Source: Gammaproteobacteria bacterium
Lineage (GTDB): Bacteria; Pseudomonadota; Gammaproteobacteria; GCA-001735895
Assembly: GCA_022340305.1 (NCBI GenBank)
Contig: JAJDOF010000035.1
Coordinates: 18,096 to 82,095, forward strand
Length of the DNA: 64,000 nucleotides
Reading direction: 5' to 3'
The notes under the pieces are model-generated. The model had not been told where the DNA came from. It ran no database searches and worked only from the letters and a program-made list of their open reading frames with translations. This document shows, piece after piece, positions 1 to 64,000 of this stretch; the first letter of the stretch is position 1, and every line of letters starts with the position of its first letter. The position numbers and the translations under genes are program-made.

Positions 1-2
1 TC

Positions 3-1955
3 ACGTTGATATCGGGTTGCGCGTTGGCGAGCCTGCATTTTTCGGTTGAAACCGAGGCCATGCCGCTCGATGCCGGCGGTATACTCGGCCAGGTTGCCGG
101 CAATTATTTTTCCCAGGGGCTTGGCTTTGTAGGTGCCACGGTTATGCACCTGGCCCTGTTCCTCTCCGGACTGACCCTGTTTACCGGAATATCCTGGCTG
201 GCGCTGGTCGATAATCTCGGCAAGTACACCTTGCTGGCGATCGATAAGTTGATCGACCAATATTACCTGCTGCGCGACCGCGTCGAAGGTAAACGCAATC
301 GCAGCGAGCGCAAACAGGTTTTCCAGGTTCAGCAGCAGAAACAGGTAACCCGCAAACCGGTCAAGATCGAGCCCGTGGTGGAGCAGATCGAAACCAGTCC
401 CCGTGTCGAAAAAGAAAAGCAGATTCCGTTATTCAAACCGAGCAGCAGGGGTGGCAGTACGATTCCGCCCATGGCCTTGCTGGACAAGCCGCGTGCCAAG
501 GTGGCTGGGTACAGCAAGGCGGCACTGGAGGCCATGTCGCAGCAACTGGAATCGAAACTGCGCGATTTCGGTATCGAGGTACAGGTTGAATCGGTGCATC
601 CTGGACCGGTCATCACGCGTTTTGAAATACTGCCGGCGCCCGGGGTCAAGGTCAGCCAGATATCCAATCTGGCCAAGGACCTGGCGCGTTCGTTGTCGGT
701 GATCGGGGTACGCGTGGTTGAGATCATTCCGGGTAAATCGGTGATGGGTCTCGAGATCCCGAATGAAAACCGTGAAGTGGTGGCGCTCTCTGAAATCATC
801 CAGTCGCGGGCCTTCGATGAGTCTTCATCGCCGTTGACGCTGGCGCTAGGCAAAGATATCAGCGGCGAAGCCATGGTCGCCGATCTGGCCAAGATGCCTC
901 ATCTGCTGGTGGCCGGCACTACCGGTTCGGGAAAATCTGTGGCGCTGAACGTGATGTTGCTGAGCATTTTGTTCAAGTCTACGCCGAGCGATGTGCGCAT
1001 GATCCTGATCGACCCGAAGATGCTCGAACTCAATGTTTACGAGGATATTCCTCACCTGATCGCACCGGTCGTGACCGACATGAAAGAAGCTGCCAATGCG
1101 TTACGCTGGTGTGTTGCTGAAATGGAGCGTCGTTACCGCTTGATGGCATCGCTCGGCGTGCGCAACATTTCCGGATATAACCGGAAAGTGCGCGAGGCGG
1201 CGGCTGCCGGTACGCCGATCAAGGACCCGCTGTTCGACCGCAAGCGCCTGTTGCTGGAGCCGGAAGCGACGCCGGACGATCTCGAATCCTTACCCTATAT
1301 CGTAGTGGTGGTGGATGAATTCGCCGACATGATCATGGTAGTCGGCAAAAAGGTAGAAGAGTTGATTGCCCGCCTGGCGCAGAAAGCACGTGCCTCGGGG
1401 ATACATTTGCTACTGGCAACCCAACGTCCCTCGGTGGACGTTATTACCGGCCTGATCAAGTCCAATATCCCGACCCGCATCGCTTTCCAGGTGTCATCCA
1501 AGATCGATTCGCGCACCATACTCGATCAAATGGGAGCGGAAACCCTGCTGGGTAACGGTGACATGCTCTACCTGCCGCCCGGCACCAGCGTGCCGGAACG
1601 CGTCCATGGCGCCTTCGTCGACGATCACGAGGTTCACGCGGTGGTCAACGAAATAAAAAAACTGGGGGCACCTAATTACATTCCCGATGTCCTGGAAGAG
1701 TCTGCTGCACCGGTTTTGCCGGGCGAAGCACCACGCGATTCCAATGGCGAAGAGATTGATCCACTGTACGATGAAGCCGTCGCTGTGGTTACCGAAACCC
1801 GCAAGGCGTCGATTTCCTATGTGCAACGTCGACTCAAGATCGGTTACAACCGCGCAGCGCGCATGATCGAGGAAATGGAATCCTCGGGCGTGGTGTCCAT
1901 GGTGCAGTCCAACGGCAGCCGCGAAGTGCTGGCGCCGCCACCGCCAACGGATTAA
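3..1955 (+). CDS. ftsK: DNA translocase FtsK, 5'-truncated by window edge
   Basis: Walker [13 protein letters not shown], Walker [30 protein letters not shown]-terminal winged-helix gamma domain (DPLYDEAV...[19 protein letters not shown]); frame open to the window start. Confidence 0.97.
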
Positions 1956-1957
1956 TT

Positions 1958-2572
1958 ATGAAATATCTGATGATCGTGCTGTTAATGCTGTCCCATCCAG
2001 CCTGGGCTGACGACGCCGGGCAGCGACTCAAGCTGGCGCTGAAACAGATGGATAATCTGACTACTGATTTCAAGCAAACCCTGCTCGACGAAGATAAGAA
2101 TATCGTGCAGCAAAGCCGAGGAACGCTGGCCCTGCAACGCCCGGGCAAGTTTGCCTGGCACTATACCCATCCATTCGAGCAGCGCATCATCGCCGATGGC
2201 AGTGAATTGTGGATATACGATGTCGAACTGGACCAGGTTACGGTGAAACCGATGGACCAGGGGCTAGCCAATGCGCCCATCATGATTCTGATGAAACAGG
2301 CCGACATCAGTGAGCAATTCGATGTGAACGAGGTGGGGCAGCGCAAGTTCCTTTACTGGGTCGAACTGGTGCCACACGGCAGCGATCTCGAGTATACCCA
2401 CATCTATATCGGCATCGACGGCGACCAGGTGCGAGCGATGGAATTGCAGGACCAGTTCGGTCAGAGTACACAGATCGTCTTCGAAAACCTGCGCCTCGGC
2501 GTGGTGCACAACCCAGCGACGTTTCGCTTCGTACCGCCGCCTGGAGTCGATGTCTATGGTGTCGGCGGTTAG
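1958..2572 (+). CDS. lolA: Outer-membrane lipoprotein carrier protein LolA
   Basis: Signal peptide, LolA-like core (DFKQTLLDEDKNIVQQSRGTLALQRPGKFAWHYTHPFEQRIIADG); directly after ftsK and before rarA as in other gammaproteobacteria. Confidence 0.95.
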   Translation: MKYLMIVLLMLSHPAWADDAGQRLKLALKQMDNLTTDFKQTLLDEDKNIVQQSRGTLALQRPGKFAWHYTHPFEQRIIADGSELWIYDVELDQVTVKPMDQGLANAPIMILMKQADISEQFDVNEVGQRKFLYWVELVPHGSDLEYTHIYIGIDGDQVRAMELQDQFGQSTQIVFENLRLGVVHNPATFRFVPPPGVDVYGVGG

Positions 2573-2587
2573 CGCTATACCCGCTCC

Positions 2588-3916
2588 ATGAACGATCTAT
2601 TTCTGGCGGAAAAAGCGTTTCAACCCCTGGCTGACCGCATGCGGCCGCGTCAGCTGGATCAGGTCTACGGCCAATCACACCTGCTCGCTCCCGGCAAACC
2701 GCTACGCCAGGCAATCGAATCCAATCGACTGCATTCGATGATTTTCTGGGGCCCCCCGGGAACTGGAAAAACGACTATCGCCCGCCTGCTCGCGGAATAT
2801 TCCGATGCGCGCTTCCTCACCCTGTCGGCGGTGCTGTCGGGCGTCAAAGATATCCGCGAGGCGATCGAGCAGGCGCGCCAGTTTCAGGGGAAGACAGTAT
2901 TGTTCGTGGACGAAGTGCATCGCTTCAACAAGGCCCAACAGGATGCTTTTCTGCCACACATCGAAGACGGCACCATTCTGTTTGTCGGCGCTACCACCGA
3001 AAACCCTTCCTTCGAACTCAACAACGCGCTGTTATCGCGCACGCGCACCTACGTATTAAAACCAATACAGGCCGAGGATATCGAACAGGTGATTACGCGC
3101 GCCCTGCAGGATCGCGAGCATGGTCTCGGACAACTCGATCTGCAAATCGATGAGGATGCCAGGCGGATGCTGGCGCTGGCTGCCGATGGTGATGCGCGGC
3201 GTGCGCTCACTTATCTTGAAATTGTTAGTGACCTGGTGGAGGACGGACGTATCAATGCGGCACTGGTTGGCGAAATTGCGCAACAGGGTCCACGACGATT
3301 CGACAAGGGCGGTGATGTTTTTTACGAGCAGATCTCGGCGCTGCATAAATCGGTGCGGGGCTCCGATCCGGATGCGGCGCTCTACTGGTTTTGTCGTATG
3401 ATCGACGGCGGTTGTGACCCGACCTATATCGCGCGGCGGGTGGTACGCATGGCGGTTGAGGATATCGGTATCGCCGATCCACGTGCGCTGGAGCTGTGCC
3501 TGCAGGGCTGGCAGACATTTGAACGCCTGGGTAGCCCGGAGGGTGAACTGGCGATTGCACAGGGAATCGTTTACCTGGCCTGTGCCGCCAAGAGTAACGC
3601 CGTTTACAGTGCCTACCAGCAGGCCATGGAGGATGCGCGCAGTTCGGGCAGCCTGGAAGTACCCTTGCATTTGCGCAATGCCCCGACCCGTTTCATGGCA
3701 GAGCAGGGCTACGGTGATGGTTACCGTTATGCGCATGATGAAAACGATGCCTTCGCTGCCGGCGTCGACTATTTTCCGCAAGCGCTGGCAGGGCGAGTGT
3801 ATTACCACCCGGTCGCGCGTGGGCTCGAGATCAAGATCGCCGAAAAGCTGGCCCGTCTAAGGCAACTGAACTGCGATGCGCAAAGGGAAGCCGTTGAATC
3901 AAAGACCCCGAAATAA
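2588..3916 (+). CDS. rarA: Replication-associated recombination protein A (AAA+ ATPase)
   Basis: [71 protein letters not shown]; ftsK-lolA-rarA synteny. Confidence 0.96.
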
Positions 3917-3940
3917 CCGACAAGGCTGGCAGGGCAGGGT

Positions 3941-4531
3941 ATGAATCTGCCATATGCCCAGGCCGCCGAACAAAATAAGGCAGCCATATTGCAGGCAATC
4001 CGGCCTTACCTGCGCGGCAAGGTACTGGAGATCGGTAGCGGCACCGGCCAGCACGCGGTGTATTTCGCCAGCCTGTTGCCGGAACTTTACTGGCAAACTT
4101 CTGATCTTGAGCCGAATCTGGACGGTATTCGCGCCTGGATAGACGATGCGGGGCTCGCTAATCTGCCGCCACCGTTGCTGCTTGACGCGATGGGCGCATG
4201 GCCCGAGAGCGAATTCGACACGATTTACACCGCCAATAGTTTCCACATCATGGATAACAACGCGGTGGCCGAGTGCATTGCGGGTTGTGGTGTCTGCCTG
4301 TCTGCCGGCGGCCATCTCATCGTCTACGGCCCCTTCAATTACGCGGGTGATTTCACCTCGGCGAGCAATGCGCGCTTCGACGCGATGTTGAAAGCCAATG
4401 ATCCGGGCAGCGGTATCAAGGATTTCGAATGGCTGGATGAGCTAGCTCAATCAGCCGGTATGGCGCTTGCGATCGATATCGAAATGCCTGCCAACAATCG
4501 CAGTTTGATCTGGAAAAAACGAACTTTATAG
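3941..4531 (+). CDS. DUF938 family SAM-dependent methyltransferase-like protein
   Basis: VLEIGSGTGQHAVYFASLLPELYWQTSDLEPN and the YGPFNYAGDFTSASNARFDAMLKANDPGSGIKDFEWLD signature. Confidence 0.88.
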   Translation: MNLPYAQAAEQNKAAILQAIRPYLRGKVLEIGSGTGQHAVYFASLLPELYWQTSDLEPNLDGIRAWIDDAGLANLPPPLLLDAMGAWPESEFDTIYTANSFHIMDNNAVAECIAGCGVCLSAGGHLIVYGPFNYAGDFTSASNARFDAMLKANDPGSGIKDFEWLDELAQSAGMALAIDIEMPANNRSLIWKKRTL

Positions 4532-4576
4532 TGCAAAGTTGGACTAAGCTTCTGGATTCAAAAACAACATAAAATC

Positions 4577-5320
4577 ATGATGAAATATTTTACAAAGGCT
4601 CTTGTTGCCAGCCTGATATGCCTGTTTGCTATGCCTTATGCCGGCGCCAGCGAGGATTCGGTAGAAGACATGACGCGCCTGCTCAAACTGCGCCTCGGTA
4701 CCGACGAGGTCGACACCCCGGTGGCGACTGGTGTCGAGGGTGTTTATCAAACTCGTTTCGGCAACAAGTTCGCCTACCTGATCGAGGGTGGGCGTTACGT
4801 GTTTATCGGTGACCTGGTCGACCTCAAGACGGCGCTCAATATGACCGAAATGAGTCGACGCGAAATGGTTGTCGATGCGCTGGCGAATTTCGCAGTTGCC
4901 AAACAGATTGTTTATCCTGCCGCCGATAAAGAACTCGCGGTGCTGAACGTGTTTACCGACACCAGTTGCGGCTACTGTCAGCAGCTGCACAAGGAAGTGA
5001 AATTCCTGCAGGAGGCCGGTATATCGGTACATTACTACCCCTATCCACGCGGCGGTAGCCGGGGGCCTGGTTATAGCGATATGCGCAAGGTCTGGTGTGC
5101 CGATGACAAACTAGCGGCGCTGAGTATTGCCAAAGGCGCGCAGGCCGGTACTTTGCAATCGACTTCGGATTGCGAATTGGCCCAGGCTGTCGACGAAGGA
5201 TTTATACTGGGTAACCAGATTGGCGTTACCGGAACACCCTCGCTTTTTACCAGCGATGGCACCCGCTTCAACGGCTACGTCCCCTACCGCGAATTGATCC
5301 CACAGTTGATAAAACAGTAA
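4577..5320 (+). CDS. dsbC: Thiol:disulfide interchange protein, DsbC/G family
   Basis: Signal peptide, thioredoxin-fold active site DTSCGYCQQLHKE, second cysteine pair, C-terminal GVTGTPSLFTSDG (cis-Pro). Confidence 0.88.
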   Translation: MMKYFTKALVASLICLFAMPYAGASEDSVEDMTRLLKLRLGTDEVDTPVATGVEGVYQTRFGNKFAYLIEGGRYVFIGDLVDLKTALNMTEMSRREMVVDALANFAVAKQIVYPAADKELAVLNVFTDTSCGYCQQLHKEVKFLQEAGISVHYYPYPRGGSRGPGYSDMRKVWCADDKLAALSIAKGAQAGTLQSTSDCELAQAVDEGFILGNQIGVTGTPSLFTSDGTRFNGYVPYRELIPQLIKQ

Positions 5321-5438
5321 GGTTTCCAATTAAAATCGTACAAAATTCGTATCGCCAGTGTCGAGCATGCATTTGTGCGCGTCGAATAAATTTACTGTGT
5401 TAACATTCCGTTTATTTTCAACAATGAGATCAGCCTGA

Positions 5439-5600
5439 ATGCCTGATACGCAATCACCGACCGAGCCGACAACCGATGAAGTAGTCGAGGATCAGCCTGG
5501 CGACAGCGAACCCGAGGCCGTGGAGTACGGTGGCCCGAAGGGCAGGGATCCCACTCGCTACGGTGACTGGGAGAAAAACGGTCGCTGCATCGATTTCTGA
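5439..5600 (+). CDS. DUF1674 / SDHAF4-like succinate dehydrogenase assembly factor (53 aa; absent from supplied ORF track)
   Basis: Manual translation MPDTQSPTEPTTDEVVEDQPGDSEPEAVEYGGPKGRDPTRYGDWEKNGRCIDF*; the C-terminal GGPKG-DPTRYGDWE-NGRCIDF block is the DUF1674 signature; 50 bp upstream of sdhC. Confidence 0.88.
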   Translation: MPDTQSPTEPTTDEVVEDQPGDSEPEAVEYGGPKGRDPTRYGDWEKNGRCIDF

Positions 5601-5649
5601 TAAATGCCGCCTTCGGCTCCTGGCGCAACCGCTAACCTGGGAATAGACG

Positions 5650-6033
5650 ATGTCCAATCACAATCAACCTGTTTCACCACATCTGCAAATTTATCGTTTG
5701 CCGCTCACCGCGATACTGTCGATTACTCACCGCCTCACCGGGGTTTTCCTGGCGTTTGGCTGCATGCTGCTGGTGTGGTTGCTGGCGGCTGCCGCACAGG
5801 GTGCCGAGTCATACGAAGCGTTGGCACCACATTTTCAAGCCTGGTATGGGCAGATTTTCATGCTCGGCTTCCTCTTTTCCCTGTACCTGCATTTCTGTAA
5901 CGGCATTCGCCATTTGTTCTGGGATGTCGGCTACGGCTTTGAACTCGAGACAGTCGATCTGACCGCGAAGCTGGCGATTGTGATGACGCTGGTGCTCACC
6001 TTTGTAACCTGGCTGGTCGGGGGGGCTGGTTGA
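5650..6033 (+). CDS. sdhC: Succinate dehydrogenase cytochrome b556 subunit
   Basis: RPVSPHLQIYRLPLT-like start, SITHRLTGVFLAFG, HFCNGIRHLFWDVGYGFE haem-ligand region. Confidence 0.95.
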   Translation: MSNHNQPVSPHLQIYRLPLTAILSITHRLTGVFLAFGCMLLVWLLAAAAQGAESYEALAPHFQAWYGQIFMLGFLFSLYLHFCNGIRHLFWDVGYGFELETVDLTAKLAIVMTLVLTFVTWLVGGAG

Positions 6034-6035
6034 TC

Positions 6036-6416
6036 ATGCGCGATTTGAGATCTCCTTTATCCCGGGTCAAGGGATTGGGTTCGGCGCGAGAGGGCACCGG
6101 CCATTTCTGGCATCAACGCCTTACCGCGTTATTATTGATCCCACTGGCACTGTGGATCGGTTTCTGTATAGCGGCCTTGCCGGCTGACTACGCCACCCTG
6201 GCTGCCTGGGTGAGACAGCCGTTGGTGACGGTCGCGCTGGTGTTGCTGATCATCGCCGTGTTTTACCATGCGCAACTCGGTCTGCAGATTGTCATTGAAG
6301 ATTACGTTGCCTCACATGCAGGCCGCACGCTGGTTTTGTTGATATCGAACCTACTGTGTTTACTGTTCGGTACCGTCGGTGTGATTTCGGTGCTGAAAAT
6401 TTCCTTTGGGGCCTGA
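6036..6416 (+). CDS. sdhD: Succinate dehydrogenase membrane anchor subunit
   Basis: [37 protein letters not shown]; three predicted TM helices; [16 protein letters not shown]. Confidence 0.94.
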
Positions 6417-6417
6417 C

Positions 6418-8205
6418 ATGTCCAACGACTATAAATTAATCGATCACAGCTACGACGTGGTCATCGTCGGCGCCGGTGGTGCCGGCTTGCGTGCCACCCT
6501 GGGCATGGCCGCGGCAGGATTGTCCACCGCCTGTATCACCAAGGTGTTTCCGACTCGTAGTCATACGGTAGCGGCACAGGGCGGCATGAGTGCCTCGCTC
6601 GGCAACATGGGCCCGGATACCTGGCAATGGCACATGTATGACACCATCAAGGGTTCCGACTGGTTAGGCGATCAGGATGCGATCGAATACATGTGCCGTG
6701 AAGCGGTTCCTGCGGTCATCGAACTCGAACACTACGGGGTGCCGTTTTCGCGTACCGAGGAAGGCAAGATTTATCAACGCCCCTTCGGTGGCATGACGAC
6801 CAATTTCGGAGAAGGCACTGCGCAGCGCACCTGTGCAGCTGCAGATCGTACCGGGCACGCAATATTGCATACCCTTTACCAGCAATCGTTGAAGCATCGT
6901 GCCGAGTTTTTCATCGAGTACTTCGCCATCGATCTGATCATGGAAGACGGCGTCTGTCGCGGCGTAGTGGCCTGGGACCTGGCCACGGGTGAACTGCATC
7001 GTTTTCGCGCGCACACCGTGGTGCTGGCTACCGGCGGCTGCGGCCGCGCCTATTTTTCGGCGACTTCGGCACATACCTGTACCGGTGATGGTGGTGGTAT
7101 GGTAGTGCGTGCGGGCCTGCCGTTGCAGGATATGGAATTCGTACAGTTTCATCCGACCGGCATATATGGCGCCGGTGTGCTGATTACCGAGGGTGTTCGC
7201 GGCGAGGGTGGCTATTTGACCAACTCGGAAGGCGAGCGCTTTATGGAACGCTACGCGCCCAATGCCAAGGACCTGGCCTCGCGCGATGTGGTCAGCCGCT
7301 CGATGACGATCGAAATCAATGAAGGCCGGGGCGTGGGTGCGAACAAGGATCACATCCATTTGCACCTTGAGCACCTCGGGCCCGAGGTCATCAATGAGCG
7401 CCTGCCGGGTATCTCTGAATCAGCTGAAATATTTGCCGGGGTCGACGTCACCAGGGAACCGATTCCCGTGTTACCGACCGTGCATTACAACATGGGCGGT
7501 ATTCCTACTAACTATCACGGCGAGGTCGTCACCCTGAAAGACGGGGATCCGGATTCGATCGTGCCCGGATTGATGTCAATCGGCGAAGCGGCCTGTGTCT
7601 CGGTGCACGGCGCTAACCGGCTCGGTTCCAATTCATTGCTCGATATCGTGGTTTTTGGTCGCGCTGCTGCGCTACGCGCAGCGGAGAAAATAAAGCCTGG
7701 TATGGCGCACAAACCGCTGGCTGCGGATGCCTGCGATGGAATTCTGCAACGCTTCGATCGTTTGCGTAACGCTTCGGGGGCGACGCCGACGGCGAAAATC
7801 AGGGATCAGATGCAGCGCGACATGCAACAGCATGCTGCGGTGTTTCGCACCGGCGATTCGATGAGCGAGGGTGTCGAAAAGCTGAATGCAGTGTTCGCCA
7901 GTTTTGCCGATGTCGGTGTCAGCGACCGAGGACTGGTGTGGAACACTGACCTGGTTGAAACACTGGAACTTGAGAATTTGTTGTTGCAGGCACAGGCCAC
8001 GATACACAGCGCGGCCAACCGAACCGAGAGTCGCGGTGGACACGCGCGCGAAGACTATCCGGAACGCGATGACGAAAACTGGATGAAGCACACGCTCTCC
8101 TGGGTTGACGACAAAGGACAGGTCAGCTTCGACTATCGTCCGGTGCACATGTACACGCTCAGTGATGAGTGTGAAGTCATTCCGCCGAAGAAACGGGTTT
8201 ACTGA
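6418..8205 (+). CDS. sdhA: Succinate dehydrogenase flavoprotein subunit
   Basis: FAD motif [62 protein letters not shown]-terminal [22 protein letters not shown]. Confidence 0.98.
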
Positions 8206-8218
8206 GGAAGCAGACAAG

Positions 8219-9001
8219 ATGGCAGAATTTACCTTACCCGCCAACTCCGTGATCAAGCCGGGCAAGTTGTTCAAGGCCGCCGCGGGCGTTACCAACATCA
8301 AACGCTTCGTGGTTTATCGCTACGATCCGGGCAGCGGAGAAAATCCGTACACCGATACTTACGAAGTCGATATGGACAGCTGCGGACCGATGGTGCTGGA
8401 TGCACTGCTGAAGATCAAGGATGAAATGGATGCGACATTGTCGCTGCGGCGCTCCTGTCGCGAAGGTATCTGTGGCTCCTGCTCGATGAATATCGATGGC
8501 GGCAATACGCTGGCCTGCACCCAGTCGATTGCCTCCATCAAAGGTGACGTCAAGGTATATCCACTCCCCCATCAACCGGTGGTCAAGGACCTGGTATCCG
8601 ATCTCACCAATTTTTACGCCCAGTATGCATCGGTGGAACCGTGGATGAAAACCGATACGGCAACGCCCCCAGATCGGGAGCGCCTGCAATCGCGTGAAGA
8701 CCGCGAAAAACTCGACGGCCTCTACGAGTGTATCCTGTGCGCCTGTTGCTCAACCAGTTGCCCCAGTTACTGGTGGAACAGCGACCGCTACCTGGGCCCG
8801 GCGGCACTGCTAAATGCCTACCGCTGGATCGTCGACAGCCGCGACGAGGCTGCTGGCGAGCGGCTCGACGAGCTCGAAGATCCATTCAAGCTCTATCGCT
8901 GCCACACCATCATGAACTGCACCAAGGTCTGTCCGAAGGGCCTGAACCCTGCGAAAGCTATTGCTGAAACCAAGAAGTTGATGGTGCAGCGCAAGATATA
9001 A
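8219..9001 (+). CDS. sdhB: Succinate dehydrogenase iron-sulfur subunit
   Basis: [57 protein letters not shown] at 8219 preferred over the upstream ORF extension. Confidence 0.97.
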
Positions 9002-9022
9002 TTTTGCGACGCTACCCGCCAG

Positions 9023-9256
9023 ATGTCTGAAATGTCACGCTTGAGATGGTTGTGCCGGCGTGGCATGAAAGAACTCGATGTCGTTCTCAATCGCTACCTC
9101 GATTACGGATACCAGGCGGCCAGCGACGCTGATCAGGCCCAGTTTCGGGCCCTGTTGGAAATGCCCGATCCGGATCTGTACAATCTATTGCTCAGACGCG
9201 ATGCGACATCCGATCCCGAGCGCCAACGTCTGTTGCAGGAATTACGCAGACGCTAA
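9023..9256 (+). CDS. sdhE: FAD assembly factor SdhE
   Basis: RLRWLCRRGMKELDVVLNRYLD (RGxxE flavinylation motif) directly after sdhB. Confidence 0.94.
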   Translation: MSEMSRLRWLCRRGMKELDVVLNRYLDYGYQAASDADQAQFRALLEMPDPDLYNLLLRRDATSDPERQRLLQELRRR

Positions 9257-9310
9257 GGCGGTAAATTTTCCGGCAAAATATTTCGGGTCAAGCATGACAG
9301 GGAAAGTCAC

Positions 9311-9727
9311 TTGCAGGAATACTACGAAGTCAGCCCTTCAAGAACGCAATTGATTCTGCTGCTTTCAGCCTACCTGGCTGGGGGGCTCACAATATATTTT
9401 TATCTCAGCCCTGTATTTTTCAAATGGACAGCACTGGCCGCATTAGCGATAGCTGCGTTCATCGAATCCAGGCGTTTGATTCAACACGATATTATTCGTT
9501 TAAGTATCAATTTGAGCCGCGCCTCGATCGAGATTCAACAGCACGGGCAACCATATTTCTATTGTAAATACAAGGTTTACGAGACTCGTTGGTTTGCTAT
9601 TCTTAAGCTCATGGATCAACACACCGACAGGACCCTGATATTGAATTCTGATTGCTTCACCTCGATTGAGAAATACCGGCGGCTACGCTTCGATCTACGT
9701 TGCCTGGAGCGCTCCGATGCTACTTGA
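9311..9727 (+). CDS. YgfX/CptA-like membrane protein (TTG start)
   Basis: Follows sdhE; two adjacent N-terminal TM helices, small basic cytosolic domain, as in the SdhE/YgfX gene pair. Confidence 0.6.
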   Translation: MQEYYEVSPSRTQLILLLSAYLAGGLTIYFYLSPVFFKWTALAALAIAAFIESRRLIQHDIIRLSINLSRASIEIQQHGQPYFYCKYKVYETRWFAILKLMDQHTDRTLILNSDCFTSIEKYRRLRFDLRCLERSDAT

Positions 9728-10178
9728 TCTGAATCCGGTTCGAGCGGGTCGCTTCGCCAATGCGCGCAGCTTTGCCGGATTGATGGAACTCTATGAGCAA
9801 AACTACATGCGCCTGCGTAGCATTGCACCGGATCTCAAGGTCGCTGACGAAATGATATCAACGGTACCCGGGCATGAGGATCTGTACCTGTCAATTACCC
9901 AGCGCTGCCGTTACACCACCATGCTGCGCATGACGTATCAGTTTGCCGATCAGGGCAATTTGATTTTCGAACCCGACTTGCACTTAAAGGTTTACCACGA
10001 TGCTCGCGTGGTTGAAGTGCAGCAATTGACCTCCCGCGCTCACGGCCCAATGTATATCGCCGAGCTAATCGATCAAAAGTGGAGAATGAACCGGTTTTTA
10101 TACAAATGGCTGGGGTACTGTTTGCACCAGGGTCATTATTTTCAGCCAATGCAACATTTGAGGGTTAGTAATACTTAA
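9717..10178 (+). CDS. DUF1249 family protein (YqiB-like)
   Basis: ATG at 9717; FAGLMELYEQNYMRLRSIAPDL, RCRYTTMLRMTYQFADQGNLIFEPDLHLKVYHDARVVEV, NRFLYKWLGYCLHQGH. Confidence 0.85.
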   Translation: MLLDLNPVRAGRFANARSFAGLMELYEQNYMRLRSIAPDLKVADEMISTVPGHEDLYLSITQRCRYTTMLRMTYQFADQGNLIFEPDLHLKVYHDARVVEVQQLTSRAHGPMYIAELIDQKWRMNRFLYKWLGYCLHQGHYFQPMQHLRVSNT

Positions 10179-10273
10179 CATTAAATAATAAAAATAAGTT
10201 TATGATTTATATCGATATTATTATTTCAACAATCGCTGCTCGCAATTTCCCGGCCGCTCGATTCAAATACATC

Positions 10274-10301
10274 TTGACCTGACTCTGGTCATCGATATAA
10301 T
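10274..10301 (+). promoter_or_regulatory. Sigma70-type promoter for iscR (TTGACC - 16 bp - TATAAT)
   Basis: -35 TTGACC at 10274-10279, -10 TATAAT at 10296-10301, 38 bp upstream of the iscR ATG. Confidence 0.7.
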
Positions 10302-10327
10302 TCCTGACTAAATTAGTCGGGAATTAT
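10297..10327. promoter_or_regulatory. Type 1 IscR operator (near-perfect 31-bp palindrome)
   Basis: ATAATTCCTGACTAAATTAGTCGGGAATTAT; core CTGACTAAATTAGTCGG fits YYGACTRWWWYAGTCRR; overlaps the iscR -10. Confidence 0.85.
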
Positions 10328-10338
10328 GGAATTTAGAC

Positions 10339-10812
10339 ATGCGCTTATCTACCAAAGGCCGTTACGCAGTAACCGCGATGATGGATATTGCATTGCACGA
10401 GAGAGTCGGGCCAGTCACCCTGGCAGATATATCTCAATGCCAGGGCATATCGCTTTCTTACCTCGAACAGTTATTCGCCAAGCTACGCAAGGGCGGTCTG
10501 GTCGAGGGCGTGCGTGGTCCGGGCGGGGGTTATCGACTGGCTCGACCGGCCGATCAGATTTCCGTCGCTGACATCATCCAGTCAGTGGACGAAAAACTGG
10601 ATATGACCAAGTGCGGCGGCAAGGGTAATTGTTCGCAGGGTGAAAAATGCCTGACGCATCAACTCTGGTTCGAGTTGTCCTGCAATCTTTATCGCTTCCT
10701 GAGCGGTATCAAGCTTGATCAATACGTCAATCGCCCCGATATAAGTGAATTAGTGAAGAAACAGGACATTCAGTACGGGCGCTTTCTAAATCGTCCGCAA
10801 GCAATAGCCTGA
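10339..10812 (+). CDS. iscR: Fe-S cluster assembly transcriptional regulator IscR
   Basis: MRLSTKGRYAVTAMMDIALHE, Rrf2 wHTH, cluster ligands CGGKGNCSQGEKCLTHQLW. Confidence 0.97.
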   Translation: MRLSTKGRYAVTAMMDIALHERVGPVTLADISQCQGISLSYLEQLFAKLRKGGLVEGVRGPGGGYRLARPADQISVADIIQSVDEKLDMTKCGGKGNCSQGEKCLTHQLWFELSCNLYRFLSGIKLDQYVNRPDISELVKKQDIQYGRFLNRPQAIA

Positions 10813-10833
10813 ATTGGAGAAATGAAGTGAGTA

Positions 10834-12063
10834 ATGCCCATGAGTAACATCAAATTACCTATATACCTTGATTACAGTGCCACCACGCCTATCGATCCCC
10901 GGGTCGCGGCGAAAATGGCCGAATGTCTGACGATCGAAGGCAATTTTGGTAACCCCGCGTCGCGCAGTCACTCGTTTGGCTGGACCGCGGAAGCCGCGGT
11001 TGATCTGGCCCGTCAACAGGTTGCTGACCTGGTGAATGCCGATCATCGTGAAATCGTCTGGACCAGTGGTGCGACCGAATCGGATAATCTGGCGATCAAG
11101 GGTGCTGCGCATTTTTATCGCAAGAAAGGCAATCACATCATCACTCTCAAAACCGAGCACAAGGCGGTACTCGATACCTGCCGTCAACTCGAACGTGAAG
11201 GTTTTACCGTCACTTACCTGGATCCGCAGGAAAATGGCCTGCTGGATATGGAAGCGCTTAAAGCAGCTACCACCGATCAGACTATTCTTATTTCGATAAT
11301 GCACGTCAATAACGAGATCGGTGTTATTCAGGATATCGCGGCGATCGGTGAATTCGCGCGCGCAAATCGAATCATTTTCCACGTTGATGCGGCGCAGTCT
11401 ACCGGCAAGGTCGAGATAGACCTGCAGACGCTGCAAGTCGACCTGATGTCCTTCTGTGCGCACAAGACATACGGACCCAAGGGTGTTGGCGCGCTTTACG
11501 TACGTCGCAAGCCGCGCGTTCGTCTCGAGGCACAGATGCACGGTGGCGGTCATGAACGCGGAATGCGTTCCGGAACCCTGGCCACGCATCAAATTGTTGG
11601 CATGGGTGAAGCTTTCCGCATTGCTAAAGAAGAAATGGCGACTGAAAACGAACGTATTCGCATGATGCGAGATCGACTCTATAACGGTCTTAAAGATATG
11701 GAAGAAGTCTACGTCAACGGTGACCTCGAGCATCGTATTGCCGGGAACCTGAACATCAGTTTCAATTTTGTCGAAGGTGAGTCGTTAATCATGGCCCTGC
11801 GTGATCTGGCCGTGTCGTCTGGCTCGGCCTGTACCTCCGCAAGCCTTGAACCTTCCTACGTGCTGCGAGCATTGGGACGCAACGACGAGCTGGCGCATAG
11901 CTCCATCCGCTTTACCATCGGCCGCTTTACCACTGTCGAGGAAATCGATTATACGGTTGACCTGGTGCGTGCTGCGGTTGAAAAATTACGTGGTTTGTCG
12001 CCGCTTTGGGATATGTACAAGGACGGTGTTGATTTGAATTCTGTTGAATGGGTAGCGCATTAG
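10834..12063 (+). CDS. iscS: Cysteine desulfurase IscS
   Basis: [19 protein letters not shown] Lys [12 protein letters not shown], active loop [18 protein letters not shown]-terminal [18 protein letters not shown]. Confidence 0.98.
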
Positions 12064-12086
12064 CCGCTACGACTTAGAGGTGAAAC

Positions 12087-12464
12087 ATGGCATATAGTGA
12101 AAAAGTACTCGATCATTACGAAAATCCACGCAACGTCGGCGTCATTGACGATGACCTGTCGGTTGGAACCGGCATGGTCGGTGCGCCCGCCTGTGGCGAT
12201 GTGATGAGATTGCAAATCAAGGTAAACAGCGACGGTATTATTGAAGATGCCAAGTTCAAAACCTACGGTTGTGGCTCGGCGATCGCGTCGAGTTCGCTGG
12301 TGACCGAGTGGGTCAAAGGTAAGAGCCTGGACGAAGCGGCCGGAATCAAGAATACGCATATTGCCGAAGAACTGGCATTGCCCCCGGTCAAGATCCACTG
12401 TTCGGTGCTGGCCGAGGACGCGATTGCCGCGGCCATCGACAACTATCGTAGCAAGCATCAATAA
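12087..12464 (+). CDS. iscU: Fe-S scaffold protein IscU
   Basis: MAYSEKVLDHYENPRNVG, GAPACGDVMRLQ, TYGCGSAIASSS, LPPVKIHCSVLAEDAI. Confidence 0.98.
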   Translation: MAYSEKVLDHYENPRNVGVIDDDLSVGTGMVGAPACGDVMRLQIKVNSDGIIEDAKFKTYGCGSAIASSSLVTEWVKGKSLDEAAGIKNTHIAEELALPPVKIHCSVLAEDAIAAAIDNYRSKHQ

Positions 12465-12485
12465 ACGTGCCGAAGTGTTAATATT

Positions 12486-12511
12486 AAAGCCCGCAACAGC
12501 GGGCTTTTTTT
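12486..12511 (+). terminator. Rho-independent terminator after iscU
   Basis: AAAGCCCGC-AACA-GCGGGCTTT followed by a T tract. Confidence 0.9.
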
Positions 12512-12682
12512 ATGCAGTATGGCGACAGGAAACAGGGAGCGGTAATTGGTCGTTACAGGTAATCGGGGGACATTTATTTGTATCGGGTGAAAGATTGCTG
12601 CAGGTTCATGTCGCCTGACGATATAAGTACACTATGCCCGATTACCTGTCATTTTATATTTCCGCCGTGAGGTCATGAAGCG

Positions 12683-14086
12683 ATGAAATTTCTACCGGTT
12701 TTTTGGGCTATTGTGGGCAAGAAGTGCCTGGTGGTCGGCGCCGGGTCGATTGCCGCGCGCAAAGCCGAGCTATTGCATAAGGCTGGCGGCAAGCTGTGCG
12801 TCGTTGCGCCCGAAATCGGTGTCGCGTTAAGTGATCTCGCGTTCTTCGAGGAGATTGAGCTGTCGCAGCGCGCATTTGTCGAATCCGACCTGGATGATGC
12901 TGTCTGTGTGATTGCGGCGACCGATGACCAGGATCTCAATCGAGACATTTCCAGGCTTGCGCAAGCACGAGGAATTGCAGTCAACGTGGTGGACAATCCT
13001 GAACTGTGCAGCTTTATCATGCCGTCGATGATTGAGCGTGGCCCGATACAGATCGCGATTTCTAGCGGGGGCGTATCGCCGGTACTCGCGCGTATGTTGC
13101 GCTCCAGACTCGAGAGCACGATTCCTGGCGCCTATGGCGAACTGGCAACCCTGGCCGATGAGTTTCGCCTGACCGTCAAGCAGGCCCTGCCAAACGTGGG
13201 TGCACGCCGTCGATTCTGGGAATCGATTCTCGATGGACAGGTCGCCGAACTGGTTTTTTCCGGCAAGATGGAAGTCGCGCGCGAGCGCCTGCAACAGCAA
13301 CTGCGCGATTTCGACCACGCGCAGGTTAATGGCGAGGTTTACCTGGTAGGTGCCGGACCTGGAGACCCTGATTTGCTGACGTTCAAAGCGCTGCGCCTGA
13401 TGCACAGGGCGGACGTGGTGGTTTATGATCGCCTGGTATCGCAACCGATCCTGGACATGGTGCGCCGTGACGCAGAGAGGATCTACGCCGGCAAGGCCAG
13501 TGCAAATCATGCTATCCCTCAGGAAAACATAAACCAGCTGTTGGTGCGACTCGCGCGTGAGGGTAAACGGGTGTTGCGGCTCAAAGGTGGTGATCCGTTT
13601 ATATTCGGGCGTGGTGGGGAGGAACTCGGTGAGCTGATCGACGAGAATATCGAGTTTCAGGTAGTGCCTGGCATTACCGCAGCATCAGGCTGCGCAAGTT
13701 ACGCGGGTATTCCACTGACACATCGCGACTATTCGCAAGCCTGTATCTTCGTCACCGGACATCGGCGCAAGGGTGCCGAGGATCTGAACTGGAAAATGCT
13801 GAGTCATGCCAATCAGACCGTGGTGTTTTACATGGGTCTCGAAAACGTATCACGTATTTGCGAGTCATTGAAAGCGCACGGCCGTGCAGCGAATACACCC
13901 GCTGCCCTGGTGGAAAAGGGGACGACGGCGATGCAGCGGGTATTCGTTGGTGACCTGGATAGCCTGCCAGCTATCATCGCCGATCAACAGGTTCGTGCGC
14001 CTACCTTGATCATGGTTGGTGAAGTCGTCGCATTGCACAACAAGCTGAACTGGTACCGGCCTGGAGAGGAAATAGGACAAATTTAA
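12683..14086 (+). CDS. cysG: Siroheme synthase (multifunctional)
   Basis: N-terminal precorrin-2 dehydrogenase (KCLVVGAGSIAARKAELL) fused to SUMT (VYLVGAGPGDPDLLTFKALRLM, RLKGGDPFIFGRGGEE, GITAASGCASYAGIPLTHRD). Confidence 0.97.
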   Translation: MKFLPVFWAIVGKKCLVVGAGSIAARKAELLHKAGGKLCVVAPEIGVALSDLAFFEEIELSQRAFVESDLDDAVCVIAATDDQDLNRDISRLAQARGIAVNVVDNPELCSFIMPSMIERGPIQIAISSGGVSPVLARMLRSRLESTIPGAYGELATLADEFRLTVKQALPNVGARRRFWESILDGQVAELVFSGKMEVARERLQQQLRDFDHAQVNGEVYLVGAGPGDPDLLTFKALRLMHRADVVVYDRLVSQPILDMVRRDAERIYAGKASANHAIPQENINQLLVRLAREGKRVLRLKGGDPFIFGRGGEELGELIDENIEFQVVPGITAASGCASYAGIPLTHRDYSQACIFVTGHRRKGAEDLNWKMLSHANQTVVFYMGLENVSRICESLKAHGRAANTPAALVEKGTTAMQRVFVGDLDSLPAIIADQQVRAPTLIMVGEVVALHNKLNWYRPGEEIGQI

Positions 14087-14438
14087 CAAACGCGGTCTAT
14101 TTCCTGCAGTAAGCTATCACTCAACGTGTTGTTTGCCAGTCATATCGGGTGTAAATCCTATTATCGGTTTACAGGGCGTTACGGGAGACCTGCCGCCTCT
14201 GTTGAGACGAGATTGTGATGCGCAACAAACATTACAGTTTTTTAGAGTGTTAAAGTCAGGAATAACGCGGCAAGGTCAGCTAGGCTCAGTAATACCAACG
14301 TTAAATTTTCGCTGGAATTATTGACGCTACGCTCAAAAAGAAGACGTCGCTCAGGATATATTTAGTATATAAAATAAATATTTAGATGACATTCTTAAAG
14401 TAATAACTCACTAAATATCCTGGTTTAAATGGAGTAAA

Positions 14439-15443
14439 ATGCGCGTATTTTTTACCATCCTGGGAATCAGCCTGTTGCTGAGTAACCCCTTCACCTTTGG
14501 ACAAGCGCAGGAACTGCGTTTTTTTCGCATCGGGACGGGTGGAATTGCTGGGACCTATTATCCGATCGGTGGCATGATAGCCCACGCCATCAGCAATCCT
14601 CCGGGTTCCATTCCCTGTGACGCCGGTGGTAGTTGTGGTCCTCCCGGATTGATTCTAATTGCCCAATCTGCCAACGGATCAGTGGCTAACGTCAACGGCA
14701 TCCAGCAGGGTAAACTGGAGTCCGGCTTCGTGCAGTCAGACATCGCCTACTGGGCTTATAGCGGTAGCGGTACTTTCGCTGGCGAGCCACCCAAACTGAA
14801 GTTGCGCGCCATTGCTAATCTTTATCCCGAGAGCATCCATATCGTGGCCCATAAAGATGCCGGGATCAGACGCGTCAAAGACCTGATCGGCAAGCGAGTC
14901 TCTATCGATGAACTCGGCTCGGGTACGCTGATTGATGCTGAACTGGTGTTGGAGGCGTACGGAATATCCAAGGACGATCTGGATATCGAATACATAAAGC
15001 CGACCAATGCGATCAAGCGCATACGCAACCGGCAACTCGATGCTTTTTTCGTGGTAGCCGGTTATCCGGCGCGGTCGATATCCGAGCTCGCGAATGACAC
15101 CGAGATCGTGCTAGTCCCGATCAATGGTCCCGAGGCGGACAACCTGGTGTCGCAATATCGTTTTTTTACCCGCGATAGTATCCCCGCAAATATCTACGGG
15201 GGAATCGCAGAAGTCGAAACTGTCAGTGTAGGAGCCCAGTGGCTGGTCGCCTCTTCGGTAGACGACGAAACGGTGTACCAGATTACCCGTTCACTGTGGA
15301 GCCAGAATTCTCGCCGGTTGCTGGATAGTGGTCACGTCAAGGGTAAGCACATATCGCTGCAAACTGCGCTGGATGGTGTCGCCGTTCCTCTGCATCCCGG
15401 CTCCAGCCGCTATTATGCTGAAATGGGTATGACAAGCGAATGA
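14439..15443 (+). CDS. TAXI family TRAP-type solute-binding protein
   Basis: Signal peptide; FRIGTGGIAGTYYPIGGMIAHAIS, AQSANGSVANVNGIQQGKLESGFVQSDIAYWAYSG, VSIDELGSGTLIDAELVLEAYGI. Confidence 0.93.
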   Translation: MRVFFTILGISLLLSNPFTFGQAQELRFFRIGTGGIAGTYYPIGGMIAHAISNPPGSIPCDAGGSCGPPGLILIAQSANGSVANVNGIQQGKLESGFVQSDIAYWAYSGSGTFAGEPPKLKLRAIANLYPESIHIVAHKDAGIRRVKDLIGKRVSIDELGSGTLIDAELVLEAYGISKDDLDIEYIKPTNAIKRIRNRQLDAFFVVAGYPARSISELANDTEIVLVPINGPEADNLVSQYRFFTRDSIPANIYGGIAEVETVSVGAQWLVASSVDDETVYQITRSLWSQNSRRLLDSGHVKGKHISLQTALDGVAVPLHPGSSRYYAEMGMTSE

Positions 15444-17473
15444 TAGAGTCTGTCCACGATTGTATCCAACTCGTGCTTGCCAGGACCAGAAGCCTTCGCG
15501 GACGCGGGATGTTGACCCGACCCACAGTTTCGATATCACTGGTATTGCTGCTGCTGATTTCGACATCGGGCGTAATTTACTATGTCCAGCGAACCTTGCT
15601 GGAAATCGAAGAAGCCTTGCCGATTGCTCTGTCGAAGCAGGAACGGGATATCCGCGTACTGGTTTATGAGATGGGCCGCCTGGTCCAGGACATTGAATTT
15701 GCACGCGCCAACACCGGGCTGACCTCTTTTGGAGTCGTTCTGCGGCAAACCGATACGGTCGAACTTTTTCTCGACAAAATGAGCCGCGAATATCGGTTTA
15801 ATGACATGCTGGGGATTTCCATGATTCATGCCAGGATCAATCCCGCCGTGTACGATATCAAAAACTGGTTAACCAATGGTATTTTCAATTTTGAGCCGAC
15901 CTCGGCCCATACTCTGGAGCTGGTGGAAGAAAGAGCGAAGCAGGCTTATGAAGAGGCCGAGCTACTGTTGCAGGAGGTGGCGCAAACCGCAGTGGATCGC
16001 TTGACGGTGCAGGCCGGCAGAATCAAGAGTTTTCGTAGCGTCATGGTGATAACCCTGGCTGTGCTCACGCTGATGTCGATTGGCCTGGTGATACTCGGTC
16101 TGCGCCTGCAGCGCATTGTGATCGCGTTAAAGGACAGTGAAGAGCAGATTCGCTACCGGGCTAATTATGACTCGTTGACACAGCTCCCCAACCGCGCGAA
16201 CTTTGTCGAACACCTGCATGAAGCGATTACCCGTGATCGACGTAATAACGGACTTACTGCATTGCTGTTTATCGATCTCGACCGTTTCAAGACGATAAAC
16301 GATACCCTGGGTCACGATTATGGCGACGAACTGATCAAACAGGTGGCTGACAGAATCAGGCGGGCGACACGTGAAACCGACGTGGTATCGCGTCTTGGAG
16401 GCGATGAGTTTACGGTGATGCTGACCAACGTCTCCGACGAGATACACGCTTCGATCATCGCTAAACATATACTGGCGCGTTTGTCACAGCCTTACATGCT
16501 GGATGGGCATGAAGTCTATTCCAGCGCGAGTATTGGCATAACCCTCAGCCCGATCGATGGCAGGGATGTTAATACCCTGTTGAAAAATGCCGACATGGCC
16601 ATGTACGAGGCCAAAGACCAGGGGCGTAACACCTTCCGCTTTTTCACCTCGGAGATGACGGATCGGGCAAGACAATTCCTCGAGGTCGATAAAGATATGC
16701 GGCTGGCGCTTAGTCAGGACGAACTGGAAGTCCATTACCAACCCATCTATGACACACAGAATCACAAGCTGGTCGGGGTCGAGGCCTTGTTGCGATGGCA
16801 GCATCCGCAGCGCGGCCTGGTGCTGCCGACCGACTTCATCAGGGTCGCCGAGGAAACCGGCCTGATCGAAGAAATCGGACAGTGGGTAATGCGCCGAGCC
16901 TGTAGCGAAGTCAGGGAGTGGCTAAAACATGATCTGCATCCCGAGTTTTACCTCGCGGTAAACATTTCCATGCGCCAGTTCAAAGGTGGGTTCGATAAAG
17001 CGCAGCTGCAACGTATTCTCTACGAAACCGGATTCCCCGCGGACAAGTTGTTGCTGGAAATCACCGAGACATTGTTGATGGATCACGATACCCGGACCAG
17101 CGAGGTGCTGGCCGAGTTTCGCGAGATGGGTGTACGGCTTGCGGTTGACGATTTTGGCACGGGCTACTCGGCATTGAGTTACCTGCGTGAGTTTCCGGTC
17201 AGTACACTGAAAATAGATCGTTCCTTTATTCGTGACATCACCCAGAGCAAAAGCCACCTGGGCCTGGTCCAGGCCATCATTGCGATGGCCCGGGGATTGC
17301 ACCTGAAAACCATCGCCGAGGGTGTCGAGACCGCCGAACAAGGCGAGTTACTGGCAGAACTCAACTGCGACATGGTACAGGGCTATTTTTATTCCAAGGC
17401 GGTGTCTGCCAGTGAGGTCGAGAAGCTACTGTTCAGCGATCGGCCACATGTTGTGGCGGTGCGTTCAGTCTAG
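15440..17473 (+). CDS. Membrane-anchored GGDEF/EAL protein
   Basis: Two TM segments flanking a periplasmic domain; RETDVVSRLGGDEF (I-site RxxD plus intact GGDEF); EALLRWQHP, DDFGTGYSALSYLREFPVSTLKIDRSF. Confidence 0.95.
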   Translation: MIESVHDCIQLVLARTRSLRGRGMLTRPTVSISLVLLLLISTSGVIYYVQRTLLEIEEALPIALSKQERDIRVLVYEMGRLVQDIEFARANTGLTSFGVVLRQTDTVELFLDKMSREYRFNDMLGISMIHARINPAVYDIKNWLTNGIFNFEPTSAHTLELVEERAKQAYEEAELLLQEVAQTAVDRLTVQAGRIKSFRSVMVITLAVLTLMSIGLVILGLRLQRIVIALKDSEEQIRYRANYDSLTQLPNRANFVEHLHEAITRDRRNNGLTALLFIDLDRFKTINDTLGHDYGDELIKQVADRIRRATRETDVVSRLGGDEFTVMLTNVSDEIHASIIAKHILARLSQPYMLDGHEVYSSASIGITLSPIDGRDVNTLLKNADMAMYEAKDQGRNTFRFFTSEMTDRARQFLEVDKDMRLALSQDELEVHYQPIYDTQNHKLVGVEALLRWQHPQRGLVLPTDFIRVAEETGLIEEIGQWVMRRACSEVREWLKHDLHPEFYLAVNISMRQFKGGFDKAQLQRILYETGFPADKLLLEITETLLMDHDTRTSEVLAEFREMGVRLAVDDFGTGYSALSYLREFPVSTLKIDRSFIRDITQSKSHLGLVQAIIAMARGLHLKTIAEGVETAEQGELLAELNCDMVQGYFYSKAVSASEVEKLLFSDRPHVVAVRSV

Positions 17474-19194
17474 GAAGCCGATTGCGCCTTGAGGTAGTCG
17501 ATAATCTGGCTGCGCTGTGCTAACACCAGGAACAGGCCAAGATCGTCTGTCTGCATTTCCGCCAGCGCCAACTTGACGCCGGCAAATGGTGAGTCGACCA
17601 GGTGGATGCGCTGTTCGGGGATTCCGCTTTCCAGGCAGGCCTGTTTCATGATCATACTGACCTCACCGGGATTGCGTCCACGCAGGTAGTCTGCCAACTC
17701 GGCGATCACCACATGATCCGGCTTGATCGAACAAACGCCACGCGCAATCGCCGCGATATGCTCGTCAGAGCGATCACCGGCAGATCCAAACAACGCCCAT
17801 TTTTTTCTGGCCGGCATACGCCCGACGGTATCGACTATTGCGCTTACACCATGTTCGTTGTGTGCGAAATCTACAATGACCCGTGCCGAATTCCCTAACC
17901 TGAAATGGTTCATGCGCCCAGGATTGTCGCGGGCGTCACTGTGAAATCGGCGCAGGCCGGCACCGATCTGCGCCGCCGTGTATCCCATGGCTCGAGCAAC
18001 GCCTATGGCACCCAGCGCATTACTAACATTATGCAATGCCGCTCCCTGCAGGGTCATGGGGACTTCATTTATGGTACAGATTTCAGTGGTGCCGCTGTCG
18101 TCAAAATAGACCAGCTTTCCCCTGTCGCAAAAACAACAGGCCTGTCGCCGGCTGATTTGTCGTTGAATTTGTAAATTTGACTTGTCCAGGCTGAACCAGC
18201 AGAGCTTACGCTGGGGCCTGCTTGCCAGAAAAGTGACGATTTCGCTATCGTCGGCATTGGCGATGAGGGTGCCATCGTCGGCCAAGGTTCTGGCCACCGC
18301 AAATTTGGTTTCGGCCAACGCAGCAAGTGTATTGACGCCGTATTGCCCCAGGTGGTCGCTGGCGATATTGGTTACCAATGCGGCGCGGACGCGGCGCACT
18401 GGCAGGCCGCGACGCAAAATGCCGCCACGCGCAACTTCGAGAAAGGCGACCTCGAGGCGGGGATCGCGCAATAACAGCCTGGCGCCCCCAGGTCCTGAAT
18501 AGTCGCCATGGTCGAGCACTTCATCACCGACGCGCACGAAATCGGTTGAGGTGACGCCCGAGACCTGGCCGGCGGATCGCGCGATACCATCGAGCAGGCG
18601 CACACTGGTCGACTTGCCGTTGGTGCCCGTGATCATGGCGACCGGCAGGTTGTGTATGTGTGACCAGTCCACCGCGTCGGGTGACGGCAGCTGCTCGATG
18701 GGATAACTGCGACTGCCGTTGCCGTGGCCCAGCGAGACGGTATCATCATCGACCAGGAAGTCGATATCGTGCCGTGCAGCGGCGTTTTCGATTTCAATCA
18801 GTGCCGGGTTTCGTTCTTCAAGCATTTGCTTGCGCAGTTCCGCGAGCAGGGCACCACGGGATTCAATCGGTTGCTCGAGTAATTCACAGCTGCAGAAATA
18901 CCAGGCCGTCTCCAGTGCGAGCACGGCACTGAAGAGCTGGTCGATCGGGGCTGCAAGCAGCAGGTTGTAGCCGTTTTCAAAACGCCGATGGGTGAGCTCT
19001 GGTTCGCCCCAGTCAACGTCTGCGAGCAGTTGTGTGATCTCGCGGTACCAGCAGTCCAGAACCGCTGCCATGTCCATGTCGTGAATCAGGACATCGAGGA
19101 TTGCACCCGGTTTACTCCACACCAGCGAAGGGCCGGTGAGGCGCCGGCAGCTATCGACGATCAAATGCTCTGATTTTAGTTCAGGTATCTCCAT
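17470..19194 (-). CDS. Mur ligase family protein associated with cyanophycin synthetase (no ATP-grasp domain)
   Basis: AMITGTNGKSTSVRLLDGIARSAGQVSGVTSTD, VARGGILRRGLPVRRVRAALVTNIASDHLGQYGVNT, IVDFAHNEHGVSAI; immediately downstream of cphA on the same strand. Confidence 0.85.
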   Translation of the reverse strand: MEIPELKSEHLIVDSCRRLTGPSLVWSKPGAILDVLIHDMDMAAVLDCWYREITQLLADVDWGEPELTHRRFENGYNLLLAAPIDQLFSAVLALETAWYFCSCELLEQPIESRGALLAELRKQMLEERNPALIEIENAAARHDIDFLVDDDTVSLGHGNGSRSYPIEQLPSPDAVDWSHIHNLPVAMITGTNGKSTSVRLLDGIARSAGQVSGVTSTDFVRVGDEVLDHGDYSGPGGARLLLRDPRLEVAFLEVARGGILRRGLPVRRVRAALVTNIASDHLGQYGVNTLAALAETKFAVARTLADDGTLIANADDSEIVTFLASRPQRKLCWFSLDKSNLQIQRQISRRQACCFCDRGKLVYFDDSGTTEICTINEVPMTLQGAALHNVSNALGAIGVARAMGYTAAQIGAGLRRFHSDARDNPGRMNHFRLGNSARVIVDFAHNEHGVSAIVDTVGRMPARKKWALFGSAGDRSDEHIAAIARGVCSIKPDHVVIAELADYLRGRNPGEVSMIMKQACLESGIPEQRIHLVDSPFAGVKLALAEMQTDDLGLFLVLAQRSQIIDYLKAQSAS

Positions 19195-19203
19195 GAAAGG
19201 TCA

Positions 19204-22008
19204 CTAATCGGCATCCTCGGGTTCATGGCGCGCAAGTCGAACACCGCGTTCGTCGATAATCAGTTCTTCGTCCTGATCGAGTACATAGCGTTTGGCTTTT
19301 TCCGGCAGATATACCTTGGTGCCGGGAACCGTGGCCTTATCAACGACCGCTTCATTGTTGAAGTGAATGATCTGTTTCCAGGTGCGCGTCAGATCGTCCG
19401 CGGTGATGACCAGCAGATCACCGGCCTCGGCAGCATTAAGTGCGTAATCAACTGCCGGTTCTTCGTCTGCGATGACGGTGATGTTGGCATCATCCACGCC
19501 GAACTCCATCAGGTACTTGCGCATCAGCTGAGGAATCTCGTCGTGGCTGCGCCCACGACGGTTGTTATCCGCCTTGCAGATGAAATGCGTAAACTGCGGC
19601 AGGCAGGCCTTCACCGAGTTGCGGATGTCTTCGTCGCGGCGATCGCCGGGAACCGAAAGCACGATTGTGCGCCGGCCCGCGGGTTCCAGCCTGCCAGCCA
19701 GTACCGCCATCGCGGCAAAACTGGCCGGGTTGTGGGCGTAATCAAGAATGACCTTGAAGGGGTGTTCGTTATAGACGTTGGTGCGTCCCGGGCTCTGGAA
19801 GAACGAGGTATCGAAGGTGCGCAAGCCGTTGCGAATGTGGTCGAGGTCCTTGCCGAAACTATAAGCCATGGCCGCCGCGAACATCGCGTTTTGTACGTTA
19901 TGCAGTGCCTTGCCTTCGATCGTCGCTGGTATCAGGTGGGTCCACAGCAAGGGGATGTGTGCACCGTTATCGTAGATGGTGATCATTTCGCCGTTCATAC
20001 CTTTTTCGAGCACGACGGCACGACCATTGGCGCGGATGTGCTCACGCACCAGTCCGTGAGTCGAATCCATGGTCACATAGCAAATGTGCTTGGCGCGGGT
20101 GTTATCGGCCATTTTCAGGCACAACTTGTCGTCGGCATTCAGTACGGCGGTGTCGTTGGCAATGCGTACCACGGTTTCCTTGACCTGCGCCAGCTGCTCC
20201 AGGGTTTCGATACCGCCGAGGCCCATGTGGTCTGCGGTAATATTGATGCAGGCGGCGACATCGCATTCGCGATAGCCGAGCCCGGCACGCAGGATGCCAC
20301 CGCGGGCCGTTTCAAGTACGGCAAAATCAATGGTCGGGTCGCGCAGAACGATCTGTGCCGATTGCGGTCCGGTCATGTCTCCCTTCACCGTAACGCGCCC
20401 GTCTACCTGGATGCCGCCGGTCGAAGTCATGCCGACGATATGACCGCAGGTTTGCATGATGTGCGCGAGCATGCGCGTGGTGGTCGTCTTGCCATTGGTG
20501 CCGGTAATCGCGGCAACCGGTATGCGGCTCGGAGTTCCCGGCGGGTACAGCATGTCGAGCACCTTGCCGGAAACGTCGCGCGACTGCCCCTCGCTCGGTG
20601 CGACGTGCATACGAAATCCGGGGCCGGCATTGACTTCGACGATGGCACCACCGACGTCTTTATAGGAAGAGGTGATGTCGTCGGTGATAAAGTCGACGCC
20701 ACCGATGTCAAGCCCGATCGCGCGAATCGCGCGTACCGCCATTTCACGGTTATCCGGGTGCACTACATCGGTCAAATCGATCGAGGTGCCACCGGTGGAC
20801 AGGTTGGCGGTGGCGCGCAGGAAAAAGACTTCATCCTTCTTCAGCACCGTGTTTTCATCGTAGCCGGCTTCTTCCAGCAATTCTTCAGCCTGTCCGTCAA
20901 TATCGATACGAGTGAGTACTTTTTCGTGGCCGATGCCGCGGCGTGGATCGGAATTGACGATATCGACAAGCTGCGCGATGGTCGATTTACCGTCGCCGAC
21001 GACATGACCCGGCACGCGCTTGGCGACGGCGACCAGCTCATTGTTGACTACCAGCATGCGATGATCGAATCCGCTAATGAAACTCTCGGCAATCACGTGA
21101 CGCGAACGACTTTGCGCCTTGGCAATATGATAAGCCTCGCGTACTTCCTCCTCGCTGTTCAGATTAATACAGACACCACGCCCGTGGTTGGCGTCCAGCG
21201 GCTTGATGACCACCGGATAACCCATGCGCTTAACCGCACTCACCGCGTCGTCTTCGCTGGCGAACATGGTTTGCTTGGGAACCGGCAAGCCCATATCACG
21301 CAACACGCTATGCGTGCCTTCCTTGTCGCTGGCAAGCGAAGTGGCAATGGTACCCGTGTCGCTGGTGACCGTCGCCTGAATACGTTTTTGATACTTGCCG
21401 TGGCCGAACTGCACCAGGCTGTATTCGTTCAGGCGTAACCAGGGTATGTTGCGTGCGACCGCTGCATCGACCAGCGACTGCGTGCTTGGCCCAAACTCGC
21501 GTTGTTGCGCACGCCTTACAAAGGCTTCGAGTTCTTGCTCAAAGTTGAATTCGGGATCGATGGGAAACTCGATTTGCTGTTGCAGCGGATCCGGTAACAA
21601 ATGCATTAACAGGCGCAACGCCAGATTTCCAGCCTCGATGCCCGCATCGCGCTGTTTGTAGGCATAAATCATGTTGTACATGCCCGGCTCCCCCGTGGTT
21701 CGAGTTTTGCCGAAGCTGACGCCGGAGCCGGCAATGTTTTGAATTTCGATCGCCACATGTTCCATGATGTGCCCCATCCAGGTGCCATCGTCTTCGGTCA
21801 GACGGCGGATGAAACCGCCCGGTTCCCCATAGGAACAGCCGTGTTCGGCCAGGCTCGGCAAGGCCTGTTGCAGGCCATCAGTAAACTCCCGACCACATTT
21901 CACCGAAGGCCATTCCACCAGGAGGCCGATATCGAGCACCATGCGAATGACCGGAAAATTTGCGTAAATGTTTGGGCCTACATAGACATTGGTTGCGGTA
22001 ATTTTCAT
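19204..22008 (-). CDS. cphA: Cyanophycin synthetase
   Basis: N-domain, ATP-grasp (YPVVIKPLDANHGRGVCINL, VEVNAGPGFRMHVAPSEG), Mur ligase (ITGTNGKTTTTRMLAHIMQ, ILDYAHNPASFAAM); 934 aa. Confidence 0.97.
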   Translation of the reverse strand: MKITATNVYVGPNIYANFPVIRMVLDIGLLVEWPSVKCGREFTDGLQQALPSLAEHGCSYGEPGGFIRRLTEDDGTWMGHIMEHVAIEIQNIAGSGVSFGKTRTTGEPGMYNMIYAYKQRDAGIEAGNLALRLLMHLLPDPLQQQIEFPIDPEFNFEQELEAFVRRAQQREFGPSTQSLVDAAVARNIPWLRLNEYSLVQFGHGKYQKRIQATVTSDTGTIATSLASDKEGTHSVLRDMGLPVPKQTMFASEDDAVSAVKRMGYPVVIKPLDANHGRGVCINLNSEEEVREAYHIAKAQSRSRHVIAESFISGFDHRMLVVNNELVAVAKRVPGHVVGDGKSTIAQLVDIVNSDPRRGIGHEKVLTRIDIDGQAEELLEEAGYDENTVLKKDEVFFLRATANLSTGGTSIDLTDVVHPDNREMAVRAIRAIGLDIGGVDFITDDITSSYKDVGGAIVEVNAGPGFRMHVAPSEGQSRDVSGKVLDMLYPPGTPSRIPVAAITGTNGKTTTTRMLAHIMQTCGHIVGMTSTGGIQVDGRVTVKGDMTGPQSAQIVLRDPTIDFAVLETARGGILRAGLGYRECDVAACINITADHMGLGGIETLEQLAQVKETVVRIANDTAVLNADDKLCLKMADNTRAKHICYVTMDSTHGLVREHIRANGRAVVLEKGMNGEMITIYDNGAHIPLLWTHLIPATIEGKALHNVQNAMFAAAMAYSFGKDLDHIRNGLRTFDTSFFQSPGRTNVYNEHPFKVILDYAHNPASFAAMAVLAGRLEPAGRRTIVLSVPGDRRDEDIRNSVKACLPQFTHFICKADNNRRGRSHDEIPQLMRKYLMEFGVDDANITVIADEEPAVDYALNAAEAGDLLVITADDLTRTWKQIIHFNNEAVVDKATVPGTKVYLPEKAKRYVLDQDEELIIDERGVRLARHEPEDAD

Positions 22009-22844
22009 TTAATGCCTCGCTTTTTCGGTGGATAGGGTTTGCGCTCGTGTATGTCGAAATGGCAGCCCCGGGAAAGGATGTGCAATTTCAGATCGAGGAG
22101 ACTGAGTGATTCGTTTTTCTTGGCGCGATCCATCGATGAATAACTCAGGTTCTCCGGATCGATAATTGTGACCGAACCGCTACCCTCGACTTCGAATACC
22201 TGGTCGGGTCCGATAAAGATGGCAGTATCTTCGTCGATGCCGACTCCCATCATAAAAGGGTTATAGGAAACGGCGGTGAGCAATCGACCCAGGCGATCGC
22301 GCTGGCTGAAGTGTTGATCGATGATGACCGCGTTGGTAAGACCCAGGCCCGGCGCCAGGTTGACGCCATCGGCCTGCGGTGAAAGCCCCATGGAACCACC
22401 GGCAATCATGTGCTCCGGCATGATGGCGGCACCGGCCGAGGTGCCGGCCACGTGAACACCGGCGGCATTGAGCCGACGTACCTTCTGTGCCACCAGGGTG
22501 CCGCCGAGTATCGTCGACAGGCGCAGTTGATTGCCACCGGTTATAAAGATACCGGTGGCTTTGTCGAGTTGCTCGATGTACTCGGCACGATCGGCATCGG
22601 AACGTTCGCTTATCGGCAGGGAAACGGCATCCTTGACCCCGATCCTGGCAAATATGTCGATGTAACGATCGCCGGTGTCGGGTAGATTTGAGGCGGTTGG
22701 AATGATAACGATGCGGGCGCGGCGACCGCCACACAGGCGCACGAAACGCCTCAGTACCCGCATCGAGCCGGTGCGTTCTTCGGCGCCACCGATAGGAATG
22801 ACGTAACCGCGAAGCTGATCGCCATTTTTTGGAGAAGGACTCAT
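22005..22844 (-). CDS. cphB: Cyanophycinase
   Basis: Peptidase S51 fold with nucleophile motif VAGTSAGAAIMPEHMIAGG; ITGGNQLRLSTILGGT; 4-bp overlap with cphA. Confidence 0.95.
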   Translation of the reverse strand: MSPSPKNGDQLRGYVIPIGGAEERTGSMRVLRRFVRLCGGRRARIVIIPTASNLPDTGDRYIDIFARIGVKDAVSLPISERSDADRAEYIEQLDKATGIFITGGNQLRLSTILGGTLVAQKVRRLNAAGVHVAGTSAGAAIMPEHMIAGGSMGLSPQADGVNLAPGLGLTNAVIIDQHFSQRDRLGRLLTAVSYNPFMMGVGIDEDTAIFIGPDQVFEVEGSGSVTIIDPENLSYSSMDRAKKNESLSLLDLKLHILSRGCHFDIHERKPYPPKKRGIK

Positions 22845-22860
22845 AAAACTCTCTGTGAGG

Positions 22861-24024
22861 TTACGGTTCGAACAGACCGCTTACCAATTGCTTGTTATTT
22901 TTTACCTGCCAGACGCCCCGGGCCATGACGGAATCGACGCGGTTGGCCTGGTCCAGTACCACCAGATCGGCATCGAAACCAGTCGCGATCCGGCCTTTAT
23001 TAACCAGTTTGAGCAGTTGAGCGACGTTGCTGGTCATCAAGGGTAACACCGTCTGCTCGGGCAGACCACGATCGAGCAGGGATTTGATACAGTGCGCCAT
23101 AGCCGAGCAACTGGCAAAGCCCATTCTCAGTAATTCGCCCTGTTCATTGAAGTGTGGCAGGCAACCACCTCCATCAGAACTGATGGTTAATTTACTCGGG
23201 TCACAACCCTTATCGAAGTAGCGCTCGACGGCATCCTCGGCCGACCAGCCCTCGTCGCCCGAATCTGAAGGGAACGCGGTCAGATCGACATTGCAGCCCT
23301 GCGCTGTTAGTTCGCAGGCCTCTTCGAACAGAGGTTTGTTTCGATTGACGTGGGTGGGATTAAATACGCGCGCCGGTATTTCGCTGCAAGCGAGACTGTC
23401 GCGTATCAATTCCAGGCCGCGTTTGCCGTCGCCGAGATGAAAATGAACAATCCCGGCCTTTCCGGTCATCAAACCGGCGACGTGTGCTTCGCTTGCCAGG
23501 CGTAGAATCTCATCGAGAGTAGGCTGGCTGGAGCGATGGTCGCTGATGGCAACCTCGCCAACGCCGATAACAGGTTCCAGATTGACAATGTCACCGCGCA
23601 CCGATCCGGTTAAGGTCGCGACCGGGATGTGATAGCCACCGGTATAGCACCAGGCGGACAAGCCTTCTTCGCGCAAGCCCATGACCTGGCTGAGCAGATT
23701 TTGCGGTGAACGGGTCAAATCGTCGGTGCCGAGCAATCCGATCACCGAGGTAACGCCCGCGCTGGTAATCTGGCTCAGCGCCAGCGGCGGTACGCGTGTT
23801 GACGGGCCGGCTTCGCCACCACCGCCGGTAAGATGCGTGTGCGCATCGATCAGGCCCGGGACCAGGCGCGCACCACTGAGGTCGGTTTCATTGATCTCAA
23901 GCGCATCGTCCAGCCGAGGCAGCTGTTCACCGATAAAGACGATCTTGCCGGCACAAACCAGCAGATGGCGAATACCCAGCGGCGCCGGGCTAAACAGGTT
24001 AGCGTTGGTAATCAGTTCGAACAT
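22861..24024 (-). CDS. iadA: Isoaspartyl dipeptidase (beta-aspartyl peptidase)
   Basis: Amidohydrolase HxH (DAHTHLTGGGGEAGPSTR), VAISDHRSSQPT, PTHVNRNKPLFEEA, ISSDGGGCLPHFNEQGEL; next to cphB. Confidence 0.92.
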   Translation of the reverse strand: MFELITNANLFSPAPLGIRHLLVCAGKIVFIGEQLPRLDDALEINETDLSGARLVPGLIDAHTHLTGGGGEAGPSTRVPPLALSQITSAGVTSVIGLLGTDDLTRSPQNLLSQVMGLREEGLSAWCYTGGYHIPVATLTGSVRGDIVNLEPVIGVGEVAISDHRSSQPTLDEILRLASEAHVAGLMTGKAGIVHFHLGDGKRGLELIRDSLACSEIPARVFNPTHVNRNKPLFEEACELTAQGCNVDLTAFPSDSGDEGWSAEDAVERYFDKGCDPSKLTISSDGGGCLPHFNEQGELLRMGFASCSAMAHCIKSLLDRGLPEQTVLPLMTSNVAQLLKLVNKGRIATGFDADLVVLDQANRVDSVMARGVWQVKNNKQLVSGLFEP

Positions 24025-24189
24025 CGGCTCGGGAACCTGCGCACAGGCACTGGGAATGAAGCGCAGTATTCTAACAAGCCCGCTGAAAATACCCCAGAGA
24101 TTTCATTTCAGCCGTGGCCAATCATCTATAGCTGCCACGCCTTGAGGCGCGTATCGAGCCAGGCCGACCCGGCGCGCGCGTAGTGCGGC

Positions 24190-24810
24190 TCAGTCGAGGT
24201 CCTTGAGTAGCGAATCGCGGGTCGCGCCAACGAGCGCAAGATCGTAGGTATAAACCGGGTGCTGCACACCGATATGCCAGTCGGCGCCGGCTTTCAGCTC
24301 TGCGGCCAATGCCTCCGTCAGTTCAAAACGCATGAAGTGCACTGCCGAAGTCTTGGTCGCGGTGGAACGCCCCAGGTCTTCATCGGCAATCGACCAGATC
24401 TTGTCGTGCTCGGCGATCTGCATCCACAGCAGATCCTCGATCCCAACCATCTTTTCGAGCTGTGCGGCACGTATTATGGGATCTGCGTATTCGATCATGA
24501 AGGTAGCTTTGAAATTACAGCCATCGGGAATCAACGGGTTATAGGCTTCGAGTTCCTCGTTGATGCCATCGGCTTCGAACACCTTCTCGATGCGCAGCAT
24601 TTCCTGGATCTGGTACAGCAGGGTTAAGCGATCTTCGAAATAAAGCGTGGTGTTAGGGCCAAGCGCGACCTGGCGGTTTTTCTTGTGCGCCAGCACCTGC
24701 TGACGAAAACTGTCACGTTTCTCGGCGTACTGCTCGAGGCTCATCAGATCGCCGCGGGTTATCAGGCGCGTATTGGGTTGGGTATTGGGACCTGTCATCG
24801 TTGACTCCAT
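24190..24810 (-). CDS. DUF3501 family protein
   Basis: GDLMSLEQYAEKRDSFRQQVLAHKKNRQVALGPNTTLYFEDRLTLLYQIQEMLRIEKV; located beside a GlpC-like Fe-S protein. Confidence 0.85.
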   Translation of the reverse strand: MESTMTGPNTQPNTRLITRGDLMSLEQYAEKRDSFRQQVLAHKKNRQVALGPNTTLYFEDRLTLLYQIQEMLRIEKVFEADGINEELEAYNPLIPDGCNFKATFMIEYADPIIRAAQLEKMVGIEDLLWMQIAEHDKIWSIADEDLGRSTATKTSAVHFMRFELTEALAAELKAGADWHIGVQHPVYTYDLALVGATRDSLLKDLD

Positions 24811-24813
24811 CGT

Positions 24814-26151
24814 TCAGACTCCGTAAGCCTGGCGCAACAGGCTGATCGGGTGTTGGGTTTTACTGCCGTCGTTGAGGCCTGCCGAGATATGCTGCCCGGC
24901 CATGGGGCAATCGCTGGCATAGGCATCGGGCTCAGCCTTGCGTACGCGGTTGACCACCGGCTTGCAGATTTTCATCGAGGTATCGTGGAACTCCTGCTTG
25001 ATGGCATACGTGCCATCGTGACCGGAGCAACGCTCGATGACCTCGATTTCGGTTTCTGGAATCAACGCCAGGATATCACGCGTCTTCAGACCGATTCGCT
25101 GTACCCGCTGGTGGCAGGCAACGTGGTAGGCGATCTTGCCGATAGTACCGCTGAAATCAAGATTCATCAGTCCGGCCTTGTGGCGCAGGGCAAGATACTC
25201 GAAGGGATCGAAGAAGGCTTGCCGGACTTTTTCAACGTCTGCGTCTGCGGGGAACATCAATGGCAATTCCTGTTTGAATTGCAGCGTGCAGGATGGTACC
25301 GGAGAGATAATATCCCAGCCATCGTCCACCAGCCCGGCCAGCAACGGGATGTTGTGGTTTTTCAATTTCTCGACCGAGTCCAAATCTCCCAGCTCAAGCT
25401 TGGGCATGCCACAACAAACGGTGTTCTTCACAATCATGGTCTGGATTTGATTGTGTTCGAACACCGCCAGCAAATCCTCACCGATCAACGGTTCATTGTA
25501 TTGACCATAGCAGGTGGCAAAGATCGCCACCTTGCCGCTGGTGCGCTCGGTTGCAGTAATTTCGATATCGGCTGGCTGGTGTTGCGCACTGCGTCTGCTC
25601 AGGGTATTGCTGTGGTACTCGGGCAGGCGCGCCTCGGCATGAATCTCCAGCGCAGATTCCAGCAGTGCACGAGTGTGTTCGTTTCTGTTGACAGCATTGA
25701 CGACGTTGACAACGATCGGAATGCTGGCGAGCTTGCCGATGGCGTCGGTCGAAGTGATAATCTTGTCGCGCAGCTTGCTGCGCCCCTGTTTGTATCCGAG
25801 TGCTTTGGCGCGCAGCATCAGGTGCGGGAAGTCAACGTTCCATTCGTGCGGTGGGACATATGGACACTTGGTCAGATAGCAGAGATCGCACAGGTAACAG
25901 TGATCTACGACCTTCCAGTAGTCCTTACGCTCTACACCGTCGACTTCCATGGTTGTAGACTCGTCCACCAGGTCAAACAGCGTCGGGAACGAGTTGCACA
26001 GGCTGACGCAACGCCGACAGCCGTGACAGATGTCAAAAACGCGTTCGAGTTCGTCAAATATCGCAGTTTCGTTATAAAAATCCGGCTCATTTTGACCGAG
26101 CGGATGGCGCGTGGGCGCATCGAGACTGCCTTCACGGGATGCAGTGGACAT
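24814..26151 (-). CDS. Heterodisulfide-reductase/GlpC-like (4Fe-4S) + CCG domain protein
   Basis: CHGCRRCVSLCNSFP, CYLCDLCYLTKCPYVPPHEWNVDFPHLMLR, NTVCCGMPKLELGD, AYHVACHQRVQRIG, ERCSGHDGTYAIK; start placed at the internal ATG (MSTASREGS), which leaves a hairpin intergenic. Confidence 0.88.
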   Translation of the reverse strand: MSTASREGSLDAPTRHPLGQNEPDFYNETAIFDELERVFDICHGCRRCVSLCNSFPTLFDLVDESTTMEVDGVERKDYWKVVDHCYLCDLCYLTKCPYVPPHEWNVDFPHLMLRAKALGYKQGRSKLRDKIITSTDAIGKLASIPIVVNVVNAVNRNEHTRALLESALEIHAEARLPEYHSNTLSRRSAQHQPADIEITATERTSGKVAIFATCYGQYNEPLIGEDLLAVFEHNQIQTMIVKNTVCCGMPKLELGDLDSVEKLKNHNIPLLAGLVDDGWDIISPVPSCTLQFKQELPLMFPADADVEKVRQAFFDPFEYLALRHKAGLMNLDFSGTIGKIAYHVACHQRVQRIGLKTRDILALIPETEIEVIERCSGHDGTYAIKQEFHDTSMKICKPVVNRVRKAEPDAYASDCPMAGQHISAGLNDGSKTQHPISLLRQAYGV

Positions 26152-26166
26152 GTGTATTGCCGGTGT

Positions 26167-26196
26167 TGATTGCCGGACCCGAGGGTCCGGCAATCA
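26167..26196 (-). repeat. 14-bp inverted repeat (mRNA hairpin) between rubrerythrin and the Fe-S protein
   Basis: TGATTGCCGGACCC-GA-GGGTCCGGCAATCA perfect arms, no T tract. Confidence 0.85.
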
Positions 26197-26203
26197 GGTT
26201 GAG

Positions 26204-26623
26204 TTAAACGTCGAGGTTGTCGAGCGCCTTCTGGAACCGGTTTGCGTGTGAGCGCTCGGCTTTCGCCAGCGTTTCAAACCAGTCCGCGATCTCATCAAAG
26301 CTCTCATCACGAGCAGTTTTCGCCATGCCCGGATACATGTCGGTGTATTCGTGGGTTTCACCGGCAATTGAAGCCTTGAGGTTCAGCTCGGTACTGCCGA
26401 TCGGCAGTCCCGTCGCCGGATCACCGACTTCTTCGAGGTATTCGAGGTGACCGTGTGCGTGACCGGTTTCACCTTCTGCAGTGGAGCGGAATACCGCTGA
26501 TACGTCGTTGAAACCTTCAACGTCTGCCTTGGCGGCAAAATACAGGTAACGGCGATTAGCCTGGGACTCGCCAGCGAATGCGTCTTTCAGATTTTGCTCG
26601 GTTTTCGATCCTTTAAGGGACAT
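26204..26623 (-). CDS. Rubrerythrin family protein without rubredoxin domain
   Basis: [65 protein letters not shown] diiron ligands. Confidence 0.94.
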
Positions 26624-26784
26624 GATGCCTCCAGTTGTTGACAGGGTTGTCTTGTTCGAGGGGCGTATGGTAGCAAGACCGGAGCATAAATGAAGTTAAT
26701 TTTATTTATATTATTGATTGGGATTTGCTATTTATGACTTAAAACATAATGCCTCTTGCCGGCGGTCGAAAAATTTCCGAGCGG

Positions 26785-26979
26785 TTAGTTTTGGGACAAA
26801 TGCCCATAGTGCTGGAGTCGGTGTCTGGTCGGGTCCTGCAGGTAAAGATCGCGATTGCGCTCGGACTCGAAATAGATGACCAGGCTATCATCGTCGACAT
26901 TTGCGATGACATAGGGCATATCGACCAGTTGGGTCAGTGATTTACCGGTAATCGGGTCAATAGTTTCAATGCGATACAT
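26785..26979 (-). CDS. Hypothetical small protein
   Basis: MYRIETIDPITGKSLTQLVDMPYVIANVDDDSLVIYFESERNRDLYLQDPTRHRLQHYGHLSQN; no overlap with other genes; protein-like composition. Confidence 0.55.
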   Translation of the reverse strand: MYRIETIDPITGKSLTQLVDMPYVIANVDDDSLVIYFESERNRDLYLQDPTRHRLQHYGHLSQN

Positions 26980-27163
26980 CTTCAATACCCCCGTGTTGAA
27001 TTGCATGAACCTCCTATATATAGATGCTTAACGCCGATAATTGAAGCGGAATCGGATGTTTTGAATGAGTTAATTTTTTTTCGCAAACGAATCAAAAGAT
27101 TACCCTGTGTTGCTGAGAATACGGTTAAAATGCGCGAATTAAGCCACTGAAACAAGGACTTTT

Positions 27164-28168
27164 ATGAAAAAGTATGACGTCTATGGGATCGGTAATGCGC
27201 TGGTCGATATCGAATATCACGCGACCCCGCAGCGGCTCGCCGAGCTGGACATCGAAAAGGGTGTGATGACGCTCATCGACGAGCAGCGTCAGAACAGCCT
27301 GGTGGCTCAGCTGAAAGATTCGCACGAAAGCATGACCTGTGGTGGTTCGGCTGCCAACAGCATCATTGCGCTGGCCCAAATGGGCGCTAAAACCCATTTC
27401 GACGGCCGGGTCTCCCACGACATGACGGGGCAGATATTCGCGCGTGATCTGCATGACTCCGGCGTTCATTCAAGTCTCGACAGCAAAATCCTGCCAAACG
27501 GTATCACCGGAAAATGCCTGGTGTTTGTCACCCCGGACGCCGATCGCACCATGAATACTTTCCTCGGTGTCAGCGGTCAGCTCGATAGCACTGACATCGA
27601 TATCGAGGCGATCAAGCATTCAAACGCGGTCTATATCGAGGGCTACCTGGCGAGCGCCGACAACGCTCGCGACAGCGCCATCGAGGTCAGGCGTATTGCC
27701 GAAAGGCGCAAAATCATGACTTGCTTGACGCTATCGGATCCGAACATGGTCAAGTTTTTTCGCGGCTCAATTGAAGCCATGATAGGCGACGGTGTCGATC
27801 TGCTATTCGCCAATGAGGATGAAGCCATGGAACTGGCAGCTAGCGATAATCTCGCCGACGCGGTGAGCCTGTTCAAGAAGCTTGCTGGCAAGTTCGCAAT
27901 CACCCGCGGCAGTCAAGGGGCATTGCTGTTCGATGGCATCTCGGAGATTGAGATCAAACCCCGCCCAGTCGAGGCGATCGATACCCTCGGCGCGGGCGAC
28001 ATGTTTGCCGGCGCGATGTTGTACGGCTTGTCGCAGGGCATGAATTTCCAACGTGCGGGCGATTTGGCATCGCTGGCATCGGCGAAGATTGTTACCCAGT
28101 TCGGTCCGCGTCTGCGTGCTGAACAGACGCAGGAATTGCTGTCCTCATTTCACCGGGACAATGCATAA
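27164..28168 (+). CDS. PfkB family carbohydrate kinase (adenosine kinase-like)
   Basis: YDVYGIGNALVDIEYH, MTCGGSAANSIIALAQMG, AIDTLGAGDMFAGAMLYGL. Confidence 0.92.
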   Translation: MKKYDVYGIGNALVDIEYHATPQRLAELDIEKGVMTLIDEQRQNSLVAQLKDSHESMTCGGSAANSIIALAQMGAKTHFDGRVSHDMTGQIFARDLHDSGVHSSLDSKILPNGITGKCLVFVTPDADRTMNTFLGVSGQLDSTDIDIEAIKHSNAVYIEGYLASADNARDSAIEVRRIAERRKIMTCLTLSDPNMVKFFRGSIEAMIGDGVDLLFANEDEAMELAASDNLADAVSLFKKLAGKFAITRGSQGALLFDGISEIEIKPRPVEAIDTLGAGDMFAGAMLYGLSQGMNFQRAGDLASLASAKIVTQFGPRLRAEQTQELLSSFHRDNA

Positions 28169-28282
28169 ATCATGCAGCTTTGCGCAGATTGATAAATTTT
28201 CCAGCTAAGCTCTGGCAATTAATCGCACGATAGTTAAGAATACCCGGCCCTTTACACCGGCAACAGCGGCCCACAAGACCTA

Positions 28283-29347
28283 ATGACTATGCACCAGACC
28301 AAAGACCTACGCATCACTGGCACCCAGGAAATTCAGACGCCTGAAGCGTTGATGCAGGAATTGCCGCTGTCTGAACAGGCAGCAAACACGGTGACCGAAG
28401 GTCGCCAGCAAATCTACGATGTGCTGGATGGCAAGGACGATCGCCTGGTGGTAATAATCGGTCCCTGTTCAATACACGACACCAGCGCCGCGCTGGAATA
28501 CGCCGATCGGCTGAAAAAAATAAAGGATGAGCTCGAGCAGGAACTGGTGATCGTGATGCGCGTCTATTTCGAGAAACCGCGCACCACCGTAGGCTGGAAA
28601 GGCTTGATCAACGATCCCGACCTGGATGGCAGCTTCCATATCAACAAGGGAGTGCGCAAGGCGCGCGAACTGTTGCTCGGACTTGCCGAAAAAGGCATCC
28701 CCGCCGGGCACGAATACCTCGACCTGATCAGTCCGCAGTACATATCTGATCTGGTTTGCTGGGGCGCGATCGGTGCACGCACCACGGAGAGCCAGGGTCA
28801 TCGTGAACTGGCTTCAGGGCTTTCCTGCCCGGTTGGCTTCAAAAACGGCACCGATGGAGGCGTGCAGGTAGCGCTTGATGCAATGCGAGCGGCGCAGGGA
28901 TCGCACCATTTCATTTCGATTACACTACAAGGACACTCAGCTATTTTCACTACTGCGGGTAATAATTATACCCATGTCATCCTGCGCGGTGGCAACGATC
29001 GGCCCAACTATGATCGCGTCAGTGTTGCAGGAGTTACCGACAGCCTCGAGCGCGCCGGTCTCAACTCGCGCCTGATGATCGATACCAGCCATGCCAATAG
29101 CCAGAAAAAATTTCACAAGCAGGTCGAGGTCTGTCGCGACATTATTCACCAGATCAAAACTGGCCAGGACAACATCTTCGGGCTGATGATCGAATCGAAT
29201 CTGGTCGAAGGGCGCCAGGATTACCAGCAAGGTGAAGCGTTGACCTACGGCCAGAGCATTACTGATGCCTGTATCGGCTGGGAAGATTCGGAAATGTTGC
29301 TGCGTGAACTCGCCGATGCGGTCAGGGCCAAGCGCACAACTGTTTAA
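28283..29347 (+). CDS. 3-deoxy-7-phosphoheptulonate synthase (class I)
   Basis: VVIIGPCSIHDTSAALEYA, VMRVYFEKPRTTVGWKGLINDPDLDGSF, GVTDSLERAGLNSRLMIDTSHANSQK. Confidence 0.96.
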   Translation: MTMHQTKDLRITGTQEIQTPEALMQELPLSEQAANTVTEGRQQIYDVLDGKDDRLVVIIGPCSIHDTSAALEYADRLKKIKDELEQELVIVMRVYFEKPRTTVGWKGLINDPDLDGSFHINKGVRKARELLLGLAEKGIPAGHEYLDLISPQYISDLVCWGAIGARTTESQGHRELASGLSCPVGFKNGTDGGVQVALDAMRAAQGSHHFISITLQGHSAIFTTAGNNYTHVILRGGNDRPNYDRVSVAGVTDSLERAGLNSRLMIDTSHANSQKKFHKQVEVCRDIIHQIKTGQDNIFGLMIESNLVEGRQDYQQGEALTYGQSITDACIGWEDSEMLLRELADAVRAKRTTV

Positions 29348-29372
29348 GCCCGGTTGATCCAGCGGCAGCACG

Positions 29373-31667
29373 ATGCCACGTAAACCAGCCCGTAAAACTT
29401 CCGCGAAAAGACCAGCTGCAGTCAGGCGGGCAGCTCGGCGCCCCGGTAAACCAGGGCCCAGCGCCGCCGGGCGCAGAAAATGGCGCTATGCTGGTGCGCT
29501 GATCATTTCGCTGTTGCTGTTGTTCGCTGCTTATCTCGTCTACCTCAACCAGATCATCGATTCGCGTTTCGAGGGTGGCGCCTGGGCGTTACCTTCGCGC
29601 GTTTACGCGCGCGCCCTGGAACTCTACCCGGGGCTTAAACTGACGCGCGAGCAATTGACCTATGAACTGGAGCTGGCCAGTTATCCGCGCGTCGACCGGC
29701 AACCAATGCCCGGGGAATATCGTCAGCTGGGTGCCTCGCTGGAATTTAATAGCCGGCCTTTCGAGTTTGCCGATCAGCCGCAGGCGGCACGCCTGGTGCA
29801 GGTATTCTTTGAAGCGGGGCAGGTGGCTGGACTCGTCGATTCGCAAAACGGCAATGATCTGTCCGTATTTCGGCTGCCACCGCTCATCCTCGGCAGTTAT
29901 TACCCGCAAAGTGGAGAAGATCGACTGTTACTTGCCGAAGATGAAGTCCCCGAGCGCCTGCTGGCTACGCTGATAGCAGTCGAAGATCGTGCTTTCTTTA
30001 CGCATTCAGGTGTCAGTCCAATGGCGATTCTGCGTGCACTGTGGGCCAATCTGAAAGCGGGTAAGACGGTCCAGGGTGGCAGTACCCTGACGCAGCAACT
30101 GGCCAAGAACCTGTTTCTGACGCCGCAGAAGTCCTTGTTGCGCAAAATCAATGAGGCGTTCCTGGCGCTGCTGCTGGAGCTGCGCTTTAGTAAACAGGCG
30201 ATTGTCACTGCCTACATTAACGAGGTCTTCCTGTTGCAGCAAAATCGCATTGCGATTCATGGTTTCGCACGTGCCAGTCGCATGCTTTTCGGGCGCGCCG
30301 TCGATCGACTTGAAGTGCAGCACCTGGCGTTGCTGGTCGGTATGGTCAAGGGGCCGTCGCGCTACAATCCCCAGACCGCTCCAGAGCTTGCCCTCGAGCG
30401 TCGTAACCTTGTTTTGAAGATCATGTTCGAGCGGGACTTGATCGATCAGCAGGCGTTTGACCGGGCGCGTGCCGCGCCACTGGGTGTGGCCGGTCAGCTA
30501 CCGAGTGTTAATCCATTTCCAGCTTATCTGGACCTGGTCAAACACCAGCTGCAGCTGAGTTATTCCGGTGCCGAACTCGCCCGCCGCGGGTTGCGCATAT
30601 TCACCGCATTTGACCCCTTGCTGCAACAGAACCTCGAGCTTGGCCTGGCGCGTGGCCTGGCCCGTTTCAAGCAACCCGAGTTACAGGCCGCCGTGGTGAT
30701 CGCTGACTATCTGAACGGGGATATCCAGGCGCTGGTAGGTGATCGGGTAACTGATTATCCCGGTTTCAACCGCGCGCTGATGGCGCAGCGACCGATCGGC
30801 TCATTGATCAAGCCGTTGTTACTCTACAGCCTGTTGCAGGGAGAATTGACGCTGGCCAGTGAGGTTCGCGATGAGCCGGTTCGCATCCAGCAATCAAATG
30901 GCGAAGTCTGGGAACCGCGCAATTACGATCGCAAACTACACGGCACAATGAGTCTTTACGAGGCGTTTATCCATTCCTACAACCTGCCGTTTATCTGGCT
31001 CGGGGTCAATGCAGGCGGCCTCGAGGCATTGACGCAAAACCTGGCCAGGATTCACTTGCTGAAACACGAAGTGGTATTTCCGTCGATACTGCTCGGCACC
31101 ACCGAGATGTCCGCCTACGAGGTGGCGCAAATGTTTCAGGTCATTGCCAATGACGGTTTCTTTACGCCATTAACGACGATACGCAGCGTCACCGATCAGC
31201 ACAACCAGGCGCTGTCGCGCATTCCACTGGAGTCCTTCAAGCTGTTTGACCAGGCGACCATGATCCAGGTGCAGCGCGCCATGGTGGGCGTGAGCGAGAT
31301 GGGTACCGCGCGTTATCTGGCACAACGTTTTGGCGAGCGCAGTCTGGCTGGCAAGACGGGTACCACCGATGACGCGCGCGATTCCTGGTTTGTCGGTTTT
31401 TCGGATCGCCTGTTGAGCGTGGTTTGGCTTGGGCGAGACGATAATACGCCGATTCGACTGACAGGATCGTCGGGCGCGCTGCGGGTGTGGGCGGACATCA
31501 TGGAATTGCAGGGCTTTGAGCCCTTCAAGCTGTCGCGGGATGAAAGTCTTGCCTGGCGTTATATCGATCCGCAAACTGGCGGAATCAGCCAACAAGGCTG
31601 TGCAAATAGTGTATTGTTACCGATTCCCAGAGATCGAATTCCGAAACGCCATTCGCGATGCCAGTAA
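29373..31667 (+). CDS. mrcB: Penicillin-binding protein 1B
   Basis: Basic N-terminus and TM; transglycosylase AVEDRAFFTHSGVSP, GGSTLTQQLAKNLFL; transpeptidase SLIKP, SYN, KTGTTDD. Confidence 0.95.
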   Translation: MPRKPARKTSAKRPAAVRRAARRPGKPGPSAAGRRKWRYAGALIISLLLLFAAYLVYLNQIIDSRFEGGAWALPSRVYARALELYPGLKLTREQLTYELELASYPRVDRQPMPGEYRQLGASLEFNSRPFEFADQPQAARLVQVFFEAGQVAGLVDSQNGNDLSVFRLPPLILGSYYPQSGEDRLLLAEDEVPERLLATLIAVEDRAFFTHSGVSPMAILRALWANLKAGKTVQGGSTLTQQLAKNLFLTPQKSLLRKINEAFLALLLELRFSKQAIVTAYINEVFLLQQNRIAIHGFARASRMLFGRAVDRLEVQHLALLVGMVKGPSRYNPQTAPELALERRNLVLKIMFERDLIDQQAFDRARAAPLGVAGQLPSVNPFPAYLDLVKHQLQLSYSGAELARRGLRIFTAFDPLLQQNLELGLARGLARFKQPELQAAVVIADYLNGDIQALVGDRVTDYPGFNRALMAQRPIGSLIKPLLLYSLLQGELTLASEVRDEPVRIQQSNGEVWEPRNYDRKLHGTMSLYEAFIHSYNLPFIWLGVNAGGLEALTQNLARIHLLKHEVVFPSILLGTTEMSAYEVAQMFQVIANDGFFTPLTTIRSVTDQHNQALSRIPLESFKLFDQATMIQVQRAMVGVSEMGTARYLAQRFGERSLAGKTGTTDDARDSWFVGFSDRLLSVVWLGRDDNTPIRLTGSSGALRVWADIMELQGFEPFKLSRDESLAWRYIDPQTGGISQQGCANSVLLPIPRDRIPKRHSRCQ

Positions 31668-32068
31668 CCAAACCCGTACCCAGCTTCCAGCGCCTGACGA
31701 TCCTTCTGCTGTTATTGTCCAGCAGCGCCTGCCAACTCAACGAACAGCCCACTGACAATCGCTACCAGCGAGTGCTTGAAACCACCGTGCCTGGCAGCCC
31801 GCCACCCTCAGGACCGGTTGTCCAGTTGCAAAACCAGGCGCTCGCCGCAATCAACGAGGACCAGTACCAGCTGGCTATCGATTACCTGCAGCGGGCCATC
31901 AAGATTCAGCCGCGCGATGCCTGGAGCTGGCACTATCTGGCCGACATCTACTGGCGCCAGGGCCAATACGACCGCTGTCTTGCGATGATCGATCGCTCAT
32001 CCGGGTACGTCGTCGATGATGCCCGGCTCACCGACGCCAATGCCGCGCTGCGGGCGCAGTGCCAGTAG
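31658..32068 (+). CDS. Tetratricopeptide-repeat lipoprotein
   Basis: Lipobox LLLLSSSACQ; single TPR-like AINEDQYQLAIDYLQRAIKIQPRDAWSWHYLADIYWRQGQYDRCLAMI. Confidence 0.82.
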   Translation: MPVTKPVPSFQRLTILLLLLSSSACQLNEQPTDNRYQRVLETTVPGSPPPSGPVVQLQNQALAAINEDQYQLAIDYLQRAIKIQPRDAWSWHYLADIYWRQGQYDRCLAMIDRSSGYVVDDARLTDANAALRAQCQ

Positions 32069-32071
32069 CGC

Positions 32072-34021
32072 ATGGCGAAGTTGGCGAACGAGATTGACGT
32101 GGCGGCCGTACTCGGCCCCGATGGTGTGATCGGCGAGTTCGTCAGCGACTTCGAATCACGCGCCAGTCAACTCGCCATGGCGGAACTGATCGCCGAGGCC
32201 GTCGCGCTTGGCGAATCGCGAGTCATCGAAGCCAGCACCGGTATCGGCAAGTCCTTCGCCTACCTGGTGCCCGCGTTCCTGAGTAACTTGCGTGTAGTGA
32301 TATCTACCGGGACCCGCAATTTGCAGGACCAGCTGTTTCAAAAGGATATACCTTTAATCCGCAAGGCCATTGTCAGTGCCAGGAAAGTCGCCTTGTTGAA
32401 GGGGCGCAGTAATTACTGTTGTCCGCATCGGTTGAATATGTACCGTCGCCAGGATCGCTTCAAGAGCCGCGACATGGCGTCTATCTTCAGCGCGCTTGCG
32501 GCCTGGGCTGCGAGCAGTGACAGCGGTGACATTGGCGAGTTTGCCGATATTCCGGAAAACGACAGCCTGTGGTACTACGCGACCTCGAATGCGGACAATT
32601 GTCTCGGTAGCGAGTGCCCGGAAATCGATCGTTGCTTTGTGTTAAAGGCGCGCAAAAAGGCGATGGATGCGGATATCGTGGTAATTAACCATCACCTCTA
32701 TTTTTCCGACCTCGCACTGAAACAGGACGGTTTTGGCGAATTGTTACCGGACGCGGACGTGTTGATATTTGACGAGGCGCATCAGCTGCCTGACATCGCA
32801 GGTAATTTTTACGGTGAACAGATTACCCTGCGCCAGATCGACATGTTGTGTCGCGAAATTATCGATGCTGAACTTAGCGAAGCGGCTGAGTCACGCTCAC
32901 TGCAAACACACAGCGACCGCCTCGGCAGGTGCGCTGCCGATTTCCGCCTGGTGCTGCAAACTTTTTCGCCCAAGGGGGAATGGGAGCGCATCCAGCACGC
33001 GCCCGCGGTGCAACAGGCCGTGGCGGCACTGCGTGAGTCCATGCAGGAACTGGCGGATCAGCTCGAAACCATGATTGGGCGCGGCAAAGAACTGGCGCTG
33101 TGTCATCGGCGCCTGCAGGGCCTGATAGCTGCACTGACAAATTATTTCGAGGCTGACGATAACCAGGTGAGCTGGTATGAATTGAGCGAACGTAGCTTTC
33201 GACTGGTGCGCTCGCCGCTGGAAGTGGCGCAGCCGTTTCGTGAACAGTTGAAACTGGCTGATTTCAGCTCGGTATTTTTTACCTCCGCGACGCTGAGTTC
33301 ACAGCAATCATTTCGCTATTTCAGCGAGCGCCTGGGGCTTGGGGATATCGAGTGCGCGAGCTTTGATAGCCCGTTCGATTACGCGCAACAGGCGCTACTC
33401 TATCTGCCGCAAAATCTGCCGGAACCCGCCGATGAACGCTATGCGATGCTGTTCGGTGAACTCTGCCGCGAGATGGTTGAAGCCTGTTCGGGGCACTGCT
33501 TTATCCTGTTTACCAGTTACCGCATGCTGAGCTGGACGGCGGAGTATCTGCGCGCGCACTGCAACTACGCATTGCTGGTACAGGGCGAGTTGCAGCGAAA
33601 CGAGCTGTTGCAGCAGTTCGTGCGCATTGAAAACCCGGTGTTGCTCGGCACCAGCAGCTTCTGGGAGGGCGTTGACGTCAAGGGTGACCAGTTGCGCTGC
33701 GTCATTATCGACAAGCTGCCGTTCAAGTCACCACAGGATCCCGTGTATCGCAGGCGCATACAGCGGGTTAACAAGAATGGCGGCAATGCCTTTTTCGAAG
33801 TGCAGATTCCCGAAGCGACGATCAGCCTGCGGCAGGGGGTAGGGCGCCTGATTCGCGATGCTGGTGATCGTGGCATCGTAGTACTGTGCGATAACCGCCT
33901 CAATACCAAGGGGTATGGCCGTGGCATGCTCGACAGTTTGCCGCCGATGCGCCGCAGCATCGACCTCCACGAAGTGACCTCGTTTGCGCGACAGTTGGGG
34001 ATAACCAAAGTCCCGGGTTAA
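32072..34021 (+). CDS. ATP-dependent helicase, YoaA/DinG (XPD-like) family
   Basis: EASTGIGKSFAYLVPAF, four cysteines (C..C..C..C around NYCCPH/CLGSECPEIDRC), FDEAHQLPDIA, ISLRQGVGRLIRDAGDRGIVVLCDNR. Confidence 0.92.
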   Translation: MAKLANEIDVAAVLGPDGVIGEFVSDFESRASQLAMAELIAEAVALGESRVIEASTGIGKSFAYLVPAFLSNLRVVISTGTRNLQDQLFQKDIPLIRKAIVSARKVALLKGRSNYCCPHRLNMYRRQDRFKSRDMASIFSALAAWAASSDSGDIGEFADIPENDSLWYYATSNADNCLGSECPEIDRCFVLKARKKAMDADIVVINHHLYFSDLALKQDGFGELLPDADVLIFDEAHQLPDIAGNFYGEQITLRQIDMLCREIIDAELSEAAESRSLQTHSDRLGRCAADFRLVLQTFSPKGEWERIQHAPAVQQAVAALRESMQELADQLETMIGRGKELALCHRRLQGLIAALTNYFEADDNQVSWYELSERSFRLVRSPLEVAQPFREQLKLADFSSVFFTSATLSSQQSFRYFSERLGLGDIECASFDSPFDYAQQALLYLPQNLPEPADERYAMLFGELCREMVEACSGHCFILFTSYRMLSWTAEYLRAHCNYALLVQGELQRNELLQQFVRIENPVLLGTSSFWEGVDVKGDQLRCVIIDKLPFKSPQDPVYRRRIQRVNKNGGNAFFEVQIPEATISLRQGVGRLIRDAGDRGIVVLCDNRLNTKGYGRGMLDSLPPMRRSIDLHEVTSFARQLGITKVPG

Positions 34022-34207
34022 AAGCCCTGGTTTTCGCTAAACAGGCGATAATCCGTGTTGATCATTTTGTAAGATTTCACAGCTTCCTGTCCGTGGGTTT
34101 GGCGAACTGGTCCCGACCCGATCTTCGATTCGGCTTCATTGATCCGCATCAATATTTGTTAAATGAATTTAAATAGAATTAAGCTATACCCTATCTGGAG
34201 GTATGTC

Positions 34208-34399
34208 ATGAACATTTTGAACTTGGCAATAATCGGCGCCCTGTTGATGACCGTTGGTTTGATTGGTACAGGTTTATGGTCAATGGCCCATGGTGGCGAA
34301 TTTGATCGGAAACACTCAACGCAGATAATGTTTGCCAGGGTAGGTATGCAGGGAATTGCATTCGTGCTCCTGTTATTGGCTATCTATATTGCAAACTGA
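34208..34399 (+). CDS. Small twin-transmembrane protein (HIG1-like)
   Basis: 63 aa, two TM helices around GGEFDRKHSTQIMFARVGMQG, resembling bacterial twin-TM/HIG1-type proteins. Confidence 0.65.
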   Translation: MNILNLAIIGALLMTVGLIGTGLWSMAHGGEFDRKHSTQIMFARVGMQGIAFVLLLLAIYIAN

Positions 34400-34763
34400 T
34401 TGTTATTGAAAATAAGTATCAACAGGGCACACGGTACCTGCAAATTCGCTCTGGAAACCAACCTCCGTTGCAGGATTGGGAAACCGCGCTGGTTACCGTC
34501 CCTGCTTCATTGCTGGCGTAAGACCACAAGGTAACTTGATAGCCAGTATCCAATCGCGCGAGTGGAAAGAGCTCCGTTTCCGGGCTATCTATGCTTAAAT
34601 TCAGGCTCTCGAATAAACTTCCGTTACGCAGCGGTGGTGACTGGTTATGAATCTGTGCGCTTTACCACGATCCAGTCAGTTGGATCTGCCAGAACGCAGG
34701 GAACCTGGCTGCATTCCAGCTTACCTGCCGACGAATGCCCTGCTGGTTTTCGAGGCCTGAACA

Positions 34764-35624
34764 GTGAATATTACTGCGCTCTGCGAGCACCGCTGCCATC
34801 TCGGCGAAGGGCCGCTGTGGGACCCCCTCGAAGAAGCCCTTTACTGGGTCGATAGTCTCGCTCCAATGCTTTATCGCCATGATTTTGCCGATGCCTGCAC
34901 GCGTTCGTGGCGGTTACCGGGGCGTACTGTCGGCAGTCTCGCGCTGCGCGCGACGGGTGGCCTGGTACTGGCGATGGACCAGGGGCTTTATTTATTCGAT
35001 GCTGCCAGCGGCAAGGCTGAATCCATCGCACAACCACTGGCAGGAAAGCATGGCTTGCGCCTGAACGATGGCAAGGTGGATCCTTTTGGTTTTTTTGTCA
35101 CGGGTGCGATGAATATCGACTTTCGACAAAACCTCCCCGGCTCGATGTATCGCCTGTCTCCCGATTTCGAGCTAAGTGAAATCCTCGGCGGCTTCACCTG
35201 TTTCAACGGTCCCTGTTTCAGCGCCGCGGGCGAACGGCTCTACGTGACCGGGCGTGACGAAGCCGCGATCGAAGAATTCGATTATGGCCGCAACGAATTA
35301 CCGCGTAATGGTCGTGTATTGCTCGATCATTGCAACCCGGATGGCGCCACGGTCGACGCCGATGGTTACCTGTGGAGCGCGCAGTGGGACGATGCCTGCA
35401 TCCTGCGCATCTCGCCCGAAGGCGATATTGACAGGCGTATCGATTTCCCCGGTCAGGTGGTCAGTAGCATCACTTTTGGCGGGCCCGGGCTTGACCTGAT
35501 CTTCGTCACTACCACCGGCGGCGAGGTGCACGGTGTGGCACCGGTTGCTGCGCGGCCGGGCAGGGTACTGGTCGTCAGTGAGACTGGCTTCCACGGACGT
35601 GAGGAGCCTCGTTTTCTGGGTTGA
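34764..35624 (+). CDS. SMP-30/gluconolactonase/LRE family protein
   Basis: HLGEGPLWDPLEEALYWVD, LRLNDGKVDPFGFFVTGAM, NPDGATVDADGYLWSAQWDDACILRISPEG. Confidence 0.92.
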   Translation: MNITALCEHRCHLGEGPLWDPLEEALYWVDSLAPMLYRHDFADACTRSWRLPGRTVGSLALRATGGLVLAMDQGLYLFDAASGKAESIAQPLAGKHGLRLNDGKVDPFGFFVTGAMNIDFRQNLPGSMYRLSPDFELSEILGGFTCFNGPCFSAAGERLYVTGRDEAAIEEFDYGRNELPRNGRVLLDHCNPDGATVDADGYLWSAQWDDACILRISPEGDIDRRIDFPGQVVSSITFGGPGLDLIFVTTTGGEVHGVAPVAARPGRVLVVSETGFHGREEPRFLG

Positions 35625-35638
35625 TGGGGAATGAGTCG

Positions 35639-36127
35639 CTAGAGGCTGAGGCGGCGAGTATTCTGATCGGGTTCGCTGGCCTCCCAGATTTCCGCGAAAC
35701 GTTCGAGGTAGGAACGGCATTCGAGTTTGTTGTCGATTTCGTAATAACCCTCGTAGCGGTCCGGATTGCGCAACCTGAGGTAAGCGCTGTCATCCGCCAT
35801 CAACCAGCTTTCCCGGAAATTCCGATGTGCCGGGGTGACGGTGGTGCGAATCTGTACATAGGTTGGTAGCTTTTGAGCGAGATGAATCAGCTGGTGACCC
35901 TGGCTTGCGGCTACGCGGGTGTCCTGGGCGATGATGTGTATCTCGGTATTGCGATTTGACGCCACCAGTGCGCTCAGGTGATCGTAGATTTCGGCGTGAT
36001 TGTAGAGTTCCGGCTCGAGCTTCTGGGTAATCAGGTAAAGCCGCCCCACACAGCCCAGCACCAGGGTCCTGGCAGCGTCGACACAGTCGCTGCGACCATC
36101 TAATAATATACTTGAATAATCATCCAT
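35639..36127 (-). CDS. Hypothetical protein, conserved-looking (ca. 162 aa; DUF7931-like)
   Basis: Single uninterrupted ORF between convergent/co-directional genes; RESWLMADDSAYLRLRNPDRYEGYYEI. Confidence 0.65.
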   Translation of the reverse strand: MDDYSSILLDGRSDCVDAARTLVLGCVGRLYLITQKLEPELYNHAEIYDHLSALVASNRNTEIHIIAQDTRVAASQGHQLIHLAQKLPTYVQIRTTVTPAHRNFRESWLMADDSAYLRLRNPDRYEGYYEIDNKLECRSYLERFAEIWEASEPDQNTRRLSL

Positions 36128-36150
36128 AACGCATTGAAATATATAATTAA

Positions 36151-37293
36151 TTAATCAGTCAATGGTAATATCGCATGGTTTTTCGCGAGCTCGATGAGCA
36201 GGTTGCGCAGCGCTTCGATCTCGATCGATTCGCGCATCAGCTCGGTTGACCATTCGTGATTTTCGCACAGTTTCTGTAGTTGTTCGAGAATTTCGGGTTG
36301 CAGAGGTAACTCGTGCATGTTGCCATTGTAATAGACTTCGATCGACTGCGCAGAGCGATGGTAAAGGATGCGTGATTCGGGATGGCGGATCCAGCTCGAG
36401 GCCTGCAGATCTGACAGATAAACCGGCTGAAGTTCGTTGTCGTCGGGGCTGGCGACCGCGCTGTCGGATAGCAGTTTGCCGATGGCGTCACGCCACAATT
36501 CTGGCGATTGTTCGAGCAAGCGAGTTGCCATGTCATGGAACCGCGCGATTTCTTTATCGGTGATCTCGGCATGATGCCGATCGAGCTCGAGGTCGGCGTC
36601 GCAGTAGCGCTCGCTCTTTGCTTCAAAAGGCTCGCTTTCCAGCGCGAAGGATTCGAGTGCAGTGACCGCGTTCGGCGCTCTAAAGCCGATTGAATAGGTC
36701 ATGCAGCGCTCGAGCGCGACGCCGTGATGGGCATGTCCGGGCGGCAGGTAGAGGATGTCACCCGGGTTTAACACGACGTCCTGCTCGGGCTTGAAATCCT
36801 GCAATATTGCGAGCTCCAGGCCATCGATAACGGGATCATCCGGTGATGGGGTTTCGCAATACTGCCAGCGGCGCGTGCCGAGCGCCTGCAACAGAAATAC
36901 GTCGTACTGGTCAATATGAGGTCCGACCGAGCCACCGGCCGGGGCGTAACTGATCATCAGGTCGTCGATGCGCCAATCGGGTATAAAGCGAAACTGCTCG
37001 AGCAGCTCGTAGAGCTCGGGCATCCATTTCTCGCATTCCGAGACCAGCAACGAATAATTCGATTCGGGTAAATCGAGAAAATCCCGTTCCTCGAACGGGC
37101 CATAACGTACCGTCCAGGGCTTGTCGTCGCTGTCTTCGAGCACCAGGCGGCAGTGCACATCTTCCTCGCAGGCGAGCCCTGCCAGCTCTTCCGGGCTGAC
37201 AACGGATTCGAAATTCGGCAGGGCATTACGCAGCAGGCAGGGCCTCTTCTGCCAGTATTGCTGCACGAATTCATTGCTGTTGAGATCTAGCAT
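36151..37293 (-). CDS. roxA: JmjC/cupin ribosomal protein uL16 3-hydroxylase (YcfD-like)
   Basis: FVQQYWQKRPCLLRNALPNF, GSVGPHIDQYDVFLLQALGTRRWQ, LNPGDILYLPPGHAHHGVAL. Confidence 0.93.
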   Translation of the reverse strand: MLDLNSNEFVQQYWQKRPCLLRNALPNFESVVSPEELAGLACEEDVHCRLVLEDSDDKPWTVRYGPFEERDFLDLPESNYSLLVSECEKWMPELYELLEQFRFIPDWRIDDLMISYAPAGGSVGPHIDQYDVFLLQALGTRRWQYCETPSPDDPVIDGLELAILQDFKPEQDVVLNPGDILYLPPGHAHHGVALERCMTYSIGFRAPNAVTALESFALESEPFEAKSERYCDADLELDRHHAEITDKEIARFHDMATRLLEQSPELWRDAIGKLLSDSAVASPDDNELQPVYLSDLQASSWIRHPESRILYHRSAQSIEVYYNGNMHELPLQPEILEQLQKLCENHEWSTELMRESIEIEALRNLLIELAKNHAILPLTD

Positions 37294-37305
37294 CTGCCGT
37301 ACCGA

Positions 37306-38688
<1,383 letters not shown>

Positions 38689-38762
38689 TTAAAACAGCTA
38701 TTTTACACCAATCTTGAACCCGGGTAATGCGAATGCAGACCTGTGGGGCGAGTCTGCCGTAT

Positions 38763-39506
38763 TTATTCACTCGCGTTGAAGGCCGCGTGCCTGAAAATCA
38801 GCCGTTTGGCCTTTTCATAAGACTCTTCGGCGACGATGTCCTCGTTCTTCAGGCGACGCAATTCTTTCAGCTCGGCGGCCAGCAACTGGCTCTGGTTCAT
38901 GCCCTTGGAAGCTTTGCTCTTGTTGATCTGCACCACAATCTGGTTGATGAACTTACGGAATTCATCCTTGTTCGGATCGTTGTTGGCTAATTCAAACAGC
39001 CGTATCTTGCCGAATTGACTGCGAAAATAGACCGTATCGTGCGACAGGTAAAAAAAACTCAGCAAGGTCAGCAGCGCGCCGACAATCACGCCGGTGAATA
39101 TCCCGAGAGACATGACCGAAGAGGGGTCGAACCAGCCACCAATCACCATTGCCGCTGCACTACACCAAAGCGCCAGGCTGAGGCACAGCCATTTCCAGGC
39201 GATGTTACGCAAGCGGAACGGACGCGGGTCAAGAAACGCGAGATTGAGACGAAACTTATACTTGCGGCGGTGCTTGTTCTTGATCGACTGGTAACAATGC
39301 TCGTCGTTAAAAACAGTCAGTTTCCGATACATGCCGCGTAGCTTGTCGGATTGTTCGAATTCGAAATTAACGCGCTCGACGGGAATTTTTTCGTCGTCGG
39401 AGAAACGAGTCGTCTCATCCGCAAGCGGTTGCAGATCGATTTCATCTGATTCGATCGGTTTCAGGTCGATTTCTTCAGGCTCGATTTTAAATTGGGGCAT
39501 GGACAT
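38763..39506 (-). CDS. Hypothetical membrane protein with SHOCT-like C-terminus
   Basis: Two TM helices mid-protein; C-terminal LLAAELKELRRLKNEDIVAEESYEKAKRLIF; N-terminal EEIDLKPIESDEIDLQPL duplication. Confidence 0.65.
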   Translation of the reverse strand: MSMPQFKIEPEEIDLKPIESDEIDLQPLADETTRFSDDEKIPVERVNFEFEQSDKLRGMYRKLTVFNDEHCYQSIKNKHRRKYKFRLNLAFLDPRPFRLRNIAWKWLCLSLALWCSAAAMVIGGWFDPSSVMSLGIFTGVIVGALLTLLSFFYLSHDTVYFRSQFGKIRLFELANNDPNKDEFRKFINQIVVQINKSKASKGMNQSQLLAAELKELRRLKNEDIVAEESYEKAKRLIFRHAAFNASE

Positions 39507-39616
39507 GTCTTTCCTTGCATTGGTTGGTCACAAAACATTAGGGATTATAGATTAAAACTCGGCCCTTATATGTGAAATCGGGCAATCGAAGTGAAGTGAT
39601 ACGGATTCCTCGCAAG

Positions 39617-40465
39617 TCAGGCTGGCCGTGGCGCCGCACCGGCAATGGTAGTGCGATAAAGGCAACGTCGCTTGCCATCGTAGTCGTTGACTGCATAGTG
39701 CAAGGTCGAACGGTTATCCCAAACTGCAACGCTGCCCGGGGTCCACTTGAAGCGGCAGCTAAACTCGGGTCGGGTGCAATGCTGGTAGAGGCTCGCCAGC
39801 AATGTATCGCTATGCGCGGGGGCCAGGCCATCGATGCGGATGGTGTAAGTGGGATTGACAAACAGCAACAGTTCACCGCTGTCAGGGTGCCTGCAGATCG
39901 CCGGATGACGGGTTTCCCGATCAGCCTGGGGATTATTGCGCTCGATCTGAATGGACCCCTTGAACCGGGAGCTGTCCTCAGGGGCATGCGTCACCCCATA
40001 GGGCGCTCCGCTGTGAATCGCGGTTTTACCCTGTAGCAATGTCTGCTGTTCGCGCGGTAATGCCCGGTAGGCCTGCGCCATATCGATCCACAGCGTATCT
40101 CCACCAACGGCTGGTACCTGTTCGGCATAGAGTATCGAAGCTCGAGGCGGTGCTTCGAGGAAGCTGAAGTCCGAATGCCAGTCGCCGCCGAAGACACCCA
40201 TGTTGACTTCATGTGCCTCTTTGAGGACGCGGATAATGTTGGGATAGCCCTCGAGTGGCTTGATATAGGGTAATTGCGTCAACTCGCCGAAATGGCGACT
40301 GAATTGTTGCAGTTCATCGAGATTGATATCCTGTTCGCGCAGGAAGATGACCTTGTAATCCAGCAAGCTGCGGTGCAGCGTGTTGATTGCCGTAGCATCC
40401 AGGCGTCGGATATCGACACCATTGATTTCAGCTCCGAGCCCTGGCGTGAGTGGTGAAATTTGCAT
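39617..40465 (-). CDS. TauD/TfdA-family alpha-ketoglutarate-dependent dioxygenase
   Basis: GVFGGDWHSDFSFLEAPPRASILYAEQVPAVGGDTLW (HxD), AVWDNRSTLHYAVNDYDGKRRCLYRTTI (distal His/Arg). Confidence 0.92.
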   Translation of the reverse strand: MQISPLTPGLGAEINGVDIRRLDATAINTLHRSLLDYKVIFLREQDINLDELQQFSRHFGELTQLPYIKPLEGYPNIIRVLKEAHEVNMGVFGGDWHSDFSFLEAPPRASILYAEQVPAVGGDTLWIDMAQAYRALPREQQTLLQGKTAIHSGAPYGVTHAPEDSSRFKGSIQIERNNPQADRETRHPAICRHPDSGELLLFVNPTYTIRIDGLAPAHSDTLLASLYQHCTRPEFSCRFKWTPGSVAVWDNRSTLHYAVNDYDGKRRCLYRTTIAGAAPRPA

Positions 40466-40487
40466 CGGGTTTTGTTGTGAACGAGAC

Positions 40488-42701
40488 CTAGCGGAACAGG
40501 TATATCGGGCTGGACCAGGCATAGTGGCCATCTTCGAAGGTCACGCGTACGTACAACGCGTTGTCACGATCGTCGGCCAGGGAAATCTCTCGCTCGATGT
40601 GGATCGCTGCGTGTGGATTGTCATCGGGCAGGCGAAACACCCGGATGCGGCGCTCGATGCCACCGTTTTCGTATATGAGTTCATCGCGCCCGATCGAATC
40701 GATTTCGATGCTCTGCTGTATCAGAGCGGTGTCGATCTCGAGTGTTCCCGAGTACGGCTCCTGCAATAACGTTTCAAAGCCACCGAATCCACCGGTCGTC
40801 AATGCGCTCCATTCGACCTGTCCAGCCGCAGTCTGCTCAAAGCGCCTGTCAATATTAAATCGGTTGATCGGAGTGAGCGACTGGAAACTATTTTCAGTTA
40901 CCCTGGCTTGGCCGTCCCAGATGGTTTCCCGCCCACGACCACGATACTCGGAACCTTCCCAGATGACGCGAATACGCCGCCCAAGGTCAGCTTCGCTGTA
41001 AGGCCGATAGACCTCCAGCGTTTCGAGGCCGTTGCGGATATCGATGCGTTCTATGGGCGCAGTTCCGTGGACATCGATGCTGAAGCTGACCGTTTCGTCT
41101 GCGCAGCGCAGGATATCGCCCATCATCGCACTGCGTACCGGTTGCGAACCGACATCACCGAGACGCGGATCGTCGCTGAACAGTTCGGCGTCTGCCGTGA
41201 ATTTGACACGGGTATCGAGAATGACACGATTGCCGGTAGTGCCGTAGTGGTGTCGCTGGCGCAGGCCCTGCATGATACCGGCGCGGGTGAAGGCGGGCGC
41301 CAGTACACTGGTCAATCCGCCGTAAGCTCCAAACTTGGTCGAACCCGGATGCGAGGCGCCCGGGCGTCCCTTGTGGCCGTCAGAATTTGACACGATACCG
41401 ACACGGTAGCCCTGTTCGAACGCATCGTGGATCAGCCATTCGAAAGTGCCCCAGGCTGAATGTACTTCGACCGCTTTTTCGAGACGTTGATCGTGCGCCA
41501 CCCGGATGTCGGCGTAACGTCCGCCGATGTGCGCAAACACCGTACAGTCCTCGTCCTTGAGAGCTTCGAACAGGTCCGCAGCCGAGGTCGCATCGCTGTC
41601 GATATCCGATAAATCATCCACCAGCGCATGCGACGAACGATGTATTGTACGGCCCTCGTGCATGTGTAAAACGTTGCGATCACCGCCAAGCCCGGTGTTT
41701 CCGGACCATTCCCATCCGGGGAATACGATGAAGCGATCGTCCTCGGTAAACTCTGCCGAAAGTTCGTTCAACCAGTTCCAGAACTCGGTAGTGATCTGGA
41801 AGTCGTTACCCTGGTGTACACAGATGTCGAGAAATGCCTTGTCACGTGCAAAGTCATAAAAGTCACGCGCCGAGTTGGTGCCGATAGTTTCCTCGGATTG
41901 TCCGTGCAAATCGCCCCAGTAGGGCAGTAACTCGGCGTTCTCAACGATTCGGCAGGGATTCGATTGCGCCACCAGGCCACCATCCTCGCCAACCAGCTCG
42001 ACGAGCAGATCACCACTTTGCGTGACTTTCAGGCCCTCGAGGATTTGCGCAAACTGACCGCTCTCAAAACAAATCGAGTCAGGCAGGGCGTCTACCGGCA
42101 GGTTGGCGCGCAGGCCCAGTTTGCGGTCGCAAAGGTTGGAAGGGTTACCCCAGCGATCTTCACCCTTGATGCACAGGCGGAATGCCTCTCCATGGCGACG
42201 GAGCGTGGGCAGAATTGCCTTGTACAGCACGGGCGGGCCGGGGACGATCGAGATTTCGGGTTGCTCCGGCAGTTCGACATAGTTATAGGTGGCGATCGCG
42301 TCGACCAGCACCTTGAACTCGAAAGTCGCCTCGCAAAAGGTCTGGATGCGCATGCCGGGTGAACCCTCGCGCCGATCACCGAAGCGCACGACAATCTGGT
42401 CGCCCTCGCGCAGAAAGCCGCGCACCACCTTGATGTAAAGTGTCTTGTCCCACGGTCGAATATTGCGTTTCATGTCGTACTCTACGTGCAATACGGCACC
42501 GTTACTGGCTTCCACGGTGACGTAGTTGGCTGCGCTCGGGTTATCGAACTGCGGGCGTCCCATATCCGAGGCGAAGCGGTGTACGATTTTAAGCGAACCG
42601 GTATCGTCGATGCCGAAATAGCCCGCGGTATAGGTGAGCGTGAACTCCTGGTAAGAGCCCGCTTCGAAACTGCCGCCTGGTTCGACTATGGCCGAACCCA
42701 T
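40488..42701 (-). CDS. DUF3604 family protein (PHP-like metal hydrolase)
   Basis: LLPYWGDLHGQSEETIGTNSARDFYDFARDKAFLDICVHQGND, IVFPGWEWSGNTGLGGDRNVL, GIVSNSDGHKGRPGASHPG; possible longer start at 42776. Confidence 0.85.
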   Translation of the reverse strand: MGSAIVEPGGSFEAGSYQEFTLTYTAGYFGIDDTGSLKIVHRFASDMGRPQFDNPSAANYVTVEASNGAVLHVEYDMKRNIRPWDKTLYIKVVRGFLREGDQIVVRFGDRREGSPGMRIQTFCEATFEFKVLVDAIATYNYVELPEQPEISIVPGPPVLYKAILPTLRRHGEAFRLCIKGEDRWGNPSNLCDRKLGLRANLPVDALPDSICFESGQFAQILEGLKVTQSGDLLVELVGEDGGLVAQSNPCRIVENAELLPYWGDLHGQSEETIGTNSARDFYDFARDKAFLDICVHQGNDFQITTEFWNWLNELSAEFTEDDRFIVFPGWEWSGNTGLGGDRNVLHMHEGRTIHRSSHALVDDLSDIDSDATSAADLFEALKDEDCTVFAHIGGRYADIRVAHDQRLEKAVEVHSAWGTFEWLIHDAFEQGYRVGIVSNSDGHKGRPGASHPGSTKFGAYGGLTSVLAPAFTRAGIMQGLRQRHHYGTTGNRVILDTRVKFTADAELFSDDPRLGDVGSQPVRSAMMGDILRCADETVSFSIDVHGTAPIERIDIRNGLETLEVYRPYSEADLGRRIRVIWEGSEYRGRGRETIWDGQARVTENSFQSLTPINRFNIDRRFEQTAAGQVEWSALTTGGFGGFETLLQEPYSGTLEIDTALIQQSIEIDSIGRDELIYENGGIERRIRVFRLPDDNPHAAIHIEREISLADDRDNALYVRVTFEDGHYAWSSPIYLFR

Positions 42702-42923
42702 TTTGTGTGGGAGATAAGTGGAGTGGGGCACTGGTGTATCAACCTTGCACTGGCTATGCGCAATCCGGGAAAGCACTAGTTTAACTGCAAATACCCGGGT
42801 TGAATCAAGTCCTGCGGTTATATATCGGCAAAACAGCGGGCAATCGCCAGCGATAGCTATGCAACCGCGCAGCGAGCGTTTCCGTGCTGGCGTTTGCCGT
42901 CCGGGCGCGTTATTTTAGCGCGC

Positions 42924-43748
42924 ATGAGACGGTCCCACGAGCGTTACGCCACCCTGGGCATGTATGCCTTTACCGAGGCGCAGCAATTTGCCTGGCAGCA
43001 GCTGTTTGATCATTTTTGCGAATTTACCGGCGTGGACTCCACACAGATCGCGCTGCGCTTCGAACACGATCCGGCATTGCTGCTCGAGCCCGGATTGTGG
43101 TTCGGTCACACCTGTGGTTATCCGTTGATGATGCGTCTGCGACAACATGTCAGCCCCTTCTGTGTGCCCCTGTTCGACGTGCCGGGCACGGACGGCAGGT
43201 ATTACTCGAGCCGTATCATCGTTGCCGCCGGGTCAGGGATCGAATCCATCGCCGATAGTCGCGGTCGTGTCGCGGCTATGAATAACCCGGATTCCAATAG
43301 TGGGATGAATGTCTTGCGCCACGCCGTGGCCACCGTGCACGATGCTGACCGGTTTGGCGACCGTTTCTTTGCCCGTGTCGTGAACACGGGCGGGCATCTG
43401 TACAGCTTGCAGGCGGTTACCAACGGTGCTGCCGATATCGCCGCCATCGATTGCGTCAGCTACCAGTTGATCGAGGACTGGCAGCCCGAGTTGTGCACGA
43501 GCCTGCGTATTATCGGCGATAGCGTGATGACCTGCGGGCTGCCGCTGGTGATGTCAAATGCGGCCCTCGCCGTTACCGATATTCCTGTGTTGATCGAATG
43601 CCTCAACCGGGCACTGGCTACCTGTTGTGACGAAGTACGCGACATCTTGCACCTGACCAGCTTTGCCCCTGTGCAGATGGCTGATTACCAGAGCATTGTT
43701 GAGATTGAGGAATATGCCGTTGCGCGCGGTTACCCGGAACTCAATTAG
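42924..43748 (+). CDS. PhnD/SsuA-like phosphate/phosphonate-type substrate-binding protein, no evident signal peptide
   Basis: LEPGLWFGHTCGYPLMMRL, SSRIIVAAGSGIESIADSRGRVAAMNNPDSNSGMNVLRHAV, VNTGGHLYSLQAVTNGAADIAAIDCVSYQLI. Confidence 0.85.
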   Translation: MRRSHERYATLGMYAFTEAQQFAWQQLFDHFCEFTGVDSTQIALRFEHDPALLLEPGLWFGHTCGYPLMMRLRQHVSPFCVPLFDVPGTDGRYYSSRIIVAAGSGIESIADSRGRVAAMNNPDSNSGMNVLRHAVATVHDADRFGDRFFARVVNTGGHLYSLQAVTNGAADIAAIDCVSYQLIEDWQPELCTSLRIIGDSVMTCGLPLVMSNAALAVTDIPVLIECLNRALATCCDEVRDILHLTSFAPVQMADYQSIVEIEEYAVARGYPELN

Positions 43749-43868
43749 GTTGGTGATTTAAGTCAACACAAGTGTTCATAAATAACCTCTGTGACACTTA
43801 TAGACCGCCGTTCTTTTCTCACCTATTATCGGCGGCTCTATCAGGGAACCCGTCATGAGCTATCGAAC

Positions 43869-45389
43869 ATGAGCCGAAGAAGAGTTCGCAGCCGCAATGC
43901 CACATCCGCGCAACTGGTCAAGCCGCAAGCCGGACAGTTGTTCAATCCTTATGAACCAGTGGAGGCGCTCGGTGATGAGGCGCTCGACCTGATTCACGAT
44001 GGCTCGATGCGCATACTCGAAGAGATCGGTCTGGAGGTACTCAACGAAACCGCGCTCGGACTCTATGAGCAGGATGGTGCGCGCGTCGACTGGGATTTGC
44101 AGCGAGTCTTCATCGATCGCGAAAAACTGATGCCACGCCTGGCCACGGTACCACCGCACTTCACCATGCATTCGCGTAATTCTGAACGCAATCGCCTGGT
44201 GGGTAAAAACGCGATCAATTTCACCACGGTCGCGAGTGCGCCTAACAGTTCGGATCTGGAAGGCGGGCGGCGTACCGGCAATTTTTCGGACTATTGTAAT
44301 TTCCTGCGCCTGGCGCAGAGCTTCGACATCATCGATTTTCTGAGTGGCTACCCGGTCGAGCCTGTCGATATTCATCCGGAAACACGGCATCTCGACGCCA
44401 CCCTGGCTGCATTGACGTTGACCGATCGGGCATTTTCGCTCTATTGCCTGGGTGGTGGACGCGTCAATGATGGTATCGAGATGACCGCGATCGCGCGTGG
44501 CGTCGACCGTGAGACGCTTAAGTCCGAGCCCAGTATCATTACCGTGGTGAACACCAACTCACCGCTGCGGGTTGACGGCCCCATGCTCGATGGCTTGATC
44601 GAAATGGCCGAAAACGGACAACCTACCATCGTTACCCCGTTCACCCTGGCGGGCGCCATGTGCCCGATCACCATCGCTGGTGCGCTGGCACAGCAAAACG
44701 CCGAGGCGCTGGGTGTGATTGCGTTATCGCAGATTGTAAATCCGGGAGCACCCATGGTTTACGGTGGCTTTACTTCCAACGCCGATATGCGCAGTGGTGC
44801 CCCGGCCTTCGGCACCCCCGAATACACCCGCGCTGCCTGGGCGACCGGGCAGCTCACGCGACGCTATAACCTGCCGTTTCGTTCGTCCAATACCAATGCG
44901 TCGAACTGTGTCGACGCACAGGCGGCCTGGGAGTCGCAAATGTCGCTGTGGGGCGCGGTGATGGGGCATGCGCACATCGTCAAACACGCCGCCGGCTGGC
45001 TGGAAGGAGGCCTGTGCGCCTCGTTTGAGAAATTTATTATCGATGTCGACATGCTGCAGATGATGGCAGAGACGCTGAAACCGCTGCGGGTCGATGAATC
45101 GACGCTGGCGCTGGATGCGATTGTCGAGGCCGGCCATGGTGGCCATTTCTTTGGCACCGCGCATACGCTGGCCAATTACAGCACCGCGTTTTACGAGCCG
45201 CTGGTTGCAGACTGGAGCAATTTCGAAACCTGGCAGGAAAACGGTGAACAAACCGCCTACCAGCGCGCCAACCGGGTTTACCGGAAAACCCTGAAGGACT
45301 TTGAAGAACCCGAGATTGAACCCTCCATACGCCAGTCCCTGGAACAGTATGCGCGCGAACGCAGTCGCGAAGTGGAACTTGCCCGATGA
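43869..45389 (+). CDS. Trimethylamine methyltransferase (MttB) superfamily protein, non-pyrrolysine type
   Basis: ALDLIHDGSMRILEEIGLEVLNETAL, TIVTPFTLAGAMCPITIAGALAQQNAEALGVIALSQIVNPGAPMVYGGFTSNADMRSGAPAFGTPE, GHGGHFFGTAHTLANY; no in-frame amber. Confidence 0.93.
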   Translation: MSRRRVRSRNATSAQLVKPQAGQLFNPYEPVEALGDEALDLIHDGSMRILEEIGLEVLNETALGLYEQDGARVDWDLQRVFIDREKLMPRLATVPPHFTMHSRNSERNRLVGKNAINFTTVASAPNSSDLEGGRRTGNFSDYCNFLRLAQSFDIIDFLSGYPVEPVDIHPETRHLDATLAALTLTDRAFSLYCLGGGRVNDGIEMTAIARGVDRETLKSEPSIITVVNTNSPLRVDGPMLDGLIEMAENGQPTIVTPFTLAGAMCPITIAGALAQQNAEALGVIALSQIVNPGAPMVYGGFTSNADMRSGAPAFGTPEYTRAAWATGQLTRRYNLPFRSSNTNASNCVDAQAAWESQMSLWGAVMGHAHIVKHAAGWLEGGLCASFEKFIIDVDMLQMMAETLKPLRVDESTLALDAIVEAGHGGHFFGTAHTLANYSTAFYEPLVADWSNFETWQENGEQTAYQRANRVYRKTLKDFEEPEIEPSIRQSLEQYARERSREVELAR

Positions 45390-46231
45390 GACTGCAGGAA
45401 CGAGTTACATTGTTCCAGGAACGATTGCAGCGCGTTATCCTGCGCAGTGGTTTGAACCGGTCGTCATTTGCGACTTCAATCCGGGTTGATCGCTCGACGC
45501 TGTCGCAGCTACTGTCGACGGAGAATGTACGCCTGCCGCGCGCGGATACAGTGTTGTCCATCGCCGAAGTCTACCAGGTCAGTGTTGACTGGTTGCTCGG
45601 GATTACCCAGGAAGGTGACATGGGCGCCAACATAGTGCACGAAGCGCTCGAAGTGGATGATTCCGGTACCAGTATTTTCGAGAAAAATCTCGAATGGCAT
45701 CGCGAGGCGCGAGGTTACAAGATTCGCTACGTACCGACCACGCTGCCGGACCTGCTCAAGACCGAAGCGGTCGCGGAGTACGAGTTCAATCGCTATGGTT
45801 CAGGCAAGATCGACCAGTCGGTGCGCGATAACCAGTTATTACTGCTGCAGCAACGCCATCCGGGTAGTGAGCTGGAAACCTGTATGCCACTGCATCATCT
45901 CGAGAGTTTCGCCCTCGGTGAGGGTATCTGGCGTGACCTGCCACTCGCTGGCCGGCGCCAGCAATTGCAGCGCATGATTGAACTGAACGAGGAACTCTAC
46001 CCGGGCTTCCGCTGGTTTCTTTACGATGGCAAACAAACCTATTCGATATCGATGACCATCTTTGGACCGATGCGCGTCTCCCTGTTCCTCGGCAAGTTGT
46101 ATATCATCGTCAACAACATCGACCACATTCGCAAAATCACTGACCGCTTCGACGATCTGATTCGCATGGCGGTAGTCCACCCACACGAAATCGGCGACTT
46201 TCTGCAACGCTTATTGCAGAGGTGTAAATAA
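45386..46231 (+). CDS. XRE-family HTH transcriptional regulator with C-terminal sensor-like domain
   Basis: LNRSSFATSIRVDRSTLSQLLSTENVRLPRADTVLSIAEVYQVSVDWLLG; ATGA overlap with the MttB-like gene. Confidence 0.88.
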   Translation: MRLQERVTLFQERLQRVILRSGLNRSSFATSIRVDRSTLSQLLSTENVRLPRADTVLSIAEVYQVSVDWLLGITQEGDMGANIVHEALEVDDSGTSIFEKNLEWHREARGYKIRYVPTTLPDLLKTEAVAEYEFNRYGSGKIDQSVRDNQLLLLQQRHPGSELETCMPLHHLESFALGEGIWRDLPLAGRRQQLQRMIELNEELYPGFRWFLYDGKQTYSISMTIFGPMRVSLFLGKLYIIVNNIDHIRKITDRFDDLIRMAVVHPHEIGDFLQRLLQRCK

Positions 46232-46248
46232 CCCACGGGGACCACGCT

Positions 46249-47556
46249 ATGGCAAAATCTTACGACGCAATCATCATCGGGGCCGGCATCATCGGCTGCG
46301 CCACCTCGCTCGCGCTCGGCCGCAAAAGCTGGAAAGTGCTTAACCTGGACCGCCTGCCGACGGCGGGCTATGGCTCAACCTCGGGTTCCTGTGCGATTAT
46401 CCGCCCTTACTACTCGACGCTGGACGGCTCGGCGATGGCCTATGAATCGCATTACTACTGGAAAAACTGGGCCGATTACCTGGGCGCGGCTGATATCGAC
46501 GAGCGCGGATTGATCGAATACCACAATGTCGGCGCGATGGTCATGAAAACCGAGCTCAACGACTATCTGCGTCCGACCATGGCGCTCATGGACGAGCTCG
46601 ATTCTCCCTACAGCGAGTTTACACCACAAGAATTGCGGCAAAAGCTGCCGGTGTGGAACACCGAATCCTTTTACCCGGTCAAGTTGCCCGATGATCCGCA
46701 GTTCGGTATCGCCAATGACGAGCCCTTGCCGGGCGCGGTGCTGTTTCACGCCGCCGGCTACGTTTCCGACCCACAACTGGCGACGCACAATATCATGCGC
46801 GCCGCGGAGAGGGCGGGTGGCCAGTTCAAGTACAATGCCGAAGTGGTTGAGATCCGTCGCGCGGACGGCTGCGTGGCGGGAATTACCCTGGCAGATGGAG
46901 AGCGTATCGACGCCCCGGTAGTGCTGAACGCGGCCGGACCGCATTCGTCGAAGATCAACCGCATGGCCGATGTCGAAAAATACATGAAAGTGAAAACGCG
47001 CGCGCTGCGCCAGGAAGTCGCGCACGTGCCGCTGCCCGATGGCTATGTGCGCGAGACCGGCTGTGTCACCTCGGATAGCGACATCGGCGTCTATACGCGT
47101 CCAGAGCAGGGCGACAGCCTGCTGATCGGTAGCGAGGATCCACCGGTGGATAAGCACGAATGGGTGGATCCGGATGACTACAACCGAAATTTCACCGAGC
47201 AGTGGCGTACCCAGGTGTTGCGCGTGTGCCAGCGCGTTCCAAATCTCGGTGTGCCCAGCAAAATGAGTGGCGTGGTTGATCTTTACGATGTCACCGATGA
47301 CTGGATTCCCATCTATGACCATTCCGATCTGAATGGCTTCTATCTCGCCATCGGCACCAGCGGCAACCAGTTCAAGAATGCGCCGATCGCCGGTGAAATG
47401 ATGGCTGACATCATCGAGGCCACGCAAAATGGCAACGATCAGGATGCCACGCCGATCGATTTTCATTTAAAGCACATCGATCGCAAGGTCAGCAGTGGGT
47501 TTTACTCGCGTTTGCGTGAGATCAATCAAAACAGCAGTTTTTCAGTATTGGGGTAA
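46249..47556 (+). CDS. FAD-dependent oxidoreductase, DAO / sarcosine oxidase beta-like
   Basis: YDAIIIGAGIIGCATSLALGRKSWKVLNLDR, VVLNAAGPHSSKINRMA, FYLAIGTSGNQFKNAPIAGEMMADII. Confidence 0.92.
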   Translation: MAKSYDAIIIGAGIIGCATSLALGRKSWKVLNLDRLPTAGYGSTSGSCAIIRPYYSTLDGSAMAYESHYYWKNWADYLGAADIDERGLIEYHNVGAMVMKTELNDYLRPTMALMDELDSPYSEFTPQELRQKLPVWNTESFYPVKLPDDPQFGIANDEPLPGAVLFHAAGYVSDPQLATHNIMRAAERAGGQFKYNAEVVEIRRADGCVAGITLADGERIDAPVVLNAAGPHSSKINRMADVEKYMKVKTRALRQEVAHVPLPDGYVRETGCVTSDSDIGVYTRPEQGDSLLIGSEDPPVDKHEWVDPDDYNRNFTEQWRTQVLRVCQRVPNLGVPSKMSGVVDLYDVTDDWIPIYDHSDLNGFYLAIGTSGNQFKNAPIAGEMMADIIEATQNGNDQDATPIDFHLKHIDRKVSSGFYSRLREINQNSSFSVLG

Positions 47557-47561
47557 TCGCC

Positions 47562-49979
47562 ATGCGTTCTCATGCCCAAGTCGTCGTGATCGGTGGCGGT
47601 GTCGTCGGTTGCAGCGTGATTTACCATTTGACCAAGCTGGGTATGCAGGATGTGGTGCTGCTCGAGCGTTCTGAACTGACCTCAGGCTCGACCTGGCACG
47701 CCGCCGGCGGTTTCCACACGCTGAATGCCGATACCAACATGGCAGCATTGCAAGGTTATACGATTCGGCTCTATCGTGAACTCGAGGAGCTTACGGGTCA
47801 GTCCTGCAGCCTGCATCATGTCGGCGGACTGACGCTGGCGGAAACGCCCGAACGCCTCGATTTTCTCAAATCAGCGCGGGCCATGCACCGCCATATGGGG
47901 CTCGATACGGAACTGGTGACGCCCGAGGAAATTCGCAAACTAAGCCCGATCACCAACACCGATGGCGTGCTTGGTGCGCTCTATGACCCGCTCGATGGTC
48001 ACCTCGATCCATCGGGTACGACGCACGCCTATGCGAAGGCGGCGCAAATGCAGGGTGCCGAGATAATCCTGCGCAACCCGGTTCTGGAAACCAATCCGCG
48101 CACCGACGGCAGCTGGGAAGTGGTGACCGAGCAGGGCACGATCATCGCTGAACACCTGGTCAATGCGGCCGGGTTATGGGCGCGTGAAGTCGGCGCGCTG
48201 GCGGGTATCTACCTGCCGCTGCATCCAATGGAGCATCAGTATTTCGCCACCGCCGATATTCCTGAAGTGTTTGAACGTGAAACCGAGCTGCCGCACGTGA
48301 TGGATCCGGAAGGGGAGAGTTACCTGCGCCAGGAGGGCAAAGGCCTGGTGATCGGCTTTTATGAACAGAACTGCGTGCCCTGGGCGGTCGATGGTACGCG
48401 CTGGGATTTCGGTCACGAACTGCTCGATGAAAACCTCGATCGCATCGGCGATTCGATGGAATTCGCCTTCAAACGCTACCCGGTACTCGCCGAGGCCGGT
48501 ATCAAGACCATTATAAACGGCCCCTTCACCTTTGCACCGGATGGCAATCCGCTGGTCGGCCCGGTGCCGGGGCTGCGCAACTACTGGTCGGCCTGCGCGG
48601 TTATGGCGGGCTTCAGCCAGGGTGGCGGGGTAGGCCTGACGCTTGCCGAATGGATGATCGAAGGTGAACCTTCGCGTGATGTGTTTGCGATGGATGTGGC
48701 GCGCTTCGGCGACTACTGCACACCTGCCTATACGCGCCTCAAGGTGACCGAGAACTATCAACGGCGCTTCACCGTATCCTACCCGAACGAAGAATTACCG
48801 GCAGCCCGCCCGCTCGATACCACGCCAGCCTATGGCATCTGGCAGCAACAGAATGCAGTTTTTGGTGCGGCCTACGGCATGGAGCACGTCAATTATTTTG
48901 CGCCGCAAGGCGAAGAGCCGTATGAAATACCCAGTTTCCGTCGCTCCAATGCATTTGCCACGGTCGCCGCGGAATGCCGCGCGGTGCGTGAGGCGGTGGG
49001 CCTCAACGAAGTGCATAACTTCGGAAAATACGAGTTCAGCGGGGAGGGCGCGCGCGCCTGCCTGGACCGAATCATGGCGGGCAGGATTCCAGCCGTCGGC
49101 CGACTCAGTCTGAACCCTATGTTGAGTCCCGGAGGGCGCATCATCGGCGATTTCACCGTTGCCTGCGTCGGTGAAGGCGTTTTTCAGGTGACAGCCTCTT
49201 TTGGCGCCCAGGCTTATCACATGCGCTGGTTCGAACAACAGCTAACCGGGGCGGACGTCAGGCTCGAGAATGTCTCAAAACAACGCATCGGTTTTCAAAT
49301 AGCCGGTCCGCAGGCGCAGCAATTGCTGGCGCGGGTGACGCGCGCGGATGTTTCCACCGCTGCCTTTCCGTTTTTGTCGGTGCGCGAGATGGACGTAGGC
49401 CAATGCCAGGCTATCGTGCAGCGAGTCAGCTATACCGGCGACCGCGGTTACGAGATCTACGTTCCCTGGCATCACCAGGTGGCACTCTACGAAATACTAA
49501 CCCAGGCTGGCAAGGACCTGGGGCTGCGACCTTTCGGTATGCGCGCGATGATGAGCCTGCGCCTCGATAAATCCTTCGGTTCGTGGATGCGTGAATTCAA
49601 ACCCGACTACACGCCACTGGAAACCGGGCTTGATCGCTTTATCGATTATGACAAACCGGTCGATTTTATCGGTAAACAAGCGGCACTTGCACAACGCGAG
49701 GAGGGTGTAAGCCGCAAGTTATGCACCTTTGAGGTCGAGGCGAAGGATGCCGATGTCGTTGCCTGGGAGCCGATCTGGCACGCTGGCGAGGTCGTCGGCT
49801 ACGTCACCTCGGGCGGCTATTCGCACCATGCGCAAAAAAGTATCGCATTCGGATTCGTGCCGATCGAACTGGTGGCAGAAGATCTGCAGGTGGAAATCGA
49901 GATTCTCGGCGAAATGATTCCTGCCAGGCTCTATTCGGTGCCGTTGTTCGATCCGCAAAATGAGTACCTGCGGGGTTAG
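47562..49979 (+). CDS. Dimethylglycine/sarcosine dehydrogenase-like FAD + GcvT protein
   Basis: VVVIGGGVVGCSVIYHLTKLGMQDVVLLERSELTSGSTWHAAGGFHTL; C-terminal aminomethyltransferase-like module (VSYTGDRGYEIYVPWHH, VTSGGYSHHAQKSIAFGFVP). Confidence 0.92.
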   Translation: MRSHAQVVVIGGGVVGCSVIYHLTKLGMQDVVLLERSELTSGSTWHAAGGFHTLNADTNMAALQGYTIRLYRELEELTGQSCSLHHVGGLTLAETPERLDFLKSARAMHRHMGLDTELVTPEEIRKLSPITNTDGVLGALYDPLDGHLDPSGTTHAYAKAAQMQGAEIILRNPVLETNPRTDGSWEVVTEQGTIIAEHLVNAAGLWAREVGALAGIYLPLHPMEHQYFATADIPEVFERETELPHVMDPEGESYLRQEGKGLVIGFYEQNCVPWAVDGTRWDFGHELLDENLDRIGDSMEFAFKRYPVLAEAGIKTIINGPFTFAPDGNPLVGPVPGLRNYWSACAVMAGFSQGGGVGLTLAEWMIEGEPSRDVFAMDVARFGDYCTPAYTRLKVTENYQRRFTVSYPNEELPAARPLDTTPAYGIWQQQNAVFGAAYGMEHVNYFAPQGEEPYEIPSFRRSNAFATVAAECRAVREAVGLNEVHNFGKYEFSGEGARACLDRIMAGRIPAVGRLSLNPMLSPGGRIIGDFTVACVGEGVFQVTASFGAQAYHMRWFEQQLTGADVRLENVSKQRIGFQIAGPQAQQLLARVTRADVSTAAFPFLSVREMDVGQCQAIVQRVSYTGDRGYEIYVPWHHQVALYEILTQAGKDLGLRPFGMRAMMSLRLDKSFGSWMREFKPDYTPLETGLDRFIDYDKPVDFIGKQAALAQREEGVSRKLCTFEVEAKDADVVAWEPIWHAGEVVGYVTSGGYSHHAQKSIAFGFVPIELVAEDLQVEIEILGEMIPARLYSVPLFDPQNEYLRG

Positions 49980-50012
49980 CGGCACGATGCGCGATATGGG
50001 AAACAGAGCGTA

Positions 50013-50531
50013 ATGACAGACTCGAATTGGCAGGACTCGGTATTCGAGGCCATCAAGGCAGGCGGCATCGATCTCGTCGGCTACGTCCCGGACGCCGGTC
50101 ACGCGGCACTGATCGAAAAATCGATACGGGATGCGGACATCGTCGACGTGGCGCTGACCAGCGAGGAAGAGGGTGTCGCCTTGTGCGCGGGCGCCTGGCT
50201 TGGCGGCAGGAGAACGCTGTTGTTGATGCAGTCGAGCGGCGTCGGCAATTGCATCAACATGTTGTCGCTGCAACGCATAGCGCGGACTCCGATGGTAATC
50301 ATCGTCACCATGCGAGGCGAATATGCCGAATTCAATCCCTGGCAGGTGCCGATGGGTTCAACCACCGAGCGCGCATTGCAGCTGTGCGATTTCCAGGTGC
50401 AGCGCGTCGACCAGGCCGAGGCGGCGGCCGAAACCGTGGCAGCGGCCATCGACATGGCTTACGCCGGCGATGTCGCGATCGCGGTGCTGCTGTCGCAGAA
50501 AATGCTGGGGCGGAAAAAATGGCAGGAGTGA
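50013..50531 (+). CDS. TPP-dependent decarboxylase alpha (PYR-type) subunit, sulfopyruvate/phosphonopyruvate decarboxylase-like
   Basis: GIDLVGYVPDAGHAALIE, ALTSEEEGVALCAGAWLGGRRTLLLMQSSGVGNCINML. Confidence 0.83.
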   Translation: MTDSNWQDSVFEAIKAGGIDLVGYVPDAGHAALIEKSIRDADIVDVALTSEEEGVALCAGAWLGGRRTLLLMQSSGVGNCINMLSLQRIARTPMVIIVTMRGEYAEFNPWQVPMGSTTERALQLCDFQVQRVDQAEAAAETVAAAIDMAYAGDVAIAVLLSQKMLGRKKWQE

Positions 50532-51127
50532 TTGCGCAACTGAAACGCCGCGCAGTGGTCCGCGATATGCTCGCCAACCGGCAGGGGCTCACGGTCATAT
50601 CGGGACTGGGCTCGCCGACCTACGATGTTGCCGCGGTGGCGGATCACGAACGTAATTTCTACCTTTGGGGTGCCATGGGGGGTGCGGTTGCAATGGGCCT
50701 CGGTCTCGCGCTGGCGCGACCGGACCTCGATGTGCTGGTCGTCACCGGTGACGGCGAAATGCTGATGGGAATGGGCAGCCTGGCAACGGTAGGGGTCAAG
50801 GCGCCTGCTAATCTCGCCATCCTCGTGCTTGATAATGGACGCTACGGCGAAACCGGCATGCAGCAAAGCCATACCAGCACGGCTTGCGACCTGTGCGCGA
50901 TCGCGCGAGCCTGTGGCATAAAGGATTCCTGGCAGGTATCGACCGCAGCCGAACTGCGGCGGATCCGGGATGATTTTCAGCGTAACGGCAGCGTTCGCTT
51001 TCTGCAGGCGAAGGTCGCTGATGATCAGCCCGGGCGAGTCATGCCGACTCGCGACGCCGTTGCGAACAAGCTCAGGTTCCGTCGTGCCGTGGACGCGGAA
51101 AGTGCGCCGTCAAATGCAAAACCTTGA
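50519..51127 (+). CDS. TPP-dependent decarboxylase beta (PP-type) subunit, sulfopyruvate decarboxylase-like
   Basis: TPP motif GDGEMLMGMGSLATVGVKAPANLAILVLDNGRYGETG; ATG at 50519, overlapping the alpha subunit by 13 bp. Confidence 0.83.
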   Translation: MAGVIAQLKRRAVVRDMLANRQGLTVISGLGSPTYDVAAVADHERNFYLWGAMGGAVAMGLGLALARPDLDVLVVTGDGEMLMGMGSLATVGVKAPANLAILVLDNGRYGETGMQQSHTSTACDLCAIARACGIKDSWQVSTAAELRRIRDDFQRNGSVRFLQAKVADDQPGRVMPTRDAVANKLRFRRAVDAESAPSNAKP

Positions 51128-51956
51128 GGTATTTCAATCACTTTGGGCCATGACGACGCGCCCGCCGGACGGCGTCGAGATGCCATTGGGCGAACAGATG
51201 CAGCGGATCGCGGACGCCGGATTCGACGGGGTCGATATCGTTCATGGTGATTACCCGGAGGCAGAACTCGAAAAATTACTGCAACAATACGGACTGGTCT
51301 GCACGGTAACCGCTTTTCCACAGAGTATCGAGGCGTTGGCACCGGCGCTCGAGCTCGCCATCGCGCTAAATGCACGGCACCTCAACGTCATTGGCGCCGT
51401 TTACCCATTCAGTGTCAACGCGGGCGCGCGCTATGTGCGTGGCTGGCTGGAACTCTGTAATCGCGTCAACATGCCGGTCACGATTGAAACCCATCGCGAC
51501 AGCATCACCACGGATATGCTGTACACACTGCAATTGATGGCGGCGGTACCAGAAATGCAACTGTGTGCGGACTTATCTCATTATGTAGTCGCCAGGGAAT
51601 TCAAGTGGCCGCTCACGCCACTGGTGAATTCGCAGATAAAAAATATTCTGGATCGCTCAGCAAGCTTCCAGGGACGCGTTGCATCGCGCGAACAAATCCA
51701 GTTACAGGTGAGCTTCGCGCATCACGTCGAGTGGTTCGATCAGTTTGCCGCCTGGTGGGACTATGGATTTCGTTCCTGGCGCAGGCGCAAACCGGCAGAC
51801 GCCACACTGAATTTTCTGTGTGAACTCGGACCGCGCGAATACGCGATGACTGGAGCGGACGGTGCAGAATTATCGGATCGCTGGGAAGAGGCTCTGATCA
51901 TCCGCGATCGTGTTCGTCAAATCTGGGAGCGTAGCCAACCAACCAGGTCACCGTGA
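51114..51956 (+). CDS. Sugar phosphate isomerase/epimerase-like TIM-barrel protein
   Basis: MPLGEQMQRIADAGFDGVDIVHGDYPEAELEKLLQQYGL, VTIETHRDSITTDMLYTLQLMAAVPEMQLCADLSHYV; overlaps the previous gene by 14 bp. Confidence 0.8.
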   Translation: MQNLEVFQSLWAMTTRPPDGVEMPLGEQMQRIADAGFDGVDIVHGDYPEAELEKLLQQYGLVCTVTAFPQSIEALAPALELAIALNARHLNVIGAVYPFSVNAGARYVRGWLELCNRVNMPVTIETHRDSITTDMLYTLQLMAAVPEMQLCADLSHYVVAREFKWPLTPLVNSQIKNILDRSASFQGRVASREQIQLQVSFAHHVEWFDQFAAWWDYGFRSWRRRKPADATLNFLCELGPREYAMTGADGAELSDRWEEALIIRDRVRQIWERSQPTRSP

Positions 51957-52291
51957 CCCGGCCTAAAATCTGAGTTATCTGAATTCGGAGTAAACGGTGT
52001 TTACGGTTAACCGAGGCAGAAGGGTACACCCGAGCATTCGCCAGGTTTTCTGAGCTGGTAGAGATTCCTGTTGATATTTACCCGAGCGGAAGAAGGTTTT
52101 GTGGAATCCCCCTGTTTATGCTTAACTTTACATAATATACATTATGCGCATATATAGAATAATACTGATCAGTCGGGCAGAGCTGTTTCGTTATCCACGG
52201 AAGTAATAGTTTCAATATAAAACTAACTCTAGATAGTTTAAGATTATTGCTTTCCGCGATAAACTTATCGCTCTTCACGCCGAGAACCCCG

Positions 52292-53599
52292 ATGGCCGCC
52301 ACCAATAAGAAGTACGCAAGGACCGTTTACCTGGTAGACGGTAGCCGCACGCCTTTTTTGAAAGCGCGCGGTAAACCCGGACCGTTCAAACACGCCGACC
52401 TCGGTATTTACGCTGCGCGTTCGTTACTGTTGCGCATGCCATTCGCTGCGACGGAGTTCGACGAAGTGATTTTCGGCTCGACCATGCCAGGCCCGGATGA
52501 AGCCAATATCGCTCGAGTCGTTGCATTGCGCCTCGGTTGCGGTGATCGGGTACCGGCATACACGGTACAGCGCAATTGTGCTTCGGGTATGCAGGCGCTC
52601 GATAACGCCGCGATGTCGATTGCTTCAGGGCGTTCGGACCTCGTTTTAGCCGGTGGAATCGAGGCGATGAGCCATGGGCCATTATTATTACACCCCCGAA
52701 TGGTCGGCTGGCTGGCCGACTGGTGGGGAGCAAAATCAATCGCACAACGCCTCAAGGTATTGGCCAGCTTCAGTCCGCGACTGCTAACGCCCGTGATCGC
52801 GTTATTGAAGGGCTTAACCGATCCGGTGGTTGGCCTGAACATGGGACAGACGGCCGAGCAAATAGCCTGGCGTTTCGGCATCACCCGCGCACAGATGGAT
52901 CAGTTTGCACTGGAAAGCCATCAAAAACTGCATCAGGCGCAACAGAATAATGAACTATCCGAAGTCGTTCCGCTCTATGACTCGCGCGGCAACGTCTATG
53001 ATCTCGACGATGGCGTGCGTGCCGATTCCAGCCTGGAAAAGCTCGCCAGACTGCGCCCTGCTTTCGACAAGCCATATGGCCTGGTGACACCCGGTAATAG
53101 CGCACAGATTACCGATGGCGCCGCCGCATTGGTGCTGGCGAGCGAGGCGGCAGTCAAACAGCATAAGCTGCCGGTGCTGGCGCGCCTGGTCAGCACCGAA
53201 TGGGCCGCGCTCGATCCGGCGGAAATGGGTCTCGGCCCGGCACATGCTATTGCGCCGTTGCTGAAGTCACAGCGACTCAAGGTTGGCGATATTGATTATT
53301 GGGAAATCAACGAGGCCTTTGCTGCACAGGTTTTGGCGGTGCTGGCGGCGCTCGCTGACAAGGATTATTGTAAACAGCAACTGGGACTGCGATCAGTGAT
53401 TGGCGAAATACCACGCGATCGACTCAACATACATGGCGGAGGGGTTAGCCTGGGGCATCCTGTCGGTGCGAGCGGAGCGCGGATTGTCTTGCACCTGGCG
53501 CGGGTACTGGAGCAGAAAAACGCCAGTAGAGGAATCGCCTCGCTATGCATCGGCGGTGGTCAGGGTGGCGCCATGCTACTCGACAGGAGCGCATCATGA
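52292..53599 (+). CDS. fadI: Acetyl-CoA C-acyltransferase (thiolase, FadI-like)
   Basis: VQRNCASGMQALDNAAMSIASG, GLVTPGNSAQITDGAAALVLAS, INEAFAAQVLAVL, NIHGGGVSLGHPVGASGARIV. Confidence 0.92.
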   Translation: MAATNKKYARTVYLVDGSRTPFLKARGKPGPFKHADLGIYAARSLLLRMPFAATEFDEVIFGSTMPGPDEANIARVVALRLGCGDRVPAYTVQRNCASGMQALDNAAMSIASGRSDLVLAGGIEAMSHGPLLLHPRMVGWLADWWGAKSIAQRLKVLASFSPRLLTPVIALLKGLTDPVVGLNMGQTAEQIAWRFGITRAQMDQFALESHQKLHQAQQNNELSEVVPLYDSRGNVYDLDDGVRADSSLEKLARLRPAFDKPYGLVTPGNSAQITDGAAALVLASEAAVKQHKLPVLARLVSTEWAALDPAEMGLGPAHAIAPLLKSQRLKVGDIDYWEINEAFAAQVLAVLAALADKDYCKQQLGLRSVIGEIPRDRLNIHGGGVSLGHPVGASGARIVLHLARVLEQKNASRGIASLCIGGGQGGAMLLDRSAS

Positions 53600-55626
53600 A
53601 CGGCAATACGGGTGACTGGCAGAGCCACCGCGATGATGACGGTATCCTCTGGTTGATCCTGGATCAACAGAATACCGGTACCAACGTACTTTCGATTTCG
53701 GTGCTGGAGCAACTCGACAGCCTGCTCGATGAGATATCTCAGGATCTTCCGCGAGCGATCGTTTTTCGCTCCGGAAAATCCCGCGGCTTTATTGCCGGCG
53801 CGGACGTCAATGAGTTCTTACAGGTCAAGACCACCCAGGAAGCGCTGATCATGATCAAGCGCGGCCAGAAGCTATTCAGTCGGATCGCTGCACTGAAATG
53901 CCCGACGGTGGCGATGATCGAAGGTTTTTGCATGGGTGGAGGTACCGAACTTGCGCTCGCCTGCGATTATCGAGTGGCGCTGGACGATGCCGCGACACGC
54001 ATAGGATTGCCCGAGGTCAAGCTCGGCATTCATCCCGCCTACGGTGGGCTGGTGCGCGCAACCACGTTGATCAACCCATTGAAATCGATGGATTTAATGC
54101 TGACTGGCAGAGGTTTAACAGCTCGTGCCGCGTGTGCCATCGGGCTGGTCGATTCGGCCCAGCCACAACGGCAGATGGAGCGTGCGGTACGCCAGTTCGC
54201 ACTGACCGAGCCACGTCGGCAACGCATGCCGTTCGTCGGCAAGCTGCTGTCTTTGCCCGGCATTCGCCACGCGCTTGCCGAGTACATGAAGAAGCAGGTC
54301 GCCAGGAAAGCACCACGCCAGCACTACCCTGCCCCTTACGCCATCCTCGATGTATGGGCTACACATTACGGTAACCACAAGCGCATGATGGAAGAGGAAG
54401 CCAATTCCGTGGCACGCCTGATCCAGGGTGACAAGGTGCGTAACCTGATCCGGGTTTTCTTTTTACAGACCCGCCTGAAAGGTCTGGGTGACAAGCAATC
54501 CTTTATACCGCGCCACGTGCATGTCATCGGCGCCGGTACCATGGGCGGCGATATAGCCGCATGGTGTGCGCTGCGCGGCTTGACCGTGACGCTGCAGGAT
54601 CGCGAAGCGAAGTACCTCAGCAATGCTTTTAAACGAGCACATCAACTCTTTGGCAAACGGCTTAAAACCACCCGTGAGCGCAACGCGGCTATCGATCGGC
54701 TAATTCCTGATATCGATGGTGACGGAGTATCCAGGGCCGATGTCATCATCGAAGCCATTTATGAAAACGTCGAGGCCAAGCACGCGATTTACCGTGATAT
54801 CGAGGCGCGCATGAAACCCGATGCGGTGCTTGCTACCAATACTTCGAGTATTCCACTGGAAACCCTGACAACGGTGCTGAAGCAACCCGAGCGCCTGGTG
54901 GGAATTCATTTTTTCAACCCCGTTGCGATGATGCCACTGGTTGAAATCGTGGCGGCGAAATCAACGTCCGAGAAAGCCTTGCAACAGGCGACAGCTTTCA
55001 CTCAACACATCGGTAAACTGCCGTTGCCGGTGAAAAGCTCGCCCGGGTTCCTGGTGAACCGGATCCTGATGCCGTACCTGGTGGAGGCATTTACGCTTTA
55101 CGAAGAAGGTGTCGCCCCCGAAGCGATTGACAAGGCTGCAACCGATTTCGGTATGCCCATGGGCCCGGTCGAACTCGCCGATACCGTGGGTCTCGACATC
55201 TGCCTGTCGGTGGCACAGAACCTCGCCGAAGCCTACGGTATTAAGGTGCCACCCGGGTTGAATCAATTTGTCGAAGCAAAGCGCCTGGGCAAGAAATCGG
55301 GCCGCGGGTTTTATCAATACAAGAATGGTAAAGCGCTAAAGGACAAAGACGTCGACCTCGGTGACCAGAAATTGATACAGAATCGGCTGGTGTTCCGCTT
55401 CCTCAATGAGGCTGCCGCCTGCCTGCAGGAAGAAATTGTCGCCGATCGTGATCTACTCGACGCCGGTATTATTTTTGGAACCGGTTTTGCACCGTTTCGC
55501 GGAGGGCCGATGAATTACAGCCTGAATCAGGGGGTGGAATCTATCCTGGCGTCGATGAGCGACTATCAAGGTCGTTTCGGTGAGCGCTTCAAACCAGCGG
55601 CGGGCTGGTCGCTGCTTGGCGAGTAA
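53596..55626 (+). CDS. fadJ: Enoyl-CoA hydratase / 3-hydroxyacyl-CoA dehydrogenase fusion (FadJ-like)
   Basis: IAGADVNEFLQV, MIEGFCMGGGTELALACDYR; VHVIGAGTMGGDIAAWCALRGLTVTLQD, VGIHFFNPVAMMPLVEIV; ATGA overlap with the thiolase gene. Confidence 0.94.
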   Translation: MNGNTGDWQSHRDDDGILWLILDQQNTGTNVLSISVLEQLDSLLDEISQDLPRAIVFRSGKSRGFIAGADVNEFLQVKTTQEALIMIKRGQKLFSRIAALKCPTVAMIEGFCMGGGTELALACDYRVALDDAATRIGLPEVKLGIHPAYGGLVRATTLINPLKSMDLMLTGRGLTARAACAIGLVDSAQPQRQMERAVRQFALTEPRRQRMPFVGKLLSLPGIRHALAEYMKKQVARKAPRQHYPAPYAILDVWATHYGNHKRMMEEEANSVARLIQGDKVRNLIRVFFLQTRLKGLGDKQSFIPRHVHVIGAGTMGGDIAAWCALRGLTVTLQDREAKYLSNAFKRAHQLFGKRLKTTRERNAAIDRLIPDIDGDGVSRADVIIEAIYENVEAKHAIYRDIEARMKPDAVLATNTSSIPLETLTTVLKQPERLVGIHFFNPVAMMPLVEIVAAKSTSEKALQQATAFTQHIGKLPLPVKSSPGFLVNRILMPYLVEAFTLYEEGVAPEAIDKAATDFGMPMGPVELADTVGLDICLSVAQNLAEAYGIKVPPGLNQFVEAKRLGKKSGRGFYQYKNGKALKDKDVDLGDQKLIQNRLVFRFLNEAAACLQEEIVADRDLLDAGIIFGTGFAPFRGGPMNYSLNQGVESILASMSDYQGRFGERFKPAAGWSLLGE

Positions 55627-55716
55627 ACACCCGATCGCAGCACATGCACCCTGCCCCATTTGTTCAGTTCACGCCTGGTTAGCGGGGGCCTGGCAACAGG
55701 CTCCCAGGTGCTGCGT

Positions 55717-56490
55717 TCAGGACAGGCCGAACAGCCGGTTGGCATTGCTGTAGGTGGCACTTGCCAGATCCTGCAGCGATTCGCCACGAATTTCAGCAAG
55801 TTTTTCGGCGACCAGTCCGACCCGACCCGGGTGATTGGTTTTACCACGATAGGGTGCCGGTGAAAGCCACGGCGAGTCGGTTTCAATGAGCAGGCGCTCG
55901 AGTGGAACCCGCTTCGCCATGTCGCGTACATTTTGCGCCTGGTTGAAAGTGACTATGCCGGAAATGGATATGTAAAAACCGAGGTCGATGGCCGCACTCG
56001 CCATTTCCCAGTCCTCGGTAAAACAGTGCAACACGCCCCCTACTTCGTCGGCCTTGTGGCGGCGCAACAACTCCAGGGTATCTTCGCGAGCATCCCGGGT
56101 GTGGACGATGAGCGGTAAGCCGCAGCTGCGCGCGGCCTCGATATGGGTGATGAAGCGCGCGCGCTGCCAGTCGAGTTCACCGGTTTGATGGAAGTAATCA
56201 AGCCCGGTTTCGCCGATGGCGACTACCTTTTCGCGCTCTGCCAGTTCACACAGTAGCTCGACACTGGGCTCGTCCGCATCGACATAGTCGGGATGAACGC
56301 CGGCACTGCAAAAGACCTGGTCGTAAGGCTGGATTAACTGTTGCATGGTGTCGAACGACTCAAGATCGACCCCGATACACAGCAGACGCGTAACATCGGC
56401 CTCGGCAATGGTTTGCAGTAGTTTGTCGAAATCGTTGTCGAAGTCTTCCAGATCGATACGATCCAGATGACAGTGCGAGTCAAAGAACAT
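55717..56490 (-). CDS. TatD family metal-dependent hydrolase
   Basis: MFFDSHCHLDRIDLEDF, CSAGVHPDYVD, AIGETGLDYFHQ, LLIETDSPWLSPAPYRGKTNHPG. Confidence 0.95.
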   Translation of the reverse strand: MFFDSHCHLDRIDLEDFDNDFDKLLQTIAEADVTRLLCIGVDLESFDTMQQLIQPYDQVFCSAGVHPDYVDADEPSVELLCELAEREKVVAIGETGLDYFHQTGELDWQRARFITHIEAARSCGLPLIVHTRDAREDTLELLRRHKADEVGGVLHCFTEDWEMASAAIDLGFYISISGIVTFNQAQNVRDMAKRVPLERLLIETDSPWLSPAPYRGKTNHPGRVGLVAEKLAEIRGESLQDLASATYSNANRLFGLS

Positions 56491-56514
56491 GGGGAGGTCC
56501 CGCGCAGAGCGAGT

Positions 56515-56862
56515 TTACATGGTGTGCGTCGGGCGATCGGCCTGCAGTGCGCCAGCGAGAAATCCTTCTATTTTATTGCGCGTGGTGCCGTTATCCTGGG
56601 TACTGAACTGCACGCCGATGCCGGCGGACTTGTTACTCTGCGCACCCTGCGGGGTAACCCAGATGATCTTGCCGGCCACGGGCAGACGTTCTTTGTCGTC
56701 CATCAGGCTCAGCAGCATGAACACTTCATCGCCGAGGGTGTATTGCTTGTTGGTGGGAATGAACAATCCACCATTTTTCACATAGGGCATATAAGCGGCA
56801 TAGAGCGCACTCTTGTCCTTGATGTTTAGAGACAGTATCCCTTGGCTACCTGGGGCTCCCAT
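56515..56862 (-). CDS. PilZ domain protein
   Basis: ILSLNIKDKSALYAAYMPYVKNGGLFIPTNKQYTLGDEVFMLLSLMDDKERLPVAGKIIWVTPQGAQSNKSAGIGVQF; between tatD and holB as in other gammaproteobacteria. Confidence 0.92.
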   Translation of the reverse strand: MGAPGSQGILSLNIKDKSALYAAYMPYVKNGGLFIPTNKQYTLGDEVFMLLSLMDDKERLPVAGKIIWVTPQGAQSNKSAGIGVQFSTQDNGTTRNKIEGFLAGALQADRPTHTM

Positions 56863-57857
56863 CAGCTCAATCTCCGGGTAAGTATTTGTTTCAATGATAT
56901 TAGCACGTCTTCGAGCTGAAGTTGGAAATCGAGATTATTTTCTTCAACCTGCAGTTGCTGCTGCGCACGACGCTGCAGGTCGAGTAACCCCCGTGCCTTG
57001 TCCCGCTCCACGGCAGATATTTTCTGCGCGGCGCTATCCATCCCACAGGCCTTATAACAGTAGGCCTTTAGCGTCATCTCGATCAGGCGCCGGGGAATGG
57101 CCACTTCATCCGACAACAGGTTTTTACAGAGTTCAGTGGCGCTTTGGCCGCCACGCAGAAACGCCGCCAGGCTGGTTTTGAACTTCTCTACGCGCTGCGC
57201 GTAATTCTGTTGCTGCAAGTGCATTGCCAGCAGCGGATCGCCGCCTGCATATTGCAGGTATTGCGCGGCGATAGCAGCATCGATCCCCTGATCCGCCAGC
57301 CACTGGAGTGACGCGCGCTCATCCGCGGGATCGATCGTCCAGGACTGGCAACGGCTGCGCAGGGTGATCGGAATTCGACCGGGATTGCGCGTTATCAGCA
57401 GCAACAGCACATCGGCTGCCGGCTCTTCCAGGGTTTTCAACAGCGCATTGGCGCTTGATTTATTCATCGCCTCGGCCGGAAAAATGACAGCGATCTTCAA
57501 ACGGGCGTATTTGTGAGTCAAATATAGTTCATGTATTAGATTACGTATTTGATCTATCTTTATGTTTTTATTCAATTTCTTGGATTTTTCATCGACTTCG
57601 AGCGTGACCAGACTGAAATCGGCGTAAGTACCCGCCGACATCATGCGGCATGCCTCGCATCTCCCGCAGAGTGACAGATTTTCTGGCTGATCGCACAGCA
57701 GCAGCATCGACAGGTAGCGGGCAAGGCCATCCATCTGGTAGTCGCTGGCAGCTTCCAGCATGACTGCATGGGGTAAATGGTTCGACTGTTTCAATTTCAG
57801 TGCGCGTTCCAGCACTTCGCTTTGCCAGGGAAACATGGTCGGCAGCTCGGTAGTCAT
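56862..57857 (-). CDS. holB: DNA polymerase III subunit delta'
   Basis: Zinc module CDQPENLSLCGRCEACRMM, KIAVIFPAEAMNKSSANALLKTLEEPAADVLLLLIT. Confidence 0.94.
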   Translation of the reverse strand: MTTELPTMFPWQSEVLERALKLKQSNHLPHAVMLEAASDYQMDGLARYLSMLLLCDQPENLSLCGRCEACRMMSAGTYADFSLVTLEVDEKSKKLNKNIKIDQIRNLIHELYLTHKYARLKIAVIFPAEAMNKSSANALLKTLEEPAADVLLLLITRNPGRIPITLRSRCQSWTIDPADERASLQWLADQGIDAAIAAQYLQYAGGDPLLAMHLQQQNYAQRVEKFKTSLAAFLRGGQSATELCKNLLSDEVAIPRRLIEMTLKAYCYKACGMDSAAQKISAVERDKARGLLDLQRRAQQQLQVEENNLDFQLQLEDVLISLKQILTRRLS

Positions 57858-58558
57858 CAGCGAGTGGCGGGGACGCTCGTCAGTTGCAGCGCAAACTGCG
57901 CATTGATGGTCTGTGTAATGTCTGCACCGACCTCGGCGATGTCTCGGTCGGCATCGATAAGCCGATATTGCGAAGGATTCGTCGCGGCTATCTGCCGAAA
58001 TGCGGCTCGCACCCGGCTGTGGTAATCCTGGCCTTTTCTCTCAAAACGATCCTCGTCGTCGCCGCGTACCTCGGTTCGCGCCAGCGCAATCGTCTCGGGC
58101 AGATCCAGAATGATTACCAGTGCCGGTTCAAAATCACCAACCACCAGCCGATGGATGCGCTCGACCGTATCGAGCCCAAGATTACCGGCGATACCCTGGA
58201 AGGCGCGACTCGAATCGGCGTAGCGATCACTGATTACCCACTTATTTTCAGCGAGCGCGGGCCAGATGGTGTCGCGCAAATGGGATCTGCGCGCGGCATA
58301 CATCAGCAATAATTCGGTCATGTCATCCCATTTTTGCGGTTCGCCCTTCACCAGCAACCGGCGGATATCCTCTGCCGCCGGCGAGCCCCCTGGTTCGCGC
58401 GTCAGAATGGCCGACTCGCCCGCGTCGAGGAATATTTGCAGTAGACGGCGCGATTGCACACCTTTGCCAGAGCCATCGATGCCATCGATGACGATCATTC
58501 GATTTGGCCTTTGGCCCGGCCTGGAATTATTGCTGGTGGCGGGAGTCACGCTGGTCAT
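57857..58558 (-). CDS. tmk: Thymidylate kinase (start possibly 58498)
   Basis: MIVIDGIDGSGKGVQSRRL, ILTREPGGSPAAEDIRRLL, VISDRYADSSRAFQG. Confidence 0.95.
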   Translation of the reverse strand: MTSVTPATSNNSRPGQRPNRMIVIDGIDGSGKGVQSRRLLQIFLDAGESAILTREPGGSPAAEDIRRLLVKGEPQKWDDMTELLLMYAARRSHLRDTIWPALAENKWVISDRYADSSRAFQGIAGNLGLDTVERIHRLVVGDFEPALVIILDLPETIALARTEVRGDDEDRFERKGQDYHSRVRAAFRQIAATNPSQYRLIDADRDIAEVGADITQTINAQFALQLTSVPATR

Positions 58559-58567
58559 TCTACGAGA

Positions 58568-59581
58568 TTATTTGCTCTTGTTCAGCTGGTATCGGGCTAC
58601 GGCTGCATTGTGTTGCTCCAGCGTGGCCGAAAACTGGTGCGTCCCGTCGCCCTTTGAAACAAAGTACAGCGCATCGGTCGTCGCGGGGTGCAGGGCTGCC
58701 TGGATGGCCTGCAACCCGGGTAAGGCAATGGGGGTCGGGGTCAATCCGGCATACAGGTAGGTATTATACGGGGTGTCTTTTTTCAAATCGCGGAAACGTA
58801 TGTCGCCGTCATAGTGCTCCCCGAGTCCATAGATAACGGTCGGGTCGGTTTGCAGGCGCATTTTGCGTTTCAGTCGTTCGACAAATACCCCGGCAATTAA
58901 TGGACGTTCAAATCCTGCGCCGGTTTCCTTTTCAATGATGGATGCGAGGATTAGCGCCTCGTAACTCGAGTTAAGCGGCAGGCCAGGCTCGCGCTGGTTC
59001 CATTCACGTTCGAGATGTTTTTGCATCACCTGGTAGGCGCGCTTGAGAAAATCGACATCGCTGGTGCCTTTCGGGAATCGATAAGTGTCCGGGAAAAACA
59101 ATCCCTCGGGATGCTGGCCGGGATAACCCAGTATGGCCATGATCTCCGCATCGGATTTTCCCTGCAGGGTCGATTCGATGACTGGATCCTCGGCAATGGC
59201 CGCAAGCATCTGGCGAAAAGACCAGCCTTCGATGATCGCCAGTTTGTATTGAATGGCGTTGCCCCTGGCGAACTTTTCCAGCAAATCATCCGCGGTTAAC
59301 CCGGGCTCGATCTGGTATTCCCCTGCACGTACGCGCGTTTCGAGTCCCCTCAACTTGGCTAACAAGATAAACAGCCAGGGATCGTCGATGATTTTCTGAC
59401 GCGCGAGATCCTGCGCGATCGATTTGATGTGGCTGCCGGAGCGAATCAGGAACACCTCCTGTCCAGCTGCTAAAGGAATGGCGCCGTGTTGAAAACGCAG
59501 TAATTGAAATACCAGCAGCGCAATCAACAACAACGCGGCGATGAGACTCCAGATCAACAGTCGTCGGATAAGTGCCAGCAT
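58568..59581 (-). CDS. mltG: Endolytic murein transglycosylase
   Basis: N-terminal TM, LEGLFFPDTYRFPKGTSD-like, ILASIIEKETG, VFVERLKRKMRLQTDPTVIYGLG, YNTYLYAGLTPTPIALPGLQAIQAALHP. Confidence 0.95.
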   Translation of the reverse strand: MLALIRRLLIWSLIAALLLIALLVFQLLRFQHGAIPLAAGQEVFLIRSGSHIKSIAQDLARQKIIDDPWLFILLAKLRGLETRVRAGEYQIEPGLTADDLLEKFARGNAIQYKLAIIEGWSFRQMLAAIAEDPVIESTLQGKSDAEIMAILGYPGQHPEGLFFPDTYRFPKGTSDVDFLKRAYQVMQKHLEREWNQREPGLPLNSSYEALILASIIEKETGAGFERPLIAGVFVERLKRKMRLQTDPTVIYGLGEHYDGDIRFRDLKKDTPYNTYLYAGLTPTPIALPGLQAIQAALHPATTDALYFVSKGDGTHQFSATLEQHNAAVARYQLNKSK

Positions 59582-59701
59582 CGTTATCTGCCTAAGCGTC
59601 CGCCAGCCCGGGCCTGGCGGCCATCAGCCGGAAACCACTGCCCTGCCCCGCTTCGCGCCGGCATTGCTGATGATCGGTAAATCGTCAGCATACACGGCAA
59701 A

Positions 59702-60970
59702 CTAGATGGTCTTGAAAATGCAGGTGCCGTTGGTTCCACCAAAGCCAAAAGAATTCGACATGGTAGCGCTGAGCTTCATCTCGCGGGCCGTGTTGGCGAC
59801 ATAATCGAGATCGCATTCCGGATCCTGGTTTTCGAGATTGATCGTCGGCGGTACCACCTGGTCACGTAGCGCGAGGATCGAAAATATCGCTTCGATACCT
59901 CCGGCTGCTCCCAGCAAATGGCCCGTCATCGACTTGGTCGAGCTTACCACCAGCTTGTAGGCGTGCGCACCCATGGCCAGCTTTACTGCGTTGGTTTCGG
60001 CGACGTCACCGGCGGGGGTCGAGGTACCGTGAGCGTTTATGTAGTCGATGTCCTCGGGGTTCAGGCCGGCATCTTTCATCGCATTGACCATACAGCGCGC
60101 CGCGCCTTCACCTCCCTGCGAAGGTGAAGTCATGTGATAAGCGTCACCGCTCATGCCATAGCCGATCAGTTCGCAGTAGATGTTGGCACCGCGCTTCTTT
60201 GCCATTTCGTACTCTTCGAGCACGATAACCCCGGCACCGTCACCCAGCACAAATCCATCGCGATCACGATCCCAGGGGCGGCTCGCCGCTTGCGGATCAT
60301 CGTTCCGGGTTGATAGCGCCCGGGCCGCTGCGAAACCACCGACACCGAGTGCCGAAGTCGCCATCTCGGAAGCGCCGGCGACCATGACATCGGCATCTCC
60401 GTAGGAAATCATGCGCGCCGCGTCGCCAATATTATGAGCACCCGTGGTGCAGGCGCTGACAATCGAAATATTGGGACCCTTCAAACCACGCATGATCGAT
60501 AAATTTCCCGAAACCATGTTGATCAGTGAACTGGGGACAAAGAAAGGTGATATTTTGCGCGGACCGCCTTCGACATAAGCATCGCGATTCCTTTCGATCG
60601 AGGGCAGTCCACCAATACCCGAGCCAATGGCGACGCCAATACGCTCCGCATTTTCATCGGTGACTTCGAGACCAGAATCGTTCAGCGCCTGAATTCCAGC
60701 GGCGATACCAAAATGGATAAAAGTATCCATTTTCTTGACGTCTTTCGCCGCAATGTAATCGGTAGGATCGAAGTCCTTGACTGAGCCGGATATGCGGGTT
60801 GTAAAGGCACTGGCATCAAATGCCGTGATTGGGGCAATACCACTCTTCCCGGCTACTATATTTTTCCAGGACTCTTCAACTGTATTTCCAACCGGAGTCA
60901 ACAATCCGAGACCCGTTACTACAACGCGACGTTTTGACAAAATCAATTCCTCTTCAGTTGCACATTCCAC
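59702..60970 (-). CDS. fabF: Beta-ketoacyl-ACP synthase II
   Basis: [79 protein letters not shown]; exact start (60970 or a downstream TTG) uncertain. Confidence 0.96.
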
Positions 60971-60983
60971 TCAATAAATGAAA

Positions 60984-61016
60984 ATGCCGCTTAACATGCT
61001 AGATGATAAGCGGCAT
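60984..61016 (-). terminator. Hairpin between acpP and fabF (possible partial terminator/attenuator)
   Basis: On minus strand ATGCCGCTTA-13 nt-TAAGCGGCAT followed by TTTTC. Confidence 0.65.
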
Positions 61017-61036
61017 CCATCAATTCGGGTAACTAT

Positions 61037-61270
61037 CTACAGGTTAGCGTTTACGTAGTCGATAGCGAGTTGAACACTGGTGATTTTCTCAGCCTCTTCA
61101 TCCGGAATTTCCGTTTCAAATTCCTCCTCCAACGCCATTACCAGCTCTACAGTATCGAGGGAGTCGGCGCCAAGATCATCAACAAAAGATGCCTGGTTAG
61201 TCACTTCCTCTTCCTTGACGCCTAATTGTTCTGCGACAATCTTCTTAACACGTTCTTCTACAGAGCTCAT
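61037..61270 (-). CDS. acpP: Acyl carrier protein
   Basis: [63 protein letters not shown]. Confidence 0.98.
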
Positions 61271-61423
61271 TTTGAGAGTTTCTCCTCTTTGATAAATCGA
61301 AAACTTGTAAGGTGCGATATTGTATTGAAAACCCGGAATAGATACCACAAATGTCTAATTTTTTTTTCGCCGATTAAAGCCCATAAAAATCAACTACTTA
61401 ATTGCATATGGCGCGGGCCGAGG

Positions 61424-62164
61424 TCAAGCCATATGCATTCCGCCATTGACGTGAATCGTTTCGCCGGTGATATAAGCAGCCGCCGGAGAAGCCAGGAATA
61501 CTACGGTAGCGGCGACTTCTTCGACGCTACCGAGGCGTCCCAAAGGGATCTGCGCGGTCAGTGCATCGCGCTGCGCAGCGGCCAGTTCTCGGGTCATATC
61601 GGTATCGATAAAACCGGGCGCAACGGTGTTGACGGTAATGTTGCGGGATCCGATCTCGCGCGCCAGTGATTTGCTGAAACCGACCAGGCCGGCCTTGCTC
61701 GCGGCATAGTTGGTTTGGCCCGCGTTGCCGGTTGCACCGACCACCGAAGAGATGTTGATTATGCGACCGTTACGCTTTTTCATCATTGGCCGGATAACCG
61801 CCTTGCACAAACGGAATACCGAACTGAGATTGGTGTTGATGATGTCATCCCATTGCTCGTCCTTCATCATCATCAGTAAATTGTCGCGGGTGATGCCGGC
61901 GTTGTTCACCAGGATGTCGGGCGCGCCATAAATCTCGCTCACCTGTTTGATGCAGGCGCTTATCGATTCCGGGTCGGCCACATCGAGCACCATACCGGTG
62001 CCTTTGACGCCAGCTTCGCCGAGTGCGGCGGTAATGCTGTCGGCCCCGGCCTGGCTGGTGGCAGTACCGATCACGGTTGCATGCTCGCTACCCAGGGCAG
62101 CGGCGATGGCGCGGCCGATACCGCGGCTTGCCCCGGTTACGAGCGCAATTTTATCTACTAGCAT
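61424..62164 (-). CDS. fabG: 3-oxoacyl-ACP reductase
   Basis: ALVTGASRGIGRAIA, NNAGITRDNLLMMMKDEQWDDIINTNLSS, NYAASKAGLVGFSKSLARE, GETIHVNGGMHM. Confidence 0.97.
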   Translation of the reverse strand: MLVDKIALVTGASRGIGRAIAAALGSEHATVIGTATSQAGADSITAALGEAGVKGTGMVLDVADPESISACIKQVSEIYGAPDILVNNAGITRDNLLMMMKDEQWDDIINTNLSSVFRLCKAVIRPMMKKRNGRIINISSVVGATGNAGQTNYAASKAGLVGFSKSLAREIGSRNITVNTVAPGFIDTDMTRELAAAQRDALTAQIPLGRLGSVEEVAATVVFLASPAAAYITGETIHVNGGMHMA

Positions 62165-62190
62165 GTTGGCCTCCCAAGTGAATAAGCAAG

Positions 62191-63129
62191 TTAGTAACCA
62201 AGAGATTGTCGGGCCTGATCCAGCGATCCGTTATCGTATATGGCAAACGCCTGCAACGACTTTTCGATGCGTCGGGTGAGTCCCGTCAACACTTTGCCGG
62301 GCCCGCATTCGATCAGCACTTCGATTCCCTGCCGGTGCATCGCCTGCACACTCGCGACCCATTCAACCGGACTGTATAGTTGCTTCTTGAGGCGCTCACG
62401 AATTTCATCGACCGCGTTTGCCGCGCTGGCGCCGTGATTGTGAATTACCACTACCCGCGGCATGTCGATGTTGACAGTTTCCAGCTCCGCGGCAAGATGC
62501 TCCGCTGCATCACGCATCAATGAGCAATGCGAGGGTACGCTAACCGGTAGTGGTAATGCGCGTTTGGCGCCCAGATCTTTAGCGTGGGCCATCGCAGACT
62601 CGACTGCAGCGGCAACACCGGCAATGACCACCTGTCCGGGCGCATTGAAATTAACCGCCTCGACGACGCCATCGCTGACCCGGGCGCAGGCTTCGCGCAC
62701 AGCGGCATCGTCCAGACCAATGATTGCCGCCATCGCGCCCTCCCCTGCTTTTACCGCGGTCTGCATCAAATGGCCGCGGTGGGCAACCAGCTTCACCGCA
62801 TCACCAAGATCGAGGCTGCCGGCGCATACCAGAGCGCTGTATTCACCGAGGCTGTGGCCAGCCATCATGGCTGCCGGCGGTATTGCGAGCTGTTGACTGA
62901 CGATGCGCCAGCTCGCAACTCCCGCGCACAACATGGCGGGTTGAGTGACCTCGGTCTGGTTCAACTGTTCAGGCGGACCTTGCGAAGTCACCTTCCACAG
63001 GTCGTAGCCAAGGGCCGCAGAGGCCTGTGCGTAGACTTCGCTGACGATAGCCTGGTGCTCACCCCATTCAGTCATCATTCCCACTGACTGAGAGCCCTGG
63101 CCGGGAAATACATATGCAATTCTTGTCAT
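62191..63129 (-). CDS. fabD: Malonyl-CoA:ACP transacylase
   Basis: AYVFPGQGSQSVGMM, MAGHSLGEYSALVCAG, VPSHCSLMRDAAEHL; ATG at 63129. Confidence 0.96.
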   Translation of the reverse strand: MTRIAYVFPGQGSQSVGMMTEWGEHQAIVSEVYAQASAALGYDLWKVTSQGPPEQLNQTEVTQPAMLCAGVASWRIVSQQLAIPPAAMMAGHSLGEYSALVCAGSLDLGDAVKLVAHRGHLMQTAVKAGEGAMAAIIGLDDAAVREACARVSDGVVEAVNFNAPGQVVIAGVAAAVESAMAHAKDLGAKRALPLPVSVPSHCSLMRDAAEHLAAELETVNIDMPRVVVIHNHGASAANAVDEIRERLKKQLYSPVEWVASVQAMHRQGIEVLIECGPGKVLTGLTRRIEKSLQAFAIYDNGSLDQARQSLGY

Positions 63130-63250
63130 TAATTGTGTCGGATGCAAAAAAAAGAATGTTATCACAGGGTTTTGCAGGGTGTTACTCGGTCTATTGATAT
63201 ACCCTGCAAATAATGGATAATGGCGCGCTTTAAACACTGAGTGGGACTAT

Positions 63251-63469
63251 ATGCCTAAAGGCGATCATATCGAAATGCGTGGCGTGGTAAAGGATACCTT
63301 ACCAAACACCATGTTTCGCGTTGAACTGGAAAACGGACACGTTGTCACCGCGCACATCTCCGGTAAAATGCGCAAACACTATATACGCATATTGACAGGC
63401 GATACGGTAACCGTGGAATTGACGCCCTACGATCTTACCAAGGGAAGAATTACCTTCCGCGATCGTTAA
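63251..63469 (+). CDS. infA: Translation initiation factor IF-1
   Basis: [66 protein letters not shown]. Confidence 0.98.
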
Positions 63470-63499
63470 CGGCCCGAATCTCTGCCAGCCAGACCGGGT

Positions 63500-64000
63500 C
63501 TAGTCGACCGAGGCCTTTTCCTGAGCCTTCTTAGTGGTTAACACCCGGCAGTGCAAACGGCCATCTTTAATATCGATTTTCACCCTGCCGCCATTGGTCA
63601 ACTCGCCAAACAGTAACTCGTTGGCGAGAACCTGCTTGATTTCATCCTGGATCACCCGCGCCATCGGCCGCGCACCCATTTTCGGGTCGTAGCCTTTTTC
63701 AGCCAGCCATTGGCGTGCGGTATCGGTTACCGTCATGCTGACTTTCTTGGCTTCGAGTTGCGATTCCAGTTCGATCAGGAATTTGTCGACAACGTTTAAA
63801 ATAACATTGGTATCCAGTGCCTTGAACTGGATGACGGCGTCGAGGCGATTGCGGAACTCCGGGGTAAACATTTTCTTGATCGCCTCACCGCCATCGAGGG
63901 TGTGATCCTGTAAGGTGAAACCCATTGACGCGCGGCTCATCATTTCCGCACCGGCATTGGTCGTCATCACCAGTATGGTGTTGCGGAAGTCAGCCTTGCG
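63500..64000 (-). CDS. clpA: ATP-dependent Clp protease ATP-binding subunit ClpA, C-terminal part (cut by window edge)
   Basis: RKADFRNTILVMTTNAGAE, FTPEFRNRLDAVIQFKAL, ARPMARVIQDEIKQVLANELLFGEL; beside infA. Confidence 0.93.
   Translation of the reverse strand, partial: RKADFRNTILVMTTNAGAEMMSRASMGFTLQDHTLDGGEAIKKMFTPEFRNRLDAVIQFKALDTNVILNVVDKFLIELESQLEAKKVSMTVTDTARQWLAEKGYDPKMGARPMARVIQDEIKQVLANELLFGELTNGGRVKIDIKDGRLHCRVLTTKKAQEKASVD

Follow-up and report, generated by a model that had tools for sequence, protein, structure and literature searches.

A putative peripheral N-demethylation module built on a non-pyrrolysine MttB-family protein in the draft genome of an uncultured gammaproteobacterium

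The core of this locus is an MttB-family methyltransferase gene (mttB) and a gene for a dimethylglycine dehydrogenase (DMGDH)-type demethylase (dmgdh), a combination kept in about 27 of the genus's 31 genomes, often together with a flavoprotein gene (dao), an XRE-type regulator gene (xre) and an adjacent PhnD-like gene. We consider it fairly probable that the cluster works as a peripheral N-demethylation module that supplies a shared MtgC/MtgD hub; its substrate would be a quaternary or poly-N-methylated zwitterion and is probably other than glycine betaine. The window, the whole stretch of 64,000 nucleotides analyzed here, corresponds to C75:18096-82095 (contig C75) of the 4.35 Mb draft genome, 86% complete, of an uncultured bacterium. 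The cluster, at 42,924-51,956, comprises eight ORFs, all on the + strand, whose families were assigned with Pfam and NCBIfam profiles (Table 1). The initial annotation had described co-directional genes with several overlaps, and this description is borne out: all three overlaps are real, at 45386-45389 (ATGA), 50519-50531 and 51114-51127, and the remaining intergenic gaps are 5-42 bp. Scans for promoters and terminators were uninformative, with predicted promoters below the shuffled expectation and terminator-like sites (15, versus 9.0 ± 2.8 expected) mostly intragenic.

Table 1. Genes of the cluster, with coordinates in the window
Gene product	Coordinates	Strand	Profile evidence
AioX/ArrX-type PhnD-fold binding protein	42924..43748	+	PF12974 Phosphonate-bd, 63 bits
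MttB-family (PF06253) non-Pyl methyltransferase, "GYPVEP" clade (mttB)	43791..45389	+	MTTB, 615 bits
XRE-type regulator (xre)	45386..46231	+	HTH_3
FAD-dependent amine/amino-acid oxidoreductase (dao)	46249..47556	+	DAO, PF01266
DMGDH-type demethylase (dmgdh)	47562..49979	+	DAO+FAO_M+GCV_T+GCV_T_C
TPP decarboxylase alpha half, ComD-like (tppN), clade-limited accessory	50013..50531	+	TIGR03845, 122 bits
TPP decarboxylase beta half, ComE-like (tppC), clade-limited accessory	50519..51127	+	TIGR03846, 134 bits
Xylose-isomerase-like TIM barrel (tim), clade-limited accessory	51114..51956	+	PF01261 AP_endonuc_2

Conservation of the core genes

Of the 31 genomes of the genus, 25 encode an MttB ortholog (76-88% identity) and two more contain fragments of one. 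Across 20 loci of the family, dmgdh follows mttB wherever the contig reaches; 13 of these loci have dao and nine have xre. A PhnD-like gene is adjacent, co-directional in the closest group (53-55% identity) and divergent in the others (43-46%). Another genus of the same family (G032) retains mttB-dao-dmgdh at 52, 61 and 52%. In other gammaproteobacterial families, G114 holds mttB, dmgdh, an AioX/PhnD-like gene and xre together, and G100 has dmgdh with xre, which the PhnD-like gene overlaps by four bases.

Co-location of the core genes exceeds chance. A scan of named genomes with the DAO alignment yielded 569 relatives; among the best 80 of these, 10 kb or less separates 25 from dmgdh and 23 from mttB, with cases in both Gamma- and Alphaproteobacteria. 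When the genus itself is set aside, an mttB relative lies no more than 10 kb away at 15 of 72 dao loci (p ~6e-7, assuming a background of 4.5%), and dmgdh is present at 19 of the 72. Some alphaproteobacterial loci that lack mttB (L119, L131 and L136) have a Rieske oxygenase near dao-dmgdh, in keeping with a demethylation module; counting against such a module, many dao genes are solitary or lie beside transporters, without demethylase genes. The initial annotation had proposed methylated-amine catabolism by a non-pyrrolysine MttB protein and FAD enzymes; the joint occurrence of mttB and dmgdh in all congeners whose contigs extend far enough, the recurrence of dao, dmgdh and mttB in other families and the DMGDH match described below support this proposal. 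A literature search on the complete set of genes gave no relevant match.

Distinct MttB and DMGDH clades and an AioX-like binding protein

The window MttB is a full-length member of its superfamily, with PF06253 spanning positions 3-498 of 500 (615 bits). Its likely start is the alternative ATG at 43869, the point where the proteins of congeners begin, which places a 120 bp gap behind the PhnD-like gene. The gene has no in-frame stop, which argues against the pyrrolysine type; given this lack of UAG and a TIGR02369 score of 286.6 bits, under the cut-off of 525, we rejected a pyrrolysine reading. The one in-frame TAG among congeners, at codon 443 of the G028 gene, is near the C terminus, where the window protein has Glu, and looks like a nonsense change or an assembly error.

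Identity is 39% to 4YYC and 36% to MtgB 9YCE, the latter annotated as "Glycine betaine methyltransferase." In a tree that includes the aligned portions of these two sequences, the window protein falls inside a 12-sequence clade (split 100/100) away from MtgB/4YYC, whereas an MttB encoded on contig C97 of the same genome groups with 4YYC. Members of the window clade carry the motif GYPVEP; MtgB and 4YYC differ in the stretch after GG. The host genome encodes nine MttB-family proteins, and those on C97, C103 and C56b lie on the opposite side of the split from the window protein. The MttB-superfamily betaine methyltransferases of anaerobes (MtgB, MtpB, MtcB and MtyB) share with the window MttB the family, the absence of pyrrolysine and the expected corrinoid protein. 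In contrast to the MtgB types, the window protein, at 36% identity to 9YCE, has no adjoining corrinoid gene and is followed by aerobic-type FAD enzymes.

The nearest match of the window DMGDH is the mammalian dimethylglycine dehydrogenase (4PAB, 643 bits); the window protein has the domain order DAO-FAO_M-GCV_T-GCV_T_C and the catalytic-type residues of that family. It retains the covalent-flavin-type His46 in an STWH motif. Also retained are His225 and Tyr254, the aligned counterparts of His225 and Tyr259 in dimethylglycine oxidase, residues that we take to be catalytic. The rat (4PAB) and human (5L46) enzymes match it in full domain order, covalent-FAD-type His and His225/Tyr254 equivalents. 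Unlike them, the window-type DMGDH, a candidate demethylase, pairs with MttB or a Rieske oxygenase. In the DMGDH tree the window protein belongs to a 15-sequence clade (95/98), apart from the host's own C103-linked DMGDH. The DAO flavoprotein (AlphaFold model, pLDDT 91.8) has sarcosine oxidase beta (3ada_B) as its best PDB fold match.

The PhnD-like protein finds its best profile and fold matches in AioX and ArrX, above PhnD (profile match to AioX 1.3e-22, fold match TM 0.80). AioX binds arsenite via Cys106, in a pocket of Tyr88, Cys106, Tyr131, Ser161, Ser163, His192 and Asp210 (PMC5908839). The corresponding window residues are Phe46, Cys64, Tyr94, Ser124, Ser126, His158 and Asp176, such that six of seven are the same, including the arsenite cysteine, and Tyr88 is replaced by Phe46. 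The arsenic oxyanion sensors AioX and ArrX are periplasmic and encoded with a sensor kinase and a response regulator (PMC5908839). In contrast, inspection of the N terminus of the window protein revealed no signal peptide, the cluster contains no sensor histidine kinase or response regulator beside its gene, and it adjoins an XRE regulator. The protein is probably a cytosolic ligand sensor, and a signal-less AioX/ArrX-type protein that keeps the arsenite-site cysteine looks to be a new detail. From adjacency, which is strongest in G100, we infer that it and the XRE protein act jointly in regulation.

Relatives of the XRE regulator occur in 7 of 369 genomes of the class, and elsewhere the family adjoins FADS desaturases, mttB or AioX-like genes. 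We rejected the idea that XRE specifically marks amine clusters, since nine congeners have a paralog beside a desaturase with no mttB.

A shared corrinoid hub and the candidate pathway

No corrinoid protein gene is present in the cluster. A PF02607 search of the genome (86% complete) detected a single protein, of the MtgC type, on contig C97, in a run comprising mtgC, DUF1638, a small ORF, a cys-rich ORF, metF, mtgD and ramA. MtgC was called by the PF02607 profile, and MtgD, RamA and DUF1638 by reading translated sequences; these four components of an MtgBCD-type pathway are found in this genome. The C97 MttB gene is divergent, lies a few kb from this run and encodes a protein 67% identical to 4YYC and 49% to MtgB 9YCE. 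Also in the genome are another MttB-DMGDH pair (C103) and a soxBDAG-like set. Genomes of the genus usually encode one short MtgC-type protein. Some members of the genus have long MetH-like frames; none was seen in the host genome, an absence that is soft at 86% completeness, which also means that further corrinoid proteins may be missing.

The closest described system is the aerobic MtgBCD pathway of Ruegeria pomeroyi, in which mutation of mtgC or of mtgD abolishes methionine synthesis as well as growth with glycine betaine (PMC12478193). Shared features are a PF06253 enzyme, an MtgC-type protein, MtgD, MetF, RamA, DUF1638 and a DMGDH-type follow-up. The window MttB differs in belonging to another clade and in lying away from mtgC, beside XRE, AioX-like and DAO genes and a clade-limited trio. 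Up to seven MttB paralogs were reported, which the authors take to imply other substrates (PMC12478193), and Mausz et al. (2025) predicted diverse substrates for such paralogs.

By analogy, the window MttB would transfer the first methyl group of its substrate to the shared MtgC (C97), from which MtgD would hand it to tetrahydrofolate (THF) for oxidation by MetF, with RamA and DUF1638 re-reducing the cobalamin. The DMGDH-type enzyme would then oxidize a second N-methyl, its GcvT domain capturing methylene-THF, and the DAO flavoprotein may oxidize the last N-methyl or a C-N bond. Because dao is missing from several congener clusters (L049, L050, L058, L060 and L061), this third step is not fixed. 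The XRE and AioX-like proteins would probably sense a small ligand. More tentatively, the GYP-clade MttB, MtgC hub and window-type DMGDH might constitute a new aerobic B12-dependent route for demethylating an unrecognized betaine, with intracellular AioX-like/XRE control as a split one-component system.

The separate MttB and DMGDH clades suggest that the substrate of the window MttB is probably other than glycine betaine. We regard as rather unlikely a further glycine betaine pathway, in which MttB would yield dimethylglycine, DMGDH sarcosine and DAO glycine. The gene set fits such a route exactly, as do a DMGDH closest to the mammalian enzyme with His225/Tyr254 retained and a sarcosine-oxidase-like DAO fold, and in R. 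pomeroyi glycine betaine induces two MttB proteins, SPO2108 and SPO2134 (PMC12478193). However, this genome already encodes a 4YYC-like MttB at the mtgC hub, the C103 pair and the soxBDAG-like set, and the window MttB lies in a separate deep clade. At one locus, L110, a GYP-clade mttB and dao adjoin a canonical MttB-DMGDH-BCCT-like set, and the L110 MttB and DMGDH proteins pair with those of C103 in the respective trees. Since L110 unites both kinds, the separation of substrates is itself only probable, and the window-type genes may have a role in glycine betaine use.

Three more specific substrates were rejected. In favor of histidine betaine (hercynine) was an XRE/AioX-like pair that precedes hutUIH in G399, a single occurrence at a locus without dmgdh and dao. 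The AioX-like protein pointed to arsenobetaine, but it is chemically implausible that a DMGDH would demethylate an arsonium with its flavin, and a literature search found no link between arsenobetaine and MttB. The ComDE-like and TauD genes raised the idea of sulfonate or phosphonate betaines, but neither TPP half reaches its cut-off and the TauD/DUF3604 genes are divergent.

The accessory trio and the wider picture

The TPP decarboxylase pair and the TIM barrel are accessory, not core. The initial annotation had treated them as integral, and had named rare co-location in relatives as evidence against its reading; the core genes are co-located in relatives, whereas the trio rarely is. It is absent from the clusters of most congeners, and lies between dmgdh and fadAB solely in a small clade. 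In G029 (L050), fadAB comes directly after dmgdh, with a gap of 218 bp and no trio. In G010 (L087), dmgdh-tppN-tppC is followed by a transposase-like ORF, with no tim, and in G013 (L084, L088) the end of dmgdh is followed by tim and fadAB, with tppNC elsewhere beside a polyamine-type transporter. Within the order, TIM relatives occur in 4 of 41 genomes, and tppC relatives of at least 60% identity in G010 and G013 only. The sequence ahead of fadAB, TTTATGCTTAACTTTACATAATATACATTATGCGCATA, is common to the window and L084 and largely also to L050, and this conservation argues that fadAB is a separate unit.

The TPP halves are nearest to sulfopyruvate decarboxylase alpha and beta, and both score below the curated cut-offs for ComDE (122 versus 148 bits for TIGR03845, 134 versus 221.5 bits for TIGR03846). 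The TIM barrel scores barely above the AP_endonuc_2 threshold, with E125, H127/R128, D153, H156, Q194/Q196 and E237 invariant in the alignment. At 15 of 23 loci its relatives have a FADS-type membrane oxygenase as neighbor, and most of these loci also encode a Rieske ferredoxin and a reductase; neighbors at other loci are BCCT, Rieske-alpha, GcvT-like or TPP genes, including a full-length TPP decarboxylase in G674. These neighborhoods link the TIM enzyme to pathways that attack small compounds oxidatively, many of them amine-like. The FADS oxygenase, Rieske ferredoxin and reductase recall the rhizopine MocDEF/MocC systems (PMC10107442), but the window itself holds no such oxygenase. A literature search on the TIM/FADS/Rieske set found nothing relevant.

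Chance insertion of the trio between dmgdh and fadAB, as an unrelated neighbor of the core, is unlikely in our view. It would account for the spacer at the trio's place in L050 and for the retained element upstream of fadAB; on the other hand, parts of the trio lie behind dmgdh in three genomes, and TIM relatives elsewhere lie beside demethylation-type genes. One dedicated eight-gene pathway, in which DAO would form a 2-oxoacid from an N-methyl amino acid for decarboxylation by the ComDE-like protein and isomerization by TIM, seems improbable: the tight, overlapping spacing, the partial arrangements in G010 and G013 and the G674 neighbors agree with it, and the core without the trio in most congeners, the narrow distribution of tim and tppC and the G013 transporter-linked tppNC do not. 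Within the favored reading of a peripheral module on a shared hub, a small clade would have added the ComDE-like decarboxylase and the TIM enzyme, perhaps for a 2-oxoacid or aldehyde skeleton.

The initial annotation therefore stands in outline and not for the trio. It missed the corrinoid hub on another contig, the AioX/ArrX-like identity of a binding protein without a signal peptide and the published aerobic pathway of like design (PMC12478193).

Aerobic B12-dependent demethylation has been demonstrated only recently, for glycine betaine. The 4-23 MttB genes per genome across this genus, compared with "up to seven" reported earlier, look to be a new detail. If the AioX-like and XRE proteins do form a split system, the AioX sensing fold would have moved into the cytosol. 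If modules such as this one are substrate-specific spokes on one hub, the methylated-nitrogen menu of these bacteria would be readable from their MttB clades, and B12 supply would be more widely tied to the use of dissolved organic nitrogen.

Flanking genes and the fadAB element

The conserved element that precedes fadAB contains a near-palindrome and is common to the window and the G013 relative (L084), while the G029 relative (L050) carries most of it; it may be an operator. On the other side, a dioxygenase and a metallohydrolase gene diverge from the cluster. In a close relative (loci L048 and L100), DUF3604 is 82–84% identical and lies a few kb off.

Features and their locations
Feature	Location	Strand	Context
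Conserved element TTTATGCTTAACTTTACATAATATACATTATGCGCATA	window 52105-52150		precedes fadAB
TauD-family dioxygenase + DUF3604/CehA-like metallohydrolase	window 39617-42776	-	divergent from cluster
XRE/AioX-like gene/hutU, hutI, hutH/GYP-clade mttB	L192:6900-13436		XRE + AioX-like gene immediately upstream of the hut genes
XRE paralogue/FADS-type desaturase	L248-L253, L257; L191, L193, L195, L196, L123		divergent pair
LacI-type regulator/FADS oxygenase/Rieske ferredoxin/ferredoxin reductase/TIM barrel	L221, L228, L229, L231, L232, L234, L235, L237		conserved set
mttB orthologue, G028	L054:3609-5126	-	
Further MttB, same large clade	L043:8485-12077; G000:C106:75499-77001		

Regulators and TIM barrels elsewhere

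At L192, a GYP-clade mttB is divergent from the XRE, AioX-like and hut genes. The XRE-paralogue/desaturase pairs occur in congeners and several other families, and the TIM-barrel sets are MocDEF-like.

MttB complement

In the window's own genome and its congeners, PF06253 (MttB family) genes number 4–23 per genome, with 23 in G010 and 21 in G011, tallies that take in fragments at contig ends; the maximum given in PMC12478193 is seven. The short MtgC-type corrinoid protein is usually present once per genome. In G028, codon 443 of mttB is an in-frame TAG replacing Glu; the site is not of pyrrolysine type. The further MttB gene overlaps an NADH:flavin-oxidoreductase-like gene and is adjoined by dipeptide-type ABC transporter genes, a locus that we consider a candidate second betaine module.
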